In this document: positions 1-64,000 of the stretch, piece by piece
Numbering within the stretch: position 1 is the first letter of the stretch
Layout of the letters: every line of letters begins with the position of its first letter
Source of the DNA: Herminiimonas sp. KBW02
Lineage (GTDB): Bacteria; Pseudomonadota; Gammaproteobacteria; Burkholderiales; Burkholderiaceae_D
Assembly: GCF_003852535.1 (NCBI RefSeq)
Contig: NZ_QAJP01000002.1
Span: forward strand, 1 to 64,000
Direction: 5' to 3'
Length of the DNA stretch: 64,000 nt
Notes under the pieces: generated by a model
What the model was told of the DNA's origin: nothing
Databases searched by the model: none
The model's input: the letters and a program-made list of their open reading frames with translations, nothing else
Program-made: the position numbers and the translations under genes

Positions 1-110
1 TGGGGACCCGCGCAGCGGGCAACGACTCCTGCGGTCGCCTTCTTTTGCTTACTTTTCTTGGCGAAGCAAGAAAAGTGAGTAGCCGCCGGGCTACCCCCCG
101 GCAAACCAAG
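1..110. repeat. Probable dispersed intergenic repeat at window edge
   Basis: This stretch contains an inverted repeat: positions 48-60 pair with 67-79 (13 pairs, one G-T) around a GCGAAG loop. The flanks are GC-rich with CCGGG-type runs and no reading frame looks coding. Similar intergenic sequence (a CTTTTCTTG-loop-CAAGAAAAG hairpin beside CCGCCGGG runs) recurs in many betaproteobacterial genomes; that is from memory, since only one copy lies in this window. It may be cut by the window edge. Confidence 0.4.
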
Positions 111-172
111 GCTGATCGAAGAAAGAACAGAATCGGTAACCAAAATACGAAACGAAACCAACCCACCAATAA

Positions 173-207
173 AAAATGCCGCTTAGTCAAAAACCAAGCG
201 GCATTTT
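173..207 (-). terminator. Rho-independent terminator of dps
   Basis: A perfect 12-bp stem (173-184 with 196-207, core TGCCGCTT/AAGCGGCA) has an 11-base loop. Read on the minus strand it ends in a T run, just after the dps stop at 222. Confidence 0.85.
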
Positions 208-221
208 AAAAAAAACGTCAA

Positions 222-800
222 TTAATGACCGGTCGAATCAGCATTCCGGCCTGCCTCAAACAGGAACCACGTACGCTGCTCAGCCTCATCAATCCAGACT
301 TCGATCAAACTGGTCGTACCAATATCGTGATGCTCATCGCATACAGCATGGGCGGCACGCAAACGTGAAGTCAGCAACTTGTTATCTTCACGCAGCTCCG
401 CCAGCATGTCATTAGGCTCGACGTAATCTGCATCGTTGTCCTTGATGCGCTGGGTACGCGCAATGTGACCGATAGAGCGCAGGGTCATGCCGCCTACTTT
501 ACGGATACGCTCTGCTATCAGATCAGTCATCGCATAGATTTGAACGGCTTGTTCATCAAGCAGCAAGTGGTAGTCACGGAAGTGAGGGCCGCTCATGTGC
601 CAGTGGAAGTTTTTGGTTTTCAGGTAGAGCGCAAACACGTCTGCCAGTACGCCATTCATTGCAGCAGAGATGTCTTTCGTCGCTTTGGCTCCCATGTCGC
701 TAGGGGTAATCAAAGGCGCACTCTGTCTGCGCTTGATATCAGCTACCGAACTGGCCTTGGTAGTTTTCACGGCTTTAGCAGCTTTAACTGGTTTTTTCAT
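222..800 (-). CDS. dps: Dps family DNA-binding ferroxidase/mini-ferritin
   Basis: Starvation and peroxide defence protein of 192 residues. Dps proteins form 12-subunit shells that oxidise Fe(II) with H2O2, store the iron and coat DNA. The ferroxidase ligands are all visible with the family spacing: His66, His78, Asp82, Asp93 and Glu97. The first 25 residues are rich in Lys/Arg (AAKAVKTTKA), a tail of the type that binds DNA in other Dps proteins. The start has a good ribosome site (GAGGAG) 8 bases upstream. It is a single-gene unit with its own terminator at 173-207. No OxyR site was identified. Confidence 0.95.
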   Translation of the reverse strand: MKKPVKAAKAVKTTKASSVADIKRRQSAPLITPSDMGAKATKDISAAMNGVLADVFALYLKTKNFHWHMSGPHFRDYHLLLDEQAVQIYAMTDLIAERIRKVGGMTLRSIGHIARTQRIKDNDADYVEPNDMLAELREDNKLLTSRLRAAHAVCDEHHDIGTTSLIEVWIDEAEQRTWFLFEAGRNADSTGH

Positions 801-1006
801 ACATCGCTCCTCGGTTATTGCTCAGTGATTGAGAGTCACATGCGTATGACTTGGCATGCTTGAAAGTACGCTCTTGCATTTTGACCCAAGCTGCACCATG
901 CAGCAAGTTCGTTAAACTTATAACTCAGATAGCGAAAAATAATTGGATAGTGGATCGCATCATCGTTTAATTAGTAATGCGACCACCCTGCTTTATTTTC
1001 AAGTGT

Positions 1007-1684
1007 TTACTGCAAAAAGAAATCAACTGCCAGCGCAACGATAGGTGGCTGAATGGAGTGATTGCCATTGAATTCAACCAGCTCCACGTCATAACCGGCC
1101 GCTTTCAGTTTGGCGACATGCGGACGCGCACTGGTTTCTATCGGCAATTGCTCATCGACCAGACCGTGCGAGATGAAGACCTTGGGCGCGCCTTCTTGCA
1201 TGAAGACCGACATGAAGCCGCCCGAAAACACGATGACGTGGCTAACCAGATCACCATTGGTGATGCCTGTTGACAGCGAATAGCTGCCACCATCCGAGAA
1301 GCCCGCGAAGCCGAAATGCTCCTGATCGATCAGGTAACGGGAAGCAACTTCTGTCAGCGCTTCACCCAGACGCTGGATGTCAGGACCATTGCCTCCAATG
1401 ACGATATCCCAGGTCACGTACAGCGATTGCGGCAGCAGTAGCAGGAATTTATTGCGCTCGGCATGCTCTTCGAGGAAGGGCAAGACCTTTTCCGCGCTGC
1501 CGCCTGCGCCATGGAACATGACCAGCAACGGCACCTTGGCATTCGGTTCAAGACCGGTTGGAACATACAGCACAGCATCACGTTCCTCGAAGATCCCGAG
1601 AGAATGTCGACCTGGCTGCAACGGAGATTTGGTAGGCGACGCGTGCGTGAACGACAGGCGTCCCATTAATGAGAGATCAAACAT
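1007..1684 (-). CDS. Alpha/beta hydrolase (phospholipase/carboxylesterase type)
   Basis: A 225-residue cytoplasmic alpha/beta hydrolase with no signal peptide. The oxyanion-hole motif HGAGG lies at residues 58-62, the nucleophile elbow GFSDG at 128-132 (Ser130), and the remaining triad candidates are Asp177 (HGLVDEQ) and His209 (GNHS). The layout matches the small carboxylesterase/dienelactone-hydrolase-like group. The substrate cannot be told from sequence. A GGGC ribosome site precedes the ATG. It lies in the same direction as the diguanylate cyclase upstream, separated by about 280 bases that hold a possible decayed reading frame. Confidence 0.8.
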   Translation of the reverse strand: MFDLSLMGRLSFTHASPTKSPLQPGRHSLGIFEERDAVLYVPTGLEPNAKVPLLVMFHGAGGSAEKVLPFLEEHAERNKFLLLLPQSLYVTWDIVIGGNGPDIQRLGEALTEVASRYLIDQEHFGFAGFSDGGSYSLSTGITNGDLVSHVIVFSGGFMSVFMQEGAPKVFISHGLVDEQLPIETSARPHVAKLKAAGYDVELVEFNGNHSIQPPIVALAVDFFLQ

Positions 1685-1689
1685 GCCCT

Positions 1690-1963
1690 TATCTTACCTC
1701 TTCCCTCCTGAATTGAAAACCGCGACCCCGCTGCTTGCTGACTGCTCGCCTGCCAGCGCGAGCAAGAACCACACGCCGGCAAGCAGTTGCTGGTCAGCCT
1801 TGTCGGCTGGCCTGATGGCGTATTCGTCGATGATTTTGCCGAAGGTGATGGGATCAATCAGCGCCAGTACGGCTTGAGGTAAGTCCAGAGGATGTACACG
1901 GCTTCCGCTTCGTGCTTGACGAACGCTGGCTGCAGATAGCCAGGCGGAAGCGCTATCCGGTGA
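1690..1963 (-). pseudogene. Possible gene remnant between hydrolase and diguanylate cyclase
   Basis: On the minus strand a frame with no ATG stays open through most of this gap and encodes a protein-like segment containing LALIDPITFGKIIDEY and then a hydrophobic stretch (LLAGVWFLLALAG), ending at a TAA near 1690. It resembles the end of a small membrane protein but I cannot assign a family. It may be decay debris or chance. Confidence 0.22.
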
Positions 1964-3217
1964 TCAGGCCGCGGCGGAGCTCAGGCTGTCTGCGTTGCTG
2001 TACTCATCTGCCAGCACCCGGTTGCGACCCTCATTCTTGGCAGTGTACAACGCACGATCAGCCCGTATGCTTAAACGGTCAAAACTTTCACCTTCACGCC
2101 AGGTCGCAATACCGATACTGATGCTGTAATGACATTCGCCAAAAGCGCCGGAAATCAGATGCAACTCGGAATCTTCGCGCAAACGCCGTGCAATGGCCAA
2201 TGCCCCGTTAGTATCCGTATTCGGCAGGAGGATGCCGAACTCTTCGCCGCCGAGTCGCCCCAGAGCATCGCCATCGCGCAGGGATGCGCGCGTCATGCGG
2301 GCAAATTCACGCAGCACCTCGTCGCCGCCGGCATGACCAAAAGTGTCGTTGATGCGTTTGAAATGATCGAGATCGATAATCAGCAAGGACAGCGGCCGCC
2401 CCAGCTTTCCGGCCCGCATGATCTGTTCGCGCGCCACTGCTTCCAGCCGTTTACGCGACATGGCTTCCGTCAGATGGTCATGATTGGCGGCGTCTTCCAG
2501 TGTCGCCAGCATGGCATCATGGGTCAGCATGACCGCTGCCATCGTCATGGTTGGCAAGGTCACCGCGCCAATCACCATGAGCACGATGTTCCAGAAGTTA
2601 TCGAACATCATGGTGTTGGATGGCTGATCCAGCGTGATGAAGTAAATGCCGCGTGTCAGTTGGCAAGTCGCAAAAATCAGCGCCAGGATGGCAGCGAACC
2701 AGTAATTATAGGGATTGCGATGCGCCGGTCTGTGGCGCAGCAAGACCACACTGGACGCGACGCATATCGTGCAAAAGAAGGTGGTCATGATCAGCACCCG
2801 CACCGGGATGCTGTTAATCGCGTAGCGCCAGATGATCAGGCCGACGGCAATCGCCGTAATGCTGGCGATCAGCACATTCCAGCGAGACGGCTGGCCGACG
2901 AAACGTGCACAGCCGACGAAATAATAGGCGGCAGCTAAAGCCAGTACGGAATTGGCGATAACGACAGAGATGAAATCCGGGATCAGGTCGCGCAAGGCCA
3001 GCAAGGGCAAGGAGATGACCACCATCAGGTTGGAGGCAAACCACTCCTGCACACCTGGCACCGACGAACGCAGCAGCGATCCCAGCACTATCGCCATTGC
3101 GAGACTGAGCAACGCAGTGGTAGTCAGGATCGAAGCAAGTGTCAGCATGAGCCGGGAGCCGATTTTGGGTGGTGGATACCTATTGTAATCGGCGTAATCG
3201 GCAAAAACTTGATTCAT
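1964..3217 (-). CDS. Membrane-bound diguanylate cyclase (GGDEF)
   Basis: Makes the second messenger c-di-GMP from two GTP. The 417-residue protein has an N-terminal membrane region with about six or seven hydrophobic helices (residues 22-235), followed by one GGDEF domain (about 250-405). The active-site signature is GGEEF at 323-327, a functional variant of GGDEF. The allosteric product-binding I-site RxxD (Arg314-Asp317) sits five residues before it, so feedback inhibition is likely. There is no EAL domain. The membrane part looks like a sensor of unknown ligand. An inverted repeat directly before the start codon (3219-3253) may control expression. Confidence 0.9.
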   Translation of the reverse strand: MNQVFADYADYNRYPPPKIGSRLMLTLASILTTTALLSLAMAIVLGSLLRSSVPGVQEWFASNLMVVISLPLLALRDLIPDFISVVIANSVLALAAAYYFVGCARFVGQPSRWNVLIASITAIAVGLIIWRYAINSIPVRVLIMTTFFCTICVASSVVLLRHRPAHRNPYNYWFAAILALIFATCQLTRGIYFITLDQPSNTMMFDNFWNIVLMVIGAVTLPTMTMAAVMLTHDAMLATLEDAANHDHLTEAMSRKRLEAVAREQIMRAGKLGRPLSLLIIDLDHFKRINDTFGHAGGDEVLREFARMTRASLRDGDALGRLGGEEFGILLPNTDTNGALAIARRLREDSELHLISGAFGECHYSISIGIATWREGESFDRLSIRADRALYTAKNEGRNRVLADEYSNADSLSSAAA

Positions 3218-3218
3218 T

Positions 3219-3253
3219 GCAACATTTGCCAGATCTAAATCGGCAAATGTTGT
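3219..3253 (-). promoter_or_regulatory. Leader hairpin abutting the diguanylate cyclase start
   Basis: Positions 3219-3230 (GCAACATTTGCC) and 3242-3253 form an 11-bp perfect stem plus one G-T pair, loop 11 bases. On the minus strand the 3' arm ends two bases before the ATG, so it covers the place where a ribosome site should be; no clear Shine-Dalgarno is visible outside it. It could be an RNA structure limiting translation or a DNA operator. Confidence 0.5.
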
Positions 3254-3290
3254 ATGAATCGATGGACGTTTTAGTAATTGCTAGCAGCTG

Positions 3291-4874
3291 TTAATAACTG
3301 CGATCAGTCGGCGGCGTCCACTGGTACAACCAGGTTTCCGACAAAGGCTGGCCATCTGCCGCCAGATACAGGCGCAGATCGATAGGCCCTTTGACGTCAT
3401 CCGCTACCTTCAGGTCAAAAATGGCGCGATAACCCTTGATATCGTGCAAAGGCCGGGCCGAGGTAATTTCCACCGTGCCGTGGGTTGCCGAGATGACCGG
3501 CACGACTTTGACGTCCTTGCCCAGCAGCGCAAAATCGCCGCCGGCGAAGTCCACCGCGAAGCGCCAGGAGAAATAAGTGCGTTTTTTGCCGATCACGCCA
3601 CCTATGCCGGTGCGGGTCGCGACCACCGTTGCAGCCTTGGGTGCGTACGGCATCTTCGCGCCCCAATGCAGTTTGTAACCATATAGCAGCTCTTGCCCCG
3701 GCTGCGGCTTGGCTTCCGGATTCCAGAAGGCGACGATATTGTCGAAGGTTTCATCCAGCGTCGGAATTTCGACCAACTGCACCGAACCCTTGCCCCACCC
3801 GGCTTTCGGCTCTACCCACAGGCTGGGGCGGCGATCATAAAACACGCCGTCATCCTGATAGTGGTCGAAGTTGCGATCCCGCTGCATCAGGCCAAAACCG
3901 CGCGGGTTTTCGTCGGCATAGGCGTTGAAGCGCAGATGTTCGGGATTAAGCAAAGGACGCCAGATCCACTCGCCATTGCCGGTCCACATCTCCAACCCGT
4001 CGGAGTCATGGATTTCAGGACGCCAGTCATTGCTGATGCGGCGGTCGTTTTCACCCATCTGGAACATGCTGGTCAGCGGTGCGATGCCCATGCGTTCTAT
4101 GGTCTTGCGCGGATACAGGGCGACATCCACATCCATCAGGGTCGTCGCACCCGGCGCTATTTCAAAGCGATACGCACCCGAGATGCTTGGTGAATCGAGC
4201 AAGGCATACACCACCAGATGACTCGATTGTTTGCTGGGGCGCTCCAGCCAGAACTCGCTGAAACGCGGAAACTCTTCCGGCCGCTCCATGCCGCAATCGA
4301 TAGCCAACCCGCGTGCCGACAGACCATACTGCCAGTCGCCACCGACCGCACGGAAATAGCTGGCACCGAGGAAAGCGGTAATGTCACGTACCAGATCGGT
4401 ATGGAAGTTGACACGGAAACCGGCGAAGCCAAGATCCTTGGGCATCTCCGATCCTTTCAGCCCACTCTTGCCATAGTTAAACATGGCCGGGTCGTAAGCC
4501 AGTTCGAGCGCCTTGCCGTCCTTCACTTCATGGATTTTGACCGACTGACTGGCATACATGCCGAGATGGAAAAATTTAACCTGGAAGCGCAGTTTGTCCT
4601 GGGCCCACAAAGCGTGATCGTCGCGATAGCCGATAGCCTGGTACTGATCCCAATCCAGTGCCTTGACTGCAGCCGGCACCGGATAATCCGGCGCATGGTA
4701 AGGCTTGGCGGCCAGATCGCGGGCCTGCCCTTTCAGCCATGCGTAATCGAAGGATGCGGGCTTACCCAGGGTTTTAAGATTGGAATTGGCACTGCCTGCG
4801 GCATACAGAGCGGGAGCATGAAATCCGGCCAGTGTCAGCGCGGCGGAAGCTTTGAGTAAATCACGACGTTGCAT
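3291..4874 (-). CDS. opgD: Glucan biosynthesis protein D (OpgD/MdoD)
   Basis: Periplasmic protein of 527 residues that works in osmoregulated periplasmic glucan (OPG) synthesis, where OpgD controls the backbone structure. The N-terminus has a twin-arginine-type signal (MQRRDLLKASAAL, then a hydrophobic stretch ending ALYA) as in known OpgD proteins. The body carries the OpgG/OpgD features YRDDHALW, FGLMQRDR, FDHYQDD and SLWVEPKAGWG. Length fits the family (about 530-550). A strong AAGGAG ribosome site precedes the ATG. No opgH/opgG partner lies nearby, so the glucan polymerase must be elsewhere. Low osmolarity usually induces these genes. Confidence 0.93.
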   Translation of the reverse strand: MQRRDLLKASAALTLAGFHAPALYAAGSANSNLKTLGKPASFDYAWLKGQARDLAAKPYHAPDYPVPAAVKALDWDQYQAIGYRDDHALWAQDKLRFQVKFFHLGMYASQSVKIHEVKDGKALELAYDPAMFNYGKSGLKGSEMPKDLGFAGFRVNFHTDLVRDITAFLGASYFRAVGGDWQYGLSARGLAIDCGMERPEEFPRFSEFWLERPSKQSSHLVVYALLDSPSISGAYRFEIAPGATTLMDVDVALYPRKTIERMGIAPLTSMFQMGENDRRISNDWRPEIHDSDGLEMWTGNGEWIWRPLLNPEHLRFNAYADENPRGFGLMQRDRNFDHYQDDGVFYDRRPSLWVEPKAGWGKGSVQLVEIPTLDETFDNIVAFWNPEAKPQPGQELLYGYKLHWGAKMPYAPKAATVVATRTGIGGVIGKKRTYFSWRFAVDFAGGDFALLGKDVKVVPVISATHGTVEITSARPLHDIKGYRAIFDLKVADDVKGPIDLRLYLAADGQPLSETWLYQWTPPTDRSY

Positions 4875-5225
4875 TGTGCTCCTTGATAGCTATAGGTTCA
4901 GCACGCTTTGGCATGTCTGAGGCAAGAACGTTCACTTTCTTGCAACAGGAAAATCATTTCACTGCGCGCATATGCAAGGTTTTACTAGCAATTCGTGCGC
5001 CACCACAATTTTTCCATCAGGAAATTAACCATCCTCGAATTTACTTTAAATAACAAGATTAAATTCAGCAAAATCAATTACTTGGAAGCTAATTGCAATG
5101 CTATTTATCCAAGTCACTATCCGCGCCCGATCTGATAAAAAATGATTAATTGACCCATACCAAGACAAACCCCGCCCTGATTGGATACTATTTGCCTCTT
5201 ACTCATACCAACGATAGGAGCATCC
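4875..5225. other. AT-rich intergenic region between opgD and a small gene
   Basis: This 351-base gap separates two divergent genes and must hold both promoters. It is clearly more AT-rich than its neighbours, especially 5030-5110. I see no convincing paired -35/-10 boxes, no long inverted repeat and no coding frame. Confidence 0.5.
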
Positions 5226-5465
5226 ATGAGCGATCAGAAAACAGACACGGCACCAGCAGAAGACACATACAGCCGTAGCGAGATCCTTTCTTTCTGCCGC
5301 CACCTCGGTCGCAGCCTGAAAGGCAGCAACGATGAAAGCAATACAGCCCTCGCCATGCACCTGATGCGTGAAGCCGAGTACCTGGGCAAAAACCAATTCG
5401 AAACCGTTGCTGATATGTTTGCAGCGGTGGCACACACGGTCGATCCTAATCTGCCGAAGAAATAA
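5226..5465 (+). CDS. Conserved-looking small hypothetical protein (79 aa)
   Basis: I do not recognise this protein. It is short, soluble, rather acidic at the start and has a helical pattern (SEILSFCRHLGRSLKG, then ALAMHLMREAEYLG). No signal peptide or membrane segment is seen. A start 45 bases earlier is possible, but the ATG at 5226 has a proper ribosome site (ATAGGAG) while the earlier one has none. Its stop is followed by an imperfectly terminator-like hairpin at 5496-5527. It stands alone between divergent opgD and the next gene. Confidence 0.7.
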   Translation: MSDQKTDTAPAEDTYSRSEILSFCRHLGRSLKGSNDESNTALAMHLMREAEYLGKNQFETVADMFAAVAHTVDPNLPKK

Positions 5466-5495
5466 TCTTCCGCATCAATTCACAGAATTGAAACA

Positions 5496-5527
5496 CCTGC
5501 TGCACTGAGTAAAAATTGTGCAGCAGG
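5496..5527 (+). terminator. Hairpin after the 79-aa gene
   Basis: Ten-base perfect arms CCTGCTGCAC (5496-5505) and GTGCAGCAGG (5518-5527) with a 12-base AT-rich loop. No T run follows, so it may be a weak terminator or mRNA-stabilising stem. Confidence 0.45.
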
Positions 5528-5683
5528 CATCCCTCTCCGGCGCCCTCGCCTCCGTCATTCAGAATATCTCTGAACAATTTAACATCCGTTACAAAATATA
5601 GTCTGCTGCACGCTGCTTAACACCAACTTTGCAGTAAGAAACGAGGCTATTATTCCCGCTCAAAGAAATTCACCCGAGCGTTT

Positions 5684-6508
5684 ATGATCCGTTCTCTCCT
5701 CCTCGCTGTTGCCATCACCGCTGCCAGCTCTGCATCTGCCGCTACCGTCGGTTCCAAACATGCCATCGTCATCGATGAAGGTACCGGCCATGTAGTATTT
5801 GAAAAGAATGCGACCGATATCGTCCCCATCGCTTCGCTCACCAAACTGATGACGGCGATGGTGGTACTGGATACCAAACCCGATATGCATGAGCGCATCA
5901 CGGTGGCCGAAGAAGATGTCGATACGCTGAAGTTCAGCTCGTCGCGCGTACCGGTAGGCGCAGTGCTGTCGCGCCACGAATTACTGGAGCTGGCGCTGAT
6001 GTCATCCGACAATCGCGCCGCCCATGCACTGGCACGTACCTATCCGGGCGGCATGGAACACTTCAAGCTGGCAGTGCGCAGCAAAGCGCATATGCTCAAC
6101 CTGCGTCGCACCAATATAGAAGAACCGACCGGCCTCTCGCCTTATAACACCTCGACCGCTACCGACCTCGCCAAGCTGGCGCTGGCAGCATCCAAATATC
6201 CGGAAATCGAAAAGATAACGACCGTCAGCAATGACGTGATCGACGTCAACGGCTCTATGCGCCAGTATCACAACACCAACAAACTGGTCGGTGACAAGAA
6301 CTGGTCTATTTTGATGTCGAAAACCGGCTATACACAAGAAGCCGGCCGCTGCATCATCATGCGTGTACGTGCCGCAGGACGCGATGCCATTATGGTTTTA
6401 TTGAATGCACGCGGGAGTGCGAGTCGGACTGCAGATGCCAACTACCTGCATCGTTTGCTGACGAAAGAACATCATCAGCCGGTGATGGCCAGGCTCAATA
6501 TCAAATAA
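5684..6508 (+). CDS. pbpG: Periplasmic D-alanyl-D-alanine endopeptidase (PBP7-like, S11)
   Basis: A 274-residue low-molecular-weight penicillin-binding protein that trims peptidoglycan cross-links. The signal peptide runs to about residue 19 (SASA). The serine-peptidase S11 motifs are present in order: SLTK with nucleophile Ser51 and Lys54, SDN at 108-110, and KTG at 213-215. It lacks the long C-terminal beta domain and membrane anchor of PBP5/6, which fits the PbpG (PBP7/8) group. The ribosome site is weak. It is convergent with the feo genes; a 12-bp hairpin lies between them. Confidence 0.88.
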   Translation: MIRSLLLAVAITAASSASAATVGSKHAIVIDEGTGHVVFEKNATDIVPIASLTKLMTAMVVLDTKPDMHERITVAEEDVDTLKFSSSRVPVGAVLSRHELLELALMSSDNRAAHALARTYPGGMEHFKLAVRSKAHMLNLRRTNIEEPTGLSPYNTSTATDLAKLALAASKYPEIEKITTVSNDVIDVNGSMRQYHNTNKLVGDKNWSILMSKTGYTQEAGRCIIMRVRAAGRDAIMVLLNARGSASRTADANYLHRLLTKEHHQPVMARLNIK

Positions 6509-6521
6509 GCCTGACCGGATT

Positions 6522-6550
6522 GCAATCGCTTAATGCATTTAAGCGATTGC
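6522..6550. terminator. Hairpin between convergent pbpG and feo operon
   Basis: Perfect 12-bp stem (6522-6533 with 6539-6550, GCAATCGCTTAA type) and a 5-base loop. It lacks a long T tail but sits exactly between two convergent transcripts. Confidence 0.55.
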
Positions 6551-6567
6551 GGCTTGCATAGCCAACC

Positions 6568-6876
6568 TCAAATATGCCGCTGGAACTCCAGCGGTTTCGC
6601 CTCAAGCCTCGCTTCAGACTCTGCTTCCGGATTTGATTCGCAAGTCGAGCAAGTGCTGCAACCGCTACCGCAGCCACCACCCGAACTTTCACCCGGCATC
6701 AGGAACGCACCCAGGCTGCGCAACAAATACGTGCGCGCAGGCTTGCTCAGCATAGTCGCCAACGCTTGTTGACGCGCGCGCATCCACTTCGGCAGCAATT
6801 TGCGCAGCACATACAGTGCACTGAAGAAAACGATCGCGCCGATAATCACATCCTGCAGCAAGTCATACGCGCTCAT
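6568..6876 (-). CDS. FeoB-associated Cys-rich membrane protein
   Basis: A 102-residue protein encoded directly after feoB, its ATG overlapping the feoB stop (ATGA). One membrane helix spans about residues 8-26. A cysteine-rich stretch follows at about 68-80 (GGGCGSGCSTCSTC), resembling the C-rich tails of small proteins found next to feoB in many proteobacteria. These may help Fe(II) transport or bind iron at the membrane; the role is not established. The overlap argues for translational coupling and for action with FeoB. Confidence 0.75.
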   Translation of the reverse strand: MSAYDLLQDVIIGAIVFFSALYVLRKLLPKWMRARQQALATMLSKPARTYLLRSLGAFLMPGESSGGGCGSGCSTCSTCESNPEAESEARLEAKPLEFQRHI

Positions 6877-8705
6877 GTCAGTGCCTTTGTAATCTGATAA
6901 GTCAGGAATGCCGCCAGATAAGCCAGGCCAAACAGATAGCCTGCGGAAACGGCTACTGTACGCCAGGAATTCGTTTCACGCCGGATCACCGCCAGCGTCG
7001 ACATACATTGCGGCGCGAACACATACCAGGCCAGCAAGGACAAGGCAGTTGCCAGCGACCATTGTGCCGCGATCAGCGGGCCGAGCTGCGCTGCCACCGC
7101 TTCTTCGCTACCCGACATCGCATACACGGTACCCAGTGCCGCTACTGCCACTTCACGTGCCGCCAGACCAGGAATCAGCGCAATACAAACCTGCCAGTTG
7201 AAACCGATAGGAGCAAAGACAGGCTCCATCAACCGTCCTAGCTGACCCGCCAGGCTGTAATCAATGGCAGGCAAGGTTGCGCCTTCCGGCGGTGCGGGGA
7301 AAGTAGAGAGGAACCATAGCAGTACCGTCAGCGACAGGATGATAGTCGTCACACGGCGCAAGAAGATCAGTGCGCGTTCCCACAGACCAATCGCGACATT
7401 GCGTACGCCCGGCATGCGATACGACGGCAATTCCATCAGTAAAGCGTGCTCGCTCTTATCCTTGCGCATGCGCTTGATAAACCAGGCCACCGCCATCGCG
7501 CTGACAATACCCGCCACATACAGCACGAACAGCACGATGCCCTGCAGGTTAAAGATGCCCCACACCGTGCTGGCCGGAATAAACGCGGCGATCAGCAAGG
7601 TATAGACCGGCAAACGTGCCGAGCAAGTCATCAGGGGTGCGACCAGGATAGTCGTCAGACGATCCCGCGGGTCCTGGATGCTGCGTGTCGCCATGATGCC
7701 CGGAATCGCGCATGCGAAGCTGGACAGCAAAGGAATAAACGAACGCCCGGTCAGCCCCGCCTTGAACATCAGGCGGTCCAGCAGGAAGGCCGCACGCGGC
7801 AGGTAGCCGGACTCTTCCAGCACCAGGATAAAGAAGAACAGAATCAGAATCTGCGGCAGGAACACCAGCACCGCGCCCAGTCCGGCAAACAAACCGTCCA
7901 CCACCAGGCTACGCAGCAAGCCATCCGGCAAGGTCGCGGCAAACCATTCACCGGTTACCGTCACGCCGTTGGTAATGCCGTCCATCAAAGGCTCGGCCCA
8001 GGAAAATACCGCCTGGAAAATAAAGAACATCACCAGCGCCAGGATCGCCAGACCGAACACCGGATGCAGCACCCAGCGATCTATGGTGTCGTCTATGCCG
8101 GAAGTCGCGGTCGGCATCACTACCGCCGCAGCCAGTATCTTGCGTACCTGATCATGCACTTCACCTTCGTGCACAAGCGGCGCGACCATATCCCTGGCCA
8201 CTACCTTATCCAGATGCGCTACCAGGTCTTGCGCGCCGCCGGTCTGAATGGCGACGGTTTCAATCACATCCATACCGAGCTGACGCTGCAACTCTTCGCG
8301 ATTAATCGTCACGCCACGCTTGCGTGCCGCATCCATCATATTCAGCGCCAACACCATCGGGCGCCCCAGACGTTTGACTTCCAGCACGAAGCGCAGGTGC
8401 AAACGCAGGTTGGTAGCATCCACCACGCAGACGATCAGTTCCGGCACCGCTTCACCTGCACGTCGGCCCAGGCAGATATCACGTGTAATCACTTCATCCG
8501 GGCTGGTCGCATCCAGGCTGTAAGCGCCTGGCAAATCGAGCAGGCTGAAGACGCGACCGGATGGCGCAGTAAAGCGCCCTTCTTTACGCTCCACCGTCAC
8601 GCCAGCGTAGTTCGCTACTTTCTGGCGGCTTCCGGTCAGTTGATTGAATAAGGCAGTCTTGCCACAGTTGGGATTACCGACAAGCGCAATGCGGGATATG
8701 GACAT
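6873..8705 (-). CDS. feoB: Ferrous iron transporter FeoB
   Basis: Inner-membrane Fe(II) importer with an N-terminal G domain. In its 610 residues the G1 motif GNPNCGKT lies at 10-17, G3 DLPG at 57-60 and G4 NMMD at 122-125, followed by a linker and a polytopic part from about 210 to the end with two Gate-type repeats. It is shorter than the E. coli protein (773 residues), as is usual in betaproteobacteria. It lies 12 bases after feoA and overlaps the Cys-rich gene downstream, so the three form one operon. A Fur box precedes feoA. Confidence 0.97.
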   Translation of the reverse strand: MSISRIALVGNPNCGKTALFNQLTGSRQKVANYAGVTVERKEGRFTAPSGRVFSLLDLPGAYSLDATSPDEVITRDICLGRRAGEAVPELIVCVVDATNLRLHLRFVLEVKRLGRPMVLALNMMDAARKRGVTINREELQRQLGMDVIETVAIQTGGAQDLVAHLDKVVARDMVAPLVHEGEVHDQVRKILAAAVVMPTATSGIDDTIDRWVLHPVFGLAILALVMFFIFQAVFSWAEPLMDGITNGVTVTGEWFAATLPDGLLRSLVVDGLFAGLGAVLVFLPQILILFFFILVLEESGYLPRAAFLLDRLMFKAGLTGRSFIPLLSSFACAIPGIMATRSIQDPRDRLTTILVAPLMTCSARLPVYTLLIAAFIPASTVWGIFNLQGIVLFVLYVAGIVSAMAVAWFIKRMRKDKSEHALLMELPSYRMPGVRNVAIGLWERALIFLRRVTTIILSLTVLLWFLSTFPAPPEGATLPAIDYSLAGQLGRLMEPVFAPIGFNWQVCIALIPGLAAREVAVAALGTVYAMSGSEEAVAAQLGPLIAAQWSLATALSLLAWYVFAPQCMSTLAVIRRETNSWRTVAVSAGYLFGLAYLAAFLTYQITKALT

Positions 8706-8717
8706 GGAATATAAAAA

Positions 8718-8957
8718 TTAGCTGGCGACGTGCACGCGCACGCGCTGCGCTTCAGAACGACGTAAAGCAAAACGGGTAAAACCAATTTGCACTAGAAGGG
8801 GATCGGCACCTATAGGGCCACGCGCCACGATGCGCACAGGCTCGCCGGAAACAAAACCGAGTTCGCGCAAACGTTTGGCGATCGGATCATCGCCTTCGAC
8901 ATTAATAACGTCGTCAACTACGGCGGGAGTAAAGGGAAGCAATTCGGAAAGATTCAC
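8718..8957 (-). CDS. feoA: Ferrous iron transport protein FeoA
   Basis: Small SH3-like cytoplasmic protein (79 residues from the chosen start) that supports FeoB. The FeoA fold is seen in AKRLRELGFVSGEPVRIV and the C-terminal FALRRSEAQRV segment. A longer reading begins with TTG at 8999, but its first codons are the Fur box itself and add residues the family does not have, so I take the GTG at 8957 (VNLSELLPF). First gene of the feoA-feoB-C-rich operon. Confidence 0.9.
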   Translation of the reverse strand: MNLSELLPFTPAVVDDVINVEGDDPIAKRLRELGFVSGEPVRIVARGPIGADPLLVQIGFTRFALRRSEAQRVRVHVAS

Positions 8958-8974
8958 AGCGGACCAATACAAAT

Positions 8975-8993
8975 AACAATGATTCTCATTATA
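8975..8993 (-). promoter_or_regulatory. Fur box upstream of feoA
   Basis: Read on the minus strand, TATAATGAGAATCATTGTT matches 15 of 19 positions of the classical Fur consensus. It ends 18 bases before the feoA GTG, so iron-loaded Fur would block the promoter. Confidence 0.85.
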
Positions 8994-9084
8994 AGACAAT
9001 TCTGTAGAGAGGATGAGGCTGGGAAAAGTTTCACGTAATTAACAAACATGCGCTAATTTATTTTTTGCTGACGCTTTTCTTTGC

Positions 9085-9111
9085 CGTTCGCACCCGCAAA
9101 ATATGCGAACG
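9085..9111. promoter_or_regulatory. Inverted repeat upstream of the DUF3820 gene
   Basis: Eight-base perfect arms CGTTCGCA (9085-9092) and TGCGAACG (9104-9111), loop 11 bases, within the gap between feoA and the next gene. It may be an operator or a short stem; no T run follows. Confidence 0.35.
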
Positions 9112-9256
9112 CCATTATCGTCGCTCCGGTCCGCGCTGATCTTTATTTTTTGTATCCGCATGTGCAGATAGGCAAAAACCGCAGTCTGTGTTTATCATGA
9201 CGCACTGCATATGCGCACTATGCGGGTATCCCCATGAACAGTCACTGCCAGGAATC

Positions 9257-9469
9257 ATGAACCAAGAAGCTCTTCAACTACTGGTAAGCCGCACCATGCC
9301 TTACGGGAAATACAAGGACAGGCTGCTGGCTGATTTGCCCGGCCACTACCTGGGCTGGTTTGCACGGGAAGGTTTTCCTGCGGGCGAACTGGGTAGCCTG
9401 ATCGCGCTTATGTATGAACTCGATCACAATGCGTTGCGGCATTTGCTGGATCCTTTGCGCAACCGATAG
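9257..9469 (+). CDS. DUF3820 family protein (putative virulence-linked small protein)
   Basis: A 70-residue protein whose sequence matches the DUF3820 (QSregVF_b) pattern almost end to end: MPYGKYKDR, LADLPGHYLGWF, GFPAGELG and LDPL. The family is widespread in gammaproteobacteria and betaproteobacteria and was named after a quorum-sensing-regulated factor in Pseudomonas; the biochemical role is unknown. The longer frame from 9188 would add a Cys-rich, unrelated head; the ATG at 9257 has an AGGA site and gives the normal family length. Confidence 0.8.
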   Translation: MNQEALQLLVSRTMPYGKYKDRLLADLPGHYLGWFAREGFPAGELGSLIALMYELDHNALRHLLDPLRNR

Positions 9470-9491
9470 CTCACACAAATGCCGTCAACGT

Positions 9492-9950
9492 TTATCTTTT
9501 AAAATCAACGTTTTGAGAGACATAGCGAATGATGTTTCTGACGCAAATCGCAAATAACAATCCGCCTGTCAGCAGAATAATCAAACCTGGCAACCAGGGC
9601 GCGACCAGATCTCCCATCCAATTCAATAGCGCAGTCATCGACAGCCAACCGTTTGTTCCGGATTTGCCGATGTAATCGCCTGTAATCATCATGCTCGACC
9701 CCAGCTTGATGAGTACCACCGCAATCGACAGCAAGATCCAGCTCCACCAGTACCACTTCTTCGCTTCGTGCACCACCGCATCCCGCCCATAACAGGCTTT
9801 AAGCAAACGAAAAAAGCAAACCGCATAAAACAAAACAATGGCCAGTACTGCAACTGAAACCCAGTTCAGGTTTGTCGCTACCATCAGCAGCGCAATGCAG
9901 GAAAACGCGGCCGTCAGGACGAACCAAAGCGCATAAAAAATCTGTTTCAT
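9492..9950 (-). CDS. Hypothetical four-helix membrane protein
   Basis: I do not recognise this 152-residue protein. It has four clear hydrophobic segments (about residues 4-24, 29-50, 67-90 and 117-141) joined by short loops, with a Trp/Lys-rich patch (KKWYWWSW) before the third. No Cys clusters or charged motifs suggest a transporter family. It is encoded alone, convergent with the DUF3820 gene and 58 bases upstream of the TetR stop codon on the same strand. Confidence 0.65.
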   Translation of the reverse strand: MKQIFYALWFVLTAAFSCIALLMVATNLNWVSVAVLAIVLFYAVCFFRLLKACYGRDAVVHEAKKWYWWSWILLSIAVVLIKLGSSMMITGDYIGKSGTNGWLSMTALLNWMGDLVAPWLPGLIILLTGGLLFAICVRNIIRYVSQNVDFKR

Positions 9951-10008
9951 TCCATTGCCTCAAACGAGATCAGGGTTACAAGCTCAAACACGCGGTCGCT
10001 CCGGCACA

Positions 10009-10671
10009 TTAAGCCCAGCCACGCGCCAGCGGCATGCCAAACTCCACCATATCAATCAGGCGCTGCCCTATCGCTGCCGCCTGCTCATCATTCAGGCTGC
10101 GTAAAGGCCCGTCTATCGACAGCATGGCCAGTCCATGCACGGCCGACCATGCAAGGAACTCGGCACCCGCGCGCCGCTCCGGCGCCATTACACCGGCCGC
10201 CACCAGCTCGTCCAGCGCCGAACCCAATAACTGGAAAGGCGTAAGGCCACTCGCTCCGGCCATTGCCGGCGTCTGCGCCTGCTGCAAATCTTCATGCACC
10301 GAAAAGGCCGTGCGGAACAAGCCCGGCTCGGCGCGTGCAAAGCGCAGGTAGCCGGTGCCGACTGCACGCACATGTGCGCGCGCCAAATCAGCGGCATTGC
10401 CATTACCGACGCAAGCCTGCATTTCCGTTTCTATTGCCAGCGCAAGCTGTGACTGAGCGACAAAGCATACCGCCTGCAATAAGGCATTGCGATCGGCAAA
10501 GTGCCGGTAAGCCGCATTCGGCGCGACCCCGACCTGCCGCGTCGCCTCCCGCAATACCACGGCAGCCGGCCCTCCGCCCCTTGCCAACTGCGTTCCGGCT
10601 TCCAGCAAAGCCCGGTATAAATCCCCGTGGCGGTAAGTCTCGCGCTTAGGAATTACTGATTTTTTCGTCAT
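10009..10671 (-). CDS. TetR family transcriptional regulator
   Basis: A 220-residue one-component repressor. The N-terminal helix-turn-helix is seen in LREATRQVGVAPNAAYRHFADR (about residues 40-60), followed by a ligand-binding part with a TetR_C-type WSAVHGLAML segment. The frame could start 102 bases earlier, but that head crosses the palindromic operator and is unlike the family; the ATG at 10671 is preferred. It is divergent from the SnoaL-like gene, with a perfect palindrome in between, so it most likely represses itself and the four-gene cluster. The inducer is unknown. Confidence 0.88.
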   Translation of the reverse strand: MTKKSVIPKRETYRHGDLYRALLEAGTQLARGGGPAAVVLREATRQVGVAPNAAYRHFADRNALLQAVCFVAQSQLALAIETEMQACVGNGNAADLARAHVRAVGTGYLRFARAEPGLFRTAFSVHEDLQQAQTPAMAGASGLTPFQLLGSALDELVAAGVMAPERRAGAEFLAWSAVHGLAMLSIDGPLRSLNDEQAAAIGQRLIDMVEFGMPLARGWA

Positions 10672-10682
10672 CTTGAATAAAT

Positions 10683-10697
10683 GTGTACGCCGTACAC
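10683..10697. promoter_or_regulatory. Palindromic operator for the divergent TetR regulator
   Basis: GTGTACGCCGTACAC is a perfect 15-base palindrome with one central base, 11 bases upstream of the TetR start. Related TGTAC half sites recur at 10701-10705 and 10733-10737. The position suits autoregulation and control of the divergent gene. Confidence 0.65.
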
Positions 10698-10757
10698 TAG
10701 TTGTACTATTATTTATGGACACTGTACACAATAACTTACTTCCACAGGAGAAACAGT

Positions 10758-11201
10758 ATGAGTCAGGAGACAAATAACACCGCAGCAGAAGCAGAAATCC
10801 GCACCTTGATCGATAGCTGGATCAAGGCCGCCAGCGCCGCCGATGTGGACGCCACGATGGCGCACTACGCGCCTGACGTCATCGCCTACGATGCCATCCT
10901 GGCCTTGCAATTCAAGGGCTGGGATGTATACAGAAAGCATTGGCAGATGTGTATGTCCATGTGTTCTGCGATGAGCTTCAAGGTAGATGACTTGCATATC
11001 GCAGCGAGCGAGAACGTAGCCTTCAGCCATTGTCTGAATCGTTGCGGCGGCGTAGACAAGGACGGCAATGAACACACGTCATGGATGCGTGCGACCACCG
11101 GATATCGCAAGATAGATGGCAAATGGAAAATCGTGCATGAACATTTCTCCGCACCTTTCGATATGGAAACCAGTAAAGCCCTGTTCGACCTGCAACCTTA
11201 A
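10758..11201 (+). CDS. SnoaL/NTF2-like family protein
   Basis: A 147-residue protein of the NTF2-like (SnoaL, ketosteroid isomerase-like) fold, typified by SWIKAASAADVDATMAHYAPD near the start and GYRKIDGKWKIVHEHFS near the end. Members are small enzymes or ligand-binding proteins; the substrate is not predictable. An AGGAG ribosome site supports the ATG at 10758 rather than a start 57 bases earlier. It is the first of four small co-directional genes (SnoaL, VOC, YCII, SRPBCC) opposite the TetR gene. Confidence 0.82.
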   Translation: MSQETNNTAAEAEIRTLIDSWIKAASAADVDATMAHYAPDVIAYDAILALQFKGWDVYRKHWQMCMSMCSAMSFKVDDLHIAASENVAFSHCLNRCGGVDKDGNEHTSWMRATTGYRKIDGKWKIVHEHFSAPFDMETSKALFDLQP

Positions 11202-11299
11202 ACCTGGGAAATCGGGGCCAGATAAAAACAGAGACCATAGAGTCCGTGCAACAGACAGGGATCACTTATCACTTATCTGATATCCACGAGGAGCACACC

Positions 11300-11782
11300 A
11301 TGAGCAAGCCGGCAGTCAAAGCCATTCCGGACGGAATGCACAGCCTCACCCCACACCTGGTCTGTGCCGATGCAGCGGCCGCCATCGAATTTTACAAAAA
11401 AGCGTTCCACGCCACAGATGTATCCGTCCTGCCCGGCCCGGGCGGCAAGGTGATGCATGCTCAGTTGCGCATAGGCGACTCAGCGCTGATGCTGATGGAT
11501 GAATACCCTGAGTTCAACGCCTACGGCCCCAAATCACTGAAAGGCAGCCCGGTCACCATCCACCTCTATGTGGAAAATGCCGACGCCGTCTATAACCGCG
11601 CCGTCGCCGCCGGTGCGATTGCCAAGATGCCGCTGGACGATACCTTCTGGGGTGATCGCTATGGTGTGCTGGAAGATCCGTTCGGCCATTCATGGTCCAT
11701 CGCTACCCATATACGCGACCTCAGCCCGGAAGAAATCCGCGCAGGTGCGCAGAAGATGTGTACTGAAGAGCCCGTCAAATAA
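11300..11782 (+). CDS. VOC/glyoxalase family protein (PhnB-like)
   Basis: A 160-residue vicinal-oxygen-chelate protein. It has the PhnB-like pattern: LTPHLVCADAAAAIEFYKKAF at the start, ALMLMDE, and WGDRYGVLEDPFGHSW at about 130-145. Such proteins often act on resistance compounds or unknown small molecules; no metal-binding triad can be claimed with certainty. The ATG at 11300 has a GAGGAG site; an upstream ATG in frame has none. Second gene of the TetR-linked cluster, 98 bases after the first. Confidence 0.82.
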   Translation: MSKPAVKAIPDGMHSLTPHLVCADAAAAIEFYKKAFHATDVSVLPGPGGKVMHAQLRIGDSALMLMDEYPEFNAYGPKSLKGSPVTIHLYVENADAVYNRAVAAGAIAKMPLDDTFWGDRYGVLEDPFGHSWSIATHIRDLSPEEIRAGAQKMCTEEPVK

Positions 11783-11803
11783 AGCCAAAAAAGGAACATC
11801 AGC

Positions 11804-12232
11804 ATGCGCTTTATGATCATCATCAAAGCAGACAAAAATACGGAAGCTGGCGTCATGCCCGACGAAAAACTCTTTACCGAGATGGGCAAGTTCAACGAAG
11901 AACTGGTGAACGCAGGCATCATGCTGGCGGGTGACGGCCTGCATCCAAGTTCAAAAGGCGCACGCGTCCAGTTTTCCGGTGATAAGCGTACCGTCGTAGA
12001 CGGGCCTTTTCCCGAAAGCAAAGACCTCATCGCCGGCTTCTGGATCTGGAAAGTAAAATCGAAAGAAGAAGCCATCGAGTGGGTCAAGCGCTGTCCCAAC
12101 CCGACTGGCGCCGAATCGGAAATCGAAATCCGCCAGTTATTTGATATGGAAGATTTCGGTGCCGAGCTGACGCCGGAACTGCGTGCGCAGGAAGAACGCT
12201 TGCGCGCCAAAATGGAAGCTGATCAGGGCTGA
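11804..12232 (+). CDS. YCII/DGPF domain protein
   Basis: A 142-residue member of the YCII-related DGPF group, shown by MRFMIIIKADKNTEAG at the start and the hallmark VVDGPFPESKDLIAGFW at about 66-82, followed by EAIEWVKRCP. DGPF proteins often sit beside ECF sigma factors of the ECF42 type, but here no sigma gene is adjacent. Function unknown; a ferredoxin-like fold related to muconolactone isomerase is expected. Twenty-one bases separate it from the VOC gene, so co-transcription is likely. Confidence 0.85.
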   Translation: MRFMIIIKADKNTEAGVMPDEKLFTEMGKFNEELVNAGIMLAGDGLHPSSKGARVQFSGDKRTVVDGPFPESKDLIAGFWIWKVKSKEEAIEWVKRCPNPTGAESEIEIRQLFDMEDFGAELTPELRAQEERLRAKMEADQG

Positions 12233-12278
12233 ACCGTGCAACACCATTCATAACAACACTAATCATTCGAGACATTAC

Positions 12279-12806
12279 ATGCTAAAAATCATCGCCATTG
12301 CCATACTGGTTGTCGTCGTCGCCATCCTGATCTACGCCGCGACCAGGCCGGACACCTTCCGCGTTGAACGCACTACCACCATCAAGGCACCACCGGAAAA
12401 GGTATATGCGCTCATTAACGACTTCCACAGCTGGACCACATGGTCACCATATGAGAAAAAAGATCCGGACATGAAGCGCACCCATAGCGGCGCAACCAGT
12501 GGCACCGGTGCAGTCTACGAATGGGATGGCAATAAGAATGTCGGCAAGGGACGGATGGAAGTCACCGAATCCTCACCTTCATCGCGCATCGTGATCAAGC
12601 TGGATTTCTTCTCGCCGTTTGAAGCGCACAACACGGCGGAATTCATCTTGCAAGCGCAGGGTGACTCCACTGAAGTGACCTGGGCCATGTATGGCCCGGC
12701 CAACTATATGTCTAAATTGATGGGCGTCTTTTTCAATATGGACAAAATGGTTGGTGATGATTTTGCCATCGGCCTGGCCAACCTGAAAACCACTGCCGAG
12801 AAGTAA
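12279..12806 (+). CDS. Membrane-anchored SRPBCC (polyketide cyclase-like) protein
   Basis: A 175-residue protein with one N-terminal membrane helix (about residues 3-20, IIAIAILVVVVAILIYAAT) and a START/SRPBCC ligand-binding domain (about 28-170), seen in TTTIKAPPEKVYALINDFHSW and EVTWAMYGP. It probably presents a lipid- or small-molecule-binding cup at the membrane. The start at 12279 puts the hydrophobic helix at the N-terminus; a longer frame overlaps the upstream gene. Last of the four-gene cluster. Confidence 0.8.
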   Translation: MLKIIAIAILVVVVAILIYAATRPDTFRVERTTTIKAPPEKVYALINDFHSWTTWSPYEKKDPDMKRTHSGATSGTGAVYEWDGNKNVGKGRMEVTESSPSSRIVIKLDFFSPFEAHNTAEFILQAQGDSTEVTWAMYGPANYMSKLMGVFFNMDKMVGDDFAIGLANLKTTAEK

Positions 12807-12865
12807 ACATGGGCATGACGCAAACAGGCTGAAGCGAACATTCAAATTAAGAATGAATATTCAAA

Positions 12866-13528
12866 TCAGCCTGCCTTGCGAAACGTCAGGTTAATCCGGC
12901 GTCTGCCCAGCAAGGGATGCATTGCCTCCCTCAGCGCCAGCACCCCGTGATAACGCAAACGCGCAGGCCCGCCCCACACCACTACATCACCATGTTGCAA
13001 TGGTAAGCGTTGCGGCTTATCTGCACGCGTATCACCGCCGAACTGGAACACTGCGGGAATGCCGAGCGAGACGGACACAATGGGCTGCTGCAAGTCCTGC
13101 TCATCCCTATCCTGATGCAAGGACATGCGTGCACCCGGCTCATAACAGTTAATCAGGCAGGCATCCGGCAAGAAGTCTGTGAAGCCTGCCGCTGACGCTG
13201 CAGCCTGCGCCAGCCGAACGAACGACGCCGGCATCTGCGGCCACGGCTGACCACTCAAGGGATCGATAGCATCATAGCGATAGCCAGTCCTGTCAGTAAC
13301 CCAGCCGCAAGCACCGCAATTCGTCATTGCCACCGACATGCGAAAACCACCAGGCGTATGCATATGACGGAACGGCGCCGCCTGGCGCACGCTTTCGATG
13401 CCAGCCAATAAATCAGCCTCGTACTCCAGCGCATAAGCGCGCAGCACGACAGCACCGTCGCACAGATCTTCGCGCCAGCTGCGTTGCTCATCTATTCCGT
13501 CAAGTAAGTCCAAATCCGATACCCACAT
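12866..13528 (-). CDS. alkB: AlkB family DNA/RNA alkylation-repair dioxygenase
   Basis: Fe(II)/2-oxoglutarate oxygenase that removes methyl groups from 1-methyladenine and 3-methylcytosine. Of 220 residues, the iron ligands are His138, Asp140 (HQD) and His194, and the 2-oxoglutarate Arg pair is Arg211 and Arg217 in RINLTFR, as in E. coli AlkB. The MTNCGACGW and YRYD segments of the nucleotide lid are present. It is encoded alone, convergent with the SRPBCC gene. No Ada-type site or ada gene is nearby. Confidence 0.95.
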   Translation of the reverse strand: MWVSDLDLLDGIDEQRSWREDLCDGAVVLRAYALEYEADLLAGIESVRQAAPFRHMHTPGGFRMSVAMTNCGACGWVTDRTGYRYDAIDPLSGQPWPQMPASFVRLAQAAASAAGFTDFLPDACLINCYEPGARMSLHQDRDEQDLQQPIVSVSLGIPAVFQFGGDTRADKPQRLPLQHGDVVVWGGPARLRYHGVLALREAMHPLLGRRRINLTFRKAG

Positions 13529-13698
13529 TTATATGCCTGCTGCATGCGGCCTGCCCCATGCCAATCCGACATTATCGCCATACCCCGCAATTCCTGCAGT
13601 GAGCGCGCCAAATCGGAGCCACAAACAGGGTTTTATTGCCAAAAGACATCAAACCAGACTGAAGTATTTGCATTATCTAATTTGACTTAGACTGCATT

Positions 13699-13728
13699 TA
13701 GATATATCTTATTTATTCTAGATATAGA
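13699..13728 (+). promoter_or_regulatory. AT-rich palindromic repeats before the PadR (YqjI-like) gene
   Basis: TAGATATA occurs at 13699-13706 and again at 13719-13726, exactly 20 bases apart. The first copy lies in the perfect palindrome AGATATATCT (13700-13709), the second in TCTAGATATAGA. They lie 17-46 bases before the start and are a good candidate autoregulatory operator. Confidence 0.55.
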
Positions 13729-13744
13729 CTAGCCAGGAAAAATC

Positions 13745-14302
13745 ATGAAACATCATCACTCCCATTGCCGGATGGCCAGCCGTAGCGACGGCGACGATAT
13801 CGGTGGCGGCCGCGGTCGCCGCATGACAGGCGAAGGACGCATATTTGGCCACGGCGGCTTGCGCTTCGTGCTGCTGCACCTGATCTCGGAGAAACCGAGC
13901 CACGGCTACGAATTAATCAAAGCAATCGAAGAACGCCTGGACGGCACTTACAGCCCAAGCCCGGGCACGGTTTACCCTACCCTCACCTTGCTGGAAGAGC
14001 TGGCACTGCTCAGCGTGGATGAAGCCGATCAGGGTGGTCGCAAACGTTATCAAATCACCGAAGCCGGTGTGCGCCACCTGGATGAAAACCGTCCCATGGT
14101 AGACGCCATGCTGCTGCGCCTGAACGGCGGCGTCGACGGTGCCGGACTGCGTGGCGGCCGCCCACCGCAAGTCAAACGTGCGATAGAAAACCTCAAGCTC
14201 GCTATGCGCATGCGCCTGTCCGGCGAAGCGCTGACAGCGGAACAGGCAAACGCCTTTGCCGCCATTCTCGATCGCGCAGCCCAACAACTGGAGCAAATTT
14301 AA
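13745..14302 (+). CDS. yqjI: PadR family metal-responsive repressor, YqjI-like
   Basis: A 185-residue winged-helix PadR protein (FVLLHLISEKPSHGYELIKAI and SPGTVYPTLTLLEE). The N-terminus carries MKHHHSHC, a short His/Cys tail like that of E. coli YqjI, the nickel-responsive repressor of the ferric reductase gene yqjH. Here the yqjH-like gene follows directly, its ATG overlapping this stop by one base (TAATG), which supports the assignment. Ribosome site AGGA. The tandem palindromic repeats upstream suggest autoregulation. Nickel as the signal is an inference from family and tail. Confidence 0.82.
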   Translation: MKHHHSHCRMASRSDGDDIGGGRGRRMTGEGRIFGHGGLRFVLLHLISEKPSHGYELIKAIEERLDGTYSPSPGTVYPTLTLLEELALLSVDEADQGGRKRYQITEAGVRHLDENRPMVDAMLLRLNGGVDGAGLRGGRPPQVKRAIENLKLAMRMRLSGEALTAEQANAFAAILDRAAQQLEQI

Positions 14303-15132
14303 TGACAGCCAAGCTCCCTGCTGCAGCCACGCTACCTGACCGCACACCCAAACGTGTGCGTCACACTTTGCGCTTTCGCGCACTGGAAGTCGTCAAGACC
14401 GAACGGGTCACGCCGCATCTTTTGCGCATTACCCTCGGCGGTGACGAGCTGACCGACTTTGTCAGCCCGGGCTTCGACGACCACGTCAAACTCTTCTTTC
14501 CGGATGCAAACGGCACTCTGACCTTGCCGACCGCGGGCCCGGATGGTCCGGTCTGGCCGGATGGCGCCAAACCGACGATGCGCGATTACACGCCGCGTCG
14601 TTTCGATCCGGTCGCCAAAACGCTGGAAATTGATTTCGCCCTGCATTTGGCCGGCCCGGCAACGCGCTGGGCCGAACAAGCCGCACCTGGTCACCGCATC
14701 GGCGTAGGCGGACCACGTGGCTCATTCATCGTAACGACAGATTTTGACTGGCACTTGCTGGTCGGTGACGACACCGCCTTGCCCGCTATCTCGCGCCGCC
14801 TGGCCGAATTGCCTGCAGGCGCGCACGCCATCGTCATTGCCGAAGTAGATACACCCGAAGATAAAGTGACGTTAACGACAGCCGCCAATGTGCAAGTCAT
14901 CTGGGCCTATCGCAATGTGGCAGGTGACGTAACATTCCCCTTGCTGACCGCACTGGAACAAACTGCACTGCCGGAAGGTGATTTTCATGCCTGGGTAGCC
15001 TGCGAATCTGCCGCGGCAAAAGCCGTACGCACACATTTAATCGACGTCCATCAAGCGAATCCAAAATGGATACGTGCTTCCGGTTACTGGCGCAAAGGCA
15101 GTGCCGATACGCATGACTCTATCGACGACTAA
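14302..15132 (+). CDS. yqjH: Siderophore-interacting FAD ferric reductase, YqjH-like
   Basis: A 276-residue member of the siderophore-interacting protein family (YqjH/ViuB), which uses NADPH and FAD to reduce ferric siderophores in the cytoplasm and free the iron. Visible: the FAD motif RDYTPRRF (about 94-101), GVGGPRGSF at 134-142, LVGDDTALPAI at about 153-163, and the C-terminal RASGYWRKG. It is translationally coupled to the PadR gene and ends at a strong terminator shared with the convergent FTR1 gene. Confidence 0.9.
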   Translation: MTAKLPAAATLPDRTPKRVRHTLRFRALEVVKTERVTPHLLRITLGGDELTDFVSPGFDDHVKLFFPDANGTLTLPTAGPDGPVWPDGAKPTMRDYTPRRFDPVAKTLEIDFALHLAGPATRWAEQAAPGHRIGVGGPRGSFIVTTDFDWHLLVGDDTALPAISRRLAELPAGAHAIVIAEVDTPEDKVTLTTAANVQVIWAYRNVAGDVTFPLLTALEQTALPEGDFHAWVACESAAAKAVRTHLIDVHQANPKWIRASGYWRKGSADTHDSIDD

Positions 15133-15136
15133 CAGT

Positions 15137-15162
15137 AAAAAGCCCGCTACAGCGGGCTTTTT
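15137..15162. terminator. Bidirectional terminator between yqjH and the FTR1 gene
   Basis: Twelve-base perfect arms (AAAAAGCCCGCT and AGCGGGCTTTTT) with a two-base gap give A/T-flanked symmetry, so it can end transcription both ways. Confidence 0.9.
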
Positions 15163-15182
15163 TAGCGCTTTACGGCACTGCT

Positions 15183-17135
15183 TTACTTCGCATTCGCCTG
15201 ACGTCGTGACAACCATATCCCGAGTATCACCAGCGCCAGCACCACCGCCTGCGTGCTCACACCTTGCAGGGTCGGATGTATGCCGAGGATAGGCACGGTG
15301 ATGAAGTGGATGCGATCCGCCTCTATCACGCCTGCTTCCTGCAAAGCCGCGATACCGTTACCGGCAAATACGACTGCCAGGAAAGCCAGCAAAGCCGAAG
15401 TCACGCCAAAGAACGGGCCGATAGGCAGGCGTATGCTGTACTTCAGGATAGCCCAGCCGATGATCGCCAGCAGGACTGCCGCGGTTGCAATGCCGCTCAG
15501 TACCGCCACATGGCCGTCGTCGCCGACTTGTACCCACAATGCCTGGTAGAACAGGATGATTTCAAACAGTTCGCGGTACACGGCGAGGAAAGAAACGCCG
15601 GCCATCGCCCACACTGTTTTCTTTTCCAGCGCTGCGCTGACGTGTTCACGGATGAATTTTTGCCAGGCTTGCGCGTAGGATTTGCTATGCAACCAGTAAC
15701 CGACATACAGCAACATGGCCGCGGCAATCAGCGCAGTAATGCCCTCCGTTAGTTCGCGGTTAGCACCGGAAATGGTGAGTACGTAGTTCGCAACGACCCA
15801 GGTCAGGATGCCCAGTGCGACAGCCGCTATCCAGCCGTAATGGATGTAACGCAAGGCGTCGCGGCGACCTGTCTTGATGACAAAGGAGATAATTGCCGCC
15901 AGCACCAGTATCGCTTCCAGGCCCTCACGCAACAGAATGAGCAAGGCGCTGAGGAAGGCCGTGGTTGCCGACAAATCGCCGGATAGCGCCTCTTCTGCTT
16001 CATCCAGCAAGTCGTCGATTTCCTTCACCTGCCTGGCGACTTCTTCTACCGGTTTGCCGGCACCTATCGAAGCGCGCAACGCCATCATTTCCAGTTCAAT
16101 TTTTTGTCGCAGCACGCCGTCGGCGTTATCCAGGCTGCTTTCCACCAGCTCAAAACCCTCGAGGTAAGCGGTAATCGCCAGTTGGCGCGCAGTTCCCGCA
16201 TCACCAGCCTGGTATGCCGCCAGCGATTGCGCCAGTTTTTCGCGCGAGAATTGCAATGGCGAAGGCGCGGCGATCTTGATTGCTTCAGGATGTTTGGTCA
16301 GATAGCTTTGAACTTTGGTGAGCGCGCTGCCGCCAAGTTGTTCTACTTCATCCGGAGTCTGGGTGACCAGTGCACGCAGGTTTTCAAACTCTTTCTTGCC
16401 CACGCCTTTTTCCCACCCGGCCTCACCCTGCTTTACATCCTCTTCGGTACCGCGCAAGGTGCCGACGAAAAATGCCAGTGCCCAGCGATCCTCTTCAGTA
16501 ATTTCAGTAAAAGGCCGCATAGGCGTGCCGCCTACGCCCAGCGCGATGGTGTTGTACAAGCCGTAGATGCTGCGTACTTTCATGCGCGCCTGATCGTGGA
16601 AGTCGCTCGGTTCCGGTTCCATGCCTTTAGCCAGCGGGCCATCGCCACGACCTGTCGCACCATGACAGGCGGCGCAGTTCGCTGCATACAGTTGTGCGGC
16701 ACGTGCCAGATCAGGTGTGCCTTTCGGTGCGACCGCGACCTTATAGACGCGGATGACGTCGGCACGCAAAGCGTTGGCCTGCTTCGATACTTCGGCACCT
16801 TCCGCCTTCGCGGCGATGGCTTTACGCAGCGCCTGCCCTTTGTCGAGCAAGCCAGCCTGTTCTGCATGTGCCGGCATTTCTTTTAACAAGCTTAAAGCCT
16901 GGGTAGCAAACTCCAGTTGCTCTTCAAATTCAGATTGATTCAGGACCTTACCGTTTTGCACAAACTCCGGATAGTCGACGCTGATGTAATCAAGCATGTG
17001 CACCACGGTCTGCGCTTTTTCATCGTCGCTGGTCGCTGCCACGCTGTACGCGCTGGCGCATAGGCCCAGTAGCAACAATACAAGCGAGGCAAAGAAATGA
17101 ACGTAAGAGATTCGGGACTTATTTTGGAAATGCAT
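15183..17135 (-). CDS. Cytochrome c-FTR1 family iron permease fusion
   Basis: A 650-residue inner-membrane iron importer. A signal/anchor (about 12-34) is followed by a periplasmic part with a c-type heme site CAACH (154-158), then a helical region, then an FTR1 permease domain from about residue 390 to the end with six or seven helices. The two iron-binding motifs REGLE (403-407) and RELFE (521-525) are intact. FTR1 permeases need an oxidase; the built-in heme may move electrons in place of EfeB or a copper oxidase. A Fur box lies upstream (17184-17202), so iron starvation should induce it. Confidence 0.9.
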   Translation of the reverse strand: MHFQNKSRISYVHFFASLVLLLLGLCASAYSVAATSDDEKAQTVVHMLDYISVDYPEFVQNGKVLNQSEFEEQLEFATQALSLLKEMPAHAEQAGLLDKGQALRKAIAAKAEGAEVSKQANALRADVIRVYKVAVAPKGTPDLARAAQLYAANCAACHGATGRGDGPLAKGMEPEPSDFHDQARMKVRSIYGLYNTIALGVGGTPMRPFTEITEEDRWALAFFVGTLRGTEEDVKQGEAGWEKGVGKKEFENLRALVTQTPDEVEQLGGSALTKVQSYLTKHPEAIKIAAPSPLQFSREKLAQSLAAYQAGDAGTARQLAITAYLEGFELVESSLDNADGVLRQKIELEMMALRASIGAGKPVEEVARQVKEIDDLLDEAEEALSGDLSATTAFLSALLILLREGLEAILVLAAIISFVIKTGRRDALRYIHYGWIAAVALGILTWVVANYVLTISGANRELTEGITALIAAAMLLYVGYWLHSKSYAQAWQKFIREHVSAALEKKTVWAMAGVSFLAVYRELFEIILFYQALWVQVGDDGHVAVLSGIATAAVLLAIIGWAILKYSIRLPIGPFFGVTSALLAFLAVVFAGNGIAALQEAGVIEADRIHFITVPILGIHPTLQGVSTQAVVLALVILGIWLSRRQANAK

Positions 17136-17183
17136 TGTTAAAAAAGTGTGAGGAAATAAAACTCAGATGGTAGCAGATAATAT

Positions 17184-17202
17184 GAGAATGTTTCTCATTA
17201 TC
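17184..17202 (-). promoter_or_regulatory. Fur box upstream of the FTR1 gene
   Basis: GAGAATGTTTCTCATTATC matches 15 of 19 positions of the Fur consensus and lies inside a longer GATAAT...ATTATC symmetric stretch (17177-17202). It sits about 50 bases before the FTR1 start. Confidence 0.82.
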
Positions 17203-17262
17203 ATTTATTCATAGGGGCATTTCCAGCTTGCTCTTGAAGTTGAAGCAATGGCCGACGCAATA

Positions 17263-17290
17263 AAAAAAGCCCGCATCAGCGGGCTTTTTT
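17263..17290 (-). terminator. Terminator of the MFS gene
   Basis: AAAAAAGCCCGC/GCGGGCTTTTTT arms with a four-base loop, 23 bases after the MFS stop on the minus strand. The symmetry would also stop leftward read-through into the FTR1 region. Confidence 0.88.
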
Positions 17291-17312
17291 AAGCAGTGAC
17301 AAGCAGCAGAGC

Positions 17313-18623
17313 TTACTTGTTCACCAGCGAACGTGGTTGCAGCAATGCCAGGCCTGCACCCAGTATCAGCGCACCAGCGACGAAATACATACCAGCGTTG
17401 GTGCTGCCGGTAACGTCTTTCAGCCAGCCGACAATAGTCGGGCTGACGAAACCAGCCAGGTTACCAACCGAGTTGATCAGGCCGATACCAGCAGCGGCAG
17501 CGGCACCACCCAGGATTGCGCTTGGATAAGTCCAGAACACAGGCATGGTCGACAACATACCAGCGGTACCAAGCGACAAGGCCATCAATGCCAGTACAAC
17601 GTTATTGCCATACACGGTGCTGAGGAACAAGCCGAGGCCACCCAAGGCACTTGCGATGGCAAAGTGCCAGCGACGTTCACGCATACGGTCAGCGCTGCGT
17701 GCCACCAGCAAGGTAGCAATCACGCCACAGGTGTAAGGGATTGCGGTCAGCAGGCCGACGTCCAGTGCGTCTTTCACGCCGGAAGCCTTGACCAGGGTTG
17801 GCAGATAGAAGCTGATACCGTACAGACCCATCATGCAGCAGAAGTAGATTGCAGCCATCAACCAAACTTTTGGGTTGGTGAAGACGCCAGCTACCGAGTG
17901 CGATTTGTTACCGCCTGCATTGTCTTTGGCGATGTTGTCTTCGAGGATGGTTTTTTCGCTATCCGACAACCACGACGAAGCGCGGATGCTGTTCGGCAGG
18001 TAGAACAAAGTCATGATACCGAGCGCCAGCGATGGCAAGGCTTCCAGCAGGAACAGCCATTGCCAGCCGTGCCAGCCATTCATGCCAGCGAAGGCATTCA
18101 TGATCCAGCCCGACAAGGGACCGCCGACCACGCCAGCGATAGGAATACCAATCATGAACAAAGCGTTCATGCGGCCGCGACGCGAAGTCGGGAACCAGTA
18201 GGTCAGGTACAGGACGATGCCCGGGAAGAAACCAGCTTCAGCTACACCCAGCAGGAAGCGGATAACGTAGAACATGGTCGGTGTTGTCACGAACATGGTC
18301 GCGGCAGACAGGATGGACCATGTAATCATGATGCGGGCGATCCAGCGACGTGCGCCGACCTTGTGCATGATGATGTTGCTTGGTACTTCAAACAGGAAGT
18401 AACCGATGAAGAAGATACCGGCGCCGAGGCCGTAAATGGTTTCGCTGAATTGCAAGTCGTTCAACATGCTGAGCTTGGCGAAGCCCACGTTGACGCGATC
18501 AAGATAAGCTGCAACGTAGCAGAGGAAAAGGAAAGGCAGCAAACGCAGGGTTACCTTGGCGTAAATGCTGTCCTCCAGCTGGGTACGATCGCTGGCGGTA
18601 GTACTGAGTGGAATGGAGCTCAT
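17313..18623 (-). CDS. MFS transporter, anion:cation symporter type
   Basis: A 436-residue inner-membrane transporter with twelve helices. The pattern YLDRVNVGFAKL near residue 45, FEVPSNIIMHKVGARRWIARIMI after helix 3 and RFLLGVAEAGFFPG are typical of the ACS family (phthalate, 4-hydroxyphenylacetate, hexuronate and nicotinate permeases). The substrate cannot be fixed; an organic acid is likely. It lies in the same direction as the LysR gene upstream, but 351 bases apart with repeats in between, so it probably has its own promoter. Confidence 0.88.
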   Translation of the reverse strand: MSSIPLSTTASDRTQLEDSIYAKVTLRLLPFLFLCYVAAYLDRVNVGFAKLSMLNDLQFSETIYGLGAGIFFIGYFLFEVPSNIIMHKVGARRWIARIMITWSILSAATMFVTTPTMFYVIRFLLGVAEAGFFPGIVLYLTYWFPTSRRGRMNALFMIGIPIAGVVGGPLSGWIMNAFAGMNGWHGWQWLFLLEALPSLALGIMTLFYLPNSIRASSWLSDSEKTILEDNIAKDNAGGNKSHSVAGVFTNPKVWLMAAIYFCCMMGLYGISFYLPTLVKASGVKDALDVGLLTAIPYTCGVIATLLVARSADRMRERRWHFAIASALGGLGLFLSTVYGNNVVLALMALSLGTAGMLSTMPVFWTYPSAILGGAAAAAGIGLINSVGNLAGFVSPTIVGWLKDVTGSTNAGMYFVAGALILGAGLALLQPRSLVNK

Positions 18624-18974
18624 ATATAAGTGTTAAATCAGAATTGTCAGGCCGAAAGCACAGAAGGGAAAAAACTGCCTTCTGATCATGCCGGATGGTG
18701 CACTGCCTCCAAAAGACAGGTGCTATCTACTAAACTGCTACAAATGCTGGATTGACAGACGTTTGCGGGTGCCGGTTTGGGATATTACCGGGCATGGATA
18801 GGTGGCCAGTTTTGCTGACTTGGCGATCATAGCACCCGGTTTTTTGCTCACACATGCAAACAATTCATCTGTAGATGAAAATAATGCTGCAGGACAGCAA
18901 TGCAAAATTCATCTGTTTGCAGAATGCAAATGGATGTTGATCATCAAATTATTGCTGCACTTGCAAATTTATTA
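18624..18974. promoter_or_regulatory. Repeat-bearing control region upstream of the MFS gene
   Basis: No gene. It holds an inverted repeat CAGAAGG (18661-18667)/CCTTCTG (18678-18684) close to the MFS start, a palindrome TTCATC-TGTA-GATGAA (18864-18879), and a direct repeat AATTCATCTGT at 18862-18872 and 18906-18916, both copies preceded by ATGCAAA. These look like regulator sites but the regulator is unknown. Confidence 0.45.
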
Positions 18975-19877
18975 TCAGATTGCCTGATCCCAGTCCGGCT
19001 CGTCCGTATACCGTTCCGCCAGGAAATCCAGCATGGACCGTAACGTCGCAGGCATATGCTTGCGTGATGCATACACACCGAACACGCCAAACTCCTGCGG
19101 ATGATATTCCGGCAACAAGGCTTGCAATTGTCCGGAGCGGATAAAAGGTGCTGCCAGGAAAGTCGGCAGCAATGCCACCCCTGCTCCGGCCAGTGTCGCC
19201 TGCACCAGCGACGTTGCATCGTTGGCGCTGATATTTCCTTTCACCGCGACATTCACCGGCTCATCACCACGTTCCAGCATCCACACGCTGCCGTAATAAG
19301 AATGTGTCAGGCAGTTATGCAGCGCCAGTTGTTCCGGCTGCGTCGGTTGGCCATGCTCACGCAAATAAGCAGGTGATGCACAGAGTACGGAGCGGCATAC
19401 AGTCAAACGACGTGCAATCAGGTTAGGATCCAGTTCCTTGCTGATACGTATCGCCAGATCGATGCGCTCCTCGACCAGGTTCACTACCCTATCCAGCAAC
19501 AGCATATCCACTGTCACGCCCGGGTATCGCTTCACGTAATCAGCCACGGCTGCCGCCAGTTGTGCCTGCCCGAACGAAGTGCTGACCGTGATGCGCAACA
19601 AACCCTGCGGCGCATCTTCCGGAATCGCGACGACGTTCTGCATATCGGTCGCCAGTTCCAGCATCTGCCTGCAGCGCGGCAGCATCTCTGCTCCGGCGGC
19701 GGTCAGGCTCAGTTTGCGTGTGGTCCGGTGCAATAAACGCGCACCGGCCCACTCTTCCAGTTCTGCCAGATAGCGCGACACGACCGGGCGCGACAGGTCG
19801 AGCTGATCCGCCGCAGCAGACTGGCTGCCGCTATCGACTACACTGACAAACACTTGCATTGCGGTGATGCGATCCAT
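18975..19877 (-). CDS. LysR family transcriptional regulator
   Basis: A 300-residue LysR-type regulator: N-terminal winged helix (MQVFVSVVDSGSQSAAADQLDLSRPVVSRYLAELE, residues 7-41) and a C-terminal effector-binding fold from about 90. It belongs to the large CrgA/DmlR-like subgroup by the RITVSTSFGQAQL and RIDLAIRI segments. It is divergent from an NAD(P)-binding protein gene, with a small palindrome at 19903-19913 between them; that gene is its most likely target. Confidence 0.9.
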   Translation of the reverse strand: MDRITAMQVFVSVVDSGSQSAAADQLDLSRPVVSRYLAELEEWAGARLLHRTTRKLSLTAAGAEMLPRCRQMLELATDMQNVVAIPEDAPQGLLRITVSTSFGQAQLAAAVADYVKRYPGVTVDMLLLDRVVNLVEERIDLAIRISKELDPNLIARRLTVCRSVLCASPAYLREHGQPTQPEQLALHNCLTHSYYGSVWMLERGDEPVNVAVKGNISANDATSLVQATLAGAGVALLPTFLAAPFIRSGQLQALLPEYHPQEFGVFGVYASRKHMPATLRSMLDFLAERYTDEPDWDQAI

Positions 19878-19902
19878 GATTTGACCGATTTTAGAAACAA
19901 AC

Positions 19903-19913
19903 TATCTTAGATA
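19903..19913. promoter_or_regulatory. Candidate LysR operator
   Basis: TATCTTAGATA is a perfect 11-base palindrome in the gap between the LysR gene and its divergent neighbour, 26 bases before the LysR start. It is AT-rich and symmetric, as LysR boxes usually are. Confidence 0.4.
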
Positions 19914-19980
19914 ATACGCTTTTTACATCTGCTTTAAGCAACTAAGCTACATACGTCACTTAACCTTTTAGGAGAAACAT

Positions 19981-20595
19981 ATGAGCAAGATTGCCATCAT
20001 CGGTGCCACCGGACGTGCCGGTAGCCAGTTACTGGAAGAAGCACTGCGTCGCGGCCACAGCGTCACGGCCATCGCACGCAACACGGCCAGGCTGGCAGGT
20101 CGCCCTGGTGTAACGACTGTTGATGTCGATGTACTGGATACCGCTGCCTTGGAAAAAGCCGTGGCCGGACATGACGCTGTTTTCAGCGCCGCGCACTTCA
20201 GCGGCATCCCGGCCAGCGCAATTATCGATCCGGTCAAGAAAGCCGGCGTCAAACGCTTGCTGGTAGTTGGCGGCGCCGGTAGCCTGCTGGCCGCACCTGG
20301 CGTACGCGTCATCGACTCGCCTGACTTCCCGGAAGCGTACAAGGCAGAAGCAACTGCCGGCGGCGTCTTCCTCAATACGCTGTTGCAGGAAAAAGACCTG
20401 GACTGGACCTTCCTGTCGCCGTCTGCAGAATTCGTGGAAGAAGCCCGCACGGAAAAATTCCGCCTCGGCAAGGATGAGCTGTTGGTTGATGCCAATGGCC
20501 GCAGCTGGATTTCGTTCAAGGATTACGCAATTGCCTACATCGACGAACTGGAAAAACCAGCACACAGCCGCCAACGCTTTACCATTGGTTATTAA
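19981..20595 (+). CDS. NAD(P)H-binding atypical SDR family protein
   Basis: A 204-residue single-domain Rossmann protein of the NmrA/YwnB-like group. The dinucleotide motif GATGRAG lies at residues 8-14 and is followed by LLEEALRRGHSVTAIAR; the later segments KRLLVVGGAGSL and DWTFLSPSAEF fit the same family. There is no classical YxxxK active site, so it may be a sensor or reductase of unknown substrate (quinone or redox stress is common in relatives). AGGAG ribosome site. Followed by a strong terminator; probably controlled by the divergent LysR protein. Confidence 0.85.
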   Translation: MSKIAIIGATGRAGSQLLEEALRRGHSVTAIARNTARLAGRPGVTTVDVDVLDTAALEKAVAGHDAVFSAAHFSGIPASAIIDPVKKAGVKRLLVVGGAGSLLAAPGVRVIDSPDFPEAYKAEATAGGVFLNTLLQEKDLDWTFLSPSAEFVEEARTEKFRLGKDELLVDANGRSWISFKDYAIAYIDELEKPAHSRQRFTIGY

Positions 20596-20631
20596 CAGTT
20601 GATTGCTGACTGCTGATTGCAGCAGACAGAA

Positions 20632-20668
20632 AAAAACGGTGAGGTCATTACAGACCCTCACCGTTTTT
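20632..20668 (+). terminator. Rho-independent terminator
   Basis: Perfect 13-bp stem AAAAACGGTGAGG/CCTCACCGTTTTT with an 11-base loop, 37 bases after the stop at 20595. It also faces the leftward gene ending at 20740. Confidence 0.88.
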
Positions 20669-20739
20669 CACAAGCGCGACTTTTTTGCACTATGCGCAGC
20701 GCAACTGATCCTGCAGCCTGACTTAGGCTGCAGTACAGC

Positions 20740-21237
20740 TTATCTTTCTGTCTGTTCCAGCTTCCAGTACATGATCGCTGCGACCATACCGAAAATGACG
20801 TGAGCTATCATCGTTGTCCAGCCCCGTATTTCAGCAAACCACGTGAAGAAACGAACCATACCGTAGAAGTTAAACAGGTACACCAATACACCGAATACAG
20901 CACCGGTCAGCAAGACCATACCTATGCTCGAATCAAAACGGAAAGGTACGATAATCGCAGCCAGTACCAGACCCAGTCCTATACCCAATACATAATGCGT
21001 AACAAGCGCAACGCCGACTACTTCCAGACTGAAATCAGTGGATTGCAGCGCATCCCGTCCGAGCACGATCGCGGCAATCATGTGTGACATCACCCATGGA
21101 CTTGCGCCCTGGATAATCGTCGACCAGAGTAGTTCCAACACCATTAAAACCGCGCCTGCTGCAAACCCGGAAACCGCTGCCACAGTCCAATCTGGCATGC
21201 GTTGCTCCCAACGATGCGAATGCATGTGAAGTTCCAT
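20740..21237 (-). CDS. Conserved hypothetical integral membrane protein
   Basis: A 165-residue protein with four hydrophobic helices (about 18-40, 72-94, 105-127 and 138-157) and a His-rich cytoplasmic head (MELHMHSHRWEQ). I recognise the overall shape from unnamed betaproteobacterial membrane proteins but no function is known to me. A GGAGG ribosome site marks the start. It is co-directional with the DUF1269-like gene 126 bases upstream. Confidence 0.7.
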   Translation of the reverse strand: MELHMHSHRWEQRMPDWTVAAVSGFAAGAVLMVLELLWSTIIQGASPWVMSHMIAAIVLGRDALQSTDFSLEVVGVALVTHYVLGIGLGLVLAAIIVPFRFDSSIGMVLLTGAVFGVLVYLFNFYGMVRFFTWFAEIRGWTTMIAHVIFGMVAAIMYWKLEQTER

Positions 21238-21363
21238 AGCAACCTCCGTTAAACATACAGTTACCGATCACTTGCCTGCGGACTCGGTAACTACCCTATC
21301 TGCTTCCTGTCGTTGCATGTCCGCTCCGGTAACGACATGAAGCTTTAGTGCCTGGCAGTTCGT

Positions 21364-21864
21364 TTATGGGAAAACCGGGATATGCGGTTCTTCACCGCTA
21401 AAGCGAATTTCCGGATGACGTTCCGCCAGCATCTTTTCAATTTCCTCAACGCGACGTGCCGGTACGTGCACGATCATCAGCACCTTGCCACGCTCCAGTT
21501 CAGGCATGAATTTTTTCAGCTGTGAATTCGGCATCGCTGCAGCGGCCATGCTGGAAGCCCAGCCACCGAACAGGATACCCATCAGGGTCGTTACCAGCAC
21601 GGTTGCAGGTCCTACGTCATAGTAATTGATCAGCAAGGCACCAAAAGCAGCACCGAGCATTGCGCCAATAATCATCCCGGCTGCAGCACCGTGCAGCACA
21701 TCCGTTTTTACGAGGAAATTAGCTTCCGGCAAATCATGTGGAAGCGACGCACCACCAGAAATGAAGCTCACGTATTTTTGCTCGATACGACTGAGCAACA
21801 TATTGTCAAAGGCGCGACGGGCACTGCTGATATCCGGAAGAAAATAATAAAGTCTGTGTCTCAT
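21364..21864 (-). CDS. DUF1269-like membrane protein
   Basis: A 166-residue protein with a soluble N-terminal part, a Gly/Ala-rich pair of membrane helices (about 58-81 and 87-112; GAAAGMIIGAMLGAAFGALL) and a C-terminal ferredoxin-like segment (GKVLMIVHVPARRVEEIEKML, HPEIRFSGEEPH). This layout resembles DUF1269/GsiB-type general stress membrane proteins. The role is unknown; relatives are often stress-induced. GGAG ribosome site. A good -35/-10 pair and an inverted repeat lie just upstream. Confidence 0.72.
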   Translation of the reverse strand: MRHRLYYFLPDISSARRAFDNMLLSRIEQKYVSFISGGASLPHDLPEANFLVKTDVLHGAAAGMIIGAMLGAAFGALLINYYDVGPATVLVTTLMGILFGGWASSMAAAAMPNSQLKKFMPELERGKVLMIVHVPARRVEEIEKMLAERHPEIRFSGEEPHIPVFP

Positions 21865-21896
21865 GATGTCTCCTTTACTTACCCGCTCCCAAACTC

Positions 21897-21947
21897 AGTA
21901 TAGGCAGTTTGTCCTGACATGCAATGCACAAGTATTAGCCAAACTGC
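21897..21947 (-). promoter_or_regulatory. Promoter and flanking inverted repeat of the DUF1269-like gene
   Basis: Minus-strand TTGCAT (21924-21919), 16-base spacer and TATACT (21902-21897) form a good sigma-70 promoter. Inverted repeat arms GCAGTTTG (21904-21911) and CAAACTGC (21940-21947) lie inside the spacer and just upstream of the -35, an arrangement expected of a regulator site. Confidence 0.6.
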
Positions 21948-22089
21948 AATGATTCATTCCGGCAATCAAGACTAAGCATCACCTTGTCACCGCGCCACAT
22001 CTGCACGTCTGTTTTTCGACATAGCCGTTCCAGCCTGCCGTCGAAACAATGTGTCTGCAACAGTTGTTAAGCCGACTGCATCCAATGCC

Positions 22090-22116
22090 GGAACCTGCTT
22101 TAAAGGCGCACTATCC
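22090..22116 (+). promoter_or_regulatory. Possible ECF-type autoregulated promoter
   Basis: GGAACC at 22090-22095 followed after 16 bases by TATCC resembles ECF sigma promoters (GGAAC-type -35). A second GGAAC is at 22123. The rest of the 21948-22181 gap shows no gene. Weak evidence. Confidence 0.28.
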
Positions 22117-22181
22117 ATAACGGGAACGCCGATAAGCCGAGTTACATCCAATAACACGACAACACCGAAAAAAGAAAAATC

Positions 22182-22889
22182 ATGCCTACCTCCAGCACTC
22201 ACACAGATTTCAACAATTGGTCCGACCTGGAAATAGCAGAACAGATTGCGGGCGGCGATCACTTCGCTTTCGAACTGATGATGCGACGTCATAACCGCCC
22301 CTTATATCGCACTGCACGCAGCATTCTGAAAGATGATGCAGAAGCAGAAGACGCCCTGCAGGACGCTTATCTGGCGGCATATCGCAACATCAAAAAATTC
22401 CGCGGTGAATCTGCCCTTGCTACATGGCTGACACGCATAGTCATCAACGAAGCAATCGCGCGTGCACGCAAAGGCAAGCGGCGCGCGCAAGTAATACAGA
22501 TAGATGGAGACGCACTATTCGAGACCGTTGCGTCGGAGGAAAGCATGAATCAGACATTGCCCGAAGCGCCCGAAACCGCCGCACTGCGCACCGAAGCCCG
22601 TCGTATGCTGGAACGTCAAATCGACGCATTGCCTGATGCATATCGCACCGTCTTTGTATTACGCGCGCTGGAAGAAATGAGTGTGGAAGAAACTGCGCAT
22701 TGCCTGGACATTCCGGCAGCGACGGTACGCTCACGCTTCTTCCGTGCACGCGGCATTTTGCGAGAGGCATTGGCGCGAGAAATCGATTTTGTTTACGAGG
22801 AGGCATTCTCATTCGACGGCACCCGTTGTGATCGCATCGTTGCCGGAACCTTGCAGAAAATCAAAAATTTACAGGCCGACGAAGCCTGA
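22182..22889 (+). CDS. ECF (sigma-70 family) RNA polymerase sigma factor
   Basis: A 235-residue extracytoplasmic-function sigma factor. Region 2 spans about residues 25-95 (MMRRHNRPLYRTARSILKDDAEAEDALQDAYL and FRGESALATWLTRIVINEA); region 4 about 145-200 with the helix-turn-helix MSVEETAHCLDIPAATVRSRFFRARG. The C-terminus extends about 35 residues beyond a typical ECF (about 190-200). No anti-sigma gene follows; the next gene is a Tat-exported ferritin-like protein 33 bases away. The sigma may respond to oxidative or metal stress, as an inference from its neighbours. Confidence 0.92.
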   Translation: MPTSSTHTDFNNWSDLEIAEQIAGGDHFAFELMMRRHNRPLYRTARSILKDDAEAEDALQDAYLAAYRNIKKFRGESALATWLTRIVINEAIARARKGKRRAQVIQIDGDALFETVASEESMNQTLPEAPETAALRTEARRMLERQIDALPDAYRTVFVLRALEEMSVEETAHCLDIPAATVRSRFFRARGILREALAREIDFVYEEAFSFDGTRCDRIVAGTLQKIKNLQADEA

Positions 22890-22922
22890 TTACGTGCAGT
22901 AGCTATCCATTGGAGAAATAAC

Positions 22923-23501
22923 ATGTCATTTTTAATTCAAACCAGCGATTTGTCACCACAAGTCACGCGCAGATCTTTTCTTGGAAAATCCAGCCTGCTT
23001 TTATCCGGCGCTGCGGTTGCCTTGCTGGCCGGACAGGACGCACTGGCAGCCCAGGATCAGACAGCTGGCAGCAATGATGTCAGCATCCTTAATAGCGCAC
23101 TCGGCGCCGAACTCGAAGCGATCGCCGCTTATCAGCTGGGTGCAGAAAGCGGGCTACTGCAAAAACCGGTGCTGCAACTGGCACTGACTTTTCAGGGGCA
23201 TCACAAGGAACATGCGGACATTCTTGCAAAAACGATAGGCAAGCTGGGCGGGCATGCCGTCCATGCCAAAGAAAAATATGTGTTCCCGGTTGAGAAACTG
23301 AAAACACAAACCGATGTACTGCGTTTTGCAGCCACACTGGAAAAAGGTGCGGTCAGCGCCTACCTCGGTGCAGTGCCGCTGTTCGGCAATCGAGACCTGG
23401 CAAAAGCGGCCGCCAGCATACTCGGCGACGAGGCCATGCACTGGGCCATCCTGCGTAACGCATTAGGTGAAATACCAGTCCCCACAGCCTTTATGTCATA
23501 A
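22923..23501 (+). CDS. Tat-exported ferritin-like domain protein
   Basis: A 192-residue protein with a twin-arginine signal (TRRSFLGKSS, Arg16-Arg17, hydrophobic to about 36, cleavage near ALA-AQ). The mature part is a four-helix bundle of the Ferritin_2/DUF4439 kind, with likely metal ligands in LGAELEAIAAY (Glu63, Glu65) and QGHHKEHADIL (His93-His97, Glu96) and GDEAMHW near the C-terminus. Tat export implies a folded, probably metal-loaded protein in the periplasm. GGAGA ribosome site. The cytochrome c gene follows 12 bases later, so the two probably work together. Confidence 0.85.
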   Translation: MSFLIQTSDLSPQVTRRSFLGKSSLLLSGAAVALLAGQDALAAQDQTAGSNDVSILNSALGAELEAIAAYQLGAESGLLQKPVLQLALTFQGHHKEHADILAKTIGKLGGHAVHAKEKYVFPVEKLKTQTDVLRFAATLEKGAVSAYLGAVPLFGNRDLAKAAASILGDEAMHWAILRNALGEIPVPTAFMS

Positions 23502-23513
23502 AGGTCTACAATT

Positions 23514-23912
23514 ATGCGTATGCTGGTCGGTTCAATACTGCTTGCCTGCATGGCGCAGACAGTCGTGGCAGCGGACAAAACTGCTGCCCTGTCTGCGCGC
23601 ATTACAGCTGGCGAATCAGTTTACACACGTTGCATGGCCTGTCACAGCCTTGCTTATGATCGTACCGGCCCACGACATTGCGGCCTGTTTGGACGCCGTG
23701 CCGGAAGCGTGAAAAATTTCCCGTATTCATCAGCAATGCGACAATCGAATATCATATGGGATGAAAAAAGCTTGGATATCTTTTTATCCAATCCAATGAA
23801 AGCAATACCAGGCACCAGTATGGGATATGCCGGCGTTCCGGATATGAAAGAACGCAGCGATTTGATTCTCTATCTGAAGCAAGCCAACATGTCCCCGGAA
23901 TGCAAAAAATGA
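23514..23912 (+). CDS. Small periplasmic class I cytochrome c
   Basis: A 132-residue monoheme cytochrome c. Signal peptide to about residue 19 (VVAA), heme site CMACH at 40-44, and a likely axial Met103 in GTSMGYAG. KNFPYSSAM and RSDLILYLKQ are typical of cytochrome c2/c550-like proteins. Two further cysteines (about 56 and 130) are unusual. It is flanked by the ferritin-like gene and, overlapping by four bases, by folE, so it is part of the sigma-ferritin-cytochrome-folE run. Confidence 0.9.
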   Translation: MRMLVGSILLACMAQTVVAADKTAALSARITAGESVYTRCMACHSLAYDRTGPRHCGLFGRRAGSVKNFPYSSAMRQSNIIWDEKSLDIFLSNPMKAIPGTSMGYAGVPDMKERSDLILYLKQANMSPECKK

Positions 23913-24547
23913 ATAAACCTTTTGATCAGCAAGCAACAGATGGAGTCCCATTGAAACAGGTTACAAACACAGCCCAATCGGAAAACGATGATTTCTCAAC
24001 CGAAGACTGGCGTCGCCTCCTGACCCATCTCGGTGAAAATGCAGACCGCCAGGGTTTGCGTGAAACGCCGCAACGCGTGGAGAAAGCATGGAAGCACTGG
24101 ACCTCGGGCTACGACCAGGATCCGGCAGATATCCTCAAGGTTTTTGAAGACGGCGCCGAGCAATACAATGAATTGATCGTGGTGCGCGGCATTCCTGTCT
24201 ATAGCCATTGCGAACATCACCTCGCCCCCTTCTTCGGTACCGCGACCATCGGCTATACGCCTAACGGCAAGATCGTCGGACTGTCGAAGCTGACACGTCT
24301 GGTCGATTGCTTTGCCAAACGTTTGCAAGTGCAGGAACGCCTGACCATACAGATCGCCGACACATTGATGGAACACGTACAACCATTGTCGGTAGGCGTG
24401 GTCATCCGTTGCCGTCATATGTGCATGGAAAGCCGCGGCATACGCACACCGGGCGAAGAAACCGTGACGTCGGCGCTGCTGGGCGAGATGCGCACCAACC
24501 TCGGACTGCGCAATGAATTCATGATGCTGGCACGCGAAAAAGATTAA
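23909..24547 (+). CDS. folE: GTP cyclohydrolase I
   Basis: Converts GTP to 7,8-dihydroneopterin triphosphate, first step of tetrahydrofolate (and pterin) synthesis. The signature segments are all present: YSHCEHHLAPFFG with zinc ligands, GLSKLTRLVDCFAKRLQVQERLT, and CRHMCMESRG. About 212 residues from the ATG at 23909, which overlaps the cytochrome c stop (ATGA); a start nine bases earlier is also possible. Many genomes have a second folE copy; this one, placed in a stress-type operon, may be the extra copy. Strong terminator follows. Confidence 0.95.
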   Translation: MNKPFDQQATDGVPLKQVTNTAQSENDDFSTEDWRRLLTHLGENADRQGLRETPQRVEKAWKHWTSGYDQDPADILKVFEDGAEQYNELIVVRGIPVYSHCEHHLAPFFGTATIGYTPNGKIVGLSKLTRLVDCFAKRLQVQERLTIQIADTLMEHVQPLSVGVVIRCRHMCMESRGIRTPGEETVTSALLGEMRTNLGLRNEFMMLAREKD

Positions 24548-24570
24548 TCGCGTCCGCTCATGCCGTACGT

Positions 24571-24602
24571 AAAAAGGCCTGCATCATGTGCAGGCCTTTT
24601 TT
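24571..24602 (+). terminator. Terminator after folE
   Basis: Perfect 13-bp stem AAAAAGGCCTGCA/TGCAGGCCTTTTT followed by T. It lies between convergent folE and the SDR gene and can serve both. Confidence 0.9.
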
Positions 24603-24617
24603 ATTTGGCTTTTTGAT

Positions 24618-25391
24618 TTATGCCGAGAAGCCACCATCGATCATCAGGCTGGCGCCTGTAATGTACGCCGCTTCCGGCCCCGCCAGATACGCCACGAAGC
24701 TGGCTATTTCTTCATCCTTGCCGTAACGTGGAATCGCCATCATCCCTTTCAGGGTTTCAGCGAAATCACCGCTGGCAGGGTTCATATCGGTATCGACCGG
24801 GCCTGGTTGTACGTTGTTCACAGTAATGCCGCGTGGACCGAGATCGCGTGCCAGGCCTTTGGTCAGGCCGACGATCGCAGACTTGCTCATGGCGTACACG
24901 GAGCCACCACCAAACGGCATGCGCTCAGCATTGGTGCTGCCTATGGTAATGATGCGTCCACCGTCACCCATATGACGCGCTGCTTCCTGCGCTGCCACGA
25001 AGACACTGCGTACGTTGACGGCAATGGTGCGGTCGAAGTCTTCCAGTTTGAAATCTTCCAGCGGCGCCAGCGCCAGCACCCCGGCGTTATTCACCAGGAT
25101 GTCGATGCCGCCGTATGCCCTGGCCGCAGCTTGTATCGCTTGCTGTACGGCTTTCTCATCCGCGCTGTCGGCATGGATAGCCAGTGCACGGCCACCAGCC
25201 GCTTCTATCGCTAGTGCGACTTCTTTTGCTTTATCAGCCGAGCTGGCGTAAGTGAAAGCAACTGCAGCGCCTTCACGGGCCAGGCGTTTGGCAATCGCAG
25301 CACCAATGCCGCGTGAGCCGCCCTGGATGAAGGCGACTTTGCCTGCGAGTTGCTGGCCGTTTGTTTGTGCATTCGATTTGCTGTTCGTCAT
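24618..25391 (-). CDS. Short-chain dehydrogenase/reductase
   Basis: A 257-residue classical SDR, probably NADPH-dependent. Dinucleotide motif GGSRGIG (about 24-30), NNAGV at about 101-105, catalytic Ser near 152 and YxxxK (YAMSK) around 167-171, and PGPVDTDMNP after it. It resembles FabG-like 3-oxoacyl/aldehyde reductases such as YgfF and YdfG relatives; the substrate is unknown. The ATG at 25391 has a GGAG site; an upstream start in frame lacks one. It is divergent from a LysR gene that probably controls it. Confidence 0.88.
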   Translation of the reverse strand: MTNSKSNAQTNGQQLAGKVAFIQGGSRGIGAAIAKRLAREGAAVAFTYASSADKAKEVALAIEAAGGRALAIHADSADEKAVQQAIQAAARAYGGIDILVNNAGVLALAPLEDFKLEDFDRTIAVNVRSVFVAAQEAARHMGDGGRIITIGSTNAERMPFGGGSVYAMSKSAIVGLTKGLARDLGPRGITVNNVQPGPVDTDMNPASGDFAETLKGMMAIPRYGKDEEIASFVAYLAGPEAAYITGASLMIDGGFSA

Positions 25392-25522
25392 GATGAATTC
25401 TCCGTAAGTGTTTGAGTAAGGAATCAGTAAAAGCAGTACGGAATCAGTATCGGACAAGGATTATGTTGTGACTAGCCAGCAATCCATATAATCTATTGAT
25501 ACTAAAAGTTTAAAGTTATCTT

Positions 25523-26446
25523 ATGGAATCCATGAGCAGCATAGAATGCTTTGTCCGCAGCGCAGAGGCTGGCAGCTTCTCCGAAGCCGCGCGGCGACTG
25601 GGTTTGACCTCTGCCGCAGTGGGCAAGAACGTCGCCAGGCTGGAGGCCAGTCTCGGCGTGCGCCTGTTCCAGCGCAGTACCCGCAGTCTCACGTTGACTG
25701 AGGCCGGCGAGCGCTTCCTGGCAGAAGTCAGCGGTGGCTTAGCTGTGATCCAGTCGGCGATCGCGAATCTGGCCAGCGCCGATGGCCAGCCCGCAGGCTC
25801 GCTCAAGATCAGCATGGGTACCGGCTTCGGACGCACTTACATCGTGCCGCTGCTACGCGACTTCCTCACGCGCTACCCGGCCATCACGCCTGACTGGCAT
25901 TTTGATAATCGGCGCGTGGACATGATTGCCGAAGGATTTGATGCAGCGTTGGGCGGCGGCTTTGAACTCCCTCCCGGTGTCGTTGCGCGCACCCTGGCAC
26001 CAAGTCACGGTGTATTGGTAGCCGCGCCGGATTACTTTGAGCATCATCCGCAACTCAGTTCCCCGGCCGAGCTTCCGCAACATGACGGCATCTTCATCCG
26101 TTCGCCGCAAACCGGGCGCATACGGCCATGGTCGTTGCGCAACAAAGCCAATGAACAAGCACCCGTGTCCCTGCGGGCACGCATGACCATGAGCGATCCG
26201 GATGCCGCCTGCGAAGCAGCCCAAAGCGGACTCGGCATCGCACTGGTGTCCATGCCGAACGCGTTGCGCTATCTGGAAAGCGGCCTATTGAAACGCGTCT
26301 TGCCTGCCTGGTATATCGATATGGGCACACTCTCCTTATACTTCCCGGCACAGAAACTGTTGCCCGCAAAAACACGTGCTTTTGTTGACTACGTGGTGGA
26401 ACATTTCCGGACCCAGAAATTCGCTCAACGTTTTTCCGCCTTCTGA
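25523..26446 (+). CDS. LysR family transcriptional regulator
   Basis: A 307-residue LysR-type regulator. Winged helix at about residues 4-60 (FVRSAEAGSFSEAARRLGLTSAAVGKNVARLEASLG), effector domain from about 90 (LKISMGTGFGRTYIVPLLRDFL). It is divergent from the SDR gene, the usual arrangement for a LysR regulator and its target. Three bases after its stop begins the DTW-domain gene; they may share a transcript, though the functions are unrelated. Confidence 0.9.
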   Translation: MESMSSIECFVRSAEAGSFSEAARRLGLTSAAVGKNVARLEASLGVRLFQRSTRSLTLTEAGERFLAEVSGGLAVIQSAIANLASADGQPAGSLKISMGTGFGRTYIVPLLRDFLTRYPAITPDWHFDNRRVDMIAEGFDAALGGGFELPPGVVARTLAPSHGVLVAAPDYFEHHPQLSSPAELPQHDGIFIRSPQTGRIRPWSLRNKANEQAPVSLRARMTMSDPDAACEAAQSGLGIALVSMPNALRYLESGLLKRVLPAWYIDMGTLSLYFPAQKLLPAKTRAFVDYVVEHFRTQKFAQRFSAF

Positions 26447-26449
26447 CCC

Positions 26450-27088
26450 ATGTCCGTCTCTGCCAAACGCTTAATGTGTGATCAGTGCCGACGCGCACAA
26501 AGCGCCTGCATCTGTCACTGGATACGTCCGGTTGAACATCAGGTCGAAGTTTTATTCCTGCAGCATCCACTGGAAGTGAACAACGCCAAGAACAGCGCGC
26601 GCCTGCTGCACCTGAGCCTGCCGCACAGTCGCATGACCGTTGGTGAGAAATTCGACGCAGACGAACTGCAACACCTGCTGTATGACAGCAGCAATGAGCG
26701 CACCTGTACAGTACATCCTGTGCTGCTTTACCCGGACACCAGTGCCGACCATAAAGTCTCCCTGCCACCACCCTGGCCGGAAGCGGCTGACAGCAGCGAC
26801 CATGTTTATCGCCTGGTCGTGCTGGATGCCACCTGGCGCAAGAGTCGCAAGATGTTGTACCTGAATCCCATGCTGCAACAACTGCCACGCCTGCCACTGG
26901 CAGATATGCCAGCCTCGCATTACGCGATACGCAAGGCACACAAGCCGGACCAGCTATCTTCGTTTGAAGCAACATGTCATGCGCTGATGCAACTGGAAAA
27001 TGACGCCGACAAATATCTGCCGTTGCTAACGGCCTTCGATGGCTTCGTTGCACAACAGCAGGCTTATCGCCCTGAAACACAGGTTTAA
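26450..27088 (+). CDS. DTW domain protein, probable tRNA-uridine aminocarboxypropyltransferase
   Basis: A 212-residue DTW-domain protein. The name-giving motif appears as DATWRKSRKM (about 124-133), and a four-cysteine zinc-binding head (CDQCRRAQSACICH, residues 9-22) precedes it. E. coli YfiP (TapT) of this family puts acp3 on U47 of tRNA using S-adenosylmethionine. YAIRKAHKPDQLSSFEA is the second conserved block. It follows the LysR stop by three bases, so it may be read through from that promoter. Confidence 0.85.
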   Translation: MSVSAKRLMCDQCRRAQSACICHWIRPVEHQVEVLFLQHPLEVNNAKNSARLLHLSLPHSRMTVGEKFDADELQHLLYDSSNERTCTVHPVLLYPDTSADHKVSLPPPWPEAADSSDHVYRLVVLDATWRKSRKMLYLNPMLQQLPRLPLADMPASHYAIRKAHKPDQLSSFEATCHALMQLENDADKYLPLLTAFDGFVAQQQAYRPETQV

Positions 27089-27191
27089 AGCCGTCACCAA
27101 CACCACTTTGCAAACCTGCCTATAATCTGTCCAGAATTAAGATCGCAACACGCAGCGCACAACTCACCATGCATACAACCAAGGAAGTCAC

Positions 27192-27701
27192 ATGACCATC
27201 TCTCTTTACGCCGCTTCAGTTCCAGTCTTCAAGCAAATGCTTAATAGCGTCAGCGATGTCCTCAAGAAAACCGAAGAATATGCGACTGCCAAAAACATTG
27301 CACCGGAAGCCTATCTGCAGGCACGTCTGTTCCCGGACATGTTCCCCTTGCTGCGCCAGGTACAAGTAGCTTGTGACTTTTCGCGTGGCGTGTCGGCACG
27401 TCTGGCTGGCCTCGACGTTCCGAAATTCGACGACAGCGAAAAAAGCTTCGCTGACCTGCAAGCCCTGATCGCCAAGACCCTGGCCTTCATCGACGGCATC
27501 AAACCGGAACAAATCGACGGTCAGGAAGCGCGCGACATCGTGCTGCGTCCGGGCACACCGAAAGAAAAGAAATTCAACGGCCAGGCTTATCTGCTCAGCT
27601 TCGGCTTGCCGCAATTCTTCTTCCACGTCACGACCACTTACGCCATCCTGCGCCATAACGGCATAGAAATCGGCAAACGTGATTTCATGGGTGCGTACTA
27701 A
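27192..27701 (+). CDS. DUF1993 family protein
   Basis: A 169-residue cytoplasmic protein of the DUF1993 family (DinB-like four-helix bundle), recognisable in SLYAASVPVFKQML, RLFPDMFPLLRQVQVACDF and FFFHVTTTYAILRHNGIEIGKRDFMG. The family has no known biochemical role. An exact TATAAT lies at 27121-27126 but its -35 is poor. A terminator-like hairpin follows at 27757-27782. It stands alone. Confidence 0.85.
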   Translation: MTISLYAASVPVFKQMLNSVSDVLKKTEEYATAKNIAPEAYLQARLFPDMFPLLRQVQVACDFSRGVSARLAGLDVPKFDDSEKSFADLQALIAKTLAFIDGIKPEQIDGQEARDIVLRPGTPKEKKFNGQAYLLSFGLPQFFFHVTTTYAILRHNGIEIGKRDFMGAY

Positions 27702-27756
27702 TAAATCAATGAATCAGCGAGCAAGCTATCGCTAGCTCGCCTTATTTCATGACAGC

Positions 27757-27782
27757 AAGGGCAGACAGCGATGTCTGCCCTT
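27757..27782 (+). terminator. Terminator after the DUF1993 gene
   Basis: Perfect 11-bp stem AAGGGCAGACA/TGTCTGCCCTT with a GCGA tetraloop, then CTCATTT. A GCGAGC/GCTCGC repeat lies just before it (about 27718-27741). Confidence 0.7.
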
Positions 27783-27931
27783 CTCATTTGCGCCAAAGAA
27801 TAGGCGGTAAAAGACAAACTACAGCAAGCACACGACAAAGCAATTATCTGTAAGCACAAAAAGGTATCGCTTGCGATCTTGCTGCATATAATGAAGTGCA
27901 AGTTCAACCCATCTCTGTGCGGGAGATTGCC

Positions 27932-28168
27932 ATGAGCGACAGAAAAATGTTTGCCGATATGGATATCGAAACGCAACGTTTCTATTCCAGGATCATCAAC
28001 ACCGCACTCTTCAACATTTATGCCGTTGATCATCATCTCTTCGGTTCGTTATTCTGCGAATCTGATGATCCGATGATCATGCTGCGCTGGCAGGAAGCAG
28101 AACCCTTGATTCTTGAAGAGATACGCCGTCGCAGCGAAACGCGCGGCAATAACTGGAATGACTTGTGA
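27932..28168 (+). CDS. Hypothetical small protein (78 aa)
   Basis: I do not recognise this protein. It is soluble, acidic and rich in Met, His and Asp, with a helical core (DIETQRFYSRIINTALFNIYAVDHHLFGSLF) and a charged tail (EEIRRRSETRGNNW). A GTG start at 27896 is too close to an exact -10 box TATAAT at 27887-27892 to be translated; the ATG at 27932 with a GGGAG site fits. About 235 bases without a gene separate it from the TetR gene. Confidence 0.6.
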   Translation: MSDRKMFADMDIETQRFYSRIINTALFNIYAVDHHLFGSLFCESDDPMIMLRWQEAEPLILEEIRRRSETRGNNWNDL

Positions 28169-28326
28169 TTCCTGTATTACCTGCCTCGCCTCACATCCGT
28201 CTCGCACCGAACGCAGCCATTGCTGCGACCAGCCTGGCTAGCCGCTGCCGTCTTTAGTCATCAACACCAGTATCCGCACGTACCTGCCTTGCTTCATTCC
28301 GGTTGCTGATTTCCCACATTTTATAA

Positions 28327-28369
28327 ATGATGGCCAACATCTATTGAATTTATGATGAGCGTCATCTAT
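28327..28369 (+). promoter_or_regulatory. Tandem operators upstream of TetR/MFS genes
   Basis: Two copies of ATGATG-N5-CATCTAT occur at 28327-28344 and 28352-28369, spaced exactly 25 bases. Each has inner symmetry (GATG...CATC). They lie 35-77 bases before the TetR start, as expected of autorepressor sites. Confidence 0.68.
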
Positions 28370-28403
28370 TATTCCACTTAATCAAATTTCAGGTGGAATC
28401 ATC

Positions 28404-28997
28404 ATGCCGCGCGTATCCAAGGAACAAACCGATCTCAACCGTACCGCCATCGAACAAGCCTCCTCCAAGCTGTTCCGCGAAAAAGGCTTTAACGGCGTCA
28501 GCGTTGCTGACCTGATGGCTGCAGCAGGCCTGACCCACGGTGGTTTCTATGGCCACTTTTCATCCAAGGATGAGCTGGCCGCCGTCGCTTGCGCCACTGC
28601 TTTCAGCGAAGCGTCCGAGCGCTGGCAAAAGCGCATGGAAGGCAAGACGGATGAACAGCAAGCGCTGTACGCCATCATCGACGGTTATCTGTCATCCCAA
28701 AAAGTCCGCGACGTCGGCAATGGCTGCCCGGGTGCCGCACTGACTACCGACGTCGCACGTGAAGCACTGGATAAACCGGTACGTGCTGCGTATATGGCAG
28801 GCACCGAGGAGCTGGTCGAAATTCTTGCCTCGCTTTGCCCTTCGCCGGACCCCGCAGTACGACGTAAAACCGCCCTCGCGCAGTGGAGCATGATGGTGGG
28901 GGCCATGGCACTGGCGCGTGCCACTGAGGGCTATCCGATCGCCGCGGAGTTACTGGCCGTCGCGCGCGCGCAATTGCTCGGCAATATCAACCCTTGA
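28404..28997 (+). CDS. TetR family transcriptional regulator
   Basis: A 197-residue TetR repressor. The DNA-binding part is typical (SKLFREKGFNGVSVADLMAAAGLTHGGFYGHFSSKDEL, residues 22-59) and the C-terminal part belongs to the TetR_C group with GNGCPGAALTTDVAR near 105-119, common in regulators of efflux pumps. Two tandem operator-like repeats lie just upstream. The MFS gene follows 36 bases later in the same direction, so it is the likely controlled partner. Confidence 0.92.
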   Translation: MPRVSKEQTDLNRTAIEQASSKLFREKGFNGVSVADLMAAAGLTHGGFYGHFSSKDELAAVACATAFSEASERWQKRMEGKTDEQQALYAIIDGYLSSQKVRDVGNGCPGAALTTDVAREALDKPVRAAYMAGTEELVEILASLCPSPDPAVRRKTALAQWSMMVGAMALARATEGYPIAAELLAVARAQLLGNINP

Positions 28998-29033
28998 TCA
29001 CTGATTACCCATCGCTCCGAAGATAGGATACTT

Positions 29034-30314
29034 ATGTACGCTCAATCGCTGTCTACCTGGCTGGAACGCAGAGGAATACATTTCTCATGGGTGATCGTTG
29101 CGATTACCTTCCTGACGATGCTGACGTCCTCGGCCGCGCTCGGATTACCCGGCGTCCTGCTGCAACCGTTGAGTACGGAATTCGGCTGGAGCAATGACCA
29201 GATTTCATCTGCAGTCGCGGTACGTTATGTACTGTTCGGCTTCATCGGCCCGTTCGCCGCCATCTTCATGGAGCGCTTTGGTCTGCGCAAGGTAATTACC
29301 ATCGCGCTGGTGCTGGTCGCCGCCTGCCTGGTTCTTTCAACCATGATGACGGAACTATGGCAAATGTTCCTGCTGTGGGGCTTGTTGCTTGGCACCGGCA
29401 CCGGTTTGACCGCACTCGTGCTTGGTGCAGTGGTAGCGAATCGCTGGTTTGAAAAACGGCGTGGCCTGGTACTCGGCTTGCTGACTGCCAGCTCGGCTAC
29501 CGGGCAACTTATCTTCCTGCCTTTTGGTGCCTGGCTGATTCAGAACTATGGCTGGCGCATGTCGGTGATTCCGGTCTTTCTTTGCTGCGCGCTGGTTGCT
29601 GTCATGGCGTTCCTGCTGATACGCGACCGACCGCATGACGTCGGCACTGTTGCCTACGGTGCTGCACCCGACAGCCCGCCACCGCCGCTACCGGCTACCG
29701 CGCAGATGACCATGATGGAACCATTCCGTGTATTGCTCAGTGCTTCGCGTAATCGTACTTTCTGGGTGTTGGCGGGTACCTTCTTCATCTGCGGCCTGAG
29801 CACCAGCGGTCTGATTCAGACGCACTTCGTTTCGCTATGCGGCGACTACGGCATGGCAGCAATTCCTGCCGCCAGCGTATTGGCGATGATGGGTGCATTC
29901 GACTTCATCGGCACCATACTTTCGGGCTGGCTGTCTGATCGCTACGACAATCGCAAACTGCTGTTCTGGTACTACGGCCTGCGCGGTTTGTCGCTGATCT
30001 GGTTGCCACATTCCGAATTCACTTTGTATGGCTTGTCGCTGTTCGCGATGTTCTATGGTCTGGACTGGTTTGCCACCGTGCCTGTGACGGTGAAACTGGC
30101 GGGCGCTGAATTCGGCAAGGAAAGAGCGGGCATGGTGTTCGGCTGGATCTTTACCGCGCATCAGATCGGCGGCGCGGTTGCAGCGTATGGCGCAGGTTTG
30201 TCGCGCACCATACTGATGGCTTACACCCCTGCCTTGTATGCAGCCGGGATCGCCTGTCTGTTCGCGGCCGTGATCGTGTTCATGATCAAGAAGCCGGTCA
30301 AGGTCGCGACGTAG
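29034..30314 (+). CDS. MFS transporter (OFA/monocarboxylate-like)
   Basis: A 426-residue twelve-helix major facilitator. The head ERRGIHFSWVIVAITFLTML, the LPGVLLQPLSTEFGWSNDQISSAVA loop and RWFEKRRGLVLGLLTASSATGQ are like the oxalate:formate antiporter/monocarboxylate branch (YbfB/OFA-type). A proline-rich cytoplasmic loop (DSPPPPLPA) separates the two halves. Substrate unknown; export of a toxic acid or drug is possible because a TetR gene precedes it. Probably co-transcribed with that TetR gene. Confidence 0.85.
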   Translation: MYAQSLSTWLERRGIHFSWVIVAITFLTMLTSSAALGLPGVLLQPLSTEFGWSNDQISSAVAVRYVLFGFIGPFAAIFMERFGLRKVITIALVLVAACLVLSTMMTELWQMFLLWGLLLGTGTGLTALVLGAVVANRWFEKRRGLVLGLLTASSATGQLIFLPFGAWLIQNYGWRMSVIPVFLCCALVAVMAFLLIRDRPHDVGTVAYGAAPDSPPPPLPATAQMTMMEPFRVLLSASRNRTFWVLAGTFFICGLSTSGLIQTHFVSLCGDYGMAAIPAASVLAMMGAFDFIGTILSGWLSDRYDNRKLLFWYYGLRGLSLIWLPHSEFTLYGLSLFAMFYGLDWFATVPVTVKLAGAEFGKERAGMVFGWIFTAHQIGGAVAAYGAGLSRTILMAYTPALYAAGIACLFAAVIVFMIKKPVKVAT

Positions 30315-30335
30315 ACCGGCTCCGCACAACGCTGC

Positions 30336-30984
30336 TCAGGACTTGCGCCAGATAGTGGCCAGCCATGGTTGCTGCTCCAGCGGCAAACCGGCTGGCCGGT
30401 AGTAATGTTCGAGTTCGGTGAAGCCGGCGTCGGTCATAAAGGTGCGCCAGCTACCCAGTTCATGATAAGCGCCGTAACGCCCGCGATTCCACCCTTCTTC
30501 GTTCTGACCACGTGGATTCGAGCTGAAGAGCACGCCGCTGGTTTTCAGTGTTGCATGCAGTTGTTTAAGCACACGAGGCAATTCCTGACGCGGCACATGG
30601 AATAAGGATGCATTGGCGTACACGCCGTCAAAATGCGCATCCGGCAAATCAAGATGCAGGAAGTCCTGCTGCCACACCTCACACTGCGCGTAATCACGTG
30701 CCATCTGCGCGAACTCGGCCGCACCGTCGAGCCCGATTGCGATATGTCCCATTTCACTGAAAGTCTTGAGGTCACGCCCTGGACCGCAACCGAGGTCCAG
30801 TATCGTGTACGGCGCAACCACCGTGATGTGTTTGAGTAAGGCCTGGATGTTCTGGCTTACATCGTGCGTACGTGTGCCTTGCCAGAAGTCCGCTGCACGC
30901 TGGTTGTAGTGATCCAGCGTGATGTCGCTGATGCGCGCCAGTTCCTGCGCGCTGAGTTTGTCGGCTGAAATTTTATTGCTCCAT
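30336..30984 (-). CDS. Class I SAM-dependent methyltransferase, start codon disrupted
   Basis: The frame ending at 30336 encodes a Rossmann methyltransferase with motif I LDLGCGPGRD and later GVLFSSNPRGQNEEGW. Clearly coding sequence continues upstream of the first usable start (GTG at 30821): ELARISDITLDHYNQRAADF and HDVSQNIQALL, conserved at the start of this family. That frame stays open to 31016 but has no ATG, GTG or TTG there. An ATG at 30984 is one base out of frame; removing the T in CAATAAAA would join it (M-E-Q-K-I-S-A). So this is a frameshifted or sequencing-error start, or one using a rare codon. Substrate unknown. Confidence 0.7.
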
Positions 30985-31068
30985 GGTGGATAGACCTGGC
31001 GACAGTATCCACCAATTCAGGCACAGCGTCTGTGCCTGCAGCTCTGCTCAAGGACAGCCGATCCTTTA

Positions 31069-32037
31069 TCACTCAGCGGTGATGCCACGTTCCTTCACCA
31101 GCCTGGACCAGCTCGCCAGTTCTTTGGTCAGCTTCGCCTTGGCTTCAGCCGGAGTTGATGTTTCAGGATCAAAACCTTCCTTGATCATTTTTTCTTTCAG
31201 GACCGGATTATTCAGCGCTTTCACCAGAGCCGCATTCAATTTATCGATGACTGGTTTAGGCGTGGCGGCAGGAGCGAAGACGATGAACCAGGTTTCGAAG
31301 CTATACCCCGGTACGCCTGCTTCGGCCAGCGTCGGTACATCCGGCATCAGCGGCGAACGTTTAGGTCCCGTCACGCCCATCGCATTCAGCTTGCCGGCTT
31401 TAACGTGCTGCGCGGCTGCAGAAAGAACCGGAAAGCACATATCAACCTGGCCGGAGATGGTATCGATCAAAGCCGGGCCGCCACCCTTGTAAGGTACGTG
31501 TGTAATGTCAACAGCTGCAACGGATTTAAACAGCTCCGCAGCCATGTGGAAGGTGCTGCCGCTACCAGCGGAACCGTAGTTAAACTTGCCCGGACTGGCC
31601 TTCGCCAGCGCAACCAGGTCCCTGGCATTCTTCGCCGGGAAGTTAGGATTAACGACCAGTACGTGCTGCGATGTCGCAACCGTGCTGATCTGCGCCAAAT
31701 CCTTCAGGGTGTCGTATGGCATCCTGGGGAAGATGGATGGATTGATCGCCAGCGAAACGGTCTGCAAACCTATCGTGTAGCCGTCCGGCTCGGCCTTGGC
31801 AACGGCATCCACACCGATATTGCCGCCCGCACCTGCCTTGTTTTCGATATACATGCCGCCACCGAGGGATTTACTCCATTCGTCGGAAATACGGCGCGCC
31901 ACGATGTCGGCACTGCCGCCTGGTGCATAAGGCACGATCAGTCTGATCGGCCTGGTCGGATAGTTATCTGCATGTGCAAATGAGGCACTCAGGCCCAGTG
32001 GTAACAAGACCGCCACGATAAGTGATGGAAGCTTCAT
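31069..32037 (-). CDS. Bug/TctC family tricarboxylate-type binding protein
   Basis: A 322-residue periplasmic solute-binding protein of the tripartite tricarboxylate transporter (TctC/Bug) family, abundant in betaproteobacteria. Signal peptide ends near residue 23 (FAHA). Typical are YPTRPIRLIVPYAPGGSADIVAR (about 26-48), ENKAGAGGNIG and VPYKGGGPAL. The ligand is usually an organic acid; it cannot be told here. TctA/TctB membrane genes are absent nearby. It is divergent from a LysR gene, which likely controls it. Confidence 0.92.
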   Translation of the reverse strand: MKLPSLIVAVLLPLGLSASFAHADNYPTRPIRLIVPYAPGGSADIVARRISDEWSKSLGGGMYIENKAGAGGNIGVDAVAKAEPDGYTIGLQTVSLAINPSIFPRMPYDTLKDLAQISTVATSQHVLVVNPNFPAKNARDLVALAKASPGKFNYGSAGSGSTFHMAAELFKSVAAVDITHVPYKGGGPALIDTISGQVDMCFPVLSAAAQHVKAGKLNAMGVTGPKRSPLMPDVPTLAEAGVPGYSFETWFIVFAPAATPKPVIDKLNAALVKALNNPVLKEKMIKEGFDPETSTPAEAKAKLTKELASWSRLVKERGITAE

Positions 32038-32078
32038 GTTGTCTCCGATTTATTTTTTATATGAGACCAGATGCTATT

Positions 32079-32088
32079 CGTAATTACG
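32079..32088. promoter_or_regulatory. Palindrome between Bug gene and LysR gene
   Basis: CGTAATTACG is a perfect ten-base palindrome in the 100-base divergent gap, flanked by ATT/GGC; a candidate LysR site. Confidence 0.35.
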
Positions 32089-32137
32089 GCAGATATAATT
32101 TCCACACAATTAATTCATTCGGTCGTTTTAGGAATCA

Positions 32138-33064
32138 ATGGACGGTATCTCTGATCTGGCGTTTTTTGCCTTGCTGGTCAAACGCGGCAGCCTCGCTGCT
32201 GCTGCGCAGGAATTGGGCGTCACACCTCCCTCGGTCAGCAAACGACTGGCTGCGCTCGAAACCCGCCTGCGCGTACGTTTGCTCAATCGCACCACACGCC
32301 GTATCAGCCTGACGCCGGAAGGAGAAATTTACCTGGCCGACGGTGCGCGCCTGGTGACCGAGCTTGAAGCGCTGGAGCAACGCATATCCGGCGGCAACAT
32401 TACTGCCAAAGGCTTATTGAAAGTCAGTGCGACATTTGGCTTTGGTCGCAGGCACATCACGCCGCAACTCTCTGCGTTTGCGCGGCAATACCCCGATGTA
32501 GAAGTCCAGCTACACCTGACCGACAGGCCGGTTAATCTGGTTGAGCAAGGTCTGGATGCCGACATCCGCTTCGGCCAGCTACCGGATGCACGACTCACTG
32601 CACGCAAGATTGCCGATAATCGTCGCCTCGTCTGTGCATCCCCTACCTATTTAAAAAAATACGGCGTACCGCTGGTGCCGCGCGATCTGCAAAACCATAG
32701 TTGCATTCTGTTGCGGGAAAGCGATGAGATCTACGGTAGCTGGCACTTCAGTTCGGGCAACAAACAGGAAACAGTCAAAGTGCGTGGCTCATTGAGCGCC
32801 AACGACGGCGAATGTGCGACCACCTGGGCGCTGGACGGGCACGGCGTCGTGATGCGCTCCGAATGGGACATCGCCCCTTATCTGCGTTCAGGCAGACTCA
32901 GGGTCATACTGGAAGAATGGAAGCTTCCACCGGCTGATGTGTACATCGTGTTCCCGACCAAGAATCACTTGTCGGCAAAGACACGTGCGCTGGTCGATTT
33001 CATGCTGAAAGCATTCGAAAACCACCGCCGCGACAGAACGGATGCGGACAAAATAATTTGGTGA
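32138..33064 (+). CDS. LysR family transcriptional regulator
   Basis: A 308-residue LysR-type regulator: winged helix at residues 5-60 (FALLVKRGSLAAAAQELGVTPPSVSKRLAALE) and effector domain from about 88 (LKVSATFGFGRRHITPQLSAFARQYP) of the DmlR/CrgA-like type. It is divergent from the Bug-family binding protein gene. It ends 21 bases before the histidine kinase stop of the opposite strand. Confidence 0.92.
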   Translation: MDGISDLAFFALLVKRGSLAAAAQELGVTPPSVSKRLAALETRLRVRLLNRTTRRISLTPEGEIYLADGARLVTELEALEQRISGGNITAKGLLKVSATFGFGRRHITPQLSAFARQYPDVEVQLHLTDRPVNLVEQGLDADIRFGQLPDARLTARKIADNRRLVCASPTYLKKYGVPLVPRDLQNHSCILLRESDEIYGSWHFSSGNKQETVKVRGSLSANDGECATTWALDGHGVVMRSEWDIAPYLRSGRLRVILEEWKLPPADVYIVFPTKNHLSAKTRALVDFMLKAFENHRRDRTDADKIIW

Positions 33065-33084
33065 CTGCCGTCATCTCATAACAA

Positions 33085-34449
33085 CTAATCTGCGCGCAGT
33101 GCAGCTGGCCAGGTCAGCACTATCTTCAAACCGCCCAGCGTACTGTGCGTGAGTTGTATCTGGCCATTGGTTGCCTCCACCAGTTCTCGCGCAATGATCA
33201 GCCCCAATCCCTGATGACCTGGGCCGGCCTCGTCCAGTTTGCCGCGATGTTGCAACGTATAGAGTGTGGCCGCATCGAGACCTAGCCCATCGTCTTCTAT
33301 CAATAACTCAACCTTATTATCCGCAGCCATTTGACCTCGTATGCTGACCTGACGCCGGGCAAAGCGCGCGGCATTTTCCAGCAGCGCTCCCAATAACTCC
33401 TTCAGATCATCCAGCGGCACCGGTACGCGTAACGACGCCGGAATATCGATGTTGAATACGAGCGACTCACCTATGGCCGTATGTTCTATCACGCCGACTA
33501 TCTGCTCCGCGGCTTCTTGCGCAGACGACGCACTGGAGTAAAGATTGTTGCGTACAGTATCCACGCGCAAACGACCCAATTCAGCATTGACTGCCGCAGT
33601 CATCGCACTGATCGCGTGCTCGATTCCGTCTGCAGCCTCGCTGGCACCTGCAGCTCGGGCACGATTGCTCTGTGCTTCCAGCGCAGCCAGCGGGGTCTTC
33701 AATGAATGTGCGAGATCGGCAGCGCGACGTTTGGCGCGAGTCAGGTCGGCTTCGCGTGCATCAGCCAGACGATTGATAGCATCGATCAATGGCGTGATCT
33801 CACGCGGATGGGTATCGGTCAGGCGCGATGCCGGATGATGCTGCAGGTTCAGCAATTCATATCGCAATTTTCGCAAGGGTTTGAGACCAACACTGACTTG
33901 CAAGGCAGCGGCGGCAAGCAGTACTGCACCGAGCACGGCCAGGAACAAACCAAGGTCGCGGCCAAATTCCTTGCGCGCCACATATTGCAGCGCCTTGTCT
34001 TGCGCCAGTTGTAACAGGATGGGAGGACTATCCGCAGATAAAGATATGCTGCGTTCCAACAGGAACAGCCGCTGCCCGAAGGGACCGTCTATGCTGCGTG
34101 TGCGCCAGGCACTGAGCGGTGGTGCCGGCACCGGCAACGGTAATGATTCATCCCAAAGTGAACGCGAACGCTGCATGCCTTTCGCATTGCTGACTTGCCA
34201 GTAAAGGCCGCTGGAAGGCAGGTTAAAGCGCGGATTGGCTGGCGTTTCGTCCACCTGGGGTTCCTGGCCGGGACTCAGCTTCAGGTCGGCGAGCAGAATA
34301 ATGGCTTCGTTCTCCAGCTCCATCGCCACGCGTCGTTCGATGTGACGGGCAAACAGCCAGCTCATCACGAACCAGGCGATCAGCATTGCAATCAGGACGG
34401 CGAAGGCTGCCGCCAGCAACAAGCGCAAACGAAGTGAATGCGCTCTCAA
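33085..34449 (-). CDS. Sensor histidine kinase (two-component)
   Basis: A 454-residue inner-membrane sensor. Membrane helices lie at about 9-33 and 165-185, enclosing a periplasmic sensor domain of about 130 residues. A HAMP-like linker leads to the phosphoacceptor block ADLAHSLKTPLAALEAQ (His248) and an ATPase domain with LLENAARFA, DDGLGL and GHQGLGLIIARELVEA. The start is a TTG overlapping the response regulator stop by four bases, giving tight coupling. The signal is unknown; PhoQ/QseC-like by architecture. Confidence 0.9.
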   Translation of the reverse strand: MRAHSLRLRLLLAAAFAVLIAMLIAWFVMSWLFARHIERRVAMELENEAIILLADLKLSPGQEPQVDETPANPRFNLPSSGLYWQVSNAKGMQRSRSLWDESLPLPVPAPPLSAWRTRSIDGPFGQRLFLLERSISLSADSPPILLQLAQDKALQYVARKEFGRDLGLFLAVLGAVLLAAAALQVSVGLKPLRKLRYELLNLQHHPASRLTDTHPREITPLIDAINRLADAREADLTRAKRRAADLAHSLKTPLAALEAQSNRARAAGASEAADGIEHAISAMTAAVNAELGRLRVDTVRNNLYSSASSAQEAAEQIVGVIEHTAIGESLVFNIDIPASLRVPVPLDDLKELLGALLENAARFARRQVSIRGQMAADNKVELLIEDDGLGLDAATLYTLQHRGKLDEAGPGHQGLGLIIARELVEATNGQIQLTHSTLGGLKIVLTWPAALRAD

Positions 34450-35111
34450 GCGCCCGACCCTGCAAGCATATAACCAAAGCCGCGTCGCGTTTCTATTAGG
34501 TCTGCACCGAACTTGCGGCGCATGCGCAGTACCAATGCTTCAATCGCGTTGGTATCGACACCTTCGCTATCGCCATACAGATGTTCAGCCAGTTCTCCGG
34601 CTGATACCGGTCGGCCCGGCTGATGTGCAAGATAAGAAAAAAAACGGAACTCCAATGGCGACAAACGCACCGGCTGCTTGTCTATCGTCGCCGTCATGCG
34701 CCGGGTATCCAGCGTCAACGCGCCGCAAGTCAGTACCGGATCGGCATGACCGGCAGCGCGGCGCACCAGCGCGCGCGTACGGGCAATCAGTTCGGCCACT
34801 TCAAAAGGCTTACCGAGGTAATCGTCAGCACCAGTTTCTATGCCCTCGACCTTTTCAGCCCAGTTGCTGCGCGCCGACAGGATCAACACAGGGAAAGTAC
34901 GCCTGGCTGCGCGCCAGCGTTTAAGTACGGACAAACCATCGAGCTGAGGCAGACCGAGATCGAGTATAGCGACATCAAACTCTTCGACATCGCCCTTGAA
35001 CCACGCATCATTACCGTCGCGCGACCAGTCCACCACAAAACCAGCTTCCCGCAGCGCATCGTGTACGTGCTGACCAACGTCCGGATCATCTTCTACCAGC
35101 AAGGCTCTCAT
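34446..35111 (-). CDS. OmpR/PhoB-type response regulator
   Basis: A 221-residue regulator with a receiver domain (phospho-acceptor Asp51 in ILDLGLPQLDG, acidic pair Asp9-Glu7/Asp8 region) and a C-terminal winged helix (about 130-218, RLSPLEFRFFSYLAHQPGRPVSAGELAEHLYG). Works with the kinase encoded directly after it. A PepSY-domain protein precedes it by 12 bases in the same direction, so the order is PepSY, regulator, kinase. Direct repeats in the upstream divergent promoter fit its family. Confidence 0.94.
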   Translation of the reverse strand: MRALLVEDDPDVGQHVHDALREAGFVVDWSRDGNDAWFKGDVEEFDVAILDLGLPQLDGLSVLKRWRAARRTFPVLILSARSNWAEKVEGIETGADDYLGKPFEVAELIARTRALVRRAAGHADPVLTCGALTLDTRRMTATIDKQPVRLSPLEFRFFSYLAHQPGRPVSAGELAEHLYGDSEGVDTNAIEALVLRMRRKFGADLIETRRGFGYMLAGSGA

Positions 35112-35123
35112 CAGTGATCTCTT

Positions 35124-35426
35124 TCAATCATCATCTTTGATGCTCAGCAGTTTACCGTTGCGCGCATCGACACGCACTTTGCGCACCTGCCCATTCGCGC
35201 TCAACACCTTGAGCTTGTACTCCAGTCGCTTGCTATCGAGTTCTACCTTGATCACTTCGCCGGATACCTGGGTCGCGGTTTGCGACAGGATTTTTGACAA
35301 GGGCAAGATCTGCCCGCGCTGCAAGGCTTCATAGGCGACGTCATGATCATTGTCCTTGCCCGATACCAGCAGAGGCAAGCTGACCGGAACCATGAGCAAC
35401 ATGAGGAGGAAGAATTTTTTCAGCAT
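35124..35426 (-). CDS. Secreted PepSY domain protein
   Basis: A 100-residue exported protein: signal peptide (MLKKFFLLMLLMVPVSLPLLVSG) and one PepSY domain (about 33-98; ALQRGQILPLSKILSQ, KVELDSKRLEYKLKV, VRVDARNGKLLSI). PepSY proteins commonly accompany two-component systems and act as inhibitors or modulators in the periplasm. The start at 35426 begins a proper signal peptide; an earlier start in frame would add a non-signal head. First gene of the PepSY-RR-HK operon. Confidence 0.85.
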   Translation of the reverse strand: MLKKFFLLMLLMVPVSLPLLVSGKDNDHDVAYEALQRGQILPLSKILSQTATQVSGEVIKVELDSKRLEYKLKVLSANGQVRKVRVDARNGKLLSIKDDD

Positions 35427-35449
35427 GGCAACAGTATAACGAAAGCCTG

Positions 35450-35490
35450 GCTGACATTTACCTGACGCCACCTGTGAGGCAGATGTCAGC
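35450..35490. promoter_or_regulatory. Divergent promoter with CTGAC direct repeat and inverted repeat
   Basis: CTGAC occurs at 35451-35455 and 35462-35466, an 11-base period typical for OmpR/PhoB-family sites. A larger inverted repeat GCTGACAT (35450-35457)/ATGTCAGC (35483-35490) overlaps it. Placed between the two divergent PepSY genes. Confidence 0.55.
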
Positions 35491-35547
35491 AAGCCCTGCG
35501 TATAACGGGAACTGCCAATCCGGCAGACTTAAAAAAGAGGTTCCCAA

Positions 35548-35868
35548 ATGGACAAGAACGTTATCAAATTCACAGTCATCGTAGCCATCATAGCGGCCCT
35601 TGCCTTTGCGGTACAAGCCAAACCAGCGTCAGCACAACCTGCACCAATTACAAGTGCAAGCACGCTGACACCTATTCCGGCCGCGAAGACGCTCAGTTAC
35701 GAAGAGCTGGAGCGCCGCGTCACGGCACAAGGATTGCGGATCAGTAAAGCGGAAGTACGTGATCTGCTACTCAAGGTAACAGCCTACGACAGTCAGCATC
35801 GCAAGATCAAAATGATGCTGGATCGACGCACCGGTGAAGTCCTGGCGCGCGAAATCAAGAGGGATTAA
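35548..35868 (+). CDS. Secreted PepSY-like domain protein
   Basis: A 106-residue exported protein with signal peptide (about 1-28, ending ASA-QP) and a PepSY-like domain (about 48-104; SYEELERRVTAQGLRISKAEV, RKIKMMLDRRTGEVLAREIK). It is divergent from the other PepSY gene over a shared promoter, so the adjacent two-component system probably controls both. AGAGG ribosome site. Role likely in envelope sensing or protease inhibition; not proven. Confidence 0.8.
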   Translation: MDKNVIKFTVIVAIIAALAFAVQAKPASAQPAPITSASTLTPIPAAKTLSYEELERRVTAQGLRISKAEVRDLLLKVTAYDSQHRKIKMMLDRRTGEVLAREIKRD

Positions 35869-35869
35869 C

Positions 35870-36030
35870 GGTGGCTGCCACGCGCACACGTCGGCATCCC
35901 TCGCAAGTTCTATCATGCGACCGGATACATCTATGCCTTCGATGTGCAAATGATGCGCACGCAGCAAGGAATTAAATCGCGTATTGCAGCCGCAACCTAC
36001 GTTCAGCGTACATTCTGCATCATGATTTAC
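35870..36030 (-). pseudogene. Fragment of a methyltransferase-like gene
   Basis: On the minus strand an open frame without a start codon encodes TLNVGCGCNTRFNSLL and then IEGIDVSGRMIELARDADV, which looks like motif I and motif II of a class I methyltransferase (G-C-G core and acidic Asp). The frame has a stop at 36031-36033 before any start and runs into the antisense of the PepSY gene. It reads as the surviving head of a decayed gene. Confidence 0.45.
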
Positions 36031-36080
36031 TTAAAGAGGAGTTGCAGCGAACGTTAATAGCTTCGCCGCAACATCTTGCA

Positions 36081-37313
36081 TCACACCCGTACCGTACGCG
36101 GACCATAACGCAAAGTCAGCACAGTACCCAGGGTAATCGCAACCGTCGCGAAGATCGGACCGCCAAGCGCACCGACATGATCAACCAGTATGCCGCCACC
36201 AATCGCACCGCTGGCAATCGCGATCTGGAAGGCGGCAACCATCAAACCACCCGCGGCTTCAGCCTGATCCGGCGCAGCCCGCACTATCCAGGTCTGGAAG
36301 CCGACCGGGAATGCACCGAACGCAAAGCCCCACAGCGCAATCGCGACCGCTGCAACGACAGGCGAACTGCCCGCCATCCACAATGACGCCGCCAGCACGA
36401 CGATCAGCGCACCACCGCACACCACAGCGTAGCGCTCGCTGCGTTCAGCAATAAAGCCACCAGCAAAATTACCGAAGAAGCCACCGATGCCATACCCAAG
36501 TAACACTGCAGAGATGGCGCTGACCGACAGCTGCGTAACGTGCTCCATCAATGGACGGATATAGGTAAAGCCCGCGAAGTGCCCTGAAATAACCAATAGC
36601 ACAGCAATCAAGGCGACCCGGATGTTGGTTCGACGTAGCAGTTCAAACATCACCTTGACGCTCGGATTGTCTTTCGGCGGTAACGACGGAATCGCGAAGA
36701 TTTGCACCAGCAAGGTCATCACGCTCACGATACCCGCCGCAACAAAAGCACTACGCCAGCCCCACAGGTTACCCATATATGCGCCGATAGGCGCGGCACC
36801 GACGGTGGCAACGGAAACACCAGTGAGGATCAAGGACATCGCCCGTGCGAATAGATGATCCGGCACCAGTCGCAACGCCAGCGCCGCCGCCATCGACCAG
36901 AAGCCACCCAGGCCTATACCCAGTAACACGCGCGAGACCAGCAATACGGAAAGACTATCGGCCGCCACGGCCAGCACATTCGACAACAGCAGCAAAGTCG
37001 TCAGCGCCAGGATCACGCGCTTGCGGTCGAAGTTGCGCGTGAAAACCGGTATCGTCAACGCGGCACCCGCTGCGACCAGCGCAGTCGCCGTCACGGCCTG
37101 CCCGGCAGCACCGTCGGAGACACCCAGATCATTTGCCATTGCAGTCAGCAGACTGGCCGGCAGGAATTCCGCAGTAACCAGGCCAAAGACGCCGAGTGTC
37201 AGACTGATAATTCCGGCCCAGTTAGCGCTGCTGCCCGTATCGCTGATAGATGTATCGCCGGGGCTGGCGACGAATTGAGGATCAGGACATTCAGCGCATG
37301 TTGCTTCATTCAT
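36081..37313 (-). CDS. MFS efflux transporter (DHA1/AraJ-like)
   Basis: A 410-residue twelve-helix transporter of the drug:H+ antiporter-1 branch. Helix 1-2 shows LTLGVFGLVTAEFLPASLL, and loop 2-3 reads TIPVFTRNFDRKRVILALTTLLLLSN, close to NepI/YdhP/AraJ sugar- and purine-efflux proteins. An unusual Cys-bearing soluble head (ATCAECPDPQFVASPG) precedes helix 1. It is divergent from an AraC-type gene that likely controls it. Substrate unknown. Confidence 0.88.
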   Translation of the reverse strand: MNEATCAECPDPQFVASPGDTSISDTGSSANWAGIISLTLGVFGLVTAEFLPASLLTAMANDLGVSDGAAGQAVTATALVAAGAALTIPVFTRNFDRKRVILALTTLLLLSNVLAVAADSLSVLLVSRVLLGIGLGGFWSMAAALALRLVPDHLFARAMSLILTGVSVATVGAAPIGAYMGNLWGWRSAFVAAGIVSVMTLLVQIFAIPSLPPKDNPSVKVMFELLRRTNIRVALIAVLLVISGHFAGFTYIRPLMEHVTQLSVSAISAVLLGYGIGGFFGNFAGGFIAERSERYAVVCGGALIVVLAASLWMAGSSPVVAAVAIALWGFAFGAFPVGFQTWIVRAAPDQAEAAGGLMVAAFQIAIASGAIGGGILVDHVGALGGPIFATVAITLGTVLTLRYGPRTVRV

Positions 37314-37413
37314 TGCGATACTCGGAAAGTTGTAGAGTGCACAGCTTACGGTGAAGAGCCTGGACTTTCCATGTCATTAAAATCCTATATCATGACTATT
37401 CGTCCAAAAAGGA

Positions 37414-38394
37414 ATGAAAAGCATGAAGGATACAAATAACGCTCCGCAAGACACGCGCGATACCCTGACGGAAATTTTGCTCGGCCTGCGACTCGACGGC
37501 GTTGAATACGGCCGCTGTGTGATGCATGAACCGTGGGCGATTGCATTTCCATCCAGACGGGAAGCCAGTTTTCACTTCATCGCGCAAGGCAATTGCTGGA
37601 TACGCACCCAGACCACAGACTGGATGCGCCTGAATCCGGGCGACGCGCTGCTGTTACCGCGCGGGATGTTCCATGTACTGGCGAGCTCGCCGGAAGTACC
37701 GACTATCGACATCGACGCGCTGGCACGCACAGTCGTATCAGAAAATCTCTTTTTACTGAATGACGACAAGTCCGTGCACCCGGTCGTTGCCGACGATGAG
37801 ACTGCGGCGCATATCTTGTTTGGCGGCGTGATGCGCTTCAATCTCGATCCCTTGCATCCACTACTGGCAATGATGCCGGATGTGATGCGTGCGTGCGACC
37901 TGGCACAGCGCGACCCGGCAGTCCTCGTCATGCTGGAAATGATGGAACGCGAAATGGCGCTCGATCGCATAGGTGCATGCGGCATACTTGCACGCCTGGC
38001 CGACGTGCTGGCGGCCAGCATCATACGGGCCTGGGTCGAGTGTGCGTCCAGCGGTGCGAGCGGCTGGATCGCTGCCGTCCGTTGTCCGCAGATAGGTCGC
38101 GTACTGGCTGCCATACACAATCAACCCGAACGGGAATGGTCAGTCGCGGAACTGGCTGGCGTGATGGGTGCTTCGCGCTCCAGCTTCGTGGAAAAATTCT
38201 CCAATGCAGTCGGTGATACACCGGCCAAATATGTGGCGCGCGTGAAGATGTTCCAGGCACGTTACTGGATCGCACATGAAGGCATGCGCATGGCGACAGT
38301 TGCCAGTCGCCTCGGCTACGACTCCGAAGCGTCGTTCAGTCGCGCCTTCAAACGCATCATCGGCCATCCGCCCAGCGAAGCACGTAGCGGATAA
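37414..38394 (+). CDS. AraC family transcriptional regulator
   Basis: A 326-residue activator (or 323 from the in-frame ATG at 37423, which has the better spaced AGGA site). An N-terminal cupin domain (about 12-190, FIAQGNCWIR, LNPGDALLLPRGMFHVL) of the AraC_binding_2 type is followed by two helix-turn-helix repeats (about 222-320; ELAGVMGASRSSFVEKF and MATVASRLGYDSEASFSRAFKRIIGHPPSEAR). It is divergent from the MFS efflux gene, its probable target. Ligand unknown. Confidence 0.92.
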   Translation: MKSMKDTNNAPQDTRDTLTEILLGLRLDGVEYGRCVMHEPWAIAFPSRREASFHFIAQGNCWIRTQTTDWMRLNPGDALLLPRGMFHVLASSPEVPTIDIDALARTVVSENLFLLNDDKSVHPVVADDETAAHILFGGVMRFNLDPLHPLLAMMPDVMRACDLAQRDPAVLVMLEMMEREMALDRIGACGILARLADVLAASIIRAWVECASSGASGWIAAVRCPQIGRVLAAIHNQPEREWSVAELAGVMGASRSSFVEKFSNAVGDTPAKYVARVKMFQARYWIAHEGMRMATVASRLGYDSEASFSRAFKRIIGHPPSEARSG

Positions 38395-38537
38395 ATACGC
38401 TGCTTAGATTCGCTCATAAAGTTCGTCGCCGTAACTATCTACACTCATAGGCTTGCACCGTCTCGCACACGAAACGGTGCAAGGCGGACAGCGCAATGGC
38501 GCTGCATATAGTACGCAAACCTCAGTGAGATAGCACA

Positions 38538-38885
38538 ATGAAAAAACACTTCCTTACCGTAAGCACCCTACTCCTCATCGCTGGCGGCATTATGACCAAT
38601 GCATATGCCGGATCGGGCGCCAATACTATCGGCCTCACGAAGCTCCACAACCAGTTGACTAGCAAACTGCGCGTTGCAACCAGCTGCCAGGGCCTGGGCC
38701 AATGGCAAGTCATCAATGTAGGACCGAACGCGACAGAAACCGCGACCGTCACTTCAGACTCCAGCGGCTCCACCATGTATGCCGACGTGCCGGGCTTTGC
38801 CAATTGCACGAAATTCACCGCGCGTAATGGCAAGGCCGTCAAGTTCTATGACGACAAAGGTAAGTTAGGTATTTCGGAAAAGTAA
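38538..38885 (+). CDS. Secreted hypothetical protein
   Basis: I do not recognise this 115-residue protein. It starts with a signal peptide (about 1-24, MTNAYA-GSG). The mature part holds two cysteines (about 50 and 95) that could form one disulfide, a Thr/Ser-rich centre (TETATVTSDSSGST) and a basic C-terminus. It is convergent with the large unrecognised gene downstream, separated by a perfect 12-bp hairpin. No link to the AraC gene is obvious. Confidence 0.62.
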   Translation: MKKHFLTVSTLLLIAGGIMTNAYAGSGANTIGLTKLHNQLTSKLRVATSCQGLGQWQVINVGPNATETATVTSDSSGSTMYADVPGFANCTKFTARNGKAVKFYDDKGKLGISEK

Positions 38886-38894
38886 AAACTTATT

Positions 38895-38929
38895 CAGTAG
38901 TGCAGCGATCGTAACTTGCTGCACTACTG
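38895..38929. terminator. Hairpin between convergent genes
   Basis: Perfect 12-bp stem CAGTAGTGCAGC/GCTGCACTACTG with an 11-base loop. No strong T tract on the plus strand, short T-rich run on the minus strand. It likely ends both transcripts. Confidence 0.6.
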
Positions 38930-38945
38930 ACGCAGTAGAAATTGC

Positions 38946-40532
38946 TTATTCCTGAGGAGCTGAAACATTCCAGCTTTTGTCTTTCAGATCAGCCGGATCA
39001 GATTTCAGCAGTATCTGACTATGTACTTCCAGTAATTTTTGCTGCCAGTTATACAGCGCCGAAGATTGCTCATTCTTCAAATCGTCCAGCAACGGCTTCA
39101 GTGACTCCAGAATATCGCGCCTCTGTGATGCATTGAATGGCGTAGTGGAGTCATCCGTCAACACGCCCAATTCATACTTGGAGGTACGGGTAGATTGTTT
39201 CGCTGATTGCTCTGAATACGCCTCACTCAACACGCCCTTGGTGTACGAAATCCCTACCTTGCTCTGAGCCGTATCATTTATCTGCTTGTAATAATAATTT
39301 TGCGACTTGTTGTCGGTGGTGAGTATCAGTGGCACGTCCGGTATCAGTGACATGTGATAACTCGCCTTCAGATTCGATTGCTGCTGTTGCGAGATGGAGC
39401 GATTGAACTGATTGATGCCGCCTACCTGTGTGGTCTGCGATGCGTCATAAGAAAAAGAGTCGACTTCACTCAAATTCTTCGGATTCGGTGAAGTCGTCAC
39501 TTGTTTGACTGATGCCTTGAAGTCAGCCAGGCCAGTCAACATCGCATGATCGATGTCCGCCAATGAAATCCTGGGTTGCTTAGTCGGCGCGACATAGTCG
39601 CTGTTCATCTGCGCAAAGGCATCCTTGAACATACCGACCAGTGACTTGTCTGCATTGCCGCGCGATGCCGCCTTATCAAACTGCTTCAGGTAGCTATCGA
39701 TGGCAGCGGCTCTCTGTCTGGCGTTACCCCAAACGGAAGAGTCACGCATATCGACGCTGACGTTCATCGAACCGAGTGGCCCGTCCACATCGAGGTTTCT
39801 GCTTACGCTGTCTGCATGGAAAGCCAGCTTTTGTGGTCCATCCTTATCCAGCGTGACGCTGGATTGAAAATCCACCGAAGACAATACCCTGGTATCGAAC
39901 TTCGTCAGCCCGGAGAGATTAAGAACCGGCGGCTGCGCTGCCAGGCCGTCGATAGCCTTCTGAAATCCGGCCGCTAAATCACCCAGCGCAGTACGTTCAG
40001 CTTCACTCAGATCGCCACTGCTTTGCATCTGGACTTGCAAGCGATCATTCTCGCTGCCTAATACGATCTCGACGTCGACACCACTTTCGGTCCGGATCTG
40101 CAGCTTTATCTCTGCCGCCGGATAAGAAATCGATTGCGTACCGCCAGACGTGACTGCGCCCGCCTCGCTGCTTGGGAGTGCGACTGATTGCGTGAAGCCA
40201 TCCACGCCATCCTTCAACATGCCCAGCAATGCACTGCCCAGGCCGTTGAGTCGATTGTTAACAGATGAAGAGAAAAAATTCCCTGCCATGAGAGTGGATA
40301 CAGCGTCGTTCGAGCGCACCTTCCAGATCGGCGCTGATACCGAATATGTCGGGTCCAGCGCGATATTCTGATTATTGCTGCCTAGTGTGACTATCGTGGA
40401 TTGCTGCGACGTCGACGCTGATTGCGTCTGAGTGGAAGCCGACGATGCCCGGGATGAGCCAGTATATTGCGGTGTTGTTGGCGACACGGTGGAACGTGAC
40501 ACCCCAGACTGCAATGCAGACATGGATGTCAT
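38946..40532 (-). CDS. Large hypothetical protein, Ser/Thr/Gln-rich N-terminus
   Basis: A 528-residue protein I do not recognise. No signal peptide or membrane segment is visible. The first 50 residues are low-complexity Ser/Thr/Gln (SRASSASTQTQSASTSQQST), the rest is a soluble, moderately acidic protein with many Ser, Gln and Asp and no cysteine seen. Repeated short segments (QSSVTLDKDG, SDAVSTLMAG) do not match a known family. Low-complexity heads of this kind occur in exported flagellar or type III secreted proteins, but no such genes are nearby, so this is only a lead. Confidence 0.65.
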   Translation of the reverse strand: MTSMSALQSGVSRSTVSPTTPQYTGSSRASSASTQTQSASTSQQSTIVTLGSNNQNIALDPTYSVSAPIWKVRSNDAVSTLMAGNFFSSSVNNRLNGLGSALLGMLKDGVDGFTQSVALPSSEAGAVTSGGTQSISYPAAEIKLQIRTESGVDVEIVLGSENDRLQVQMQSSGDLSEAERTALGDLAAGFQKAIDGLAAQPPVLNLSGLTKFDTRVLSSVDFQSSVTLDKDGPQKLAFHADSVSRNLDVDGPLGSMNVSVDMRDSSVWGNARQRAAAIDSYLKQFDKAASRGNADKSLVGMFKDAFAQMNSDYVAPTKQPRISLADIDHAMLTGLADFKASVKQVTTSPNPKNLSEVDSFSYDASQTTQVGGINQFNRSISQQQQSNLKASYHMSLIPDVPLILTTDNKSQNYYYKQINDTAQSKVGISYTKGVLSEAYSEQSAKQSTRTSKYELGVLTDDSTTPFNASQRRDILESLKPLLDDLKNEQSSALYNWQQKLLEVHSQILLKSDPADLKDKSWNVSAPQE

Positions 40533-40729
40533 ATAAGTGCCCCCGCTGCTTTTGTCATTTTTATCATCAGATCGCTATACATAGGACGCAACATCATCTC
40601 GCTGACTCATCTAATGCATGTTTCCATACATTGAATGGAGGATGTCTTGTATAACGACTGGGTTGGGGGAAACTTGAATTACTGGAAACGCACTGCCTTT
40701 ATCTGATTACAGTTGAAACCATTTTTGGG

Positions 40730-41185
40730 TTACGCAAACGCATCCACCAAAAACTTCTCCAGTTCCCGCTCTTCCAGCAGTTCTATAGAAAAGTTTCCAA
40801 ACTTCTTCGGCAACCAGATAATGCGCGCCCCGCTCGGTGAACTGAGATTGTCACGCGCCAGGGCTTTGCCATTTTCATTTTCCGGCTGCACGCCCAACGC
40901 GACCAGCTCGTCGTAAGCAGCCTCTATATCCGGCGTCGTATAACAATGGCGGTATATCGTGCCCTCGCCTTTGCTATCCATCAGTTCCTTGAGATTGCCG
41001 TTGATGGGCTGCACCAGCATGAAACGCTCAGCATCCCATCTGACTACCGCATAGCGCACATGCAAACCGTCGCGTTGCCAGACCAGTGTCTTCGAGACTT
41101 GTGCACTGAACAGACGTGCGTAATAGGCGCAGGCTTCTTCCAGGTTACCGACCAGGATATCTATGTGACTAAATTTCAGCTTCAT
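40730..41185 (-). CDS. VOC/glyoxalase-like family protein
   Basis: A 151-residue single-fold vicinal-oxygen-chelate protein: KFSHIDILVGNLEEACAYYARLF at the start, a second beta-alpha-beta unit (YRHCYTTPDIEAAYDELVALG), and SGARIIWLPKKFGNFSIELLEE near the end. His8 and Glu138-type ligands suggest metal binding but the substrate is unknown. It precedes smpB on the same strand without sharing an obvious function. The ribosome site is weak. Confidence 0.82.
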   Translation of the reverse strand: MKLKFSHIDILVGNLEEACAYYARLFSAQVSKTLVWQRDGLHVRYAVVRWDAERFMLVQPINGNLKELMDSKGEGTIYRHCYTTPDIEAAYDELVALGVQPENENGKALARDNLSSPSGARIIWLPKKFGNFSIELLEERELEKFLVDAFA

Positions 41186-41214
41186 GGTTTAGGGTGTGGC
41201 AATTGATCGTCGGT

Positions 41215-41664
41215 TTAACGGCGATGTATTTTCATGATTTTTTGATGTTCGCGCATCCAGTCACGGTCTTTCTCTGTGTTGCGCTTGTCGTATTCCTTCT
41301 TGCCTTTGGCCAGCGCAATGTCGCATTTCACGCGACCACGTACCCAGTGCAGGTTGAGTGGCACCATGGTGAAACCGGACTGGTCTACCTTGCTCAGCAA
41401 TTTTTTGATTTCAGCTGCGTGCAGCAAAAGCTTACGCGTGCGTACCGCTTCCGGATGCGAGAACGATGAAGTGCTGTTCAGCGCACTGACGTGCGCGCCG
41501 AACAGGAAGATTTCATTGTTACGGGCAATGACGTAGGCTTCCTTCAGTTGCACCCGACCTGCACGGATAGCTTTGACTTCCCAGCCATCCAGCACGACAC
41601 CTGCTTCGTAACGATCTTCTATGAAGTAATCGTGAAATGCTTTTCTGTTATCTACTATGCTCAT
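41215..41664 (-). CDS. smpB: SsrA-binding protein SmpB
   Basis: Partner of tmRNA (SsrA) in trans-translation, which rescues stalled ribosomes and tags the nascent protein for degradation. The 149-residue protein shows the family blocks [66 protein letters not shown]-type segments (as [12 protein letters not shown]) and [15 protein letters not shown]. The start at 41664 is the family start; an in-frame upstream start at 41802 adds unrelated residues. The tmRNA gene itself is not in the window. Confidence 0.96.
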
Positions 41665-41795
41665 GACGATCTCTTTAAGGTAGCGAGAGTTTAACCCTGC
41701 GGGCCGTCTTCTGCAGCACCAGCAGTTCCAACCCAAATTCCCGCCTTGCATTACTATAGCGGACACATTCGACAAGAAACGCATAGCGTTCACGA

Positions 41796-42539
41796 ATGTC
41801 ACCCATACAAAACATGAGCTCCTACATATTTGTCCTGATGGTCGGATTGCTGGCTGGCGCCATTAGCGGCGTCATCGGCACCGGTTCTTCCATCATGCTG
41901 CTGCCGGTATTGGTCTATACCTTCGGGCCCAAACAGGCTGTTCCCATTATGGCGGTCGCCGCTGTTATGGCCAACCTGGCGCGAGTCATGGCCTGGTGGA
42001 AGCTGGTTGACTGGCGCGCTTTTGCCGCTTATTCGATCACCGGCATTCCCGCAGCAGCAATCGGCGCCCGTACCTTGCTGGCCTTGCCGCCGCACCTGAT
42101 AGAAATTTGTCTCGGCATCTTCTTCATCCTGATGATTCCCGCACGGCGCTGGCTGGTGGCACGTGATTATCGTATCAGGCTCTGGCAGTTATCCATCATA
42201 GGCGGCCTTATCGGCTTCCTGACTGGCCTGGTGCTATCCACCGGGCCACTCAGCGTTCCGGCCTTTACCGCTTACGGTCTGGTAAAAGGCGCCTTCCTTT
42301 CCACCGAAGCCGCCAGTTCGCTGATGCTGTATGTCGCCAAGGTCATTACCTTCCGTGAATTCGGTGCGATGCCGCTGGAAATATTTATCAAAGGCTTGCT
42401 GGTCGGAGCCTCGCTGATGGCCGGTACCTTTATCGGTAAAGCCGTAGTGCTGAAGCTAAGCAATCAAGCGTTCCAGCATTTGCTGGATGCCTTGCTGCTG
42501 TGTTCCGGCATTTCGCTGCTGTGGGCTGCGTTTAGTTAG
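41796..42539 (+). CDS. TauE/SafE family membrane exporter
   Basis: A 247-residue inner-membrane protein with about eight helices and the two-repeat TauE/SafE pattern: [25 protein letters not shown] near the start and [21 protein letters not shown] in the second half. The family exports sulfite/organosulfonates or related anions; the real substrate is unclear. A start at 41814 is also possible, neither has a clear ribosome site. It is divergent from smpB over a very short gap. Confidence 0.86.
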
Positions 42540-42598
42540 TTATCCGCGCTTACAGCGCCATGTGCGCCCTTGTTTTCAATTAGCAAAACTGCACCGGG

Positions 42599-42626
42599 TT
42601 GACGGAATATTCTAAATGGCTATACT
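42599..42626 (+). promoter_or_regulatory. Strong sigma-70-type promoter upstream of rnk
   Basis: TTGACG (42599-42604), 16-base spacer, TATACT (42621-42626). It points right and lies about 355 bases before the rnk start. Confidence 0.65.
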
Positions 42627-42980
42627 CACCCTATCCCCAACTTGCATACACAGCTTGCAATGACCACCTCAACCTTCCTGTCGAAACGCATCAGTTCTGC
42701 GCCGAACAAGGAAGAGTTGCGCGTGCGTACTTTGCTCGCGGGTCGCGCTTCGACCACCGTGCATGCAGTCGCAAAGATGTACTCACAGTCATCTTTTGTA
42801 AGAGACCTCGCCTGCCTCCCTTAGGCTCGGTGAGTGTCCACAGGAACGAGGCTTCGTTCCACCCACATCGCTCCCGAGCCACCCTCTCGTAAATTTCACG
42901 CTGTGTTGATGCCTTATGCATCCGCACTGAATTGCCATTTTTTGGTCGATCTCTCGTATCGGCCCGGAGCTATTACTAAA
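42627..42980 (+). other. Long leader of rnk with hairpin and possible short ORF
   Basis: No recognised gene. A 54-codon frame (42660-42824, MTTSTFLSKRISSAPNKE...) has no ribosome site and may be chance. A hairpin GGAACGA-GGCT-TCGTTCC occupies 42843-42860. If the promoter at 42599 drives rnk, this is a leader of about 350 bases, long for a small gene. Confidence 0.45.
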
Positions 42981-43400
42981 ATGAAAAATGAACGTTGCCT
43001 GACCCAGAACGACGCCGCCACCCTGAGCCGCATCGCCGAACACCTGTTGCGCATGGGCGAAGTGGAAGTCAACGCAGGAGAGCAATTGCTCGACATTATC
43101 TCGACCTCCATCATCCTGCCGGTTGATGTGCAACGTAAAGGTTATGTCACCTTGTACTCGACCATCTCGTACAGCCCGGTTGGCAGCGATGAAGTACGCA
43201 AGCTGACCATCGTTTGTCCGCAAGATGCGAATCCGCAGCTGGCACTGATCTCTGCATTGACGCCCATCGGACTGGCCTTACTCGGTCGCAAGGCATTGAG
43301 CACTATCGAAGTGAATCTGCCGTCGAAGCGCATCGAGAAACTCAAGATTCTTGAGGTATTGCCACTGGATACAAATATAGGAGAATTGGCACTGTCATGA
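42981..43400 (+). CDS. rnk: Rnk-type regulator of nucleoside diphosphate kinase (GreA/GreB-like)
   Basis: A 139-residue protein with a short coiled N-terminal part and the FKBP-like GreA/GreB C-terminal domain (about 55-135: GYVTLYSTISYSPVGSDEVRK, LALISALTPIGLALLGRKALSTIEVNLPSK). Rnk binds RNA polymerase at the secondary channel and affects nucleotide pools; it lacks the long coiled coil of GreA. Starts at 42981 with a GGAG site; the longer frame has a head that does not look coding. A 38-codon membrane peptide gene overlaps its stop. Confidence 0.85.
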   Translation: MKNERCLTQNDAATLSRIAEHLLRMGEVEVNAGEQLLDIISTSIILPVDVQRKGYVTLYSTISYSPVGSDEVRKLTIVCPQDANPQLALISALTPIGLALLGRKALSTIEVNLPSKRIEKLKILEVLPLDTNIGELALS

Positions 43401-43513
43401 AACGCGTAATCGCCATACAGCTGGTAGAGCGAGGCAAACGGCTAAAAAAATGGTTAGCCGCAGGTATCGCTGTCAGCATCACGCTGGTCATGCTAGTCGT
43501 GGCCTTCGATTGA
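43397..43513 (+). CDS. Small single-helix membrane peptide (38 aa)
   Basis: A 38-codon reading frame whose ATG overlaps the rnk stop (ATGA). It encodes a basic head (MKRVIAIQLVERGKRLKKW) and a C-terminal hydrophobic helix (LAAGIAVSITLVMLVVAF). The positive charges before the helix put the head in the cytoplasm. Overlap suggests translation coupled to rnk. No homologue is known to me; it is too short for most gene callers. Confidence 0.5.
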   Translation: MKRVIAIQLVERGKRLKKWLAAGIAVSITLVMLVVAFD

Positions 43514-43637
43514 ACGTGCAGGAGTGTGGATGATAAGGGCAGCGTATTACGCAGATAGTCTGAAGGAGCGCCTGTATGAAGACATGCAGGCCTCCGCCCG
43601 CCACGGCTCCGCTCATCCGACATTTACATCGCTAAAG

Positions 43638-44585
43638 TTAATGCGGCCACTTCGGTGAACCGAGGCGCGTGTCGGCACTTTCCTGTGCGCTGGCCATCGC
43701 CGCTGCTGCAGAGCGTGTTTCCACTCCCAGTTTTTCAAATATATGTTCGAGATGCTTGCTCACGGTGCGTGGGCTCATCTTGAGGATTTCCCCGATATCA
43801 CGATTGGTTTTACCCTTGGCCAGCCACGACAATACTTCTGTTTCGCGCGGCGTGAGTGCCGCGCTGGCCAGGCGTCCACCTGGTAATGCATGACTACCGC
43901 TGAGTTCAATCAGCAACATGATTTCATCCATACCTGCCGCACCCATATTGCGCACCAGCAGGCTGGCGCCTGCAGGTTCGGTAACAGGTGCCACCAGCTC
44001 CATGCCACTGCTACCTTTCCACCATGATTGCGGTACCGTCAGCGCATCTGGATTGATGCCGAACTGCGTCAGCAACTGGCGCGCGCATGGCGAGCACCAG
44101 GAAATACTACCTTCGTTGTTCAGCATGATGACGCCCAGGCCGGATACATCTATCGCATCCAGCGCGAAGCGTGCCATACGTGCGTTGCCCAAATGCGTAT
44201 GCAGGCGCGCCAGCACTTCCGGTGCGCGTACCGGTTTGACCACGTAGTCCACACCGCCAGCGGCGAAACCTTCCAGCACATGTGAGGTATCAGACAAACC
44301 GGTCATGAAGATGACAGGGATATGTTTGGTAGTAAGATCCGCCTTGATACGACGGCAGGCATCAAAGCCGGAGATGCCGGGCATCACCGCGTCCATCAGG
44401 ATCACGTCCGGCGTGACCAGGCTCAGGCGACGCAAGGCGGTATCACCATCGCAGGCCACCAGCACGGTATAACCGGCATCCTCCAGGGTTTCGCACAGTA
44501 CGCCGAGGCTGCTCGGTGCATCGTCAACCAGCAATACCACCGGACGGTCATCAGGATTATCAATCAGGTGATGCGACACGTTCAT
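43638..44585 (-). CDS. LuxR/NarL-type response regulator
   Basis: A 315-residue regulator. The receiver (about 14-130) has phospho-acceptor Asp65 in ILMDAVMPG and conserved Lys at about 117 in VKPVRAP. A central PAS-like stretch (about 140-215; DVSGLGVIMLNNEGSISWCSP) is followed by the LuxR helix-turn-helix (about 245-300; LTPRETEVLSWLAKGKTNRDIGEILKMSPRTVSKHLEHIFEKLGV). Its start lies inside the kinase gene (26-base overlap) with a GGAG site, so it is translated with the kinase and very likely is its output. Probable target: the divergent fmdA operon. Confidence 0.93.
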   Translation of the reverse strand: MNVSHHLIDNPDDRPVVLLVDDAPSSLGVLCETLEDAGYTVLVACDGDTALRRLSLVTPDVILMDAVMPGISGFDACRRIKADLTTKHIPVIFMTGLSDTSHVLEGFAAGGVDYVVKPVRAPEVLARLHTHLGNARMARFALDAIDVSGLGVIMLNNEGSISWCSPCARQLLTQFGINPDALTVPQSWWKGSSGMELVAPVTEPAGASLLVRNMGAAGMDEIMLLIELSGSHALPGGRLASAALTPRETEVLSWLAKGKTNRDIGEILKMSPRTVSKHLEHIFEKLGVETRSAAAAMASAQESADTRLGSPKWPH

Positions 44586-47500
44586 TCTCCATTAATGCAT
44601 TCTCCAATGCGCCCAACTCAAAACGGTCCAGCAACGATCTTACTACGTTGCAGGATGCCACGATTGCGGCATCATCCGTCATCGACAGGCGATCCAGCGC
44701 GCGGCGCAAACCGGCGACGTGGCCCATGCGCGTCAATTGCAATAGTTGCCCTATCGCAGCTTGCTTAAAGCACAAGCTTTCTGGCAAAGCTTCGGTGACA
44801 GGGACGACCGGTGGCGCACTGGCATAAATCCACTCCAGTCCCAGCTGTCTTTGCAAGGCCAGCATCAGCTCCGATTCCAGCACCGGCTTGCCGACAAAAT
44901 CCTGGCATCCGGCAGCGCGTAATTTTTCCTGATCGTTCTCAAATAAATCCGCTGATACAAAAATAATCGGAATACTGGTACCGCTGAAGGCGCGCACATG
45001 ACGCGCCGTTTCCCAGCCGTCCATGCCATCCATGCCGATATCCAGCAGGATGGCATCCGGCACAAAATCGCGCAGCAAATCAATACACTCATGCCCACTC
45101 GCTGCTTCGCGCACATTGAAACCCAGCGGAATCAGCATGCCGCTCAGCATATGTCTCTGCACCGGTTGATCATCCACTACCAGCAAGGTACGCATGGCAC
45201 CGGTATGGCCGATCACATCACGTTGCGGCAAGGCTTCAAAGGCATTGATTTCCATCAGCGGCAGGCGTACAACAAAGGTACTACCCTGCCCCTGCGTACT
45301 GATCAGATTCAGGCTACCGTTCATCATCAGGATTAGTTTTTCCGTAATCGCCAGTCCCAGACCGGCTCCCGGTTCGCCACGTAAGCGCCCTGCCGCGCCA
45401 CGTTCAAACGGCTGGAAGATGCGTTGCCTGTCCTGTACCGCAATCCCGATCCCGGTATCAATCACATCGAAGCGCATAGACGCACTGGTACATTCGACAT
45501 GTAGCGTCACGGAACCGGTATCGGTAAAGCGCAGCGCATTTGTCAGCAAGTTAATCAATATCTGCCGCAAACGCTTGCCGTCAGCCAGCACGTAATGCGG
45601 TAAATCACCACCATGCGTATATTGCAAGCGCAAGCCTTTGGCTTCTGCCTGCGGTCGTACCATGCTGAGCAAATCATCAAGGAATGCCGCAAATAAAATC
45701 GGTGTCGGCTCCAGCCGCATGCGATCCGCTTCTATGCGTGCCAGATCCAGCAACTCATCCACCAGTCCGAGCAAATGTTCGCCGCTGCGCTGTATGGTCT
45801 GGATCGCGGTACGCGGTGCGGCATCCAGCTGTTCATTCTTCAGCAGGATTTGTGAATAGCCGAGGATGCTGTTCAATGGCGAACGCAGTTCGTGCGAGAT
45901 ACCAGCCACGTAACGCGTCTTCGCCTGGTTCGCCGACTCAGCGGCTTCCTTCGCACTTTGCAAGGCGGCATCGGTGCGTTGATGGGCATCGATCTCTTGC
46001 GTCAGCAATTCGTTTTGCCGGTTCAGATCATCCTGTGCCAGGTGGCGTCCTTCGCTACCCAGCACCACCCACCAGCTGGAAACAGCAACGATGATCAGCA
46101 GCACCGCAGATATCTTGATGAAGATGCTGTCGAGCAGCATGCGATCATGCAATGTAGCGAGCGAAGAAATTTCCTGTGCATACACCAGCCCCAATGCCGC
46201 AGCACCCACTGCGCACAGAGACAACACCACCACCATGTAATTACCGACGCGTCGATTAACCAGGTGCGACAAGGCATTCGGCAACAAAGCCGACAGCAGT
46301 TGCTGCGCCTGTTCCGCAGTACGCGATTCCTTTTTGCATAAATCATGACAGCGCGATTCCAGCGTGCAGCAAAGCGAACAGATAGACGCACCATATGCCG
46401 GGCAATGCGCCATATCTTCCGATTCAAAGCTGTTATCGCAGACGCCGCATTTCACCGCCTGCCCCGGCAAACCAACCGCTGTCGGACGCCGCGCCAGATA
46501 GTAGCGACCGCGCGTCATCCATGCCAGCAAAGGTGAAACGATGAAGGCCATACCCAGTGTCACGAATGGCGAAAAGGCCGCGACCTGGTGCCCCCACACA
46601 CCAGAGAAAGCAGCGATACCTATGCTGGCAGACAAGAGCATAGTGCCCAGTCCGACCGGATTAATGTCGTACAAATGCGCACGCTTGAATTCGATCCCTT
46701 TCGGGCTCCAGCCCAACGGTTTGTTGATGACCAGATCAGCGACCAATGCCCCCACCCATGCCACTGCCACATTGCTATATAAACCGAGTACGTTTTCCAG
46801 TGCGGCGAACACACCGAGGTTCATCAACAGCAAAGCCAGCAGGCAATTGAAGACCAGCCACACCACCCGCCCCGGATGGCTATGCGTCAGGCGTGCGAAG
46901 AAATTCGACCAGGCCAGCGAACCGGCGTAAGCATTGGTGAGATTGATCTTGACCTGCGACACCACGACGAATAGCAAGGTGATTGCCAATATCCATACCG
47001 GGTCGCTGAACAGATAAGAGAACCCAAGCAGATACATGCGCGTCGGCTCCATCGCATTTTCAGCAGGCACACCGCTCTGGAACACCAGGTAAGCGAGGAA
47101 GGCGCCACCCAGCATCTTCAAACCACCCGGTATGATCCAGCCAGCGCCGGCGACGATGATGGCAGTCCACCAGCGACGACGATTCTGCGGCGTGCGTTCC
47201 GGCAGGAAGCGCAGGAAGTCGACCTGCTCGCCGATTTGTGCCACCAGTGAAAACGCTACCGTCGCCGCCACGCCGAACATGACGGGATCGAGGCTATTGC
47301 TTTTGGAAATGGCGCCGACGAATTGTGCGAACTCGGTGTAGGCCTCGGGCTTCTTCCAATAGATGGCAATATAAGGCGCAACCAGCAGGACCAGCCACAG
47401 CGGCTGCGTCCACATCTGCAAACGTGAAATCAAAGTGATTCCGCGCGCCACCAGCGGCACTATAAATAGTGCGCAAATCACATACCAGATCCATAGCGGC

Positions 47501-47937
47501 CACTGTATCCACATCTGCAGTGCGACCGCGAGTATCGCTGCCTCCAGCGCAAAGAAAATAATAGTGAAGCTGGCGTAGATCAGTGAGCTGATGGTCGAGC
47601 CCATATAGCCGAAACCGGCGCCGCGCGTCAGCAAATCCATATCAATGCCGTAACGTGCCGCGTAGTAACTGATAGGCAGACCGGTCAGGAAGGTAATCAG
47701 CATCACCGTCAGGATGGCGGTGACCGCATTCGCGAAGCCGTAGTTCAGTGCAATCGCACCGCCTATCGCTTCCAGCGCGAGAAAAGATGCAGCGCCGAAA
47801 GCCGCATTGCCCAGCTGCCACTCCGACCATTTGCGGAAGTGGCGCGGCGTATAGCGCAATGCGTAATCCTCAATCGACTCATTGGCGACCCACCGGTTGT
47901 ACTCGCGACGTATGCGAAAGATTTTTTGTTGGGCCAT
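44560..47937 (-). CDS. NCS1 transporter-hybrid histidine kinase with Cys-rich module
   Basis: A 1125-residue fusion. Residues about 30-480 form a 12-helix NCS1-type (cytosine/hydantoin permease-like) membrane domain with GTMLLSASIGIAAF and a QIGEQVDFLRFLP loop. Then eight cysteines between 497 and 534 (CGVC, HC, C-x2-CC, C-x3-C) look like a zinc module. Two more helices (about 567-590, 606-627) precede a coiled linker and HisKA domain (His682 in GISHELRSPLNS), ATPase domain (NLLTNALRF, DTGIG, GAGLGLAI) and a receiver (Asp966 in LLDIGMDGMDG). The tail may be an Hpt-like helical part. The ATG at 47937 is preferred over TTG at 47967. With the response regulator it likely senses an amide-type nitrogen source. 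Confidence 0.93.
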   Translation of the reverse strand: MAQQKIFRIRREYNRWVANESIEDYALRYTPRHFRKWSEWQLGNAAFGAASFLALEAIGGAIALNYGFANAVTAILTVMLITFLTGLPISYYAARYGIDMDLLTRGAGFGYMGSTISSLIYASFTIIFFALEAAILAVALQMWIQWPLWIWYVICALFIVPLVARGITLISRLQMWTQPLWLVLLVAPYIAIYWKKPEAYTEFAQFVGAISKSNSLDPVMFGVAATVAFSLVAQIGEQVDFLRFLPERTPQNRRRWWTAIIVAGAGWIIPGGLKMLGGAFLAYLVFQSGVPAENAMEPTRMYLLGFSYLFSDPVWILAITLLFVVVSQVKINLTNAYAGSLAWSNFFARLTHSHPGRVVWLVFNCLLALLLMNLGVFAALENVLGLYSNVAVAWVGALVADLVINKPLGWSPKGIEFKRAHLYDINPVGLGTMLLSASIGIAAFSGVWGHQVAAFSPFVTLGMAFIVSPLLAWMTRGRYYLARRPTAVGLPGQAVKCGVCDNSFESEDMAHCPAYGASICSLCCTLESRCHDLCKKESRTAEQAQQLLSALLPNALSHLVNRRVGNYMVVVLSLCAVGAAALGLVYAQEISSLATLHDRMLLDSIFIKISAVLLIIVAVSSWWVVLGSEGRHLAQDDLNRQNELLTQEIDAHQRTDAALQSAKEAAESANQAKTRYVAGISHELRSPLNSILGYSQILLKNEQLDAAPRTAIQTIQRSGEHLLGLVDELLDLARIEADRMRLEPTPILFAAFLDDLLSMVRPQAEAKGLRLQYTHGGDLPHYVLADGKRLRQILINLLTNALRFTDTGSVTLHVECTSASMRFDVIDTGIGIAVQDRQRIFQPFERGAAGRLRGEPGAGLGLAITEKLILMMNGSLNLISTQGQGSTFVVRLPLMEINAFEALPQRDVIGHTGAMRTLLVVDDQPVQRHMLSGMLIPLGFNVREAASGHECIDLLRDFVPDAILLDIGMDGMDGWETARHVRAFSGTSIPIIFVSADLFENDQEKLRAAGCQDFVGKPVLESELMLALQRQLGLEWIYASAPPVVPVTEALPESLCFKQAAIGQLLQLTRMGHVAGLRRALDRLSMTDDAAIVASCNVVRSLLDRFELGALENALMENERVASPD

Positions 47938-48309
47938 CAGCTCGATGAAGAATTGGATAGGCTGCAAATGCTGCGACGCAATACAAGCCTGTTCTTAATG
48001 GTCGTCACGTCCATGCGCGTTATTTGATTTTTATATCGCAAATATCGTCAACGATAGTCTCCTGCAAATTCTGCCTGCTTTTTCAAATTACAGGAATTGA
48101 AAATATTTCACAAGGTGAGTTTCCATCCCACCAGAAGCATCGGCAATTTTGCATGTACGCCGTTTGACGTATTGGGATATACGCACAGTCCATACATTAT
48201 CTAGTTCGGAATGCTCGGATCGCAGTCTCCAGGTGCGCGCGCGCTGGATAGTCAGCATCGGGGAATCCGGGTTCCATCCATACAAACATAACTTTGAGAG
48301 GTAGACATC
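47938..48309. promoter_or_regulatory. Divergent control region, kinase/fmdA
   Basis: A 372-base gap with both promoters. A candidate regulator site is TACGCCGTTTGACGTA (48156-48171; TACG and CGTA half sites, 8-base spacer), followed by TATACGCA at 48179. No gene. A good GAGAGG ribosome site precedes fmdA. Confidence 0.45.
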
Positions 48310-49542
48310 ATGGCTGAAACCCTGATTAAAGTAGATCTGGATCAATCACCCTACGATAACGAAAATGTCCATAACCGCTGGCATTCGGACATTCCTATGG
48401 CGACCTGGGTTAACCCGGGCGACGACTTCATCCTCGAAACATATGACTGGACCGGCGGCTACATCAAGAACAATGATAGTGCCGACGACGTCCGCGACGT
48501 CGATCTCACCACCGTCCACTTTCTGACTGGCCCGGTTGGCGTACACACAGCAGAACCAGGCGACCTGCTGGTCGTCGAATTACTCGACATCGGTGCCAAG
48601 CAGGAATCGATGTGGGGCTTCAACGGCTTCTTCTCGAAGAAGAACGGCGGCGGCTTCCTGACTGACCATTTCCCGGAAGCGCAAAAATCGATCTGGGACA
48701 TCAAAGGCATGTTCACCTCGTCACGTCACGTGCCGGGCGTGAACTACGCAGGCCTGATCCACCCTGGCCTGATCGGCTGTCTGCCAGATCCTAAACTGCT
48801 GGCTGAATGGAACAAGCGTGAAACCGGTCTGATCGCAACCGAACCTGATCGTGTACCGCCACTAGCCAATGCACCGTTCGCACCGACTGCGCATATGGGC
48901 AAGATGAAAGGTGCAGCACGCGACAAGGCGGCAGCAGAAGGTGCACGTACCGTGCCGCCACGTGAACACGGCGGTAACTGCGACATCAAGGATTTGTCGC
49001 GCGGTTCGAAAATCTTCTTCCCTGTTTATGTCAAAGGCGCTGGCTTGTCGGTCGGCGATTTGCACTTTAGCCAGGGCGATGGCGAAATCACCTTCTGCGG
49101 CGCGATCGAAATGGCAGGCTGGGTACACATGAAGGTCACGGTGATCAAAGGCGGCATGGCCACCTATGGCATCAAGAATCCTATCTTCAAACCTAGTCCT
49201 ATCACACCGCATTACAACGACTACCTGATCTTTGAAGGCATCTCGGTCGATGAACACGGCAAGCAGCATTACCTCGATGTCAACGTGGCTTATCGCCAGG
49301 CTTGTCTGAACGCCATTGAGTACCTGAAGAAATTCGGTTACTCCGGTGCGCAGGCATACTCGATTCTGGGTACGGCTCCGGTGCAAGGCCACATCAGCGG
49401 CGTGGTTGATATTCCTAACTCCTGCGCTACCTTGTGGTTACCGACGCAAATTTTTGACTTTGATATCAACCCGAGTTCTGCTGGCCCTGTGGTGCAGAAA
49501 TTCAAAAGCATGGGTATGCCTCTGTCGCGCGATCTCAAGTAA
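48310..49542 (+). CDS. fmdA: Acetamidase/formamidase
   Basis: Hydrolyses formamide (and slower, short amides) to ammonia and the acid. A 410-residue member of the FmdA_AmdA family: WHSDIPMATWVNPGDDFILET near the start, VHFLTGPVGVHTAEPGDLLVVELLDI (about 78-105), MKGAARDKAAAEGARTVPPREHGGNCDI (about 199-226) and FSQGDGEITFCGAIEM. The His, Asp and Cys residues in these blocks are the expected active-site zone. First gene of an operon with fmdB and an amide/urea channel; divergent from the NCS1-kinase/regulator pair. Confidence 0.95.
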   Translation: MAETLIKVDLDQSPYDNENVHNRWHSDIPMATWVNPGDDFILETYDWTGGYIKNNDSADDVRDVDLTTVHFLTGPVGVHTAEPGDLLVVELLDIGAKQESMWGFNGFFSKKNGGGFLTDHFPEAQKSIWDIKGMFTSSRHVPGVNYAGLIHPGLIGCLPDPKLLAEWNKRETGLIATEPDRVPPLANAPFAPTAHMGKMKGAARDKAAAEGARTVPPREHGGNCDIKDLSRGSKIFFPVYVKGAGLSVGDLHFSQGDGEITFCGAIEMAGWVHMKVTVIKGGMATYGIKNPIFKPSPITPHYNDYLIFEGISVDEHGKQHYLDVNVAYRQACLNAIEYLKKFGYSGAQAYSILGTAPVQGHISGVVDIPNSCATLWLPTQIFDFDINPSSAGPVVQKFKSMGMPLSRDLK

Positions 49543-49554
49543 TAGGAGAAAGTC

Positions 49555-49902
49555 ATGCCAACCTACGATTACGTCTGCAAGGACTGCGGTTTCTTCGAAG
49601 CGGTGCGCACTATCGCTGCGCGCAACGATCCTATCGATTGCCCGCACTGCACAGCGCAGGCCGACCGTACCTGGTCGTCCGCGCCCAGCCTGGCGCTGAT
49701 GCCGGAAACCCGTCGACATGCGATGAGCACCAACGAAAGAGCATCGCATGAACCGATGAGTTCCAAGAACTACGCATCCAAAGCGCATCCTTCCGGATGC
49801 AGTTGCTGCTCTTCATCTGGCAAGAAGAGTAAATCCACCATCGTCGCCCCGAATGGCAACAAGGCTTTCGCCGGCAAACGACCATGGATGATCAGCCACT
49901 GA
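49555..49902 (+). CDS. fmdB: FmdB family zinc-ribbon protein
   Basis: A 115-residue protein of the FmdB family. The N-terminal zinc ribbon is formed by Cys8, Cys11, Cys29 and Cys32 (YVCKDCGFFE and DCPHCTAQ). After a linker a second cluster (GCSCCSSSG, about 79-87) follows. In Methylophilus, FmdB was proposed to regulate or assist formamidase expression; the exact role is unresolved. It starts 12 bases after fmdA with an AGGAG site, so the two are in one transcript. Confidence 0.92.
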   Translation: MPTYDYVCKDCGFFEAVRTIAARNDPIDCPHCTAQADRTWSSAPSLALMPETRRHAMSTNERASHEPMSSKNYASKAHPSGCSCCSSSGKKSKSTIVAPNGNKAFAGKRPWMISH

Positions 49903-50033
49903 AGTCAGTTCTGGCATGAGCGGAACGCCGGTGCAGTTGCAACGACTGCGCCGGCTACACGCAATGTGAAGTTCCTATGTCTTTTTGAGTGCCGAATAAT
50001 TAAAATCGCTGCTTCATTTATCAAGGAGATGCC

Positions 50034-50549
50034 ATGCTATTAGGTCTTTCACTACTTTATGTGGGCGCAGTACTGTGCCTCAACGGCCTGTGGCTACTTG
50101 GTCGCATAGGCGACAGGGAAATCTGGGTCATCAATATATTTTCCGGCGGCGTCACTTTACTGATTTCGCTGCAAATGGCTTTCGGTGCCAATGCCGATGC
50201 CGCATCGATCAAGGGCGCTGCACTCACCCTGCTGTTTTCCTTCACCTACTTCTGGGTCGCCATCAATCGCTTTAACGGAGCCGACGGACGCGGTCTCGGC
50301 TGGTTCAGCCTGTTCGTTGCCATCACTGCGATTCCGGTCGCAATCGAAACCCTGCAAACCGCGACCACGACCTGGGGCACCTGGTTCGGCCTGAGCTGGG
50401 CGGCGTGGGCAGTGTTGTGGTTTATGTTCTTCCTGCTGCTGGTGGCTGAAAAGCAAATCGCCAAGATCACCGGCGTAGTTGCCTTGCTGTGCGGCATTTT
50501 CACCGGCTGGCTGCCCGGCCTCCTCCTGCTCAACGGTGTATTGAAGTAA
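50034..50549 (+). CDS. amiS: AmiS/UreI family amide/urea channel
   Basis: A 171-residue inner-membrane protein with six helices of the AmiS/UreI family, which passes short amides and urea by facilitated diffusion. Family blocks: LGLSLLYVGAVLCLNGLWLLGRIGDREIWVINIF, YFWVAINRFNGADGRGLGWFSLFVAI, LSWAAWAVLWFMFFLLL. AAGGAG ribosome site. The last gene of the fmdA-fmdB-amiS set (131 bases after fmdB) and followed by a strong terminator. It would bring formamide to the cytoplasmic formamidase. Confidence 0.92.
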   Translation: MLLGLSLLYVGAVLCLNGLWLLGRIGDREIWVINIFSGGVTLLISLQMAFGANADAASIKGAALTLLFSFTYFWVAINRFNGADGRGLGWFSLFVAITAIPVAIETLQTATTTWGTWFGLSWAAWAVLWFMFFLLLVAEKQIAKITGVVALLCGIFTGWLPGLLLLNGVLK

Positions 50550-50553
50550 AACC

Positions 50554-50590
50554 AAACTGCTTGCATGTGCCATGCATGCAAGCAGTTTTT
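50554..50590 (+). terminator. Terminator of the fmdA-fmdB-amiS operon
   Basis: Perfect 14-bp stem from AAACTGCTTGCATG (50554-50567) and CATGCAAGCAGTTT (50575-50588), loop 7 bases, ending in T's. Confidence 0.88.
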
Positions 50591-50695
50591 CCATCGCGGC
50601 AAACCTGCCTGATCTGTACTTTCCGTCCTCCCCGCACACAAAAATAATTAAACCAAATGGTTTACTTTTAATTTTCCCATGCTATATTCAACCAC

Positions 50696-51034
50696 ATGGT
50701 TGAATTAAATTCTGCAAAACTCGATGCCATCTTCAATGCACTGAGCGATCCGACGCGACGCCAGATGCTGCGCCTGCTGGCCGACGGTGAACGCACGATA
50801 GGTGAGCTGGCTGCACCTTTCGAGATGTCGTTCGCCGGTGCGTCCAAGCATGTCAAAGCACTGGAACATGCCGGCCTGGTCAGTCGCAGCGTGCAAGGTC
50901 GTACGCACGTCTGCACACTGGAAGCTGCACCACTGGCTGCCGCCGAAGACTGGCTGCGCTTTTATCAAGGTTTCTGGACTGAGCGCCTGGATGCGCTGGA
51001 ACGCGAACTACTGGCGAAGAAAAGGAGAAAGTGA
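50696..51034 (+). CDS. ArsR family transcriptional regulator
   Basis: A 112-residue winged-helix repressor of the ArsR/SmtB superfamily (LSDPTRRQMLRLLADGERTIGELAAPFEMSFAGASKHVKALEHAGLV, residues 16-61). The metal-binding ELCVCD-type cysteines are absent, which fits the subgroup paired with AHSA1 genes. The AHSA1-type gene overlaps its stop by one base (TGATG), so the two are co-translated. The upstream AT-rich region has a repeat of AACCA/TGGTT near 50652-50697. Confidence 0.9.
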   Translation: MVELNSAKLDAIFNALSDPTRRQMLRLLADGERTIGELAAPFEMSFAGASKHVKALEHAGLVSRSVQGRTHVCTLEAAPLAAAEDWLRFYQGFWTERLDALERELLAKKRRK

Positions 51035-51564
51035 TGGACGAATATGGCGTAGCAACAGACAAGACCACCGTACACATGACCAGGCTGTTACCGGCCAGCG
51101 TCGATATCGTATGGGAATACCTGACGCAATCAGACAAACGTGCAAGCTGGCTGGCCTCCGGCGACATGGGCTTGCATGTGGGCGGTCAGGCCGATCTCGT
51201 TTTTAACTTCAAGAACCTGACCAGCGAAGCGACGCCGGAACGTTTCCTGCCTTATGAATCGAATCACCGGCAACATGGCCATGTCACCGCCTGTGAACCG
51301 CCTTACCTGCTTAGCTTTACGTGGAATGAACGCGATGGTCGTTCGTCAGAGGTACGCTTTGAACTCAAGGCGCAAGGCGATAAAACCTTGCTCACGCTGA
51401 CCCATAGCCGCCTGCCGAATCGCAATGAAATGGTCAGTGTTTCCAGCGGCTGGCATATCCATCTGGGCATATTGGAAGACCGCCTGAACCGCCAGCAGCC
51501 GCGCCCGTTCTGGGCCACTCACGCACAGCTGGAAGCCGAATACAAGCAACGCATATCCGAGTGA
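51034..51564 (+). CDS. AHSA1/SRPBCC domain protein
   Basis: A 176-residue START-fold protein of the Aha1-homology-1 (AHSA1) branch: VHMTRLLPASVDIVWEYLTQSDKRASWLASG near the start, EVRFELKAQGDKTLLTLTHSRL and SSGWHIHLGILEDRLN. These proteins bind hydrophobic ligands; function unknown. Pairing with an overlapping ArsR gene is common in proteobacteria. The ATG at 51034 is chosen over the GTG three bases earlier; AAAGGAG ribosome site. Confidence 0.85.
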   Translation: MDEYGVATDKTTVHMTRLLPASVDIVWEYLTQSDKRASWLASGDMGLHVGGQADLVFNFKNLTSEATPERFLPYESNHRQHGHVTACEPPYLLSFTWNERDGRSSEVRFELKAQGDKTLLTLTHSRLPNRNEMVSVSSGWHIHLGILEDRLNRQQPRPFWATHAQLEAEYKQRISE

Positions 51565-51586
51565 CTGTGAGCAGACAGTCAGTTAG

Positions 51587-52267
51587 TTACTTAACCGCCA
51601 CTCCGGCCTCGACCAGCAGACCGATGACGCCGGTCCAGAAGATTTCTACCCCGATACACAGCAGGATGAAGGCCGACAAACGCAGCATCACCATGGTGCC
51701 GAGTCGGCCCAGCATCTTCACCATCTTATTGGCCGAGTTGTAGCAAAGCCAGATCACGAATGCCGTCATCGCCGCACCCACCGCAGCGCTGCCGAGTGAA
51801 ATCACCTGATCCAGCAAACGTGCCGGTGTACTCGCACCCAGCGTAATCGAAGCCGCAATCGCACCGGGGCCGACTGTGAGCGGAAAGCTGATCGGATAAA
51901 AGCTGCGCACCTTGAACTCTTCGTCCGACCACGCCTCCATCGGATTGGTCGCGACCTGAGTGCGTATCGCATCCTGCCCGTTATCGTTGAGCAGCTTCCA
52001 CGCAGTGAATGCAACCAGCAAACCACCGCTGATGCGTACGATAGGAATCGAAATGCCGAAGAACATCAGCACATGCGAGCCGATAAACATCGCGCCGAGC
52101 AAGAGGAAGAAGCAATTCAGAGCAACCTGGCGCGCCAGTTTCTTTTCCACGTCGCGGCTGACATTGCCCAGCAGGCTGGCAAACACGGGGGCATTACCAA
52201 ACGGATTAATGATGGGCAGCATGGTGATAGGCACCAGAATCGCCGCCTTGAAGAAAAGAATCAGCAT
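51587..52267 (-). CDS. MarC family membrane protein
   Basis: A 226-residue six-helix inner-membrane protein of the MarC/UPF0056 (NAAT) family: PIINPFGNAPVFASLLG near the start, GGLLVAFTAWKLL and YPISFPLTVGPGAIAASITLGAS. Transport of small molecules has been proposed but not shown; the name comes from the marC locus. It lies 21 bases after the DedA-rhodanese gene in the same direction, probably one transcript. Confidence 0.92.
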   Translation of the reverse strand: MLILFFKAAILVPITMLPIINPFGNAPVFASLLGNVSRDVEKKLARQVALNCFFLLLGAMFIGSHVLMFFGISIPIVRISGGLLVAFTAWKLLNDNGQDAIRTQVATNPMEAWSDEEFKVRSFYPISFPLTVGPGAIAASITLGASTPARLLDQVISLGSAAVGAAMTAFVIWLCYNSANKMVKMLGRLGTMVMLRLSAFILLCIGVEIFWTGVIGLLVEAGVAVK

Positions 52268-52288
52268 CGATGAAATCCTATCCTGAAG

Positions 52289-53218
52289 TCAGACGAATTC
52301 GTCTATGTTATATCCGGCCGCAACCCATGCATCTATACCACCAGTTAATGGCCGCACGCGACGGTAACCACGCGCCATCAGTTTCTTCGCGACACGTGCA
52401 GCAGAAGCCTCGTTCGGGCAGGCGCAGTAGACGATGACTTCCGAGTCCAGCTCAGTATTCACGACCAGCGCGCTGATGTCATCATCGGATAGCACCATCG
52501 CGCCCGGGATTTTTCCGCTTTGCTGCGCTAGACCGGAACGGACATCGATAATTGTCGGCGGCTTGCCATTCTTCAACAACTGGTCCAGCTCATCAACCGT
52601 GATGCGCGCCATGCGCAAATCTTTCAGGAAACTATGCCGTTGCCACCATTTTTTTGCAAGGTAGACGGCAAACGCCAGCGCCACCAGCAGGATGCCCCAC
52701 TTGCCCAGATTAGCCAGGATATCCAGCAAGTCGGCCACCGCGGAGCTGAATAAAGAACCAAGGAAAATGGCGGAACCTGACCACAGGGCTGCACCCAGCG
52801 CGTCATAAATAATGAACTTGGCCGGGCGTGTACCGATGGCACCGGCCAGCGCACTGGCGACTGAAGCAAAGCCGGGTATGAATTTGGCGACCAGCAAGGA
52901 AGCAGGGCCGTAGCGAACATACATGGCTTCGGTCTGCCGCACGCAAGAATCCGGCGACAGTGAAATCTTGCACAGACGCGCCATTACGCGCCCGCCATAG
53001 CGACGTCCCGCCATATACCAGGCAAAGTCTGCAATCAGCGCAGCCATCACTGCTACCAACAACAGCATGGGAGCCGAATATTCGCCGCGGCCGAGCAAAG
53101 CGCCGGTAATTACCAGCGTCGGATATGCGGGTATCGGCGCCCCCAGTTGTTCCAGCAAGACGTTGCCGAAAACAAAGAGCAGTCCATATTGTTCTATCAG
53201 ATTCAGCAGGAAGCTCAT
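52289..53218 (-). CDS. DedA membrane protein-rhodanese fusion
   Basis: A 309-residue fusion. The N-terminal DedA/SNARE-assoc domain (about 1-190) has the family loop ELGAPIPAYP-type start (EQLGAPIPAYPTLVITGALL) and FIPGFASVASALAGA, and ends with a basic stretch. The C-terminal rhodanese domain (about 207-305) has a catalytic loop beginning at Cys265 (VYCACPNEAS). DedA proteins affect membrane lipid flipping and drug resistance; rhodaneses move sulfur. Why they are joined is unknown. ATG at 53218 is preferred to a TTG upstream. First of two genes with MarC. Confidence 0.9.
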   Translation of the reverse strand: MSFLLNLIEQYGLLFVFGNVLLEQLGAPIPAYPTLVITGALLGRGEYSAPMLLLVAVMAALIADFAWYMAGRRYGGRVMARLCKISLSPDSCVRQTEAMYVRYGPASLLVAKFIPGFASVASALAGAIGTRPAKFIIYDALGAALWSGSAIFLGSLFSSAVADLLDILANLGKWGILLVALAFAVYLAKKWWQRHSFLKDLRMARITVDELDQLLKNGKPPTIIDVRSGLAQQSGKIPGAMVLSDDDISALVVNTELDSEVIVYCACPNEASAARVAKKLMARGYRRVRPLTGGIDAWVAAGYNIDEFV

Positions 53219-53367
53219 GTCGTTGCAGTACAATTGGTCGTTCAGTTTATGGTCTGCCTAGCATAGCAGGCAGAGCTCGTTTCCATGCAAGTTTCGCATC
53301 GACCTGTCGACAGCTGTTAGTCGCACGGGTCACTAACAGTAGCGTTTACCCTGATAAGGAGATTTGT

Positions 53368-53553
53368 ATGTCACAGCCGTGGAATACCGAAAGCAAGGAC
53401 GAGGAAAAGCAAAGCGGCAAACTGAGTAGCGTGGAAGAGCTGCGCAAGGTCAAACATCCGGATCACAGCTTGCTATCGGATGAAGTCAAGAATGAAGAGA
53501 AGCTCAAGGGGCTGGTGGATGAAGACCATCCATTCCCCTCCAAAGGCAACTAG
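53368..53553 (+). CDS. Small hydrophilic hypothetical protein (61 aa)
   Basis: I do not recognise this protein. It is short and highly charged, rich in Lys, Glu and Asp, with no hydrophobic core (ESKDEEKQSGKLSSVEELRK, KHPDHSLLSDEVKNEEKLKG). Composition suggests an intrinsically disordered or stress-type (hydrophilin-like) protein, though that is only an inference. AAGGAG ribosome site. It is divergent from the DedA-rhodanese gene and convergent with psd. Confidence 0.6.
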   Translation: MSQPWNTESKDEEKQSGKLSSVEELRKVKHPDHSLLSDEVKNEEKLKGLVDEDHPFPSKGN

Positions 53554-53606
53554 GACAAAGCAAATTCAACAAACCCGGAAAACGCGTACAGCGAAGAACT
53601 GATTAA

Positions 53607-54494
53607 TTAGTTCTGCGCTGCCTGCTCAGGCGGTGAATCAGCCGACTGTTGTACGCCGTTTGCCATCACTTCGCCAAGCCGGACTGCAGCGGCTGGTTGC
53701 CACTTGTCCGTAAAGGCCAGGGCATCCTTGGGGAACAGCATCACGACGGTGGAGCCGAGCAGGAAGCGCCCCATCTCTTCGCCTTTTTTCAGCTGTAAAT
53801 ACTGTTTGTCGTAATGCCACTCACGCACCGCATCCAGGCGCGGCGGATTGACCACGCCATGCCATACGGTTTGCATACTGCCGACGATAGTCGCACCCAC
53901 CAGAGTCAGCACAAACGGCCCGGACGGACCTTCAAACAAACACACCACGCGCTCGTTACGGGCAAACAAACCCGGTACACCACGCGCCGTAGTCGGATTA
54001 ACCGAGAACAAGGTACCCGGCACATAAATCATGCGCAGCAAACGACCATCGCACGGCATATGAATGCGGTGATAATCACGCGGACTCAGATACAGCGTAG
54101 CAAAGCTACCATTCTCGAATTGCGCAGCGAGTTCGGCATTGCCGCCGACCAGCGCGGTCGTTGAATAGCTATGGCCTTTGGCCTGGAAGATCTGGTCTTG
54201 TTCAATCTTGCCAAACTGGCTGATCGCACCATCGACCGGACAAATGAAATCGGCGTCTGCCAATGGACGTGCGCCGGAGCGCAAGGCACGTGTAAAAAAT
54301 TCGTTAAAACTGGCGTAGCTGGCGATATTCGGATTCGCCGCTTCCGTCATGTTCACATTGTATTTGCCGACGAACCAGCGTATCAGCGCAGTTGTCAGAC
54401 GTCCCGCTTTGGCGCCCGCGACCAGCCCGGCAAAGGCGGTCAGGGCCTTTTTTGGCAGTAGGTATTGCGGTAATACAGGCAAGCGATTGGACAC
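53607..54494 (-). CDS. psd: Phosphatidylserine decarboxylase proenzyme
   Basis: Makes phosphatidylethanolamine from phosphatidylserine at the inner membrane. The 295-residue proenzyme cuts itself at the LGST motif (246-249), leaving a pyruvoyl group on Ser248. Catalytic Asp88 and His144 (DYHRIH) of the self-cleaving triad are present. The region FNEFFTRALRSGARPL and CPVDGAIS is typical of the Psd-B/E. coli type. The start is a GTG at 54494. A longer hydrophilic C-terminal tail follows the motif. Confidence 0.95.
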   Translation of the reverse strand: MSNRLPVLPQYLLPKKALTAFAGLVAGAKAGRLTTALIRWFVGKYNVNMTEAANPNIASYASFNEFFTRALRSGARPLADADFICPVDGAISQFGKIEQDQIFQAKGHSYSTTALVGGNAELAAQFENGSFATLYLSPRDYHRIHMPCDGRLLRMIYVPGTLFSVNPTTARGVPGLFARNERVVCLFEGPSGPFVLTLVGATIVGSMQTVWHGVVNPPRLDAVREWHYDKQYLQLKKGEEMGRFLLGSTVVMLFPKDALAFTDKWQPAAAVRLGEVMANGVQQSADSPPEQAAQN

Positions 54495-54572
54495 GATAAA
54501 TAGTGTGATTAATAGTGCAAATAAGTAAGCACGGGAAATAAAAGAAAGCGTGATTGTAGTGCTTGTTTCGCT

Positions 54573-54863
54573 TTATTTTTCTGTAGTGATTTTTCTGACG
54601 GTAATCCGGTCTATGAAAAACTCACCATCACGGCAGCAACGGTGCGGCACACCAGCCAGCTCGAATCCGGGCGGGCCGTCTTCCAGCCAGACCTGTACCA
54701 GGGTATCGAACTCTTCAGGTTCCAGTCGCAGCATCTGCGCAGACACGACAAACTGCGCGCCCTCCTTCTGCTTGCTGACGATATCGTCGATTGTGGCCAT
54801 CGCCATCCCCATTACGAAACAAAAACTGCCGCCATCATAGCTTTTGTTGCGCTGCAATTCCAT
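54573..54863 (-). CDS. Hypothetical protein (96 aa)
   Basis: I do not recognise this small soluble protein. It has a central segment (IDDIVSKQKEGAQFVVSAQMLRLEPEEFDTLVQVWLED) and two adjacent cysteines in PHRCCRDGEFF. No signal or membrane segment. It lies between the AsmA-like gene and psd on the same strand, but the gaps (78 and 49 bases) do not prove an operon. Confidence 0.6.
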   Translation of the reverse strand: MELQRNKSYDGGSFCFVMGMAMATIDDIVSKQKEGAQFVVSAQMLRLEPEEFDTLVQVWLEDGPPGFELAGVPHRCCRDGEFFIDRITVRKITTEK

Positions 54864-54912
54864 TTATTAAGCTTTTTTCTTGTACTTTGGGACCCTGGCC
54901 AGGGCCGCAGCC

Positions 54913-56823
54913 TTACTTCTTTTTACCTGCGCGCGAAGAAAATACAATCTGGCAAGGGTCAGATTTGGGATTGGCACCATCCCAGATCGAAGTCGCGACT
55001 ATGCTTACACCGCTTGTAAGAATAGCCGCACCTATGCGTGCAATGGCACTCAGCGCGCCGGACTCGTCCAGCTTCAGCTCGGGCTTGCCGAGTGCACCGA
55101 CTATCTTTACTTCATCCGAAAAATTGGAGATGCCCAGGCTGAAGCCGGAACGCACTCTGACGCGCCCGCGTAAATCAACTGTCTGATTACGCAAACTGAC
55201 CTGGCCGCTGGTCAGCAACTGACTGGCATCACTGCGTGCGCCGACTATGCCCTCGCCTTTCGCCACACCAGATATAAATGGCAGACGCGCACTGGCACAG
55301 GCCATATCTATGCGTTTGGAATCTTTGGTCGAAAACAAACCAGTCAGCCAGAATTCTGCCTGCCCGGCAGCAGGTGACAAGATTTGCGCGCTGCCTATCC
55401 GTATCTCCACCGGCCCGTTCAATCCTGCCGCCAAATCTTTCATCGAACTGCCGTGCGTCGTGATCTTTGCATCCACCTTCATGGCGCCGCCATTGACGAC
55501 GATTTTCTTGCCGCTGGCCTTCAGCATCGCACCCAGCGAGGTATCGTTGAGTTGCAGATTGAGTTTAACGGCCTGCTTTTTTCCTTCCAGTACGATATCG
55601 CCATGCACATTGCCACCCAGCAGCTTGCCAGAGAACTCAGGCAAGGCCAGCGTATCGTCATGCAGGCGCAGCTCGGCCTTGATGTCATCGACTTCCACGC
55701 CAGAACGCAGCTTCAGATTGTCTATCGCAACTGCCACCTTGGCATCAACTGCATTTACTTGGGCTAACAACGGCCACGCAAGCGGCTTATCACGAAACAA
55801 CTCACCTTCTTTTTTCTCTGGCAGCGGCGCTTGCCCTATATCGAGAAAGGTTTGTTTCATATCGATGTGATCGGCATGCAGGCTGGCATTCAGGTTTGTT
55901 CTGCCATTCTGTTTATTCCACTGCCCTGCACCACTCAGCTTCAGTTTGCCCGACTGCAGCTTCAGGTCTTTAAAGGCATGCTGCTGTTTTTTGGCCTGCA
56001 TATGTACACTGGCTTGCAGTGGTACAGGAGAAGAACGATTTATCTGCAAGTAGCCATACAACTCCCGCAGCGACTCCGCTTCAACTGCGACAGCAACATC
56101 GTATTCCTGCAAGTCACTATCCAGCGGCAACTGACCGGTTACCGTGGCCTGCGCCTGACCTGACTGCACGATCAGCATGCCCTTGCTGACAGCACCTGGT
56201 TTACCCAGACCCGATAAGTCATCAAGCTGGCCATTGAATTGCACCGTGTATTGTTCACGCACCAGGCGTCCGCTGAATACCAGATTGCGCAAACCGTTAG
56301 CGCCTTTCGCGCGCAAGGTATCGAGTTGCCAGCTTCTCATTTCATGTTGAGGTGTACGGAAATTGATCTTGCTGACATCTGCACGCAAGGCCAGTAAATC
56401 GAATTGAGAAGTACGCAATTGTCGCGTGGCGGGCAAGTCCCAGCTGCGACGACCGTCTGCCGCCACTTCCAGATTGAGTGTCAAACCATTGATAAGTAAA
56501 CCTTCGATCACCACATCGCCGCGTAACAAAGGAGCGAGCGCCAGGCGTGCCCGTACATCTTCCGCCTGCAGCAAATACTTGTCCTGCGTCCAGTCCGGAT
56601 TGGAGATGCGTACATCACTGGCACGCAAACGTGGATAGGGCAGCAAGTCGAGCGACAAGCCACCTATAGTCAGTTCTCTATCCCAGTTTTGTTTGAGACT
56701 GCTACGTGCCAGCCCGGTCAGATGTGCGCCGTCGGTCAGTCTATGCAGCGCATAGCCGCCGCATGCCGCCAACACAAGCACCAGCGCCGCCACCGACAGT
56801 AATACCTTGTGCCACTTGCGCAT
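54913..56823 (-). CDS. AsmA family outer-membrane assembly-type protein
   Basis: A 636-residue protein with one N-terminal membrane helix (about 9-27, LLSVAALVLVLAACGGYAL) and a long beta-rich periplasmic region. Hallmarks of the AsmA family: GLSLDLLPYPRLRASDVRISNPDW near the start, and C-terminal DAKITTHGSSMKDLAAGLNGPVEIRIG and IVGALGKPELKLDES. AsmA/TamB-like proteins move or tether phospholipids between membranes. The ATG at 56823 has a GGAG site; an ATG nine bases upstream is also possible. No operon partner is clear. Confidence 0.9.
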   Translation of the reverse strand: MRKWHKVLLSVAALVLVLAACGGYALHRLTDGAHLTGLARSSLKQNWDRELTIGGLSLDLLPYPRLRASDVRISNPDWTQDKYLLQAEDVRARLALAPLLRGDVVIEGLLINGLTLNLEVAADGRRSWDLPATRQLRTSQFDLLALRADVSKINFRTPQHEMRSWQLDTLRAKGANGLRNLVFSGRLVREQYTVQFNGQLDDLSGLGKPGAVSKGMLIVQSGQAQATVTGQLPLDSDLQEYDVAVAVEAESLRELYGYLQINRSSPVPLQASVHMQAKKQQHAFKDLKLQSGKLKLSGAGQWNKQNGRTNLNASLHADHIDMKQTFLDIGQAPLPEKKEGELFRDKPLAWPLLAQVNAVDAKVAVAIDNLKLRSGVEVDDIKAELRLHDDTLALPEFSGKLLGGNVHGDIVLEGKKQAVKLNLQLNDTSLGAMLKASGKKIVVNGGAMKVDAKITTHGSSMKDLAAGLNGPVEIRIGSAQILSPAAGQAEFWLTGLFSTKDSKRIDMACASARLPFISGVAKGEGIVGARSDASQLLTSGQVSLRNQTVDLRGRVRVRSGFSLGISNFSDEVKIVGALGKPELKLDESGALSAIARIGAAILTSGVSIVATSIWDGANPKSDPCQIVFSSRAGKKK

Positions 56824-56905
56824 GCTCTCCATCCTTGTCTGGAACCAACATTGGGTTGCGGACTAGCGTGATTAAGTGTGGTCGAGGATATAACAGATGC
56901 GCATC

Positions 56906-56936
56906 TGCGTCACCCGTTGTGGCAAAGAGTGACGCA
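56906..56936 (-). terminator. Hairpin after the nitronate monooxygenase gene
   Basis: Inverted repeat TGCGTCAC (56906-56913)/GTGACGCA (56929-56936) with a 15-base loop, just after the stop at 56954 on the minus strand. No T run. Confidence 0.4.
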
Positions 56937-56953
56937 TGCTGATTGTGCAAAAT

Positions 56954-58126
56954 TTACACGCTGACCAGCGGTGCAGGCAGGATGCCGTTCAAGAGGTAAT
57001 CGATCAGTTCACGCACCGGACGGATTTCGTTACCAAAAGGCAGGCGTTCCGAGCCACGGAAAAACAAGCCGCGTTTTACGTCGCCCTTCAGCGCAAAGCC
57101 GAGTTGGGTATCGATACAGAATTGCCCTGCTTTCGCGATACCGTCGCGCAAACCACACTGATGCAGACAATCGAAGCCGACCGTACATTCCTTGGGTCCG
57201 GCTTTGCCCTGCAGCTTGGCTTCCTTGTCGAGATAGTTGGTCAGCCATTGCGTCTTCACTGCACGCGCTGGCAAACCAGCACAACTCATGAAGGTCACGA
57301 TGTCTTCAGGTTGTGCCTGCGTCAGCACTTTTTTGAAATTGATATGCGCATCACCTTCCGTACTCACGGCAAACGGCGTGCCAAGCTGTACTGCACTCGC
57401 ACCCAGCGCAAACAGTTCACGTACCTGTTCCGGGCTGTGTATGCCACCGGCGGTAATCAGCGGGATATTTTCATTCTCGAGACCGAGCTGTTTGAACAGT
57501 TGCAGCGTTTCTTCCAGCACCACGGAGAATGCAAAGTGCGGATCATTGACGCTATCCAGTCCTGCGGCACCGAGGTGACCGGCGGCGTATTGCGGATTCT
57601 CGATAACGATGGCATCCGGCAAACGCTTGCGACGCATCCATTTTTTCAGGATGAGTGAGATCCCGCGTGCATCGGACAAAATTGGTATCAGGGCGACATC
57701 CGGGAATTCCGCCGTCAGTTCCGGTAAATCCATAGGCAAACCGGCACCCACCACGATCGCATCAGCACCACTCTCACAGGATTGCCGCACATAAGCAGCA
57801 TACTCGGCAACCGCGCGCATCACATTCACGGCAATCACGCCATTGCCTGCTGCGATGTCTTTCGCTGCACGTATCTCACGATCCAGCGCAATCAGGTTCG
57901 CTTCATTGATCAGGGCCTTGTCGCGGGTTTTATCGGTCCGCGCCATCAGATCAGGATGATGACGGCGCAGATCGACGCTGGAAATGGTGCCGATCGCACC
58001 CAGCCGGGCAACGCTACCGGCCAGGCCATTTGCAGAAATACCGACGCCCATGCCGCCCTGCACGACAGGCAGTAGCAATTTATTCTTCAGTTTCAATTTA
58101 GGAAAGTCGGTATCCAACACAATCAT
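56954..58126 (-). CDS. Nitronate monooxygenase (FMN-dependent)
   Basis: A 390-residue FMN TIM-barrel enzyme of the nitronate monooxygenase/2-nitropropane dioxygenase family that oxidises alkyl nitronates such as propionate-3-nitronate. Typical are VVQGGMGVGISANGLAGSVARLGAIGTISSVD near the start, NPQYAAGHLGAA around 182-193 and PLITAGGIHSPEQVRELFALGASAVQLGTPF (phosphate-binding end of the barrel). The C-terminus has several Cys (CTVGFDCLHQCGL) seen in the long subclass that includes PfaD-like enzymes. AAGG ribosome site. Single gene. Confidence 0.88.
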   Translation of the reverse strand: MIVLDTDFPKLKLKNKLLLPVVQGGMGVGISANGLAGSVARLGAIGTISSVDLRRHHPDLMARTDKTRDKALINEANLIALDREIRAAKDIAAGNGVIAVNVMRAVAEYAAYVRQSCESGADAIVVGAGLPMDLPELTAEFPDVALIPILSDARGISLILKKWMRRKRLPDAIVIENPQYAAGHLGAAGLDSVNDPHFAFSVVLEETLQLFKQLGLENENIPLITAGGIHSPEQVRELFALGASAVQLGTPFAVSTEGDAHINFKKVLTQAQPEDIVTFMSCAGLPARAVKTQWLTNYLDKEAKLQGKAGPKECTVGFDCLHQCGLRDGIAKAGQFCIDTQLGFALKGDVKRGLFFRGSERLPFGNEIRPVRELIDYLLNGILPAPLVSV

Positions 58127-58320
58127 CCTTCGTTTTCATAGCGATGGCTGACTGTAGCAAAGCGAAATGAGAATGGATTGATGTGGATCAAAAATGCGCC
58201 AGTCTGCAAGACTTGAAGCAGCCGCTCGCCGCCACCATCATGCTTACTGTCAGATCGCTGTTGCGCCCTGCTGTTACGCCCGTTACCATGCATAACAACT
58301 ATTTAACACGGAGCTAGTCC

Positions 58321-59016
58321 ATGCCTGATCATCGTTCCGAGAAACACTTTAATGGCCGCATAGGATGGTTGCGTGCGGCAGTGCTCGGTGCGAACGACGG
58401 CATCATCTCCACTGCCTGCCTGTTACTGGGCGTCGCTTCTGCCAATCTGGCCCGGAATGAAATGCTGCTGACCGGCATCGCCGCACTCGTTGCAGGTGCC
58501 ATGTCGATGGCCGCGGGTGAATACGTATCCGTCAGCTCGCAAGCCGATACCGAGCAGGCAGAGCTGGATCGTGAACAGCAGGAATTATTGGACAAGCCGG
58601 ATGCCGAACACCGCGAACTCGCATCGATATATGTTGCGCGCGGCCTGACTCCGGATCTGGCCAGACAGGTAGCGCAACAACTGATGGCGCACGATGCACT
58701 CAGTGCGCATGCACGTGACGAGCTGGGCATACATGAAGCATCGGCGGCACGTCCGGTGCAGGCAGCGATTACTTCGGCTATCACCTTCTCGCTGGGTGCG
58801 GCACTGCCGCTGCTGACAGCCTTGCTGGTGCCGGCAACGATCCTGGTTCCGGCACTGGGTCTGACTTCGTTGCTGTTCCTGGTCGGCCTCGGCACTGTGG
58901 CTGCCAAAGCTGGTGGTGCGCCATTACTACCAGCCGCCTTGCGGGTCGGTTTCTGGGGTGCCCTGGCGATGATAGTCACCTCTGTCATCGGTGATTTCTT
59001 CGGCACGATGATTTAA
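58321..59016 (+). CDS. VIT1/CCC1 family transporter
   Basis: A 231-residue membrane protein of the VIT1/CCC1 family, which moves Fe(II) or Mn(II). Helix 1 block AAVLGANDGIISTACLLLGVASANL, helix 2 block GAMSMAAGEYVSVSSQADTEQAE, and three C-terminal helices (about 150-230). The cytoplasmic middle (about 70-140) is rich in Glu/Asp/His, expected to bind metal. It probably exports excess iron or manganese. No Fur or MntR site seen upstream. Confidence 0.88.
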   Translation: MPDHRSEKHFNGRIGWLRAAVLGANDGIISTACLLLGVASANLARNEMLLTGIAALVAGAMSMAAGEYVSVSSQADTEQAELDREQQELLDKPDAEHRELASIYVARGLTPDLARQVAQQLMAHDALSAHARDELGIHEASAARPVQAAITSAITFSLGAALPLLTALLVPATILVPALGLTSLLFLVGLGTVAAKAGGAPLLPAALRVGFWGALAMIVTSVIGDFFGTMI

Positions 59017-59027
59017 CAGTACGCTGT

Positions 59028-59052
59028 AACGATCACTGAAACGATGACTGAA
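59028..59052 (+). repeat. Tandem 12-base repeat before cbpA
   Basis: AACGATCACTGA is followed directly by AACGATGACTGA (one mismatch), 47 bases before the cbpA start. Could be an activator site or chance. Confidence 0.35.
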
Positions 59053-59098
59053 TAAGCAGACACAGTTTTTTCCCTGAACAAGTTGCGAGGTCGTAACC

Positions 59099-60043
59099 AT
59101 GAAATTCAAGGATTACTACGAAACGCTGGGTGTAAAACGCGATGCGACGCAAGATGAAATCAAAAATGCATATCGTAAACTCGCGCGCAAATTTCACCCC
59201 GATGTCAGCAAGGAAGCCGATGCCGAAGCACGCTTCAAGGAAATGGGCGAAGCCTACAAAGTCCTGAAAGATCCCGAGAAGCGCGCATCCTACGATCAGC
59301 TCGGCGCCAACTGGCAAAACGGCCAGGACTTCCAGCCGCCACCTAACGGCGATGCCGGTTTTGAATTCAGCGGCCGTGGCGGTCATCCCGGCTTCGGCGA
59401 CAGCAGCGACTTCGGCGATTACTTCGAACAAATGTTTGGCCAGCAAACCGGTTGGGGTCGTAGCCACAGACGTTCCATGCATGCACAGGGCGAAGACCAT
59501 CACGCCAAGGTCCAGATCGACCTGGAGGATGCCTATCGCGGTGCCGAACGCAGCATCTCGTTGCGCCTGCCGGTCGTCGATGAAAACGGCCACGTCACCA
59601 CGCGCGAACGCACGCTCAGCGTCACCATTCCGAAAGGCATACGTGCCGGGCAAACCTTGCGCCTTGCCGGCCAGGGCGGCGCAGGTATAGGTGAAGGCAA
59701 AGCGGGTGACCTCTACCTCGAAATCGCCTTCCGTCCGCATCCACGCTATCGGGTCGATGGCCGCGATGTGTATCTGGACCTGCCGCTCGCACCGTGGGAA
59801 GCCGCACTCGGCGCCAGCGTCACAGTGCCGACGCCGGAAGGCTCGGTGGAATTGACGATACCGGCCAACTCAAGTTCGGGCCGCAAATTGCGTCTCAAGG
59901 GTAAGGGTATCCCGGGCAAGGAAGCGGGCGACCTGTATGTCGTACTGAATATCGCCTTGCCGCCAGCTGACAGCGAAGCAGCGAAAGAAGCTTATCGCAC
60001 GCTGCAGCAAGCCTTTGATTTCAATCCACGCGCATCGCTGTAA
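59099..60043 (+). CDS. cbpA: Curved DNA-binding protein CbpA (DnaJ-like co-chaperone)
   Basis: A 314-residue DnaJ-class co-chaperone without the zinc finger. J-domain at 1-70 with the HPD triplet at 33-35; a G/F-rich linker (about 75-130); then two C-terminal substrate-binding domains (ISLRLPVVDENGHVTTRERTLSVTIPKGIRAGQTLRLAGQG). It is a stationary-phase chaperone partner of DnaK and binds curved DNA. GAGG ribosome site. cbpM follows 12 bases later and encodes its inhibitor. Confidence 0.94.
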   Translation: MKFKDYYETLGVKRDATQDEIKNAYRKLARKFHPDVSKEADAEARFKEMGEAYKVLKDPEKRASYDQLGANWQNGQDFQPPPNGDAGFEFSGRGGHPGFGDSSDFGDYFEQMFGQQTGWGRSHRRSMHAQGEDHHAKVQIDLEDAYRGAERSISLRLPVVDENGHVTTRERTLSVTIPKGIRAGQTLRLAGQGGAGIGEGKAGDLYLEIAFRPHPRYRVDGRDVYLDLPLAPWEAALGASVTVPTPEGSVELTIPANSSSGRKLRLKGKGIPGKEAGDLYVVLNIALPPADSEAAKEAYRTLQQAFDFNPRASL

Positions 60044-60055
60044 GGAGGCCGCATC

Positions 60056-60370
60056 ATGAACCAGACCACAAGTGTTTATTGCGCAAGCCAGCTGCTTGAT
60101 GATGATGTGACGCTTACCCTGATCGAGCTGTCGCAAGCCTGCAATGCGCCGCAGGAACTGATCACCGCCTGGGTGGTGGAAGGTGTGCTGGAACCGGCCG
60201 GACAGCGACCGCAGGAATGGCGTTTCAGTGGCACCGCCTTGCGCCGCGCGAGGGTCGCACAACACCTGACGCAAGACCTTGAAGTCAACACGCCGGGGGT
60301 CGCGCTGGCGCTGGACTTGCTGGAGCGTATCGATGCGCTGGAAGCACAACTCAAACGCAGAAGCCGCTGA
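60056..60370 (+). CDS. cbpM: Chaperone modulator CbpM
   Basis: A 104-residue MerR-like helical protein that binds the J-domain of CbpA and blocks its activity. Visible: TLIELSQACNAPQELITAWVVEGVLEPAGQRPQEWRFSG and ALRRARVAQHLTQDLEVNTPGVALALDLLERIDALEAQL (dimerising coiled coil). AAGGAGG ribosome site. It follows cbpA as in E. coli. Confidence 0.93.
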   Translation: MNQTTSVYCASQLLDDDVTLTLIELSQACNAPQELITAWVVEGVLEPAGQRPQEWRFSGTALRRARVAQHLTQDLEVNTPGVALALDLLERIDALEAQLKRRSR

Positions 60371-60383
60371 TATAGCGCAGCTG

Positions 60384-61364
60384 TTAATCCGCCTCACGCA
60401 GCAAGCGCATGCCCACCAATGTGTAACGCGTATCCTGCGAATTCCAGTTGCGATACGACGAGCGCGCATAGAAAGACCAGGTATGCCAGGAGCCGCCACG
60501 TCGCACGCGCACCGTGCCAGTGGTGGGTCCTTGCGGATCATCTACCGGTGAATAGCTGTAGTAACGATCGTCATGCCAGTCGGCCGTCCATTCCCAGGCA
60601 TTGCCGTGGATGTCGTACAAACCGAAGGCGTTTGGCGCGAAGCTGCCGACCGGCGCGGTAAACGCAAAGCCATCCGGCCCGTCCAGCGCAAATTTCCGCC
60701 ACTGCTGCCAGTTCTTCGCGGCATCGGTATCGAATACATTCGCCGCACTCAACAGGGATTGCGGATCATCACCGCTGTAATAACGGGTACGGGTACCGGC
60801 ACGCCCGGCGTATTCCCACTCCGCTTCAGTCGGCAAGCGATACGTGCGGCCTTCCGTCTTGCTCAGCCATTTGCACATCGCCACCGCATCGTTCCACGTC
60901 ACATTCACGACCGGATGATGCTCGCCTTGCGGGAAGCCGGGATTGCGCCATGAATACTTCTGATTGCGTCCTTCAAAGGCATCGCCGCGGCTTGATTTGG
61001 CCGGATCATAATCCGGGTTATAGCCATAGCCGCCAGTGCCGTCTGCTTCCGATTCAGGCAGGTAGCCGGAAGCCTCGACAAAGCGACGGAACTCGCCCAC
61101 CGTCACTTCGTACTGGCCTAAATAAAATGGATGGGTAATACGCACCTTGTGCGCCGGACCTTCGTCGCTCAGTTCGACGAAACGTTTGTGATCGTATTGC
61201 GGATAATGCTGCGCCAGCGCTTCGGCTGATTCATCGCTGCCCATGACAAACTCGCCGGGCGGGATCAGCACGAATTTCATGCCCAGTGAGTTTTGGATAT
61301 GGTTATCCAGCGACCACGCGCAGGATGCTGCCAGGCTCAGCCCAAGAAAAAGTATCGTCCGCAT
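60384..61364 (-). CDS. Secreted SUMF1/formylglycine-enzyme-fold protein
   Basis: A 326-residue protein with signal peptide (about 1-18, SCAWS) and an FGE-sulfatase/SUMF1 fold: VLIPPGEFVMGSDESAE, ITHPFYLGQYEVTVGEFRRF, RLPTEAEWEYAGRAGT, YDIHGNAWEWTADWH and VRVRRGGSWHTW. The two cysteines of true formylglycine-generating enzymes are missing at the GGSW segment (HTWSFYARSS), so it should not activate sulfatases. Similar fold proteins bind ligands or act as C-C or C-S lyases. The ATG at 61364 is used; a GTG two codons upstream is an alternative. Stands alone, convergent with cbpM. Confidence 0.85.
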   Translation of the reverse strand: MRTILFLGLSLAASCAWSLDNHIQNSLGMKFVLIPPGEFVMGSDESAEALAQHYPQYDHKRFVELSDEGPAHKVRITHPFYLGQYEVTVGEFRRFVEASGYLPESEADGTGGYGYNPDYDPAKSSRGDAFEGRNQKYSWRNPGFPQGEHHPVVNVTWNDAVAMCKWLSKTEGRTYRLPTEAEWEYAGRAGTRTRYYSGDDPQSLLSAANVFDTDAAKNWQQWRKFALDGPDGFAFTAPVGSFAPNAFGLYDIHGNAWEWTADWHDDRYYSYSPVDDPQGPTTGTVRVRRGGSWHTWSFYARSSYRNWNSQDTRYTLVGMRLLREAD

Positions 61365-61579
61365 AAACACTTAAAAATAAGAAAAAATGCACAGCCCCGA
61401 TACTTCCAGACAGGGGATCATCAATGCATGCTGACACGAAAAAATCGCCAGCGCAATATCACCAGCGCGCCATGTGCAGCTCACGTAAATGCGCCCGTCT
61501 CTGGCATAATCCTATAGATGATTTCACACAAGAATGTGCCAGCGAGCTGCCGCCCCAGCAGCATGAAAGTCAGCATCAC

Positions 61580-62332
61580 ATGCTAAGTATGGCCAGCGCG
61601 GCACTCATGCTGCCGGCCATCTTGCTGACCGGTGCACTGATAGGTGCTTGCGGTATAGGCGGCGTGCTGCTGGTTCCGATCCTGACGCATCTCGGCGGCA
61701 TACCCTTGCCGCAGGCGATAGCCGCCGCTTCCCTCAGTTTTGCCCTGCCTGCCCTCGTTGCCCTGCGTCCGATGCGACGTCAACCCGAATTGCTGCAACG
61801 CTGCCTGCCGCTGCTGGCTGGTGCTTTGCCAGGTGCTGCCGGTGGTGCGCTGACCGTGCACTTCTTATCCGCAGGCAGCCTGATGTCTGGTGTGATGTTG
61901 CTGGTTTTATTTGCCGGCTGGCGCGGTTTGCGCCCGCTCGATGTCGCGGCAACTCCGGCCGCCCTTCTCAGCACGCACAGCCTGCTTATGCTGGGCGCTG
62001 TGATCGGCTTTGGTTCGGCCCTGACCGGCACCGGTGGCCCGGTGCTGATCCTGCCGCTATTGATGTTGATGCGTCAGCCGCTGCCCTTCGCCGTCGTCGC
62101 AGCACAGGCGATACAGTTTCCGATCGCCATCGCGAGCAGTACCGTGCATGCGCTGGAAGGACGGCTGGATATCAAACTCGCACTGATCTGTGGTGTGCTG
62201 ATGCTGCTCGGCTCTTTCGCCGGACAACGTGCGGCGGCTGCCTTGAATGTGGCGCAACTGCAGCGCATGGTGGCGCTGCTCTTGCTGGCGGTAGGTCTGT
62301 GGTTGGGCTGCTTACTGCTGCGCCTGCCTTAG
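61580..62332 (+). CDS. TauE/SafE family membrane protein
   Basis: A 250-residue inner-membrane protein with about eight helices and the two TauE/SafE repeats: ILLTGALIGACGIGGVLLVPILTHLGG at the start and LGAVIGFGSALTGTGGPVLILPLLML in the second half. Likely exports a sulfur- or organic-acid anion. The start at 61580 begins at the first helix; the frame extends 52 codons upstream with a Cys/His-rich, non-membrane segment that I do not trust. Ends overlapping the convergent GNAT gene by four bases. Confidence 0.82.
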   Translation: MLSMASAALMLPAILLTGALIGACGIGGVLLVPILTHLGGIPLPQAIAAASLSFALPALVALRPMRRQPELLQRCLPLLAGALPGAAGGALTVHFLSAGSLMSGVMLLVLFAGWRGLRPLDVAATPAALLSTHSLLMLGAVIGFGSALTGTGGPVLILPLLMLMRQPLPFAVVAAQAIQFPIAIASSTVHALEGRLDIKLALICGVLMLLGSFAGQRAAAALNVAQLQRMVALLLLAVGLWLGCLLLRLP

Positions 62333-62919
62333 CGCACCATCTTTTGTGCCAGCATCGCCTTCACCTCATTCCACTCTGTATCGATGATGCTGAAGCGTAC
62401 CGAATTGCGCTTGCGGCCATCCGGCATGATGCGTTCATGCCGGACTATGCCCTCCTGCTTCGCGCCTATGCGCAAAATCGCCGCGCGTGATTTCTCATTC
62501 AATTCATCCGTCGTGAATTGCACGCGTATCGCCTGCATGGTTTCGAAGGCATGCGTCAACAGCAAATACTTGGCTTCGGTATTGATGCCGGAACGCTGGG
62601 TCGAACTGCCTAACCAGGTGTGACCGATTTCCATCTTGCGGTTCGCCAGGTCTACCTTCCAGAAACGCGTGCTGCCGACGATCTGTCCGGTATCGCGGCG
62701 GATGATGACGTAAGGCATGACGGTGCCGTTGTCACGTCCTTCCAGCGCCGTCGCAATGTATTTATCTACGCTGTCCGGCCCCGGAATCACGGTCACCTTC
62801 ATATTCCATAACTCGCCATCGGCCGCAGCCTTTACCAGCTGTGCGGCATCTTCTTTTTGCAAAGGACGGAGTTCTACGGTCGGGCCTGTCAGTACAGGCT
62901 GAATGAGCTGCTGTTTCAT
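62329..62919 (-). CDS. GNAT family acetyltransferase (RimJ/RimL-like)
   Basis: A 196-residue N-acetyltransferase. The head (TVELRPLQKEDAAQLVKAA) and segment IVGSTRFWKVDLANRKMEIGHTWLGSSTQRSGINTEAKYLLLTHAFE match the Acetyltransf_3 (RimJ/RimL) type. The acetyl-CoA loop is degenerate (QRSGINTEA instead of Q/RxxGxG/A). Substrate unknown; ribosomal proteins or antibiotics are usual. Isolated gene with a weak ribosome site. Confidence 0.86.
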   Translation of the reverse strand: MKQQLIQPVLTGPTVELRPLQKEDAAQLVKAAADGELWNMKVTVIPGPDSVDKYIATALEGRDNGTVMPYVIIRRDTGQIVGSTRFWKVDLANRKMEIGHTWLGSSTQRSGINTEAKYLLLTHAFETMQAIRVQFTTDELNEKSRAAILRIGAKQEGIVRHERIMPDGRKRNSVRFSIIDTEWNEVKAMLAQKMVR

Positions 62920-63086
62920 TGATAGCTGTTTGCGTGTCGTTACGTTACCGGACTCTCATCATAAAACGCGCAGGAAAACTGATGCAAAAATATTGCCAAG
63001 TGGAATCCGCAAGCCGGAAGCAACGCCGCCGATAGCATTCCGGCAAGCCCTGCAAATAAATCCGCACCTTTTCGACCAAAGCTTTT

Positions 63087-63108
63087 ATACTGTACATATA
63101 TACAGTAT
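63087..63108 (+). promoter_or_regulatory. LexA (SOS) box upstream of imuA
   Basis: CTGTACATATATACAG (63090-63105) exactly fits the CTGT-N8-ACAG LexA consensus and sits within a 22-base element (ATACTGTA/TACAGTAT arms). It lies 57 bases before the imuA start. Confidence 0.92.
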
Positions 63109-63164
63109 ATTGACACATGTAAATCAATAAAAGCTTTATCGCCAAGCAATACTTTGGAGGTCGT

Positions 63165-63959
63165 ATGGCTGCCGCCCTGCACTTATCCCGATCCTTTGCC
63201 CTACCTGTCGCCGCCCCCGAGCATCCGTCCACACTGCCGGATGCCGTCTGGCGCGCTGATCAGATGGGTTCTTATCGTTCAACCCCGGTTCCATCCGGCT
63301 ACCAGGCACTGGATCGCGAATTACCAAACGGCGGCTGGCCACCTTCTGTATTGATTGAATTACTCATGGCACAGCCCGGCATAGGCGAGCTGCGTTTGCT
63401 CGCACCTGCGCTGGCACGTCTCACGCAAGCCGACAAAACCGTAATCCTGCTGGGGCCACCACATATACCCTACCCAGCCGCACTGGAAGATCTGGGCATA
63501 CGTTTAAAGAAACTGATCCTGATCGAAACCGACAAGCCTGCTGATCGTATCTGGGCCATAGAACAAACCTTGAAAAGCGCCAGCTTCGGTGCGCTGCTGT
63601 GCTGGTTGCCGCAAGCCCGCACTGATCATTTACGTCGCCTGCAACTGGCAGCGGCTGGTGGTGAAGGCCTGAGCTTTGTCTTTCGCCCGCTCAATACGCA
63701 AGACACTTCGTCACCCGCACCGCTGCGCATCGCCTGCCAGCCAGCCGCCGCCGGACGCATGTCGGTTGAACTCATCAAACGGCGTGGCCCCATACACGCC
63801 GCCCCCTTAATCCTGCCGCTGGCCATACCTGAGATCCTGCGGCAGCCACTCACTCATCGCATGTCAGGCAAAACCTTTTCTGATACTTCTACCTATGCTG
63901 TGGATCGCCCTACACTTGCCGCAACTGCCGCTAGACGCCGCGCTACGTTGCCGGCTTAG
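63165..63959 (+). CDS. imuA: ImuA, SOS mutasome accessory protein
   Basis: A 264-residue member of the ImuA (SulA-like/RecA-related) family that works with ImuB and DnaE2 in SOS-induced, error-prone translesion synthesis. VPSGYQALDRELPNGGWPPSVLIELL (about 41-66) is the RecA-like start of the core and LLCWLPQARTDHLRRLQLAAAGGEGLSFVFRPL is the second conserved block. GGAGG ribosome site. A perfect LexA box precedes it; imuB begins inside its end, so the genes are co-transcribed. Confidence 0.92.
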   Translation: MAAALHLSRSFALPVAAPEHPSTLPDAVWRADQMGSYRSTPVPSGYQALDRELPNGGWPPSVLIELLMAQPGIGELRLLAPALARLTQADKTVILLGPPHIPYPAALEDLGIRLKKLILIETDKPADRIWAIEQTLKSASFGALLCWLPQARTDHLRRLQLAAAGGEGLSFVFRPLNTQDTSSPAPLRIACQPAAAGRMSVELIKRRGPIHAAPLILPLAIPEILRQPLTHRMSGKTFSDTSTYAVDRPTLAATAARRRATLPA

Positions 63960-64000
63960 GCATACCTCCTGCGAGCCGGATCCATATGACCATACCCCTA
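63895..64000 (+). CDS. imuB: ImuB (Y-family polymerase-like), 5' fragment
   Basis: The ATG at 63895 opens a frame that reads MLWIALHLPQLPLDAALR and runs to the window end, matching the start of ImuB, the catalytically inactive Y-family polymerase of the mutasome. It overlaps the last 65 bases of imuA in another frame. Only 35 codons lie in the window; dnaE2 is expected downstream. The break is due to the window edge, not a gene defect. Confidence 0.82.
   Translation, partial: MLWIALHLPQLPLDAALRCRLRHTSCEPDPYDHTP

Follow-up and report, generated by a model that had tools for sequence, protein, structure and literature searches.

What controls the amide degradation operon of Herminiimonas sp. 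KBW02, and what does the transporter-like kinase encoded beside it detect? We addressed these questions in a 64,000-nucleotide stretch of contig NZ_QAJP01000002.1 (positions 1 to 64,000), here called the window. A check of the open reading frames bore out the predicted layout of two genes read leftward and three read rightward, including the overlap of regulator and kinase (26 bases) and the family of each gene (Table 1). The kinase could also start at a TTG at 47967. FmdA scored 753 bits against NF045496, the NCBIfam formamidase equivalog (cutoff, 500), and AmiS scored 206 bits against PF02293 (AmiS_UreI; cutoff, 25). The phospho-acceptor histidine and the receiver aspartate of the kinase were each kept in 71 of 72 alignment rows, and the regulator, with a phospho-Asp-bearing REC domain and GerE, met the definition of the LuxR/NarL type. 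A kinase core and a partner regulator are thus present, as in the SLC5/STAC transporter-kinases. A C-terminal Hpt domain was considered and rejected: residues 1028 to 1125 hold no conserved histidine, which leaves the relay route of the kinase open.

Table 1. Positions of genes, domains, and predicted regulatory elements in the window
Feature	Position	Strand	Basis
Response regulator, REC + GerE (LuxR-type) DNA-binding domain	43638..44585	-	ORF, domain matches
Hybrid histidine kinase (1125 aa from ATG) whose N-terminal membrane domain is NCS1-like	44560..47937	-	ORF, Pfam domains, homologues
NCS1-like (LeuT-fold) membrane domain, ~residues 1-485, presumed amide/urea receptor	46483..47937	-	Predicted fold, Foldseek, profile, permease kin
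Linker with eight invariant Cys, possible metal site	46318..46470	-	Alignment; short strands in model
HisKA of kinase, phospho-acceptor His682	45727..45924	-	Pfam; alignment
HATPase_c of kinase	45256..45582	-	Pfam
Receiver domain of kinase, Asp966	44854..45183	-	Pfam; alignment
Predicted regulator operator GTACGCCGTTTGACGTAT, core TACG-N8-CGTA at 48156-48171 (no binding data)	48155..48172		Motif counts, weight matrix
Predicted -10-like element CATTAT (fmdA promoter); spacing to the operator as fixed in the family	48195..48200	+	Offset statistics
fmdA, formamidase	48310..49542	+	Equivalog NF045496
fmdB, zinc-ribbon RPWMISH protein	49555..49902	+	Passes NF053663
amiS, AmiS/UreI family amide/urea channel	50034..50549	+	PF02293

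The original prediction described the membrane domain as an NCS1-type permease, a description that the predicted fold supported but direct sequence comparison did not. Neither PF02133 (NCS1) nor SSF (SLC5) nor any other transporter model in Pfam matched the domain at an E value limit of 10 (HMMER's own filters let few matches above about 0.1 through), and no NCS1 match came from searching PDB sequences with the sensor or a sensor-only profile. In contrast, the structural model of the domain (pLDDT 78.7, pTM 0.79) found CodB as its best PDB match in Foldseek (E 6.8e-9, TM 0.73 by target), with Mhp1 as a further best match (E 3.6e-8) and SLC5-type proteins ranking behind the NCS1 proteins. Identity of the domain to CodB and Mhp1 was only 16 to 18%. 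A mixed profile built from 4 sensors and 8 stand-alone permeases matched Mhp1 at E 3.8e-12 and CodB at E 5.3e-12. Since sensors alone gave no such match, the sequence link to NCS1 runs through intermediate permeases, and we describe the domain as NCS1-like on the strength of a predicted fold and of a profile that includes those intermediates. Between the membrane domain and the kinase core lies a stretch overlooked in the original prediction, in which eight cysteines are invariant (residues 497, 500, 512, 520, 523, 524, 530, and 534). The model places them among short strands that precede long helices. No Pfam match to a STAC four-helix domain was found, although whether Pfam holds a STAC model was not ascertained.

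We then asked how regularly the kinase accompanies amide genes. Using tblastn with thresholds, an amide or urea gene was found near the kinase at 147 of 160 loci, and at 124 of the 130 loci for which at least 6 kb upstream and at least 5 kb downstream were available; a homologous regulator was present at 148 of the 160. Had homologues of the kinase lain mostly away from fmdA and amiS, the predicted association would have been refuted, and this was not the case. The association held for fmdA (106/160) but hardly for AmiS (11/160). The usual importer was instead a urtABCDE-type ABC transporter, usually accompanied by fmdA and fmdB. The unit of kinase and amide/urea genes is thus widespread, and the window holds a rare form of it. 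Thirteen loci had no amide or urea gene by our counting rule. Several of these are at contig ends, and one (L115) had urt-like ABC genes by another check. Two more (L150 and L151) had a different neighborhood without the LuxR regulator, L150 adjoining RuBisCO, and at L099, L106, L136, and L138 no amide or urea gene occurred within the available stretch.

In the window's family (195 genomes), fmdA and the kinase occurred together in 34 genomes, fmdA alone in 1, the kinase alone in 9, and neither in 151, so that 34 of 35 fmdA genomes carried the kinase. The corresponding Fisher value, 1.6e-28, is descriptive only because the genomes are related. The family of G900 gave 21 of 21 (60 genomes searched), and in the window's genus 8 of 13 genomes had both genes and the other 5 had neither. 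On these co-occurrence and neighbor counts, chance adjacency was rejected. Across the window's class, only 6 of 15 fmdA genomes carried the kinase; the 9 without it indicate that fmdA operons are often under other control.

Of 123 loci, 78 had the palindrome TACG-N8-CGTA in the 600 bases preceding the kinase, whereas nine other spacer lengths were each found in 0 to 1 upstream regions. Matches numbered 91 in 74 kb of upstream sequence as opposed to 25 in the other 2.02 Mb. A weight matrix reached at least 12 bits in 90 of 123 upstream regions and in 17 of 3,198 other 600-base pieces. This matrix was trained on regions that it later scored, and the independent parts of the evidence are the spacer test and three held-out kinase loci, all of which reached 12 bits (L244, 26.4; L251, 23.0; L258, 16.2). 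The L258 site precedes an amidase gene rather than adjoining the kinase. Where the kinase was absent, none of 10 fmdA loci and none of 9 stand-alone loci reached 12 bits (best, 10.2). The operator therefore follows the presence of the kinase across loci. Upstream of the kinase itself, the matrix detected it at only 7 of the 21 loci of the urea type and at 3 of the 12 that lack neighbors, although L188 and L193 carry it directly ahead of the transporter genes. The genome of the window contained 46 exact-core sites, of which, by eye, only the window site fits the inner consensus; in a wider regulon scan, in which 15 of the 46 were scored by the matrix, the next best after the window reached 14.3 and 12.9 bits.

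A hexamer of the form NAnnnT stood at one fixed offset from the operator in 47 of 80 loci on the operon side and 32 of 80 on the kinase side, against background means over offsets of 4.7% and 4.4%, respectively. The operon-side signal was uneven between the two sets of loci (36 of 46 versus 11 of 34). Together, the operator and the promoter spacing lend computational support, and no other kind, to the predicted control of uptake and hydrolysis.

We consider it likely that these parts form one circuit, in which an amide-binding transceptor kinase acts through the LuxR-type regulator and its operator to activate fmdA-fmdB-amiS. The NCS1-like domain, as kin of presumed importers of urea and short-chain amides, would bind a small amide: formamide or acetamide in the window, urea in the urease-linked relatives. 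Binding would change the state of the kinase through the eight-cysteine linker, and phosphate would pass by way of His682 and the receivers to the regulator, a dimer of which would bind the palindrome. The operator, with its center some 44 bases before the expected start (near 48208), would lie over the -35 region in a class-II-like arrangement. In many relatives a -10-like element is also found on the kinase side of this symmetric site, so that the system would induce itself as well. AmiS would admit the amide, and FmdA would convert it to ammonia and formate. Gene content, conservation, the operator and its link to the kinase, promoter spacing, the predicted fold, and permease kinship were computed; the ligand, the direction of the signal, the phosphorelay route, and activation rather than repression are inferred, with no expression, binding, or transport data. 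Published work counts on both sides: the fmd cluster of Methylophilus methylotrophus is induced by formamide and urea (PMC10781810), whereas histidine caused no significant change in the measured activities of CbrA (PMC7096432), as far as the available portions of these sources go. Urea sensing in the service of urease was rejected for this host, whose genome gave no urease match.

Stand-alone permeases 39 to 52% identical to the sensor domain lay near urease, formamidase, or amidase genes in 8 of 12 cases examined (for 3 of the 12, the available stretch contained no amide gene), and for this reason the sensor is probably a receptor for urea or short-chain amides, an assignment made from sequence, with neither ligand binding nor transport shown. 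The kinase might still control the operon while its membrane domain responds not to the amide but to flux through AmiS or the ABC transporter, to ammonia, to pH, or to some other signal. We regard this as unlikely, yet it cannot be dismissed, since the kinase is usually partnered by an ABC transporter separate from it, ligand-binding data are lacking, and four positions that never vary among 37 sensors have other residues in all 12 permeases (F52 to Y, E56 to F/Q, A133 to G, and A338 to S), so that the site has been altered on one side. Against it, the same 37 sensors and 12 permeases share E132, Q328, K330, N332, and N335 without exception, and at L137 and L251 kinase and permease adjoin with the operator between them. 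Another possibility is that the receptor detects one of the usual NCS1 substrates, whether hydantoin, cytosine, allantoin, or some other nucleobase product, and that the amides arise downstream; the original prediction hinted at hydantoin and cytosine. This reading draws on the fold matches to CodB and Mhp1 and on the database names of the stand-alone kin, "allantoin permease" and "cytosine permease," but the genes at the 147 loci are fmdA, amiE, urease, or urt-type genes, and the neighbors of the permeases point the same way (hydantoinase, allantoinase, and cytosine deaminase genes were not counted). We thus hold it to be very improbable.

Similar weighing applies to what the regulator does. 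Bound at a palindrome that covers the -35 region, the regulator could exclude RNA polymerase; the direction of control has not been shown, and the regulator might thus repress the operon until a signal lifts repression. This is improbable in our view: a sigma-70 consensus scan of the window's intergenic region upstream of fmdA found no full promoter, and the -10-like element stands, in many loci to either side of the operator, at a fixed class-II-like distance, both features being typical of activator-dependent promoters. That the kinase and the amide genes merely share a mobile cassette without regulation we find scarcely credible. The tree and the patchy presence do indicate lateral gain, and plasmid copies exist, but many families of Pseudomonadota retain the divergent gene order and the operator, and the operator falls below threshold at the fmdA loci without the kinase.

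Activation by an amide-sensing kinase remains our preferred reading, and a broader version of it can be offered only tentatively, at somewhat less than an even chance. Across the phylum, NCS1-fold transceptor kinases may directly sense urea and short-chain amides and, by way of a single operator that works in both directions, command whichever importer and hydrolase the host has (ABC transporter, AmiS channel, or stand-alone permease of the same family). On this view the stand-alone permeases would be unrecognized urea/amide importers, perhaps the descendants of a sensor that lost its kinase part, with a few positions, e.g., E56 and A338, separating the two. Outgroup branches in the sensor/permease tree were saturated, leaving the direction of change unsettled. 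If true, the scheme would identify both the sensor and the DNA site by which many Pseudomonadota switch on amide and urea use, and it would account for the possible response of fmd-type clusters to formamide and urea. It would also add a second fold to the known transceptors, one with permeases as close kin, in which the conversion of a transporter into a receptor could be studied. A further suggestion is that some of the permeases encoded near urease and formamidase genes carry the wrong name.

Transporter-kinases as such are known. CbrA/CbrB and CrbS/CrbR (SLC5/STAC) likewise fuse a transporter-like membrane domain to a histidine kinase (PMC5715377, PMC7096432, PMC13022988), and CrbS is likewise a hybrid, whose LuxR-type regulator requires an inverted repeat in promoters (PMC5715377), as described in the accessible parts of these papers. 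The kinase in the window differs in its NCS1-like rather than SLC5 domain, its eight-cysteine linker, and its linked amide/urea pathway, and its operator differs from the ACTU examples given for CrbS/CrbR in the portion available (PMC5715377). CodB and Mhp1, conversely, have no kinase fusion, and PF02133 does not score the sensor. We found no description of an NCS1-type kinase with amide genes in the literature searched, which excluded most subscription journals and was partly available only in excerpts (PMC6368324 and PMC12625717, as far as available, had no bearing); within these limits, the combination of an NCS1-like fold with amide/urea genes is previously undescribed, in agreement with the original prediction.

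Several described clusters resemble the operon side. The fmdCABDEF genes of M. methylotrophus likewise combine formamidase with an amide/urea binding-protein transporter and a putative positive regulator, and the available part of their description names no two-component regulator (PMC10781810). Pseudomonas veronii Yu15, which uses acetamide and formamide as nitrogen sources, carries a chromosomal amiE-fmdA-fmdB-urtABCDE set equal to the common form of the kinase loci, for which the portion seen names no kinase or response regulator (PMC13209695). No regulator is named, in the text available, for the urea transport cluster ("UTS," UrtABC/AmiF) of Klebsiella plasmid pKPN-307 (PMC5506382, PMC13060141). 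From its gene content we infer that L244 carries this cluster, and the system described here, if real, would be its candidate regulator: in L244, urtABCDE and amiF diverge from homologues of the kinase and regulator, with the 26.4-bit operator between them.

The window holds a divergent unit in which the kinase and regulator genes face fmdA, fmdB and amiS, and FmdA passed the curated formamidase model. The kinase comprises a membrane domain of ~485 residues, an eight-cysteine stretch, two further long helices (predicted in the model), and HisKA, HATPase and receiver domains. The eight cysteines did not vary in any of three alignments (25, 37 and 47 sequences), and His682 and Asp966 were conserved in 71 of 72 aligned kinases. 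Downstream of amiS, genes for an ArsR-type regulator and an AHSA1-domain protein overlap by four bases (50696-51564); as far as examined, they lie outside the unit.

Features of the divergent unit in the window
Feature	Position	Strand	Remark
LuxR-type response regulator	44585-43638	minus	overlaps kinase gene
Hybrid histidine kinase	47937-44560	minus	1125 residues
Predicted operator	48155-48172		22.6 bits; next best in window 6.5
-10-like element of fmdA, CATTAT	48195-48200		predicted; offset-40 hexamer position
fmdA, fmdB, amiS	48310-50549	plus	

The original prediction had placed a transporter-kinase beside amide degradation genes, and a tabulation of the neighbors of kinase homologues bore this association out. 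Amide or urea genes, called by tblastn with thresholds, were found at 147 of 160 kinase loci, and at 124 of the 130 whose flanks extended 6 kb or more upstream and 5 kb or more downstream. The loci, which share lineages and are not independent, comprised the best 80 of at least 585 relatives from a genome_contigs scan (L038-L117) and 80 regions (L136-L215) selected among matches of family, class and phylum searches. The commonest neighbors were an ABC transporter with fmdA (48 loci) or with fmdA and amiE (45), followed by the ABC transporter alone within the available flank (12), amiS with fmdA (11), urease (9), urt-like ABC genes (9), both of the latter together (9) and other combinations (4). 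The usual gene order was amiE-fmdB-fmdA-urtE-D-C-B-A, opposed to the kinase-regulator pair; in both examples tested of each, the binding protein passed the UrtA model and the amidase passed the aliphatic amidase model. Among the 13 loci without amide or urea genes, several were truncated at contig ends and L115 carries urt-like ABC genes; true exceptions include L138 and L150. Two kinase homologues of one genome, L150 and L151 (G331), lack a LuxR-type regulator, and L150 adjoins genes for the RuBisCO large chain and CbbQ. The kinase is split over two frames at G161:C1:1465512-1467349 (L199) and G033:C1:985049-986943, by a break or a sequencing error.

In the 195 genomes of the window's family, 43 had the kinase, 35 had fmdA and 34 had both; 47 had matched the kinase query, four of which were excluded for weak permease-like matches only. 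The two genes lay 0.25-10.3 kb apart in 32 of the 34 genomes and on separate contigs in two drafts. Within the window's genus, 8 of 13 genomes had both genes and the remaining 5 had neither. In the family of genome G900 (60 genomes), the kinase was present in all 21 fmdA genomes and in 26 overall. Co-occurrence was looser across the class than within families: fmdA was found in 15 of 274 genomes, 6 of which had the kinase. The class kinase list covered 369 genomes; there and in one further search, at most three first-look candidates were scored per genome.

In the phylogeny of 92 sensors, at least two changes involving the AmiS form are needed, two being required by well-supported branches. 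The clade of the window is nested among ABC-transporter kinases of Comamonadaceae and allies, and L203, a locus from the window's genus, sits on another branch and is of the ABC form. Thus, the window cassette looks laterally acquired, with the channel replacing the ABC transporter. Pairs of fmdA and amiS also occur without a nearby kinase (L266, L268). Loci L192 and L194 combine a non-hybrid kinase with fmdA-amiS-fmdB; in L194 (4124-5392), a REC-HisKA-HATPase protein stands between.

An operator was sought in 123 non-redundant regions (of 159), each taken from the DNA preceding the kinase and at most 600 bases long. Of these, 78 contained TACG-N8-CGTA, and other spacers (4-7, 9-13) occurred once or not at all. 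There were 91 matches in 74 kb of kinase-upstream DNA as opposed to 25 in the remaining 2.02 Mb of the same loci. The consensus was ATACGTCAATTGACGTAT, and matrix scores of at least 12 bits were reached in 90 of the 123 regions versus 17 of 3,198 other 600-base pieces. By locus type, these were 73 of 81 ABC loci, 7 of 9 AmiS loci (both misses being L192 and L194), 7 of 21 urea loci and 3 of 12 loci without amide or urea neighbors. At some urea loci, the operator is found directly ahead of the transporter genes (L188, 22.7 bits; L193, 24.0; L165, 11.6) rather than upstream of the kinase. When eight related intergenic regions were aligned, the core of the window operator contained an invariant stretch that ranked among the longest.

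Kinase loci outside the training set also carry the operator (L244, 26.4 bits; L251, 23.0; L258, 16.2, before an amidase gene). No score of 12 bits or more was found at 10 fmdA and 9 stand-alone permease loci without a kinase in the examined stretch (best, 10.2); many of these have the same enzymes and transporter, yet fall below 12 bits. For named plasmid records, kinase absence was judged on that stretch only, not on the host's other DNA. Thus, the operator accompanies the kinase-regulator pair. A second TACG-N8-CGTA in the window (41519-41536; 6.5 bits) lies within an open reading frame (41215-41802) and is probably due to chance. Two moderate operator-like sites occur elsewhere in the genome, at G000:C2:164802 (12.9 bits) and G000:C10:27916 (14.3 bits).

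When 80 loci were aligned on the operator, with offsets counted from base 1 of the 18-mer, an NAnnnT hexamer started at offset 40 in 47 loci on the operon side and 32 on the kinase side; the means across all offsets were 4.7% and 4.4%, respectively. The operon-side signal was uneven: the genome_contigs set had it in 36 of 46 loci and the other set in 11 of 34. Reading the kinase side of the window operator by eye revealed no matching NAnnnT element. Weak C and A preferences beyond the hexamer suggest a putative transcription start ~44 bases from the operator center. From this geometry, we infer an activator standing in for a -35 element.

The kinase membrane domain had no relevant Pfam match up to an E value of 10, and the sensor profile matched no PDB sequence. 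A structure model of sensor residues 1-639, built from a 47-row alignment (pLDDT, 78.7; pTM, 0.79), had CodB and Mhp1 as its best matches, and a profile of four sensors and eight permeases matched both at E values of about 4e-12 to 5e-12. The initial "NCS1" label therefore stands at the level of fold, without support from Pfam or from the sensor profile alone. In the profile alignment, read by eye, E132, N335 and K330 lie opposite Mhp1 Q121, N318 and S312, which we take to have roles in substrate and sodium. A gap adjoins the K330/S312 pair. A lysine lies in the Na2 site of CbrA (PMC13022988); judged from alignment alone, the possible parallel with K330 is a lead only.

We consider it likely that the kinase-regulator pair controls the amide and urea genes, and probable, with less assurance, that the membrane domain directly senses a small amide or urea. 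The whole system is of the transceptor type and a previously undescribed variant, though without bench data. The transporter-kinases CbrA and CrbS are nearest to it in working, but they are SLC5 proteins, which the window kinase is not. Our literature search found no published account of an NCS1-like kinase with amide or urea genes. In Methylophilus methylotrophus, formamide and urea induce the fmd cluster (PMC10781810). A published cluster of Pseudomonas veronii has the usual gene set, with no regulator named in the available portion of the source (PMC13209695).

Sensor matches occurred in 520 of 72,556 plasmid records, 340 of them Klebsiella. Among the matches listed, the Klebsiella rows span residues 3-639, as expected of a kinase, but a few Klebsiella records bear a stand-alone form. 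In L244 (CP023937.1), amiF-urtEDCBA opposes the kinase and regulator, with the operator between them. This gene content is compatible with the urea transport cluster of pKPN-307, which the accessible parts of its descriptions present without a named regulator (PMC5506382; PMC13060141).

The plasmid-record and class searches also revealed stand-alone proteins that share 39-52% identity with the sensor. Twelve were examined, ten from the top of the plasmid-record list (passing over one Arthrobacter record and near-duplicates from Acinetobacter and Klebsiella) and two from the class search. An amide or urea hydrolase lay near 8 of the 12: fmdA-fmdB (Moraxella), aliphatic amidase with acetate-CoA ligase (Arthrobacter U41), urease (G473 and Acinetobacter lwoffii), ureG, which the permease follows (Klebsiella pneumoniae), fmdA 0.8 kb on (Tsukamurella), and, with a kinase also present, amidase (Methylovirgula) or fmdA and amiE (G457). 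The A. baumannii permease (L251) is opposed to the kinase, and an operator lies in the space separating them. For the remaining three permeases, two from Streptomyces and one from a second Arthrobacter, no amide or urea hydrolase was seen within about 5 kb on each side. Four loci, L137 (G457), L247 (G473), L251 and L256, were unannotated, and their neighbors were judged by tblastn alone.

Of 101 sensor-invariant residues tested, 65 were each retained by at least 11 of the 12 permeases, and all 12 carried replacements at F52, E56, A133, A338 and, in the tail, Y515. Two of them have all eight cysteines; the others have lost some or most. The permeases formed one clade beside two unusual kinases, with the root unsure. 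In 398 phylum genomes, all 57 matches at an E value of 1e-60 lay in frames of at least 894 residues; thus, stand-alone forms are rare in that sample. Two turned up among the 369 genomes of the class sample. At L245, L246, L247, L252, L253 and L255, proteins annotated as allantoin permease or cytosine permease, or left without a name, have urease, formamidase or amidase genes nearby and may import urea or amides. More distant permeases at L234 and L237, 24-25% identical to the sensor, also have a cysteine-rich tail.
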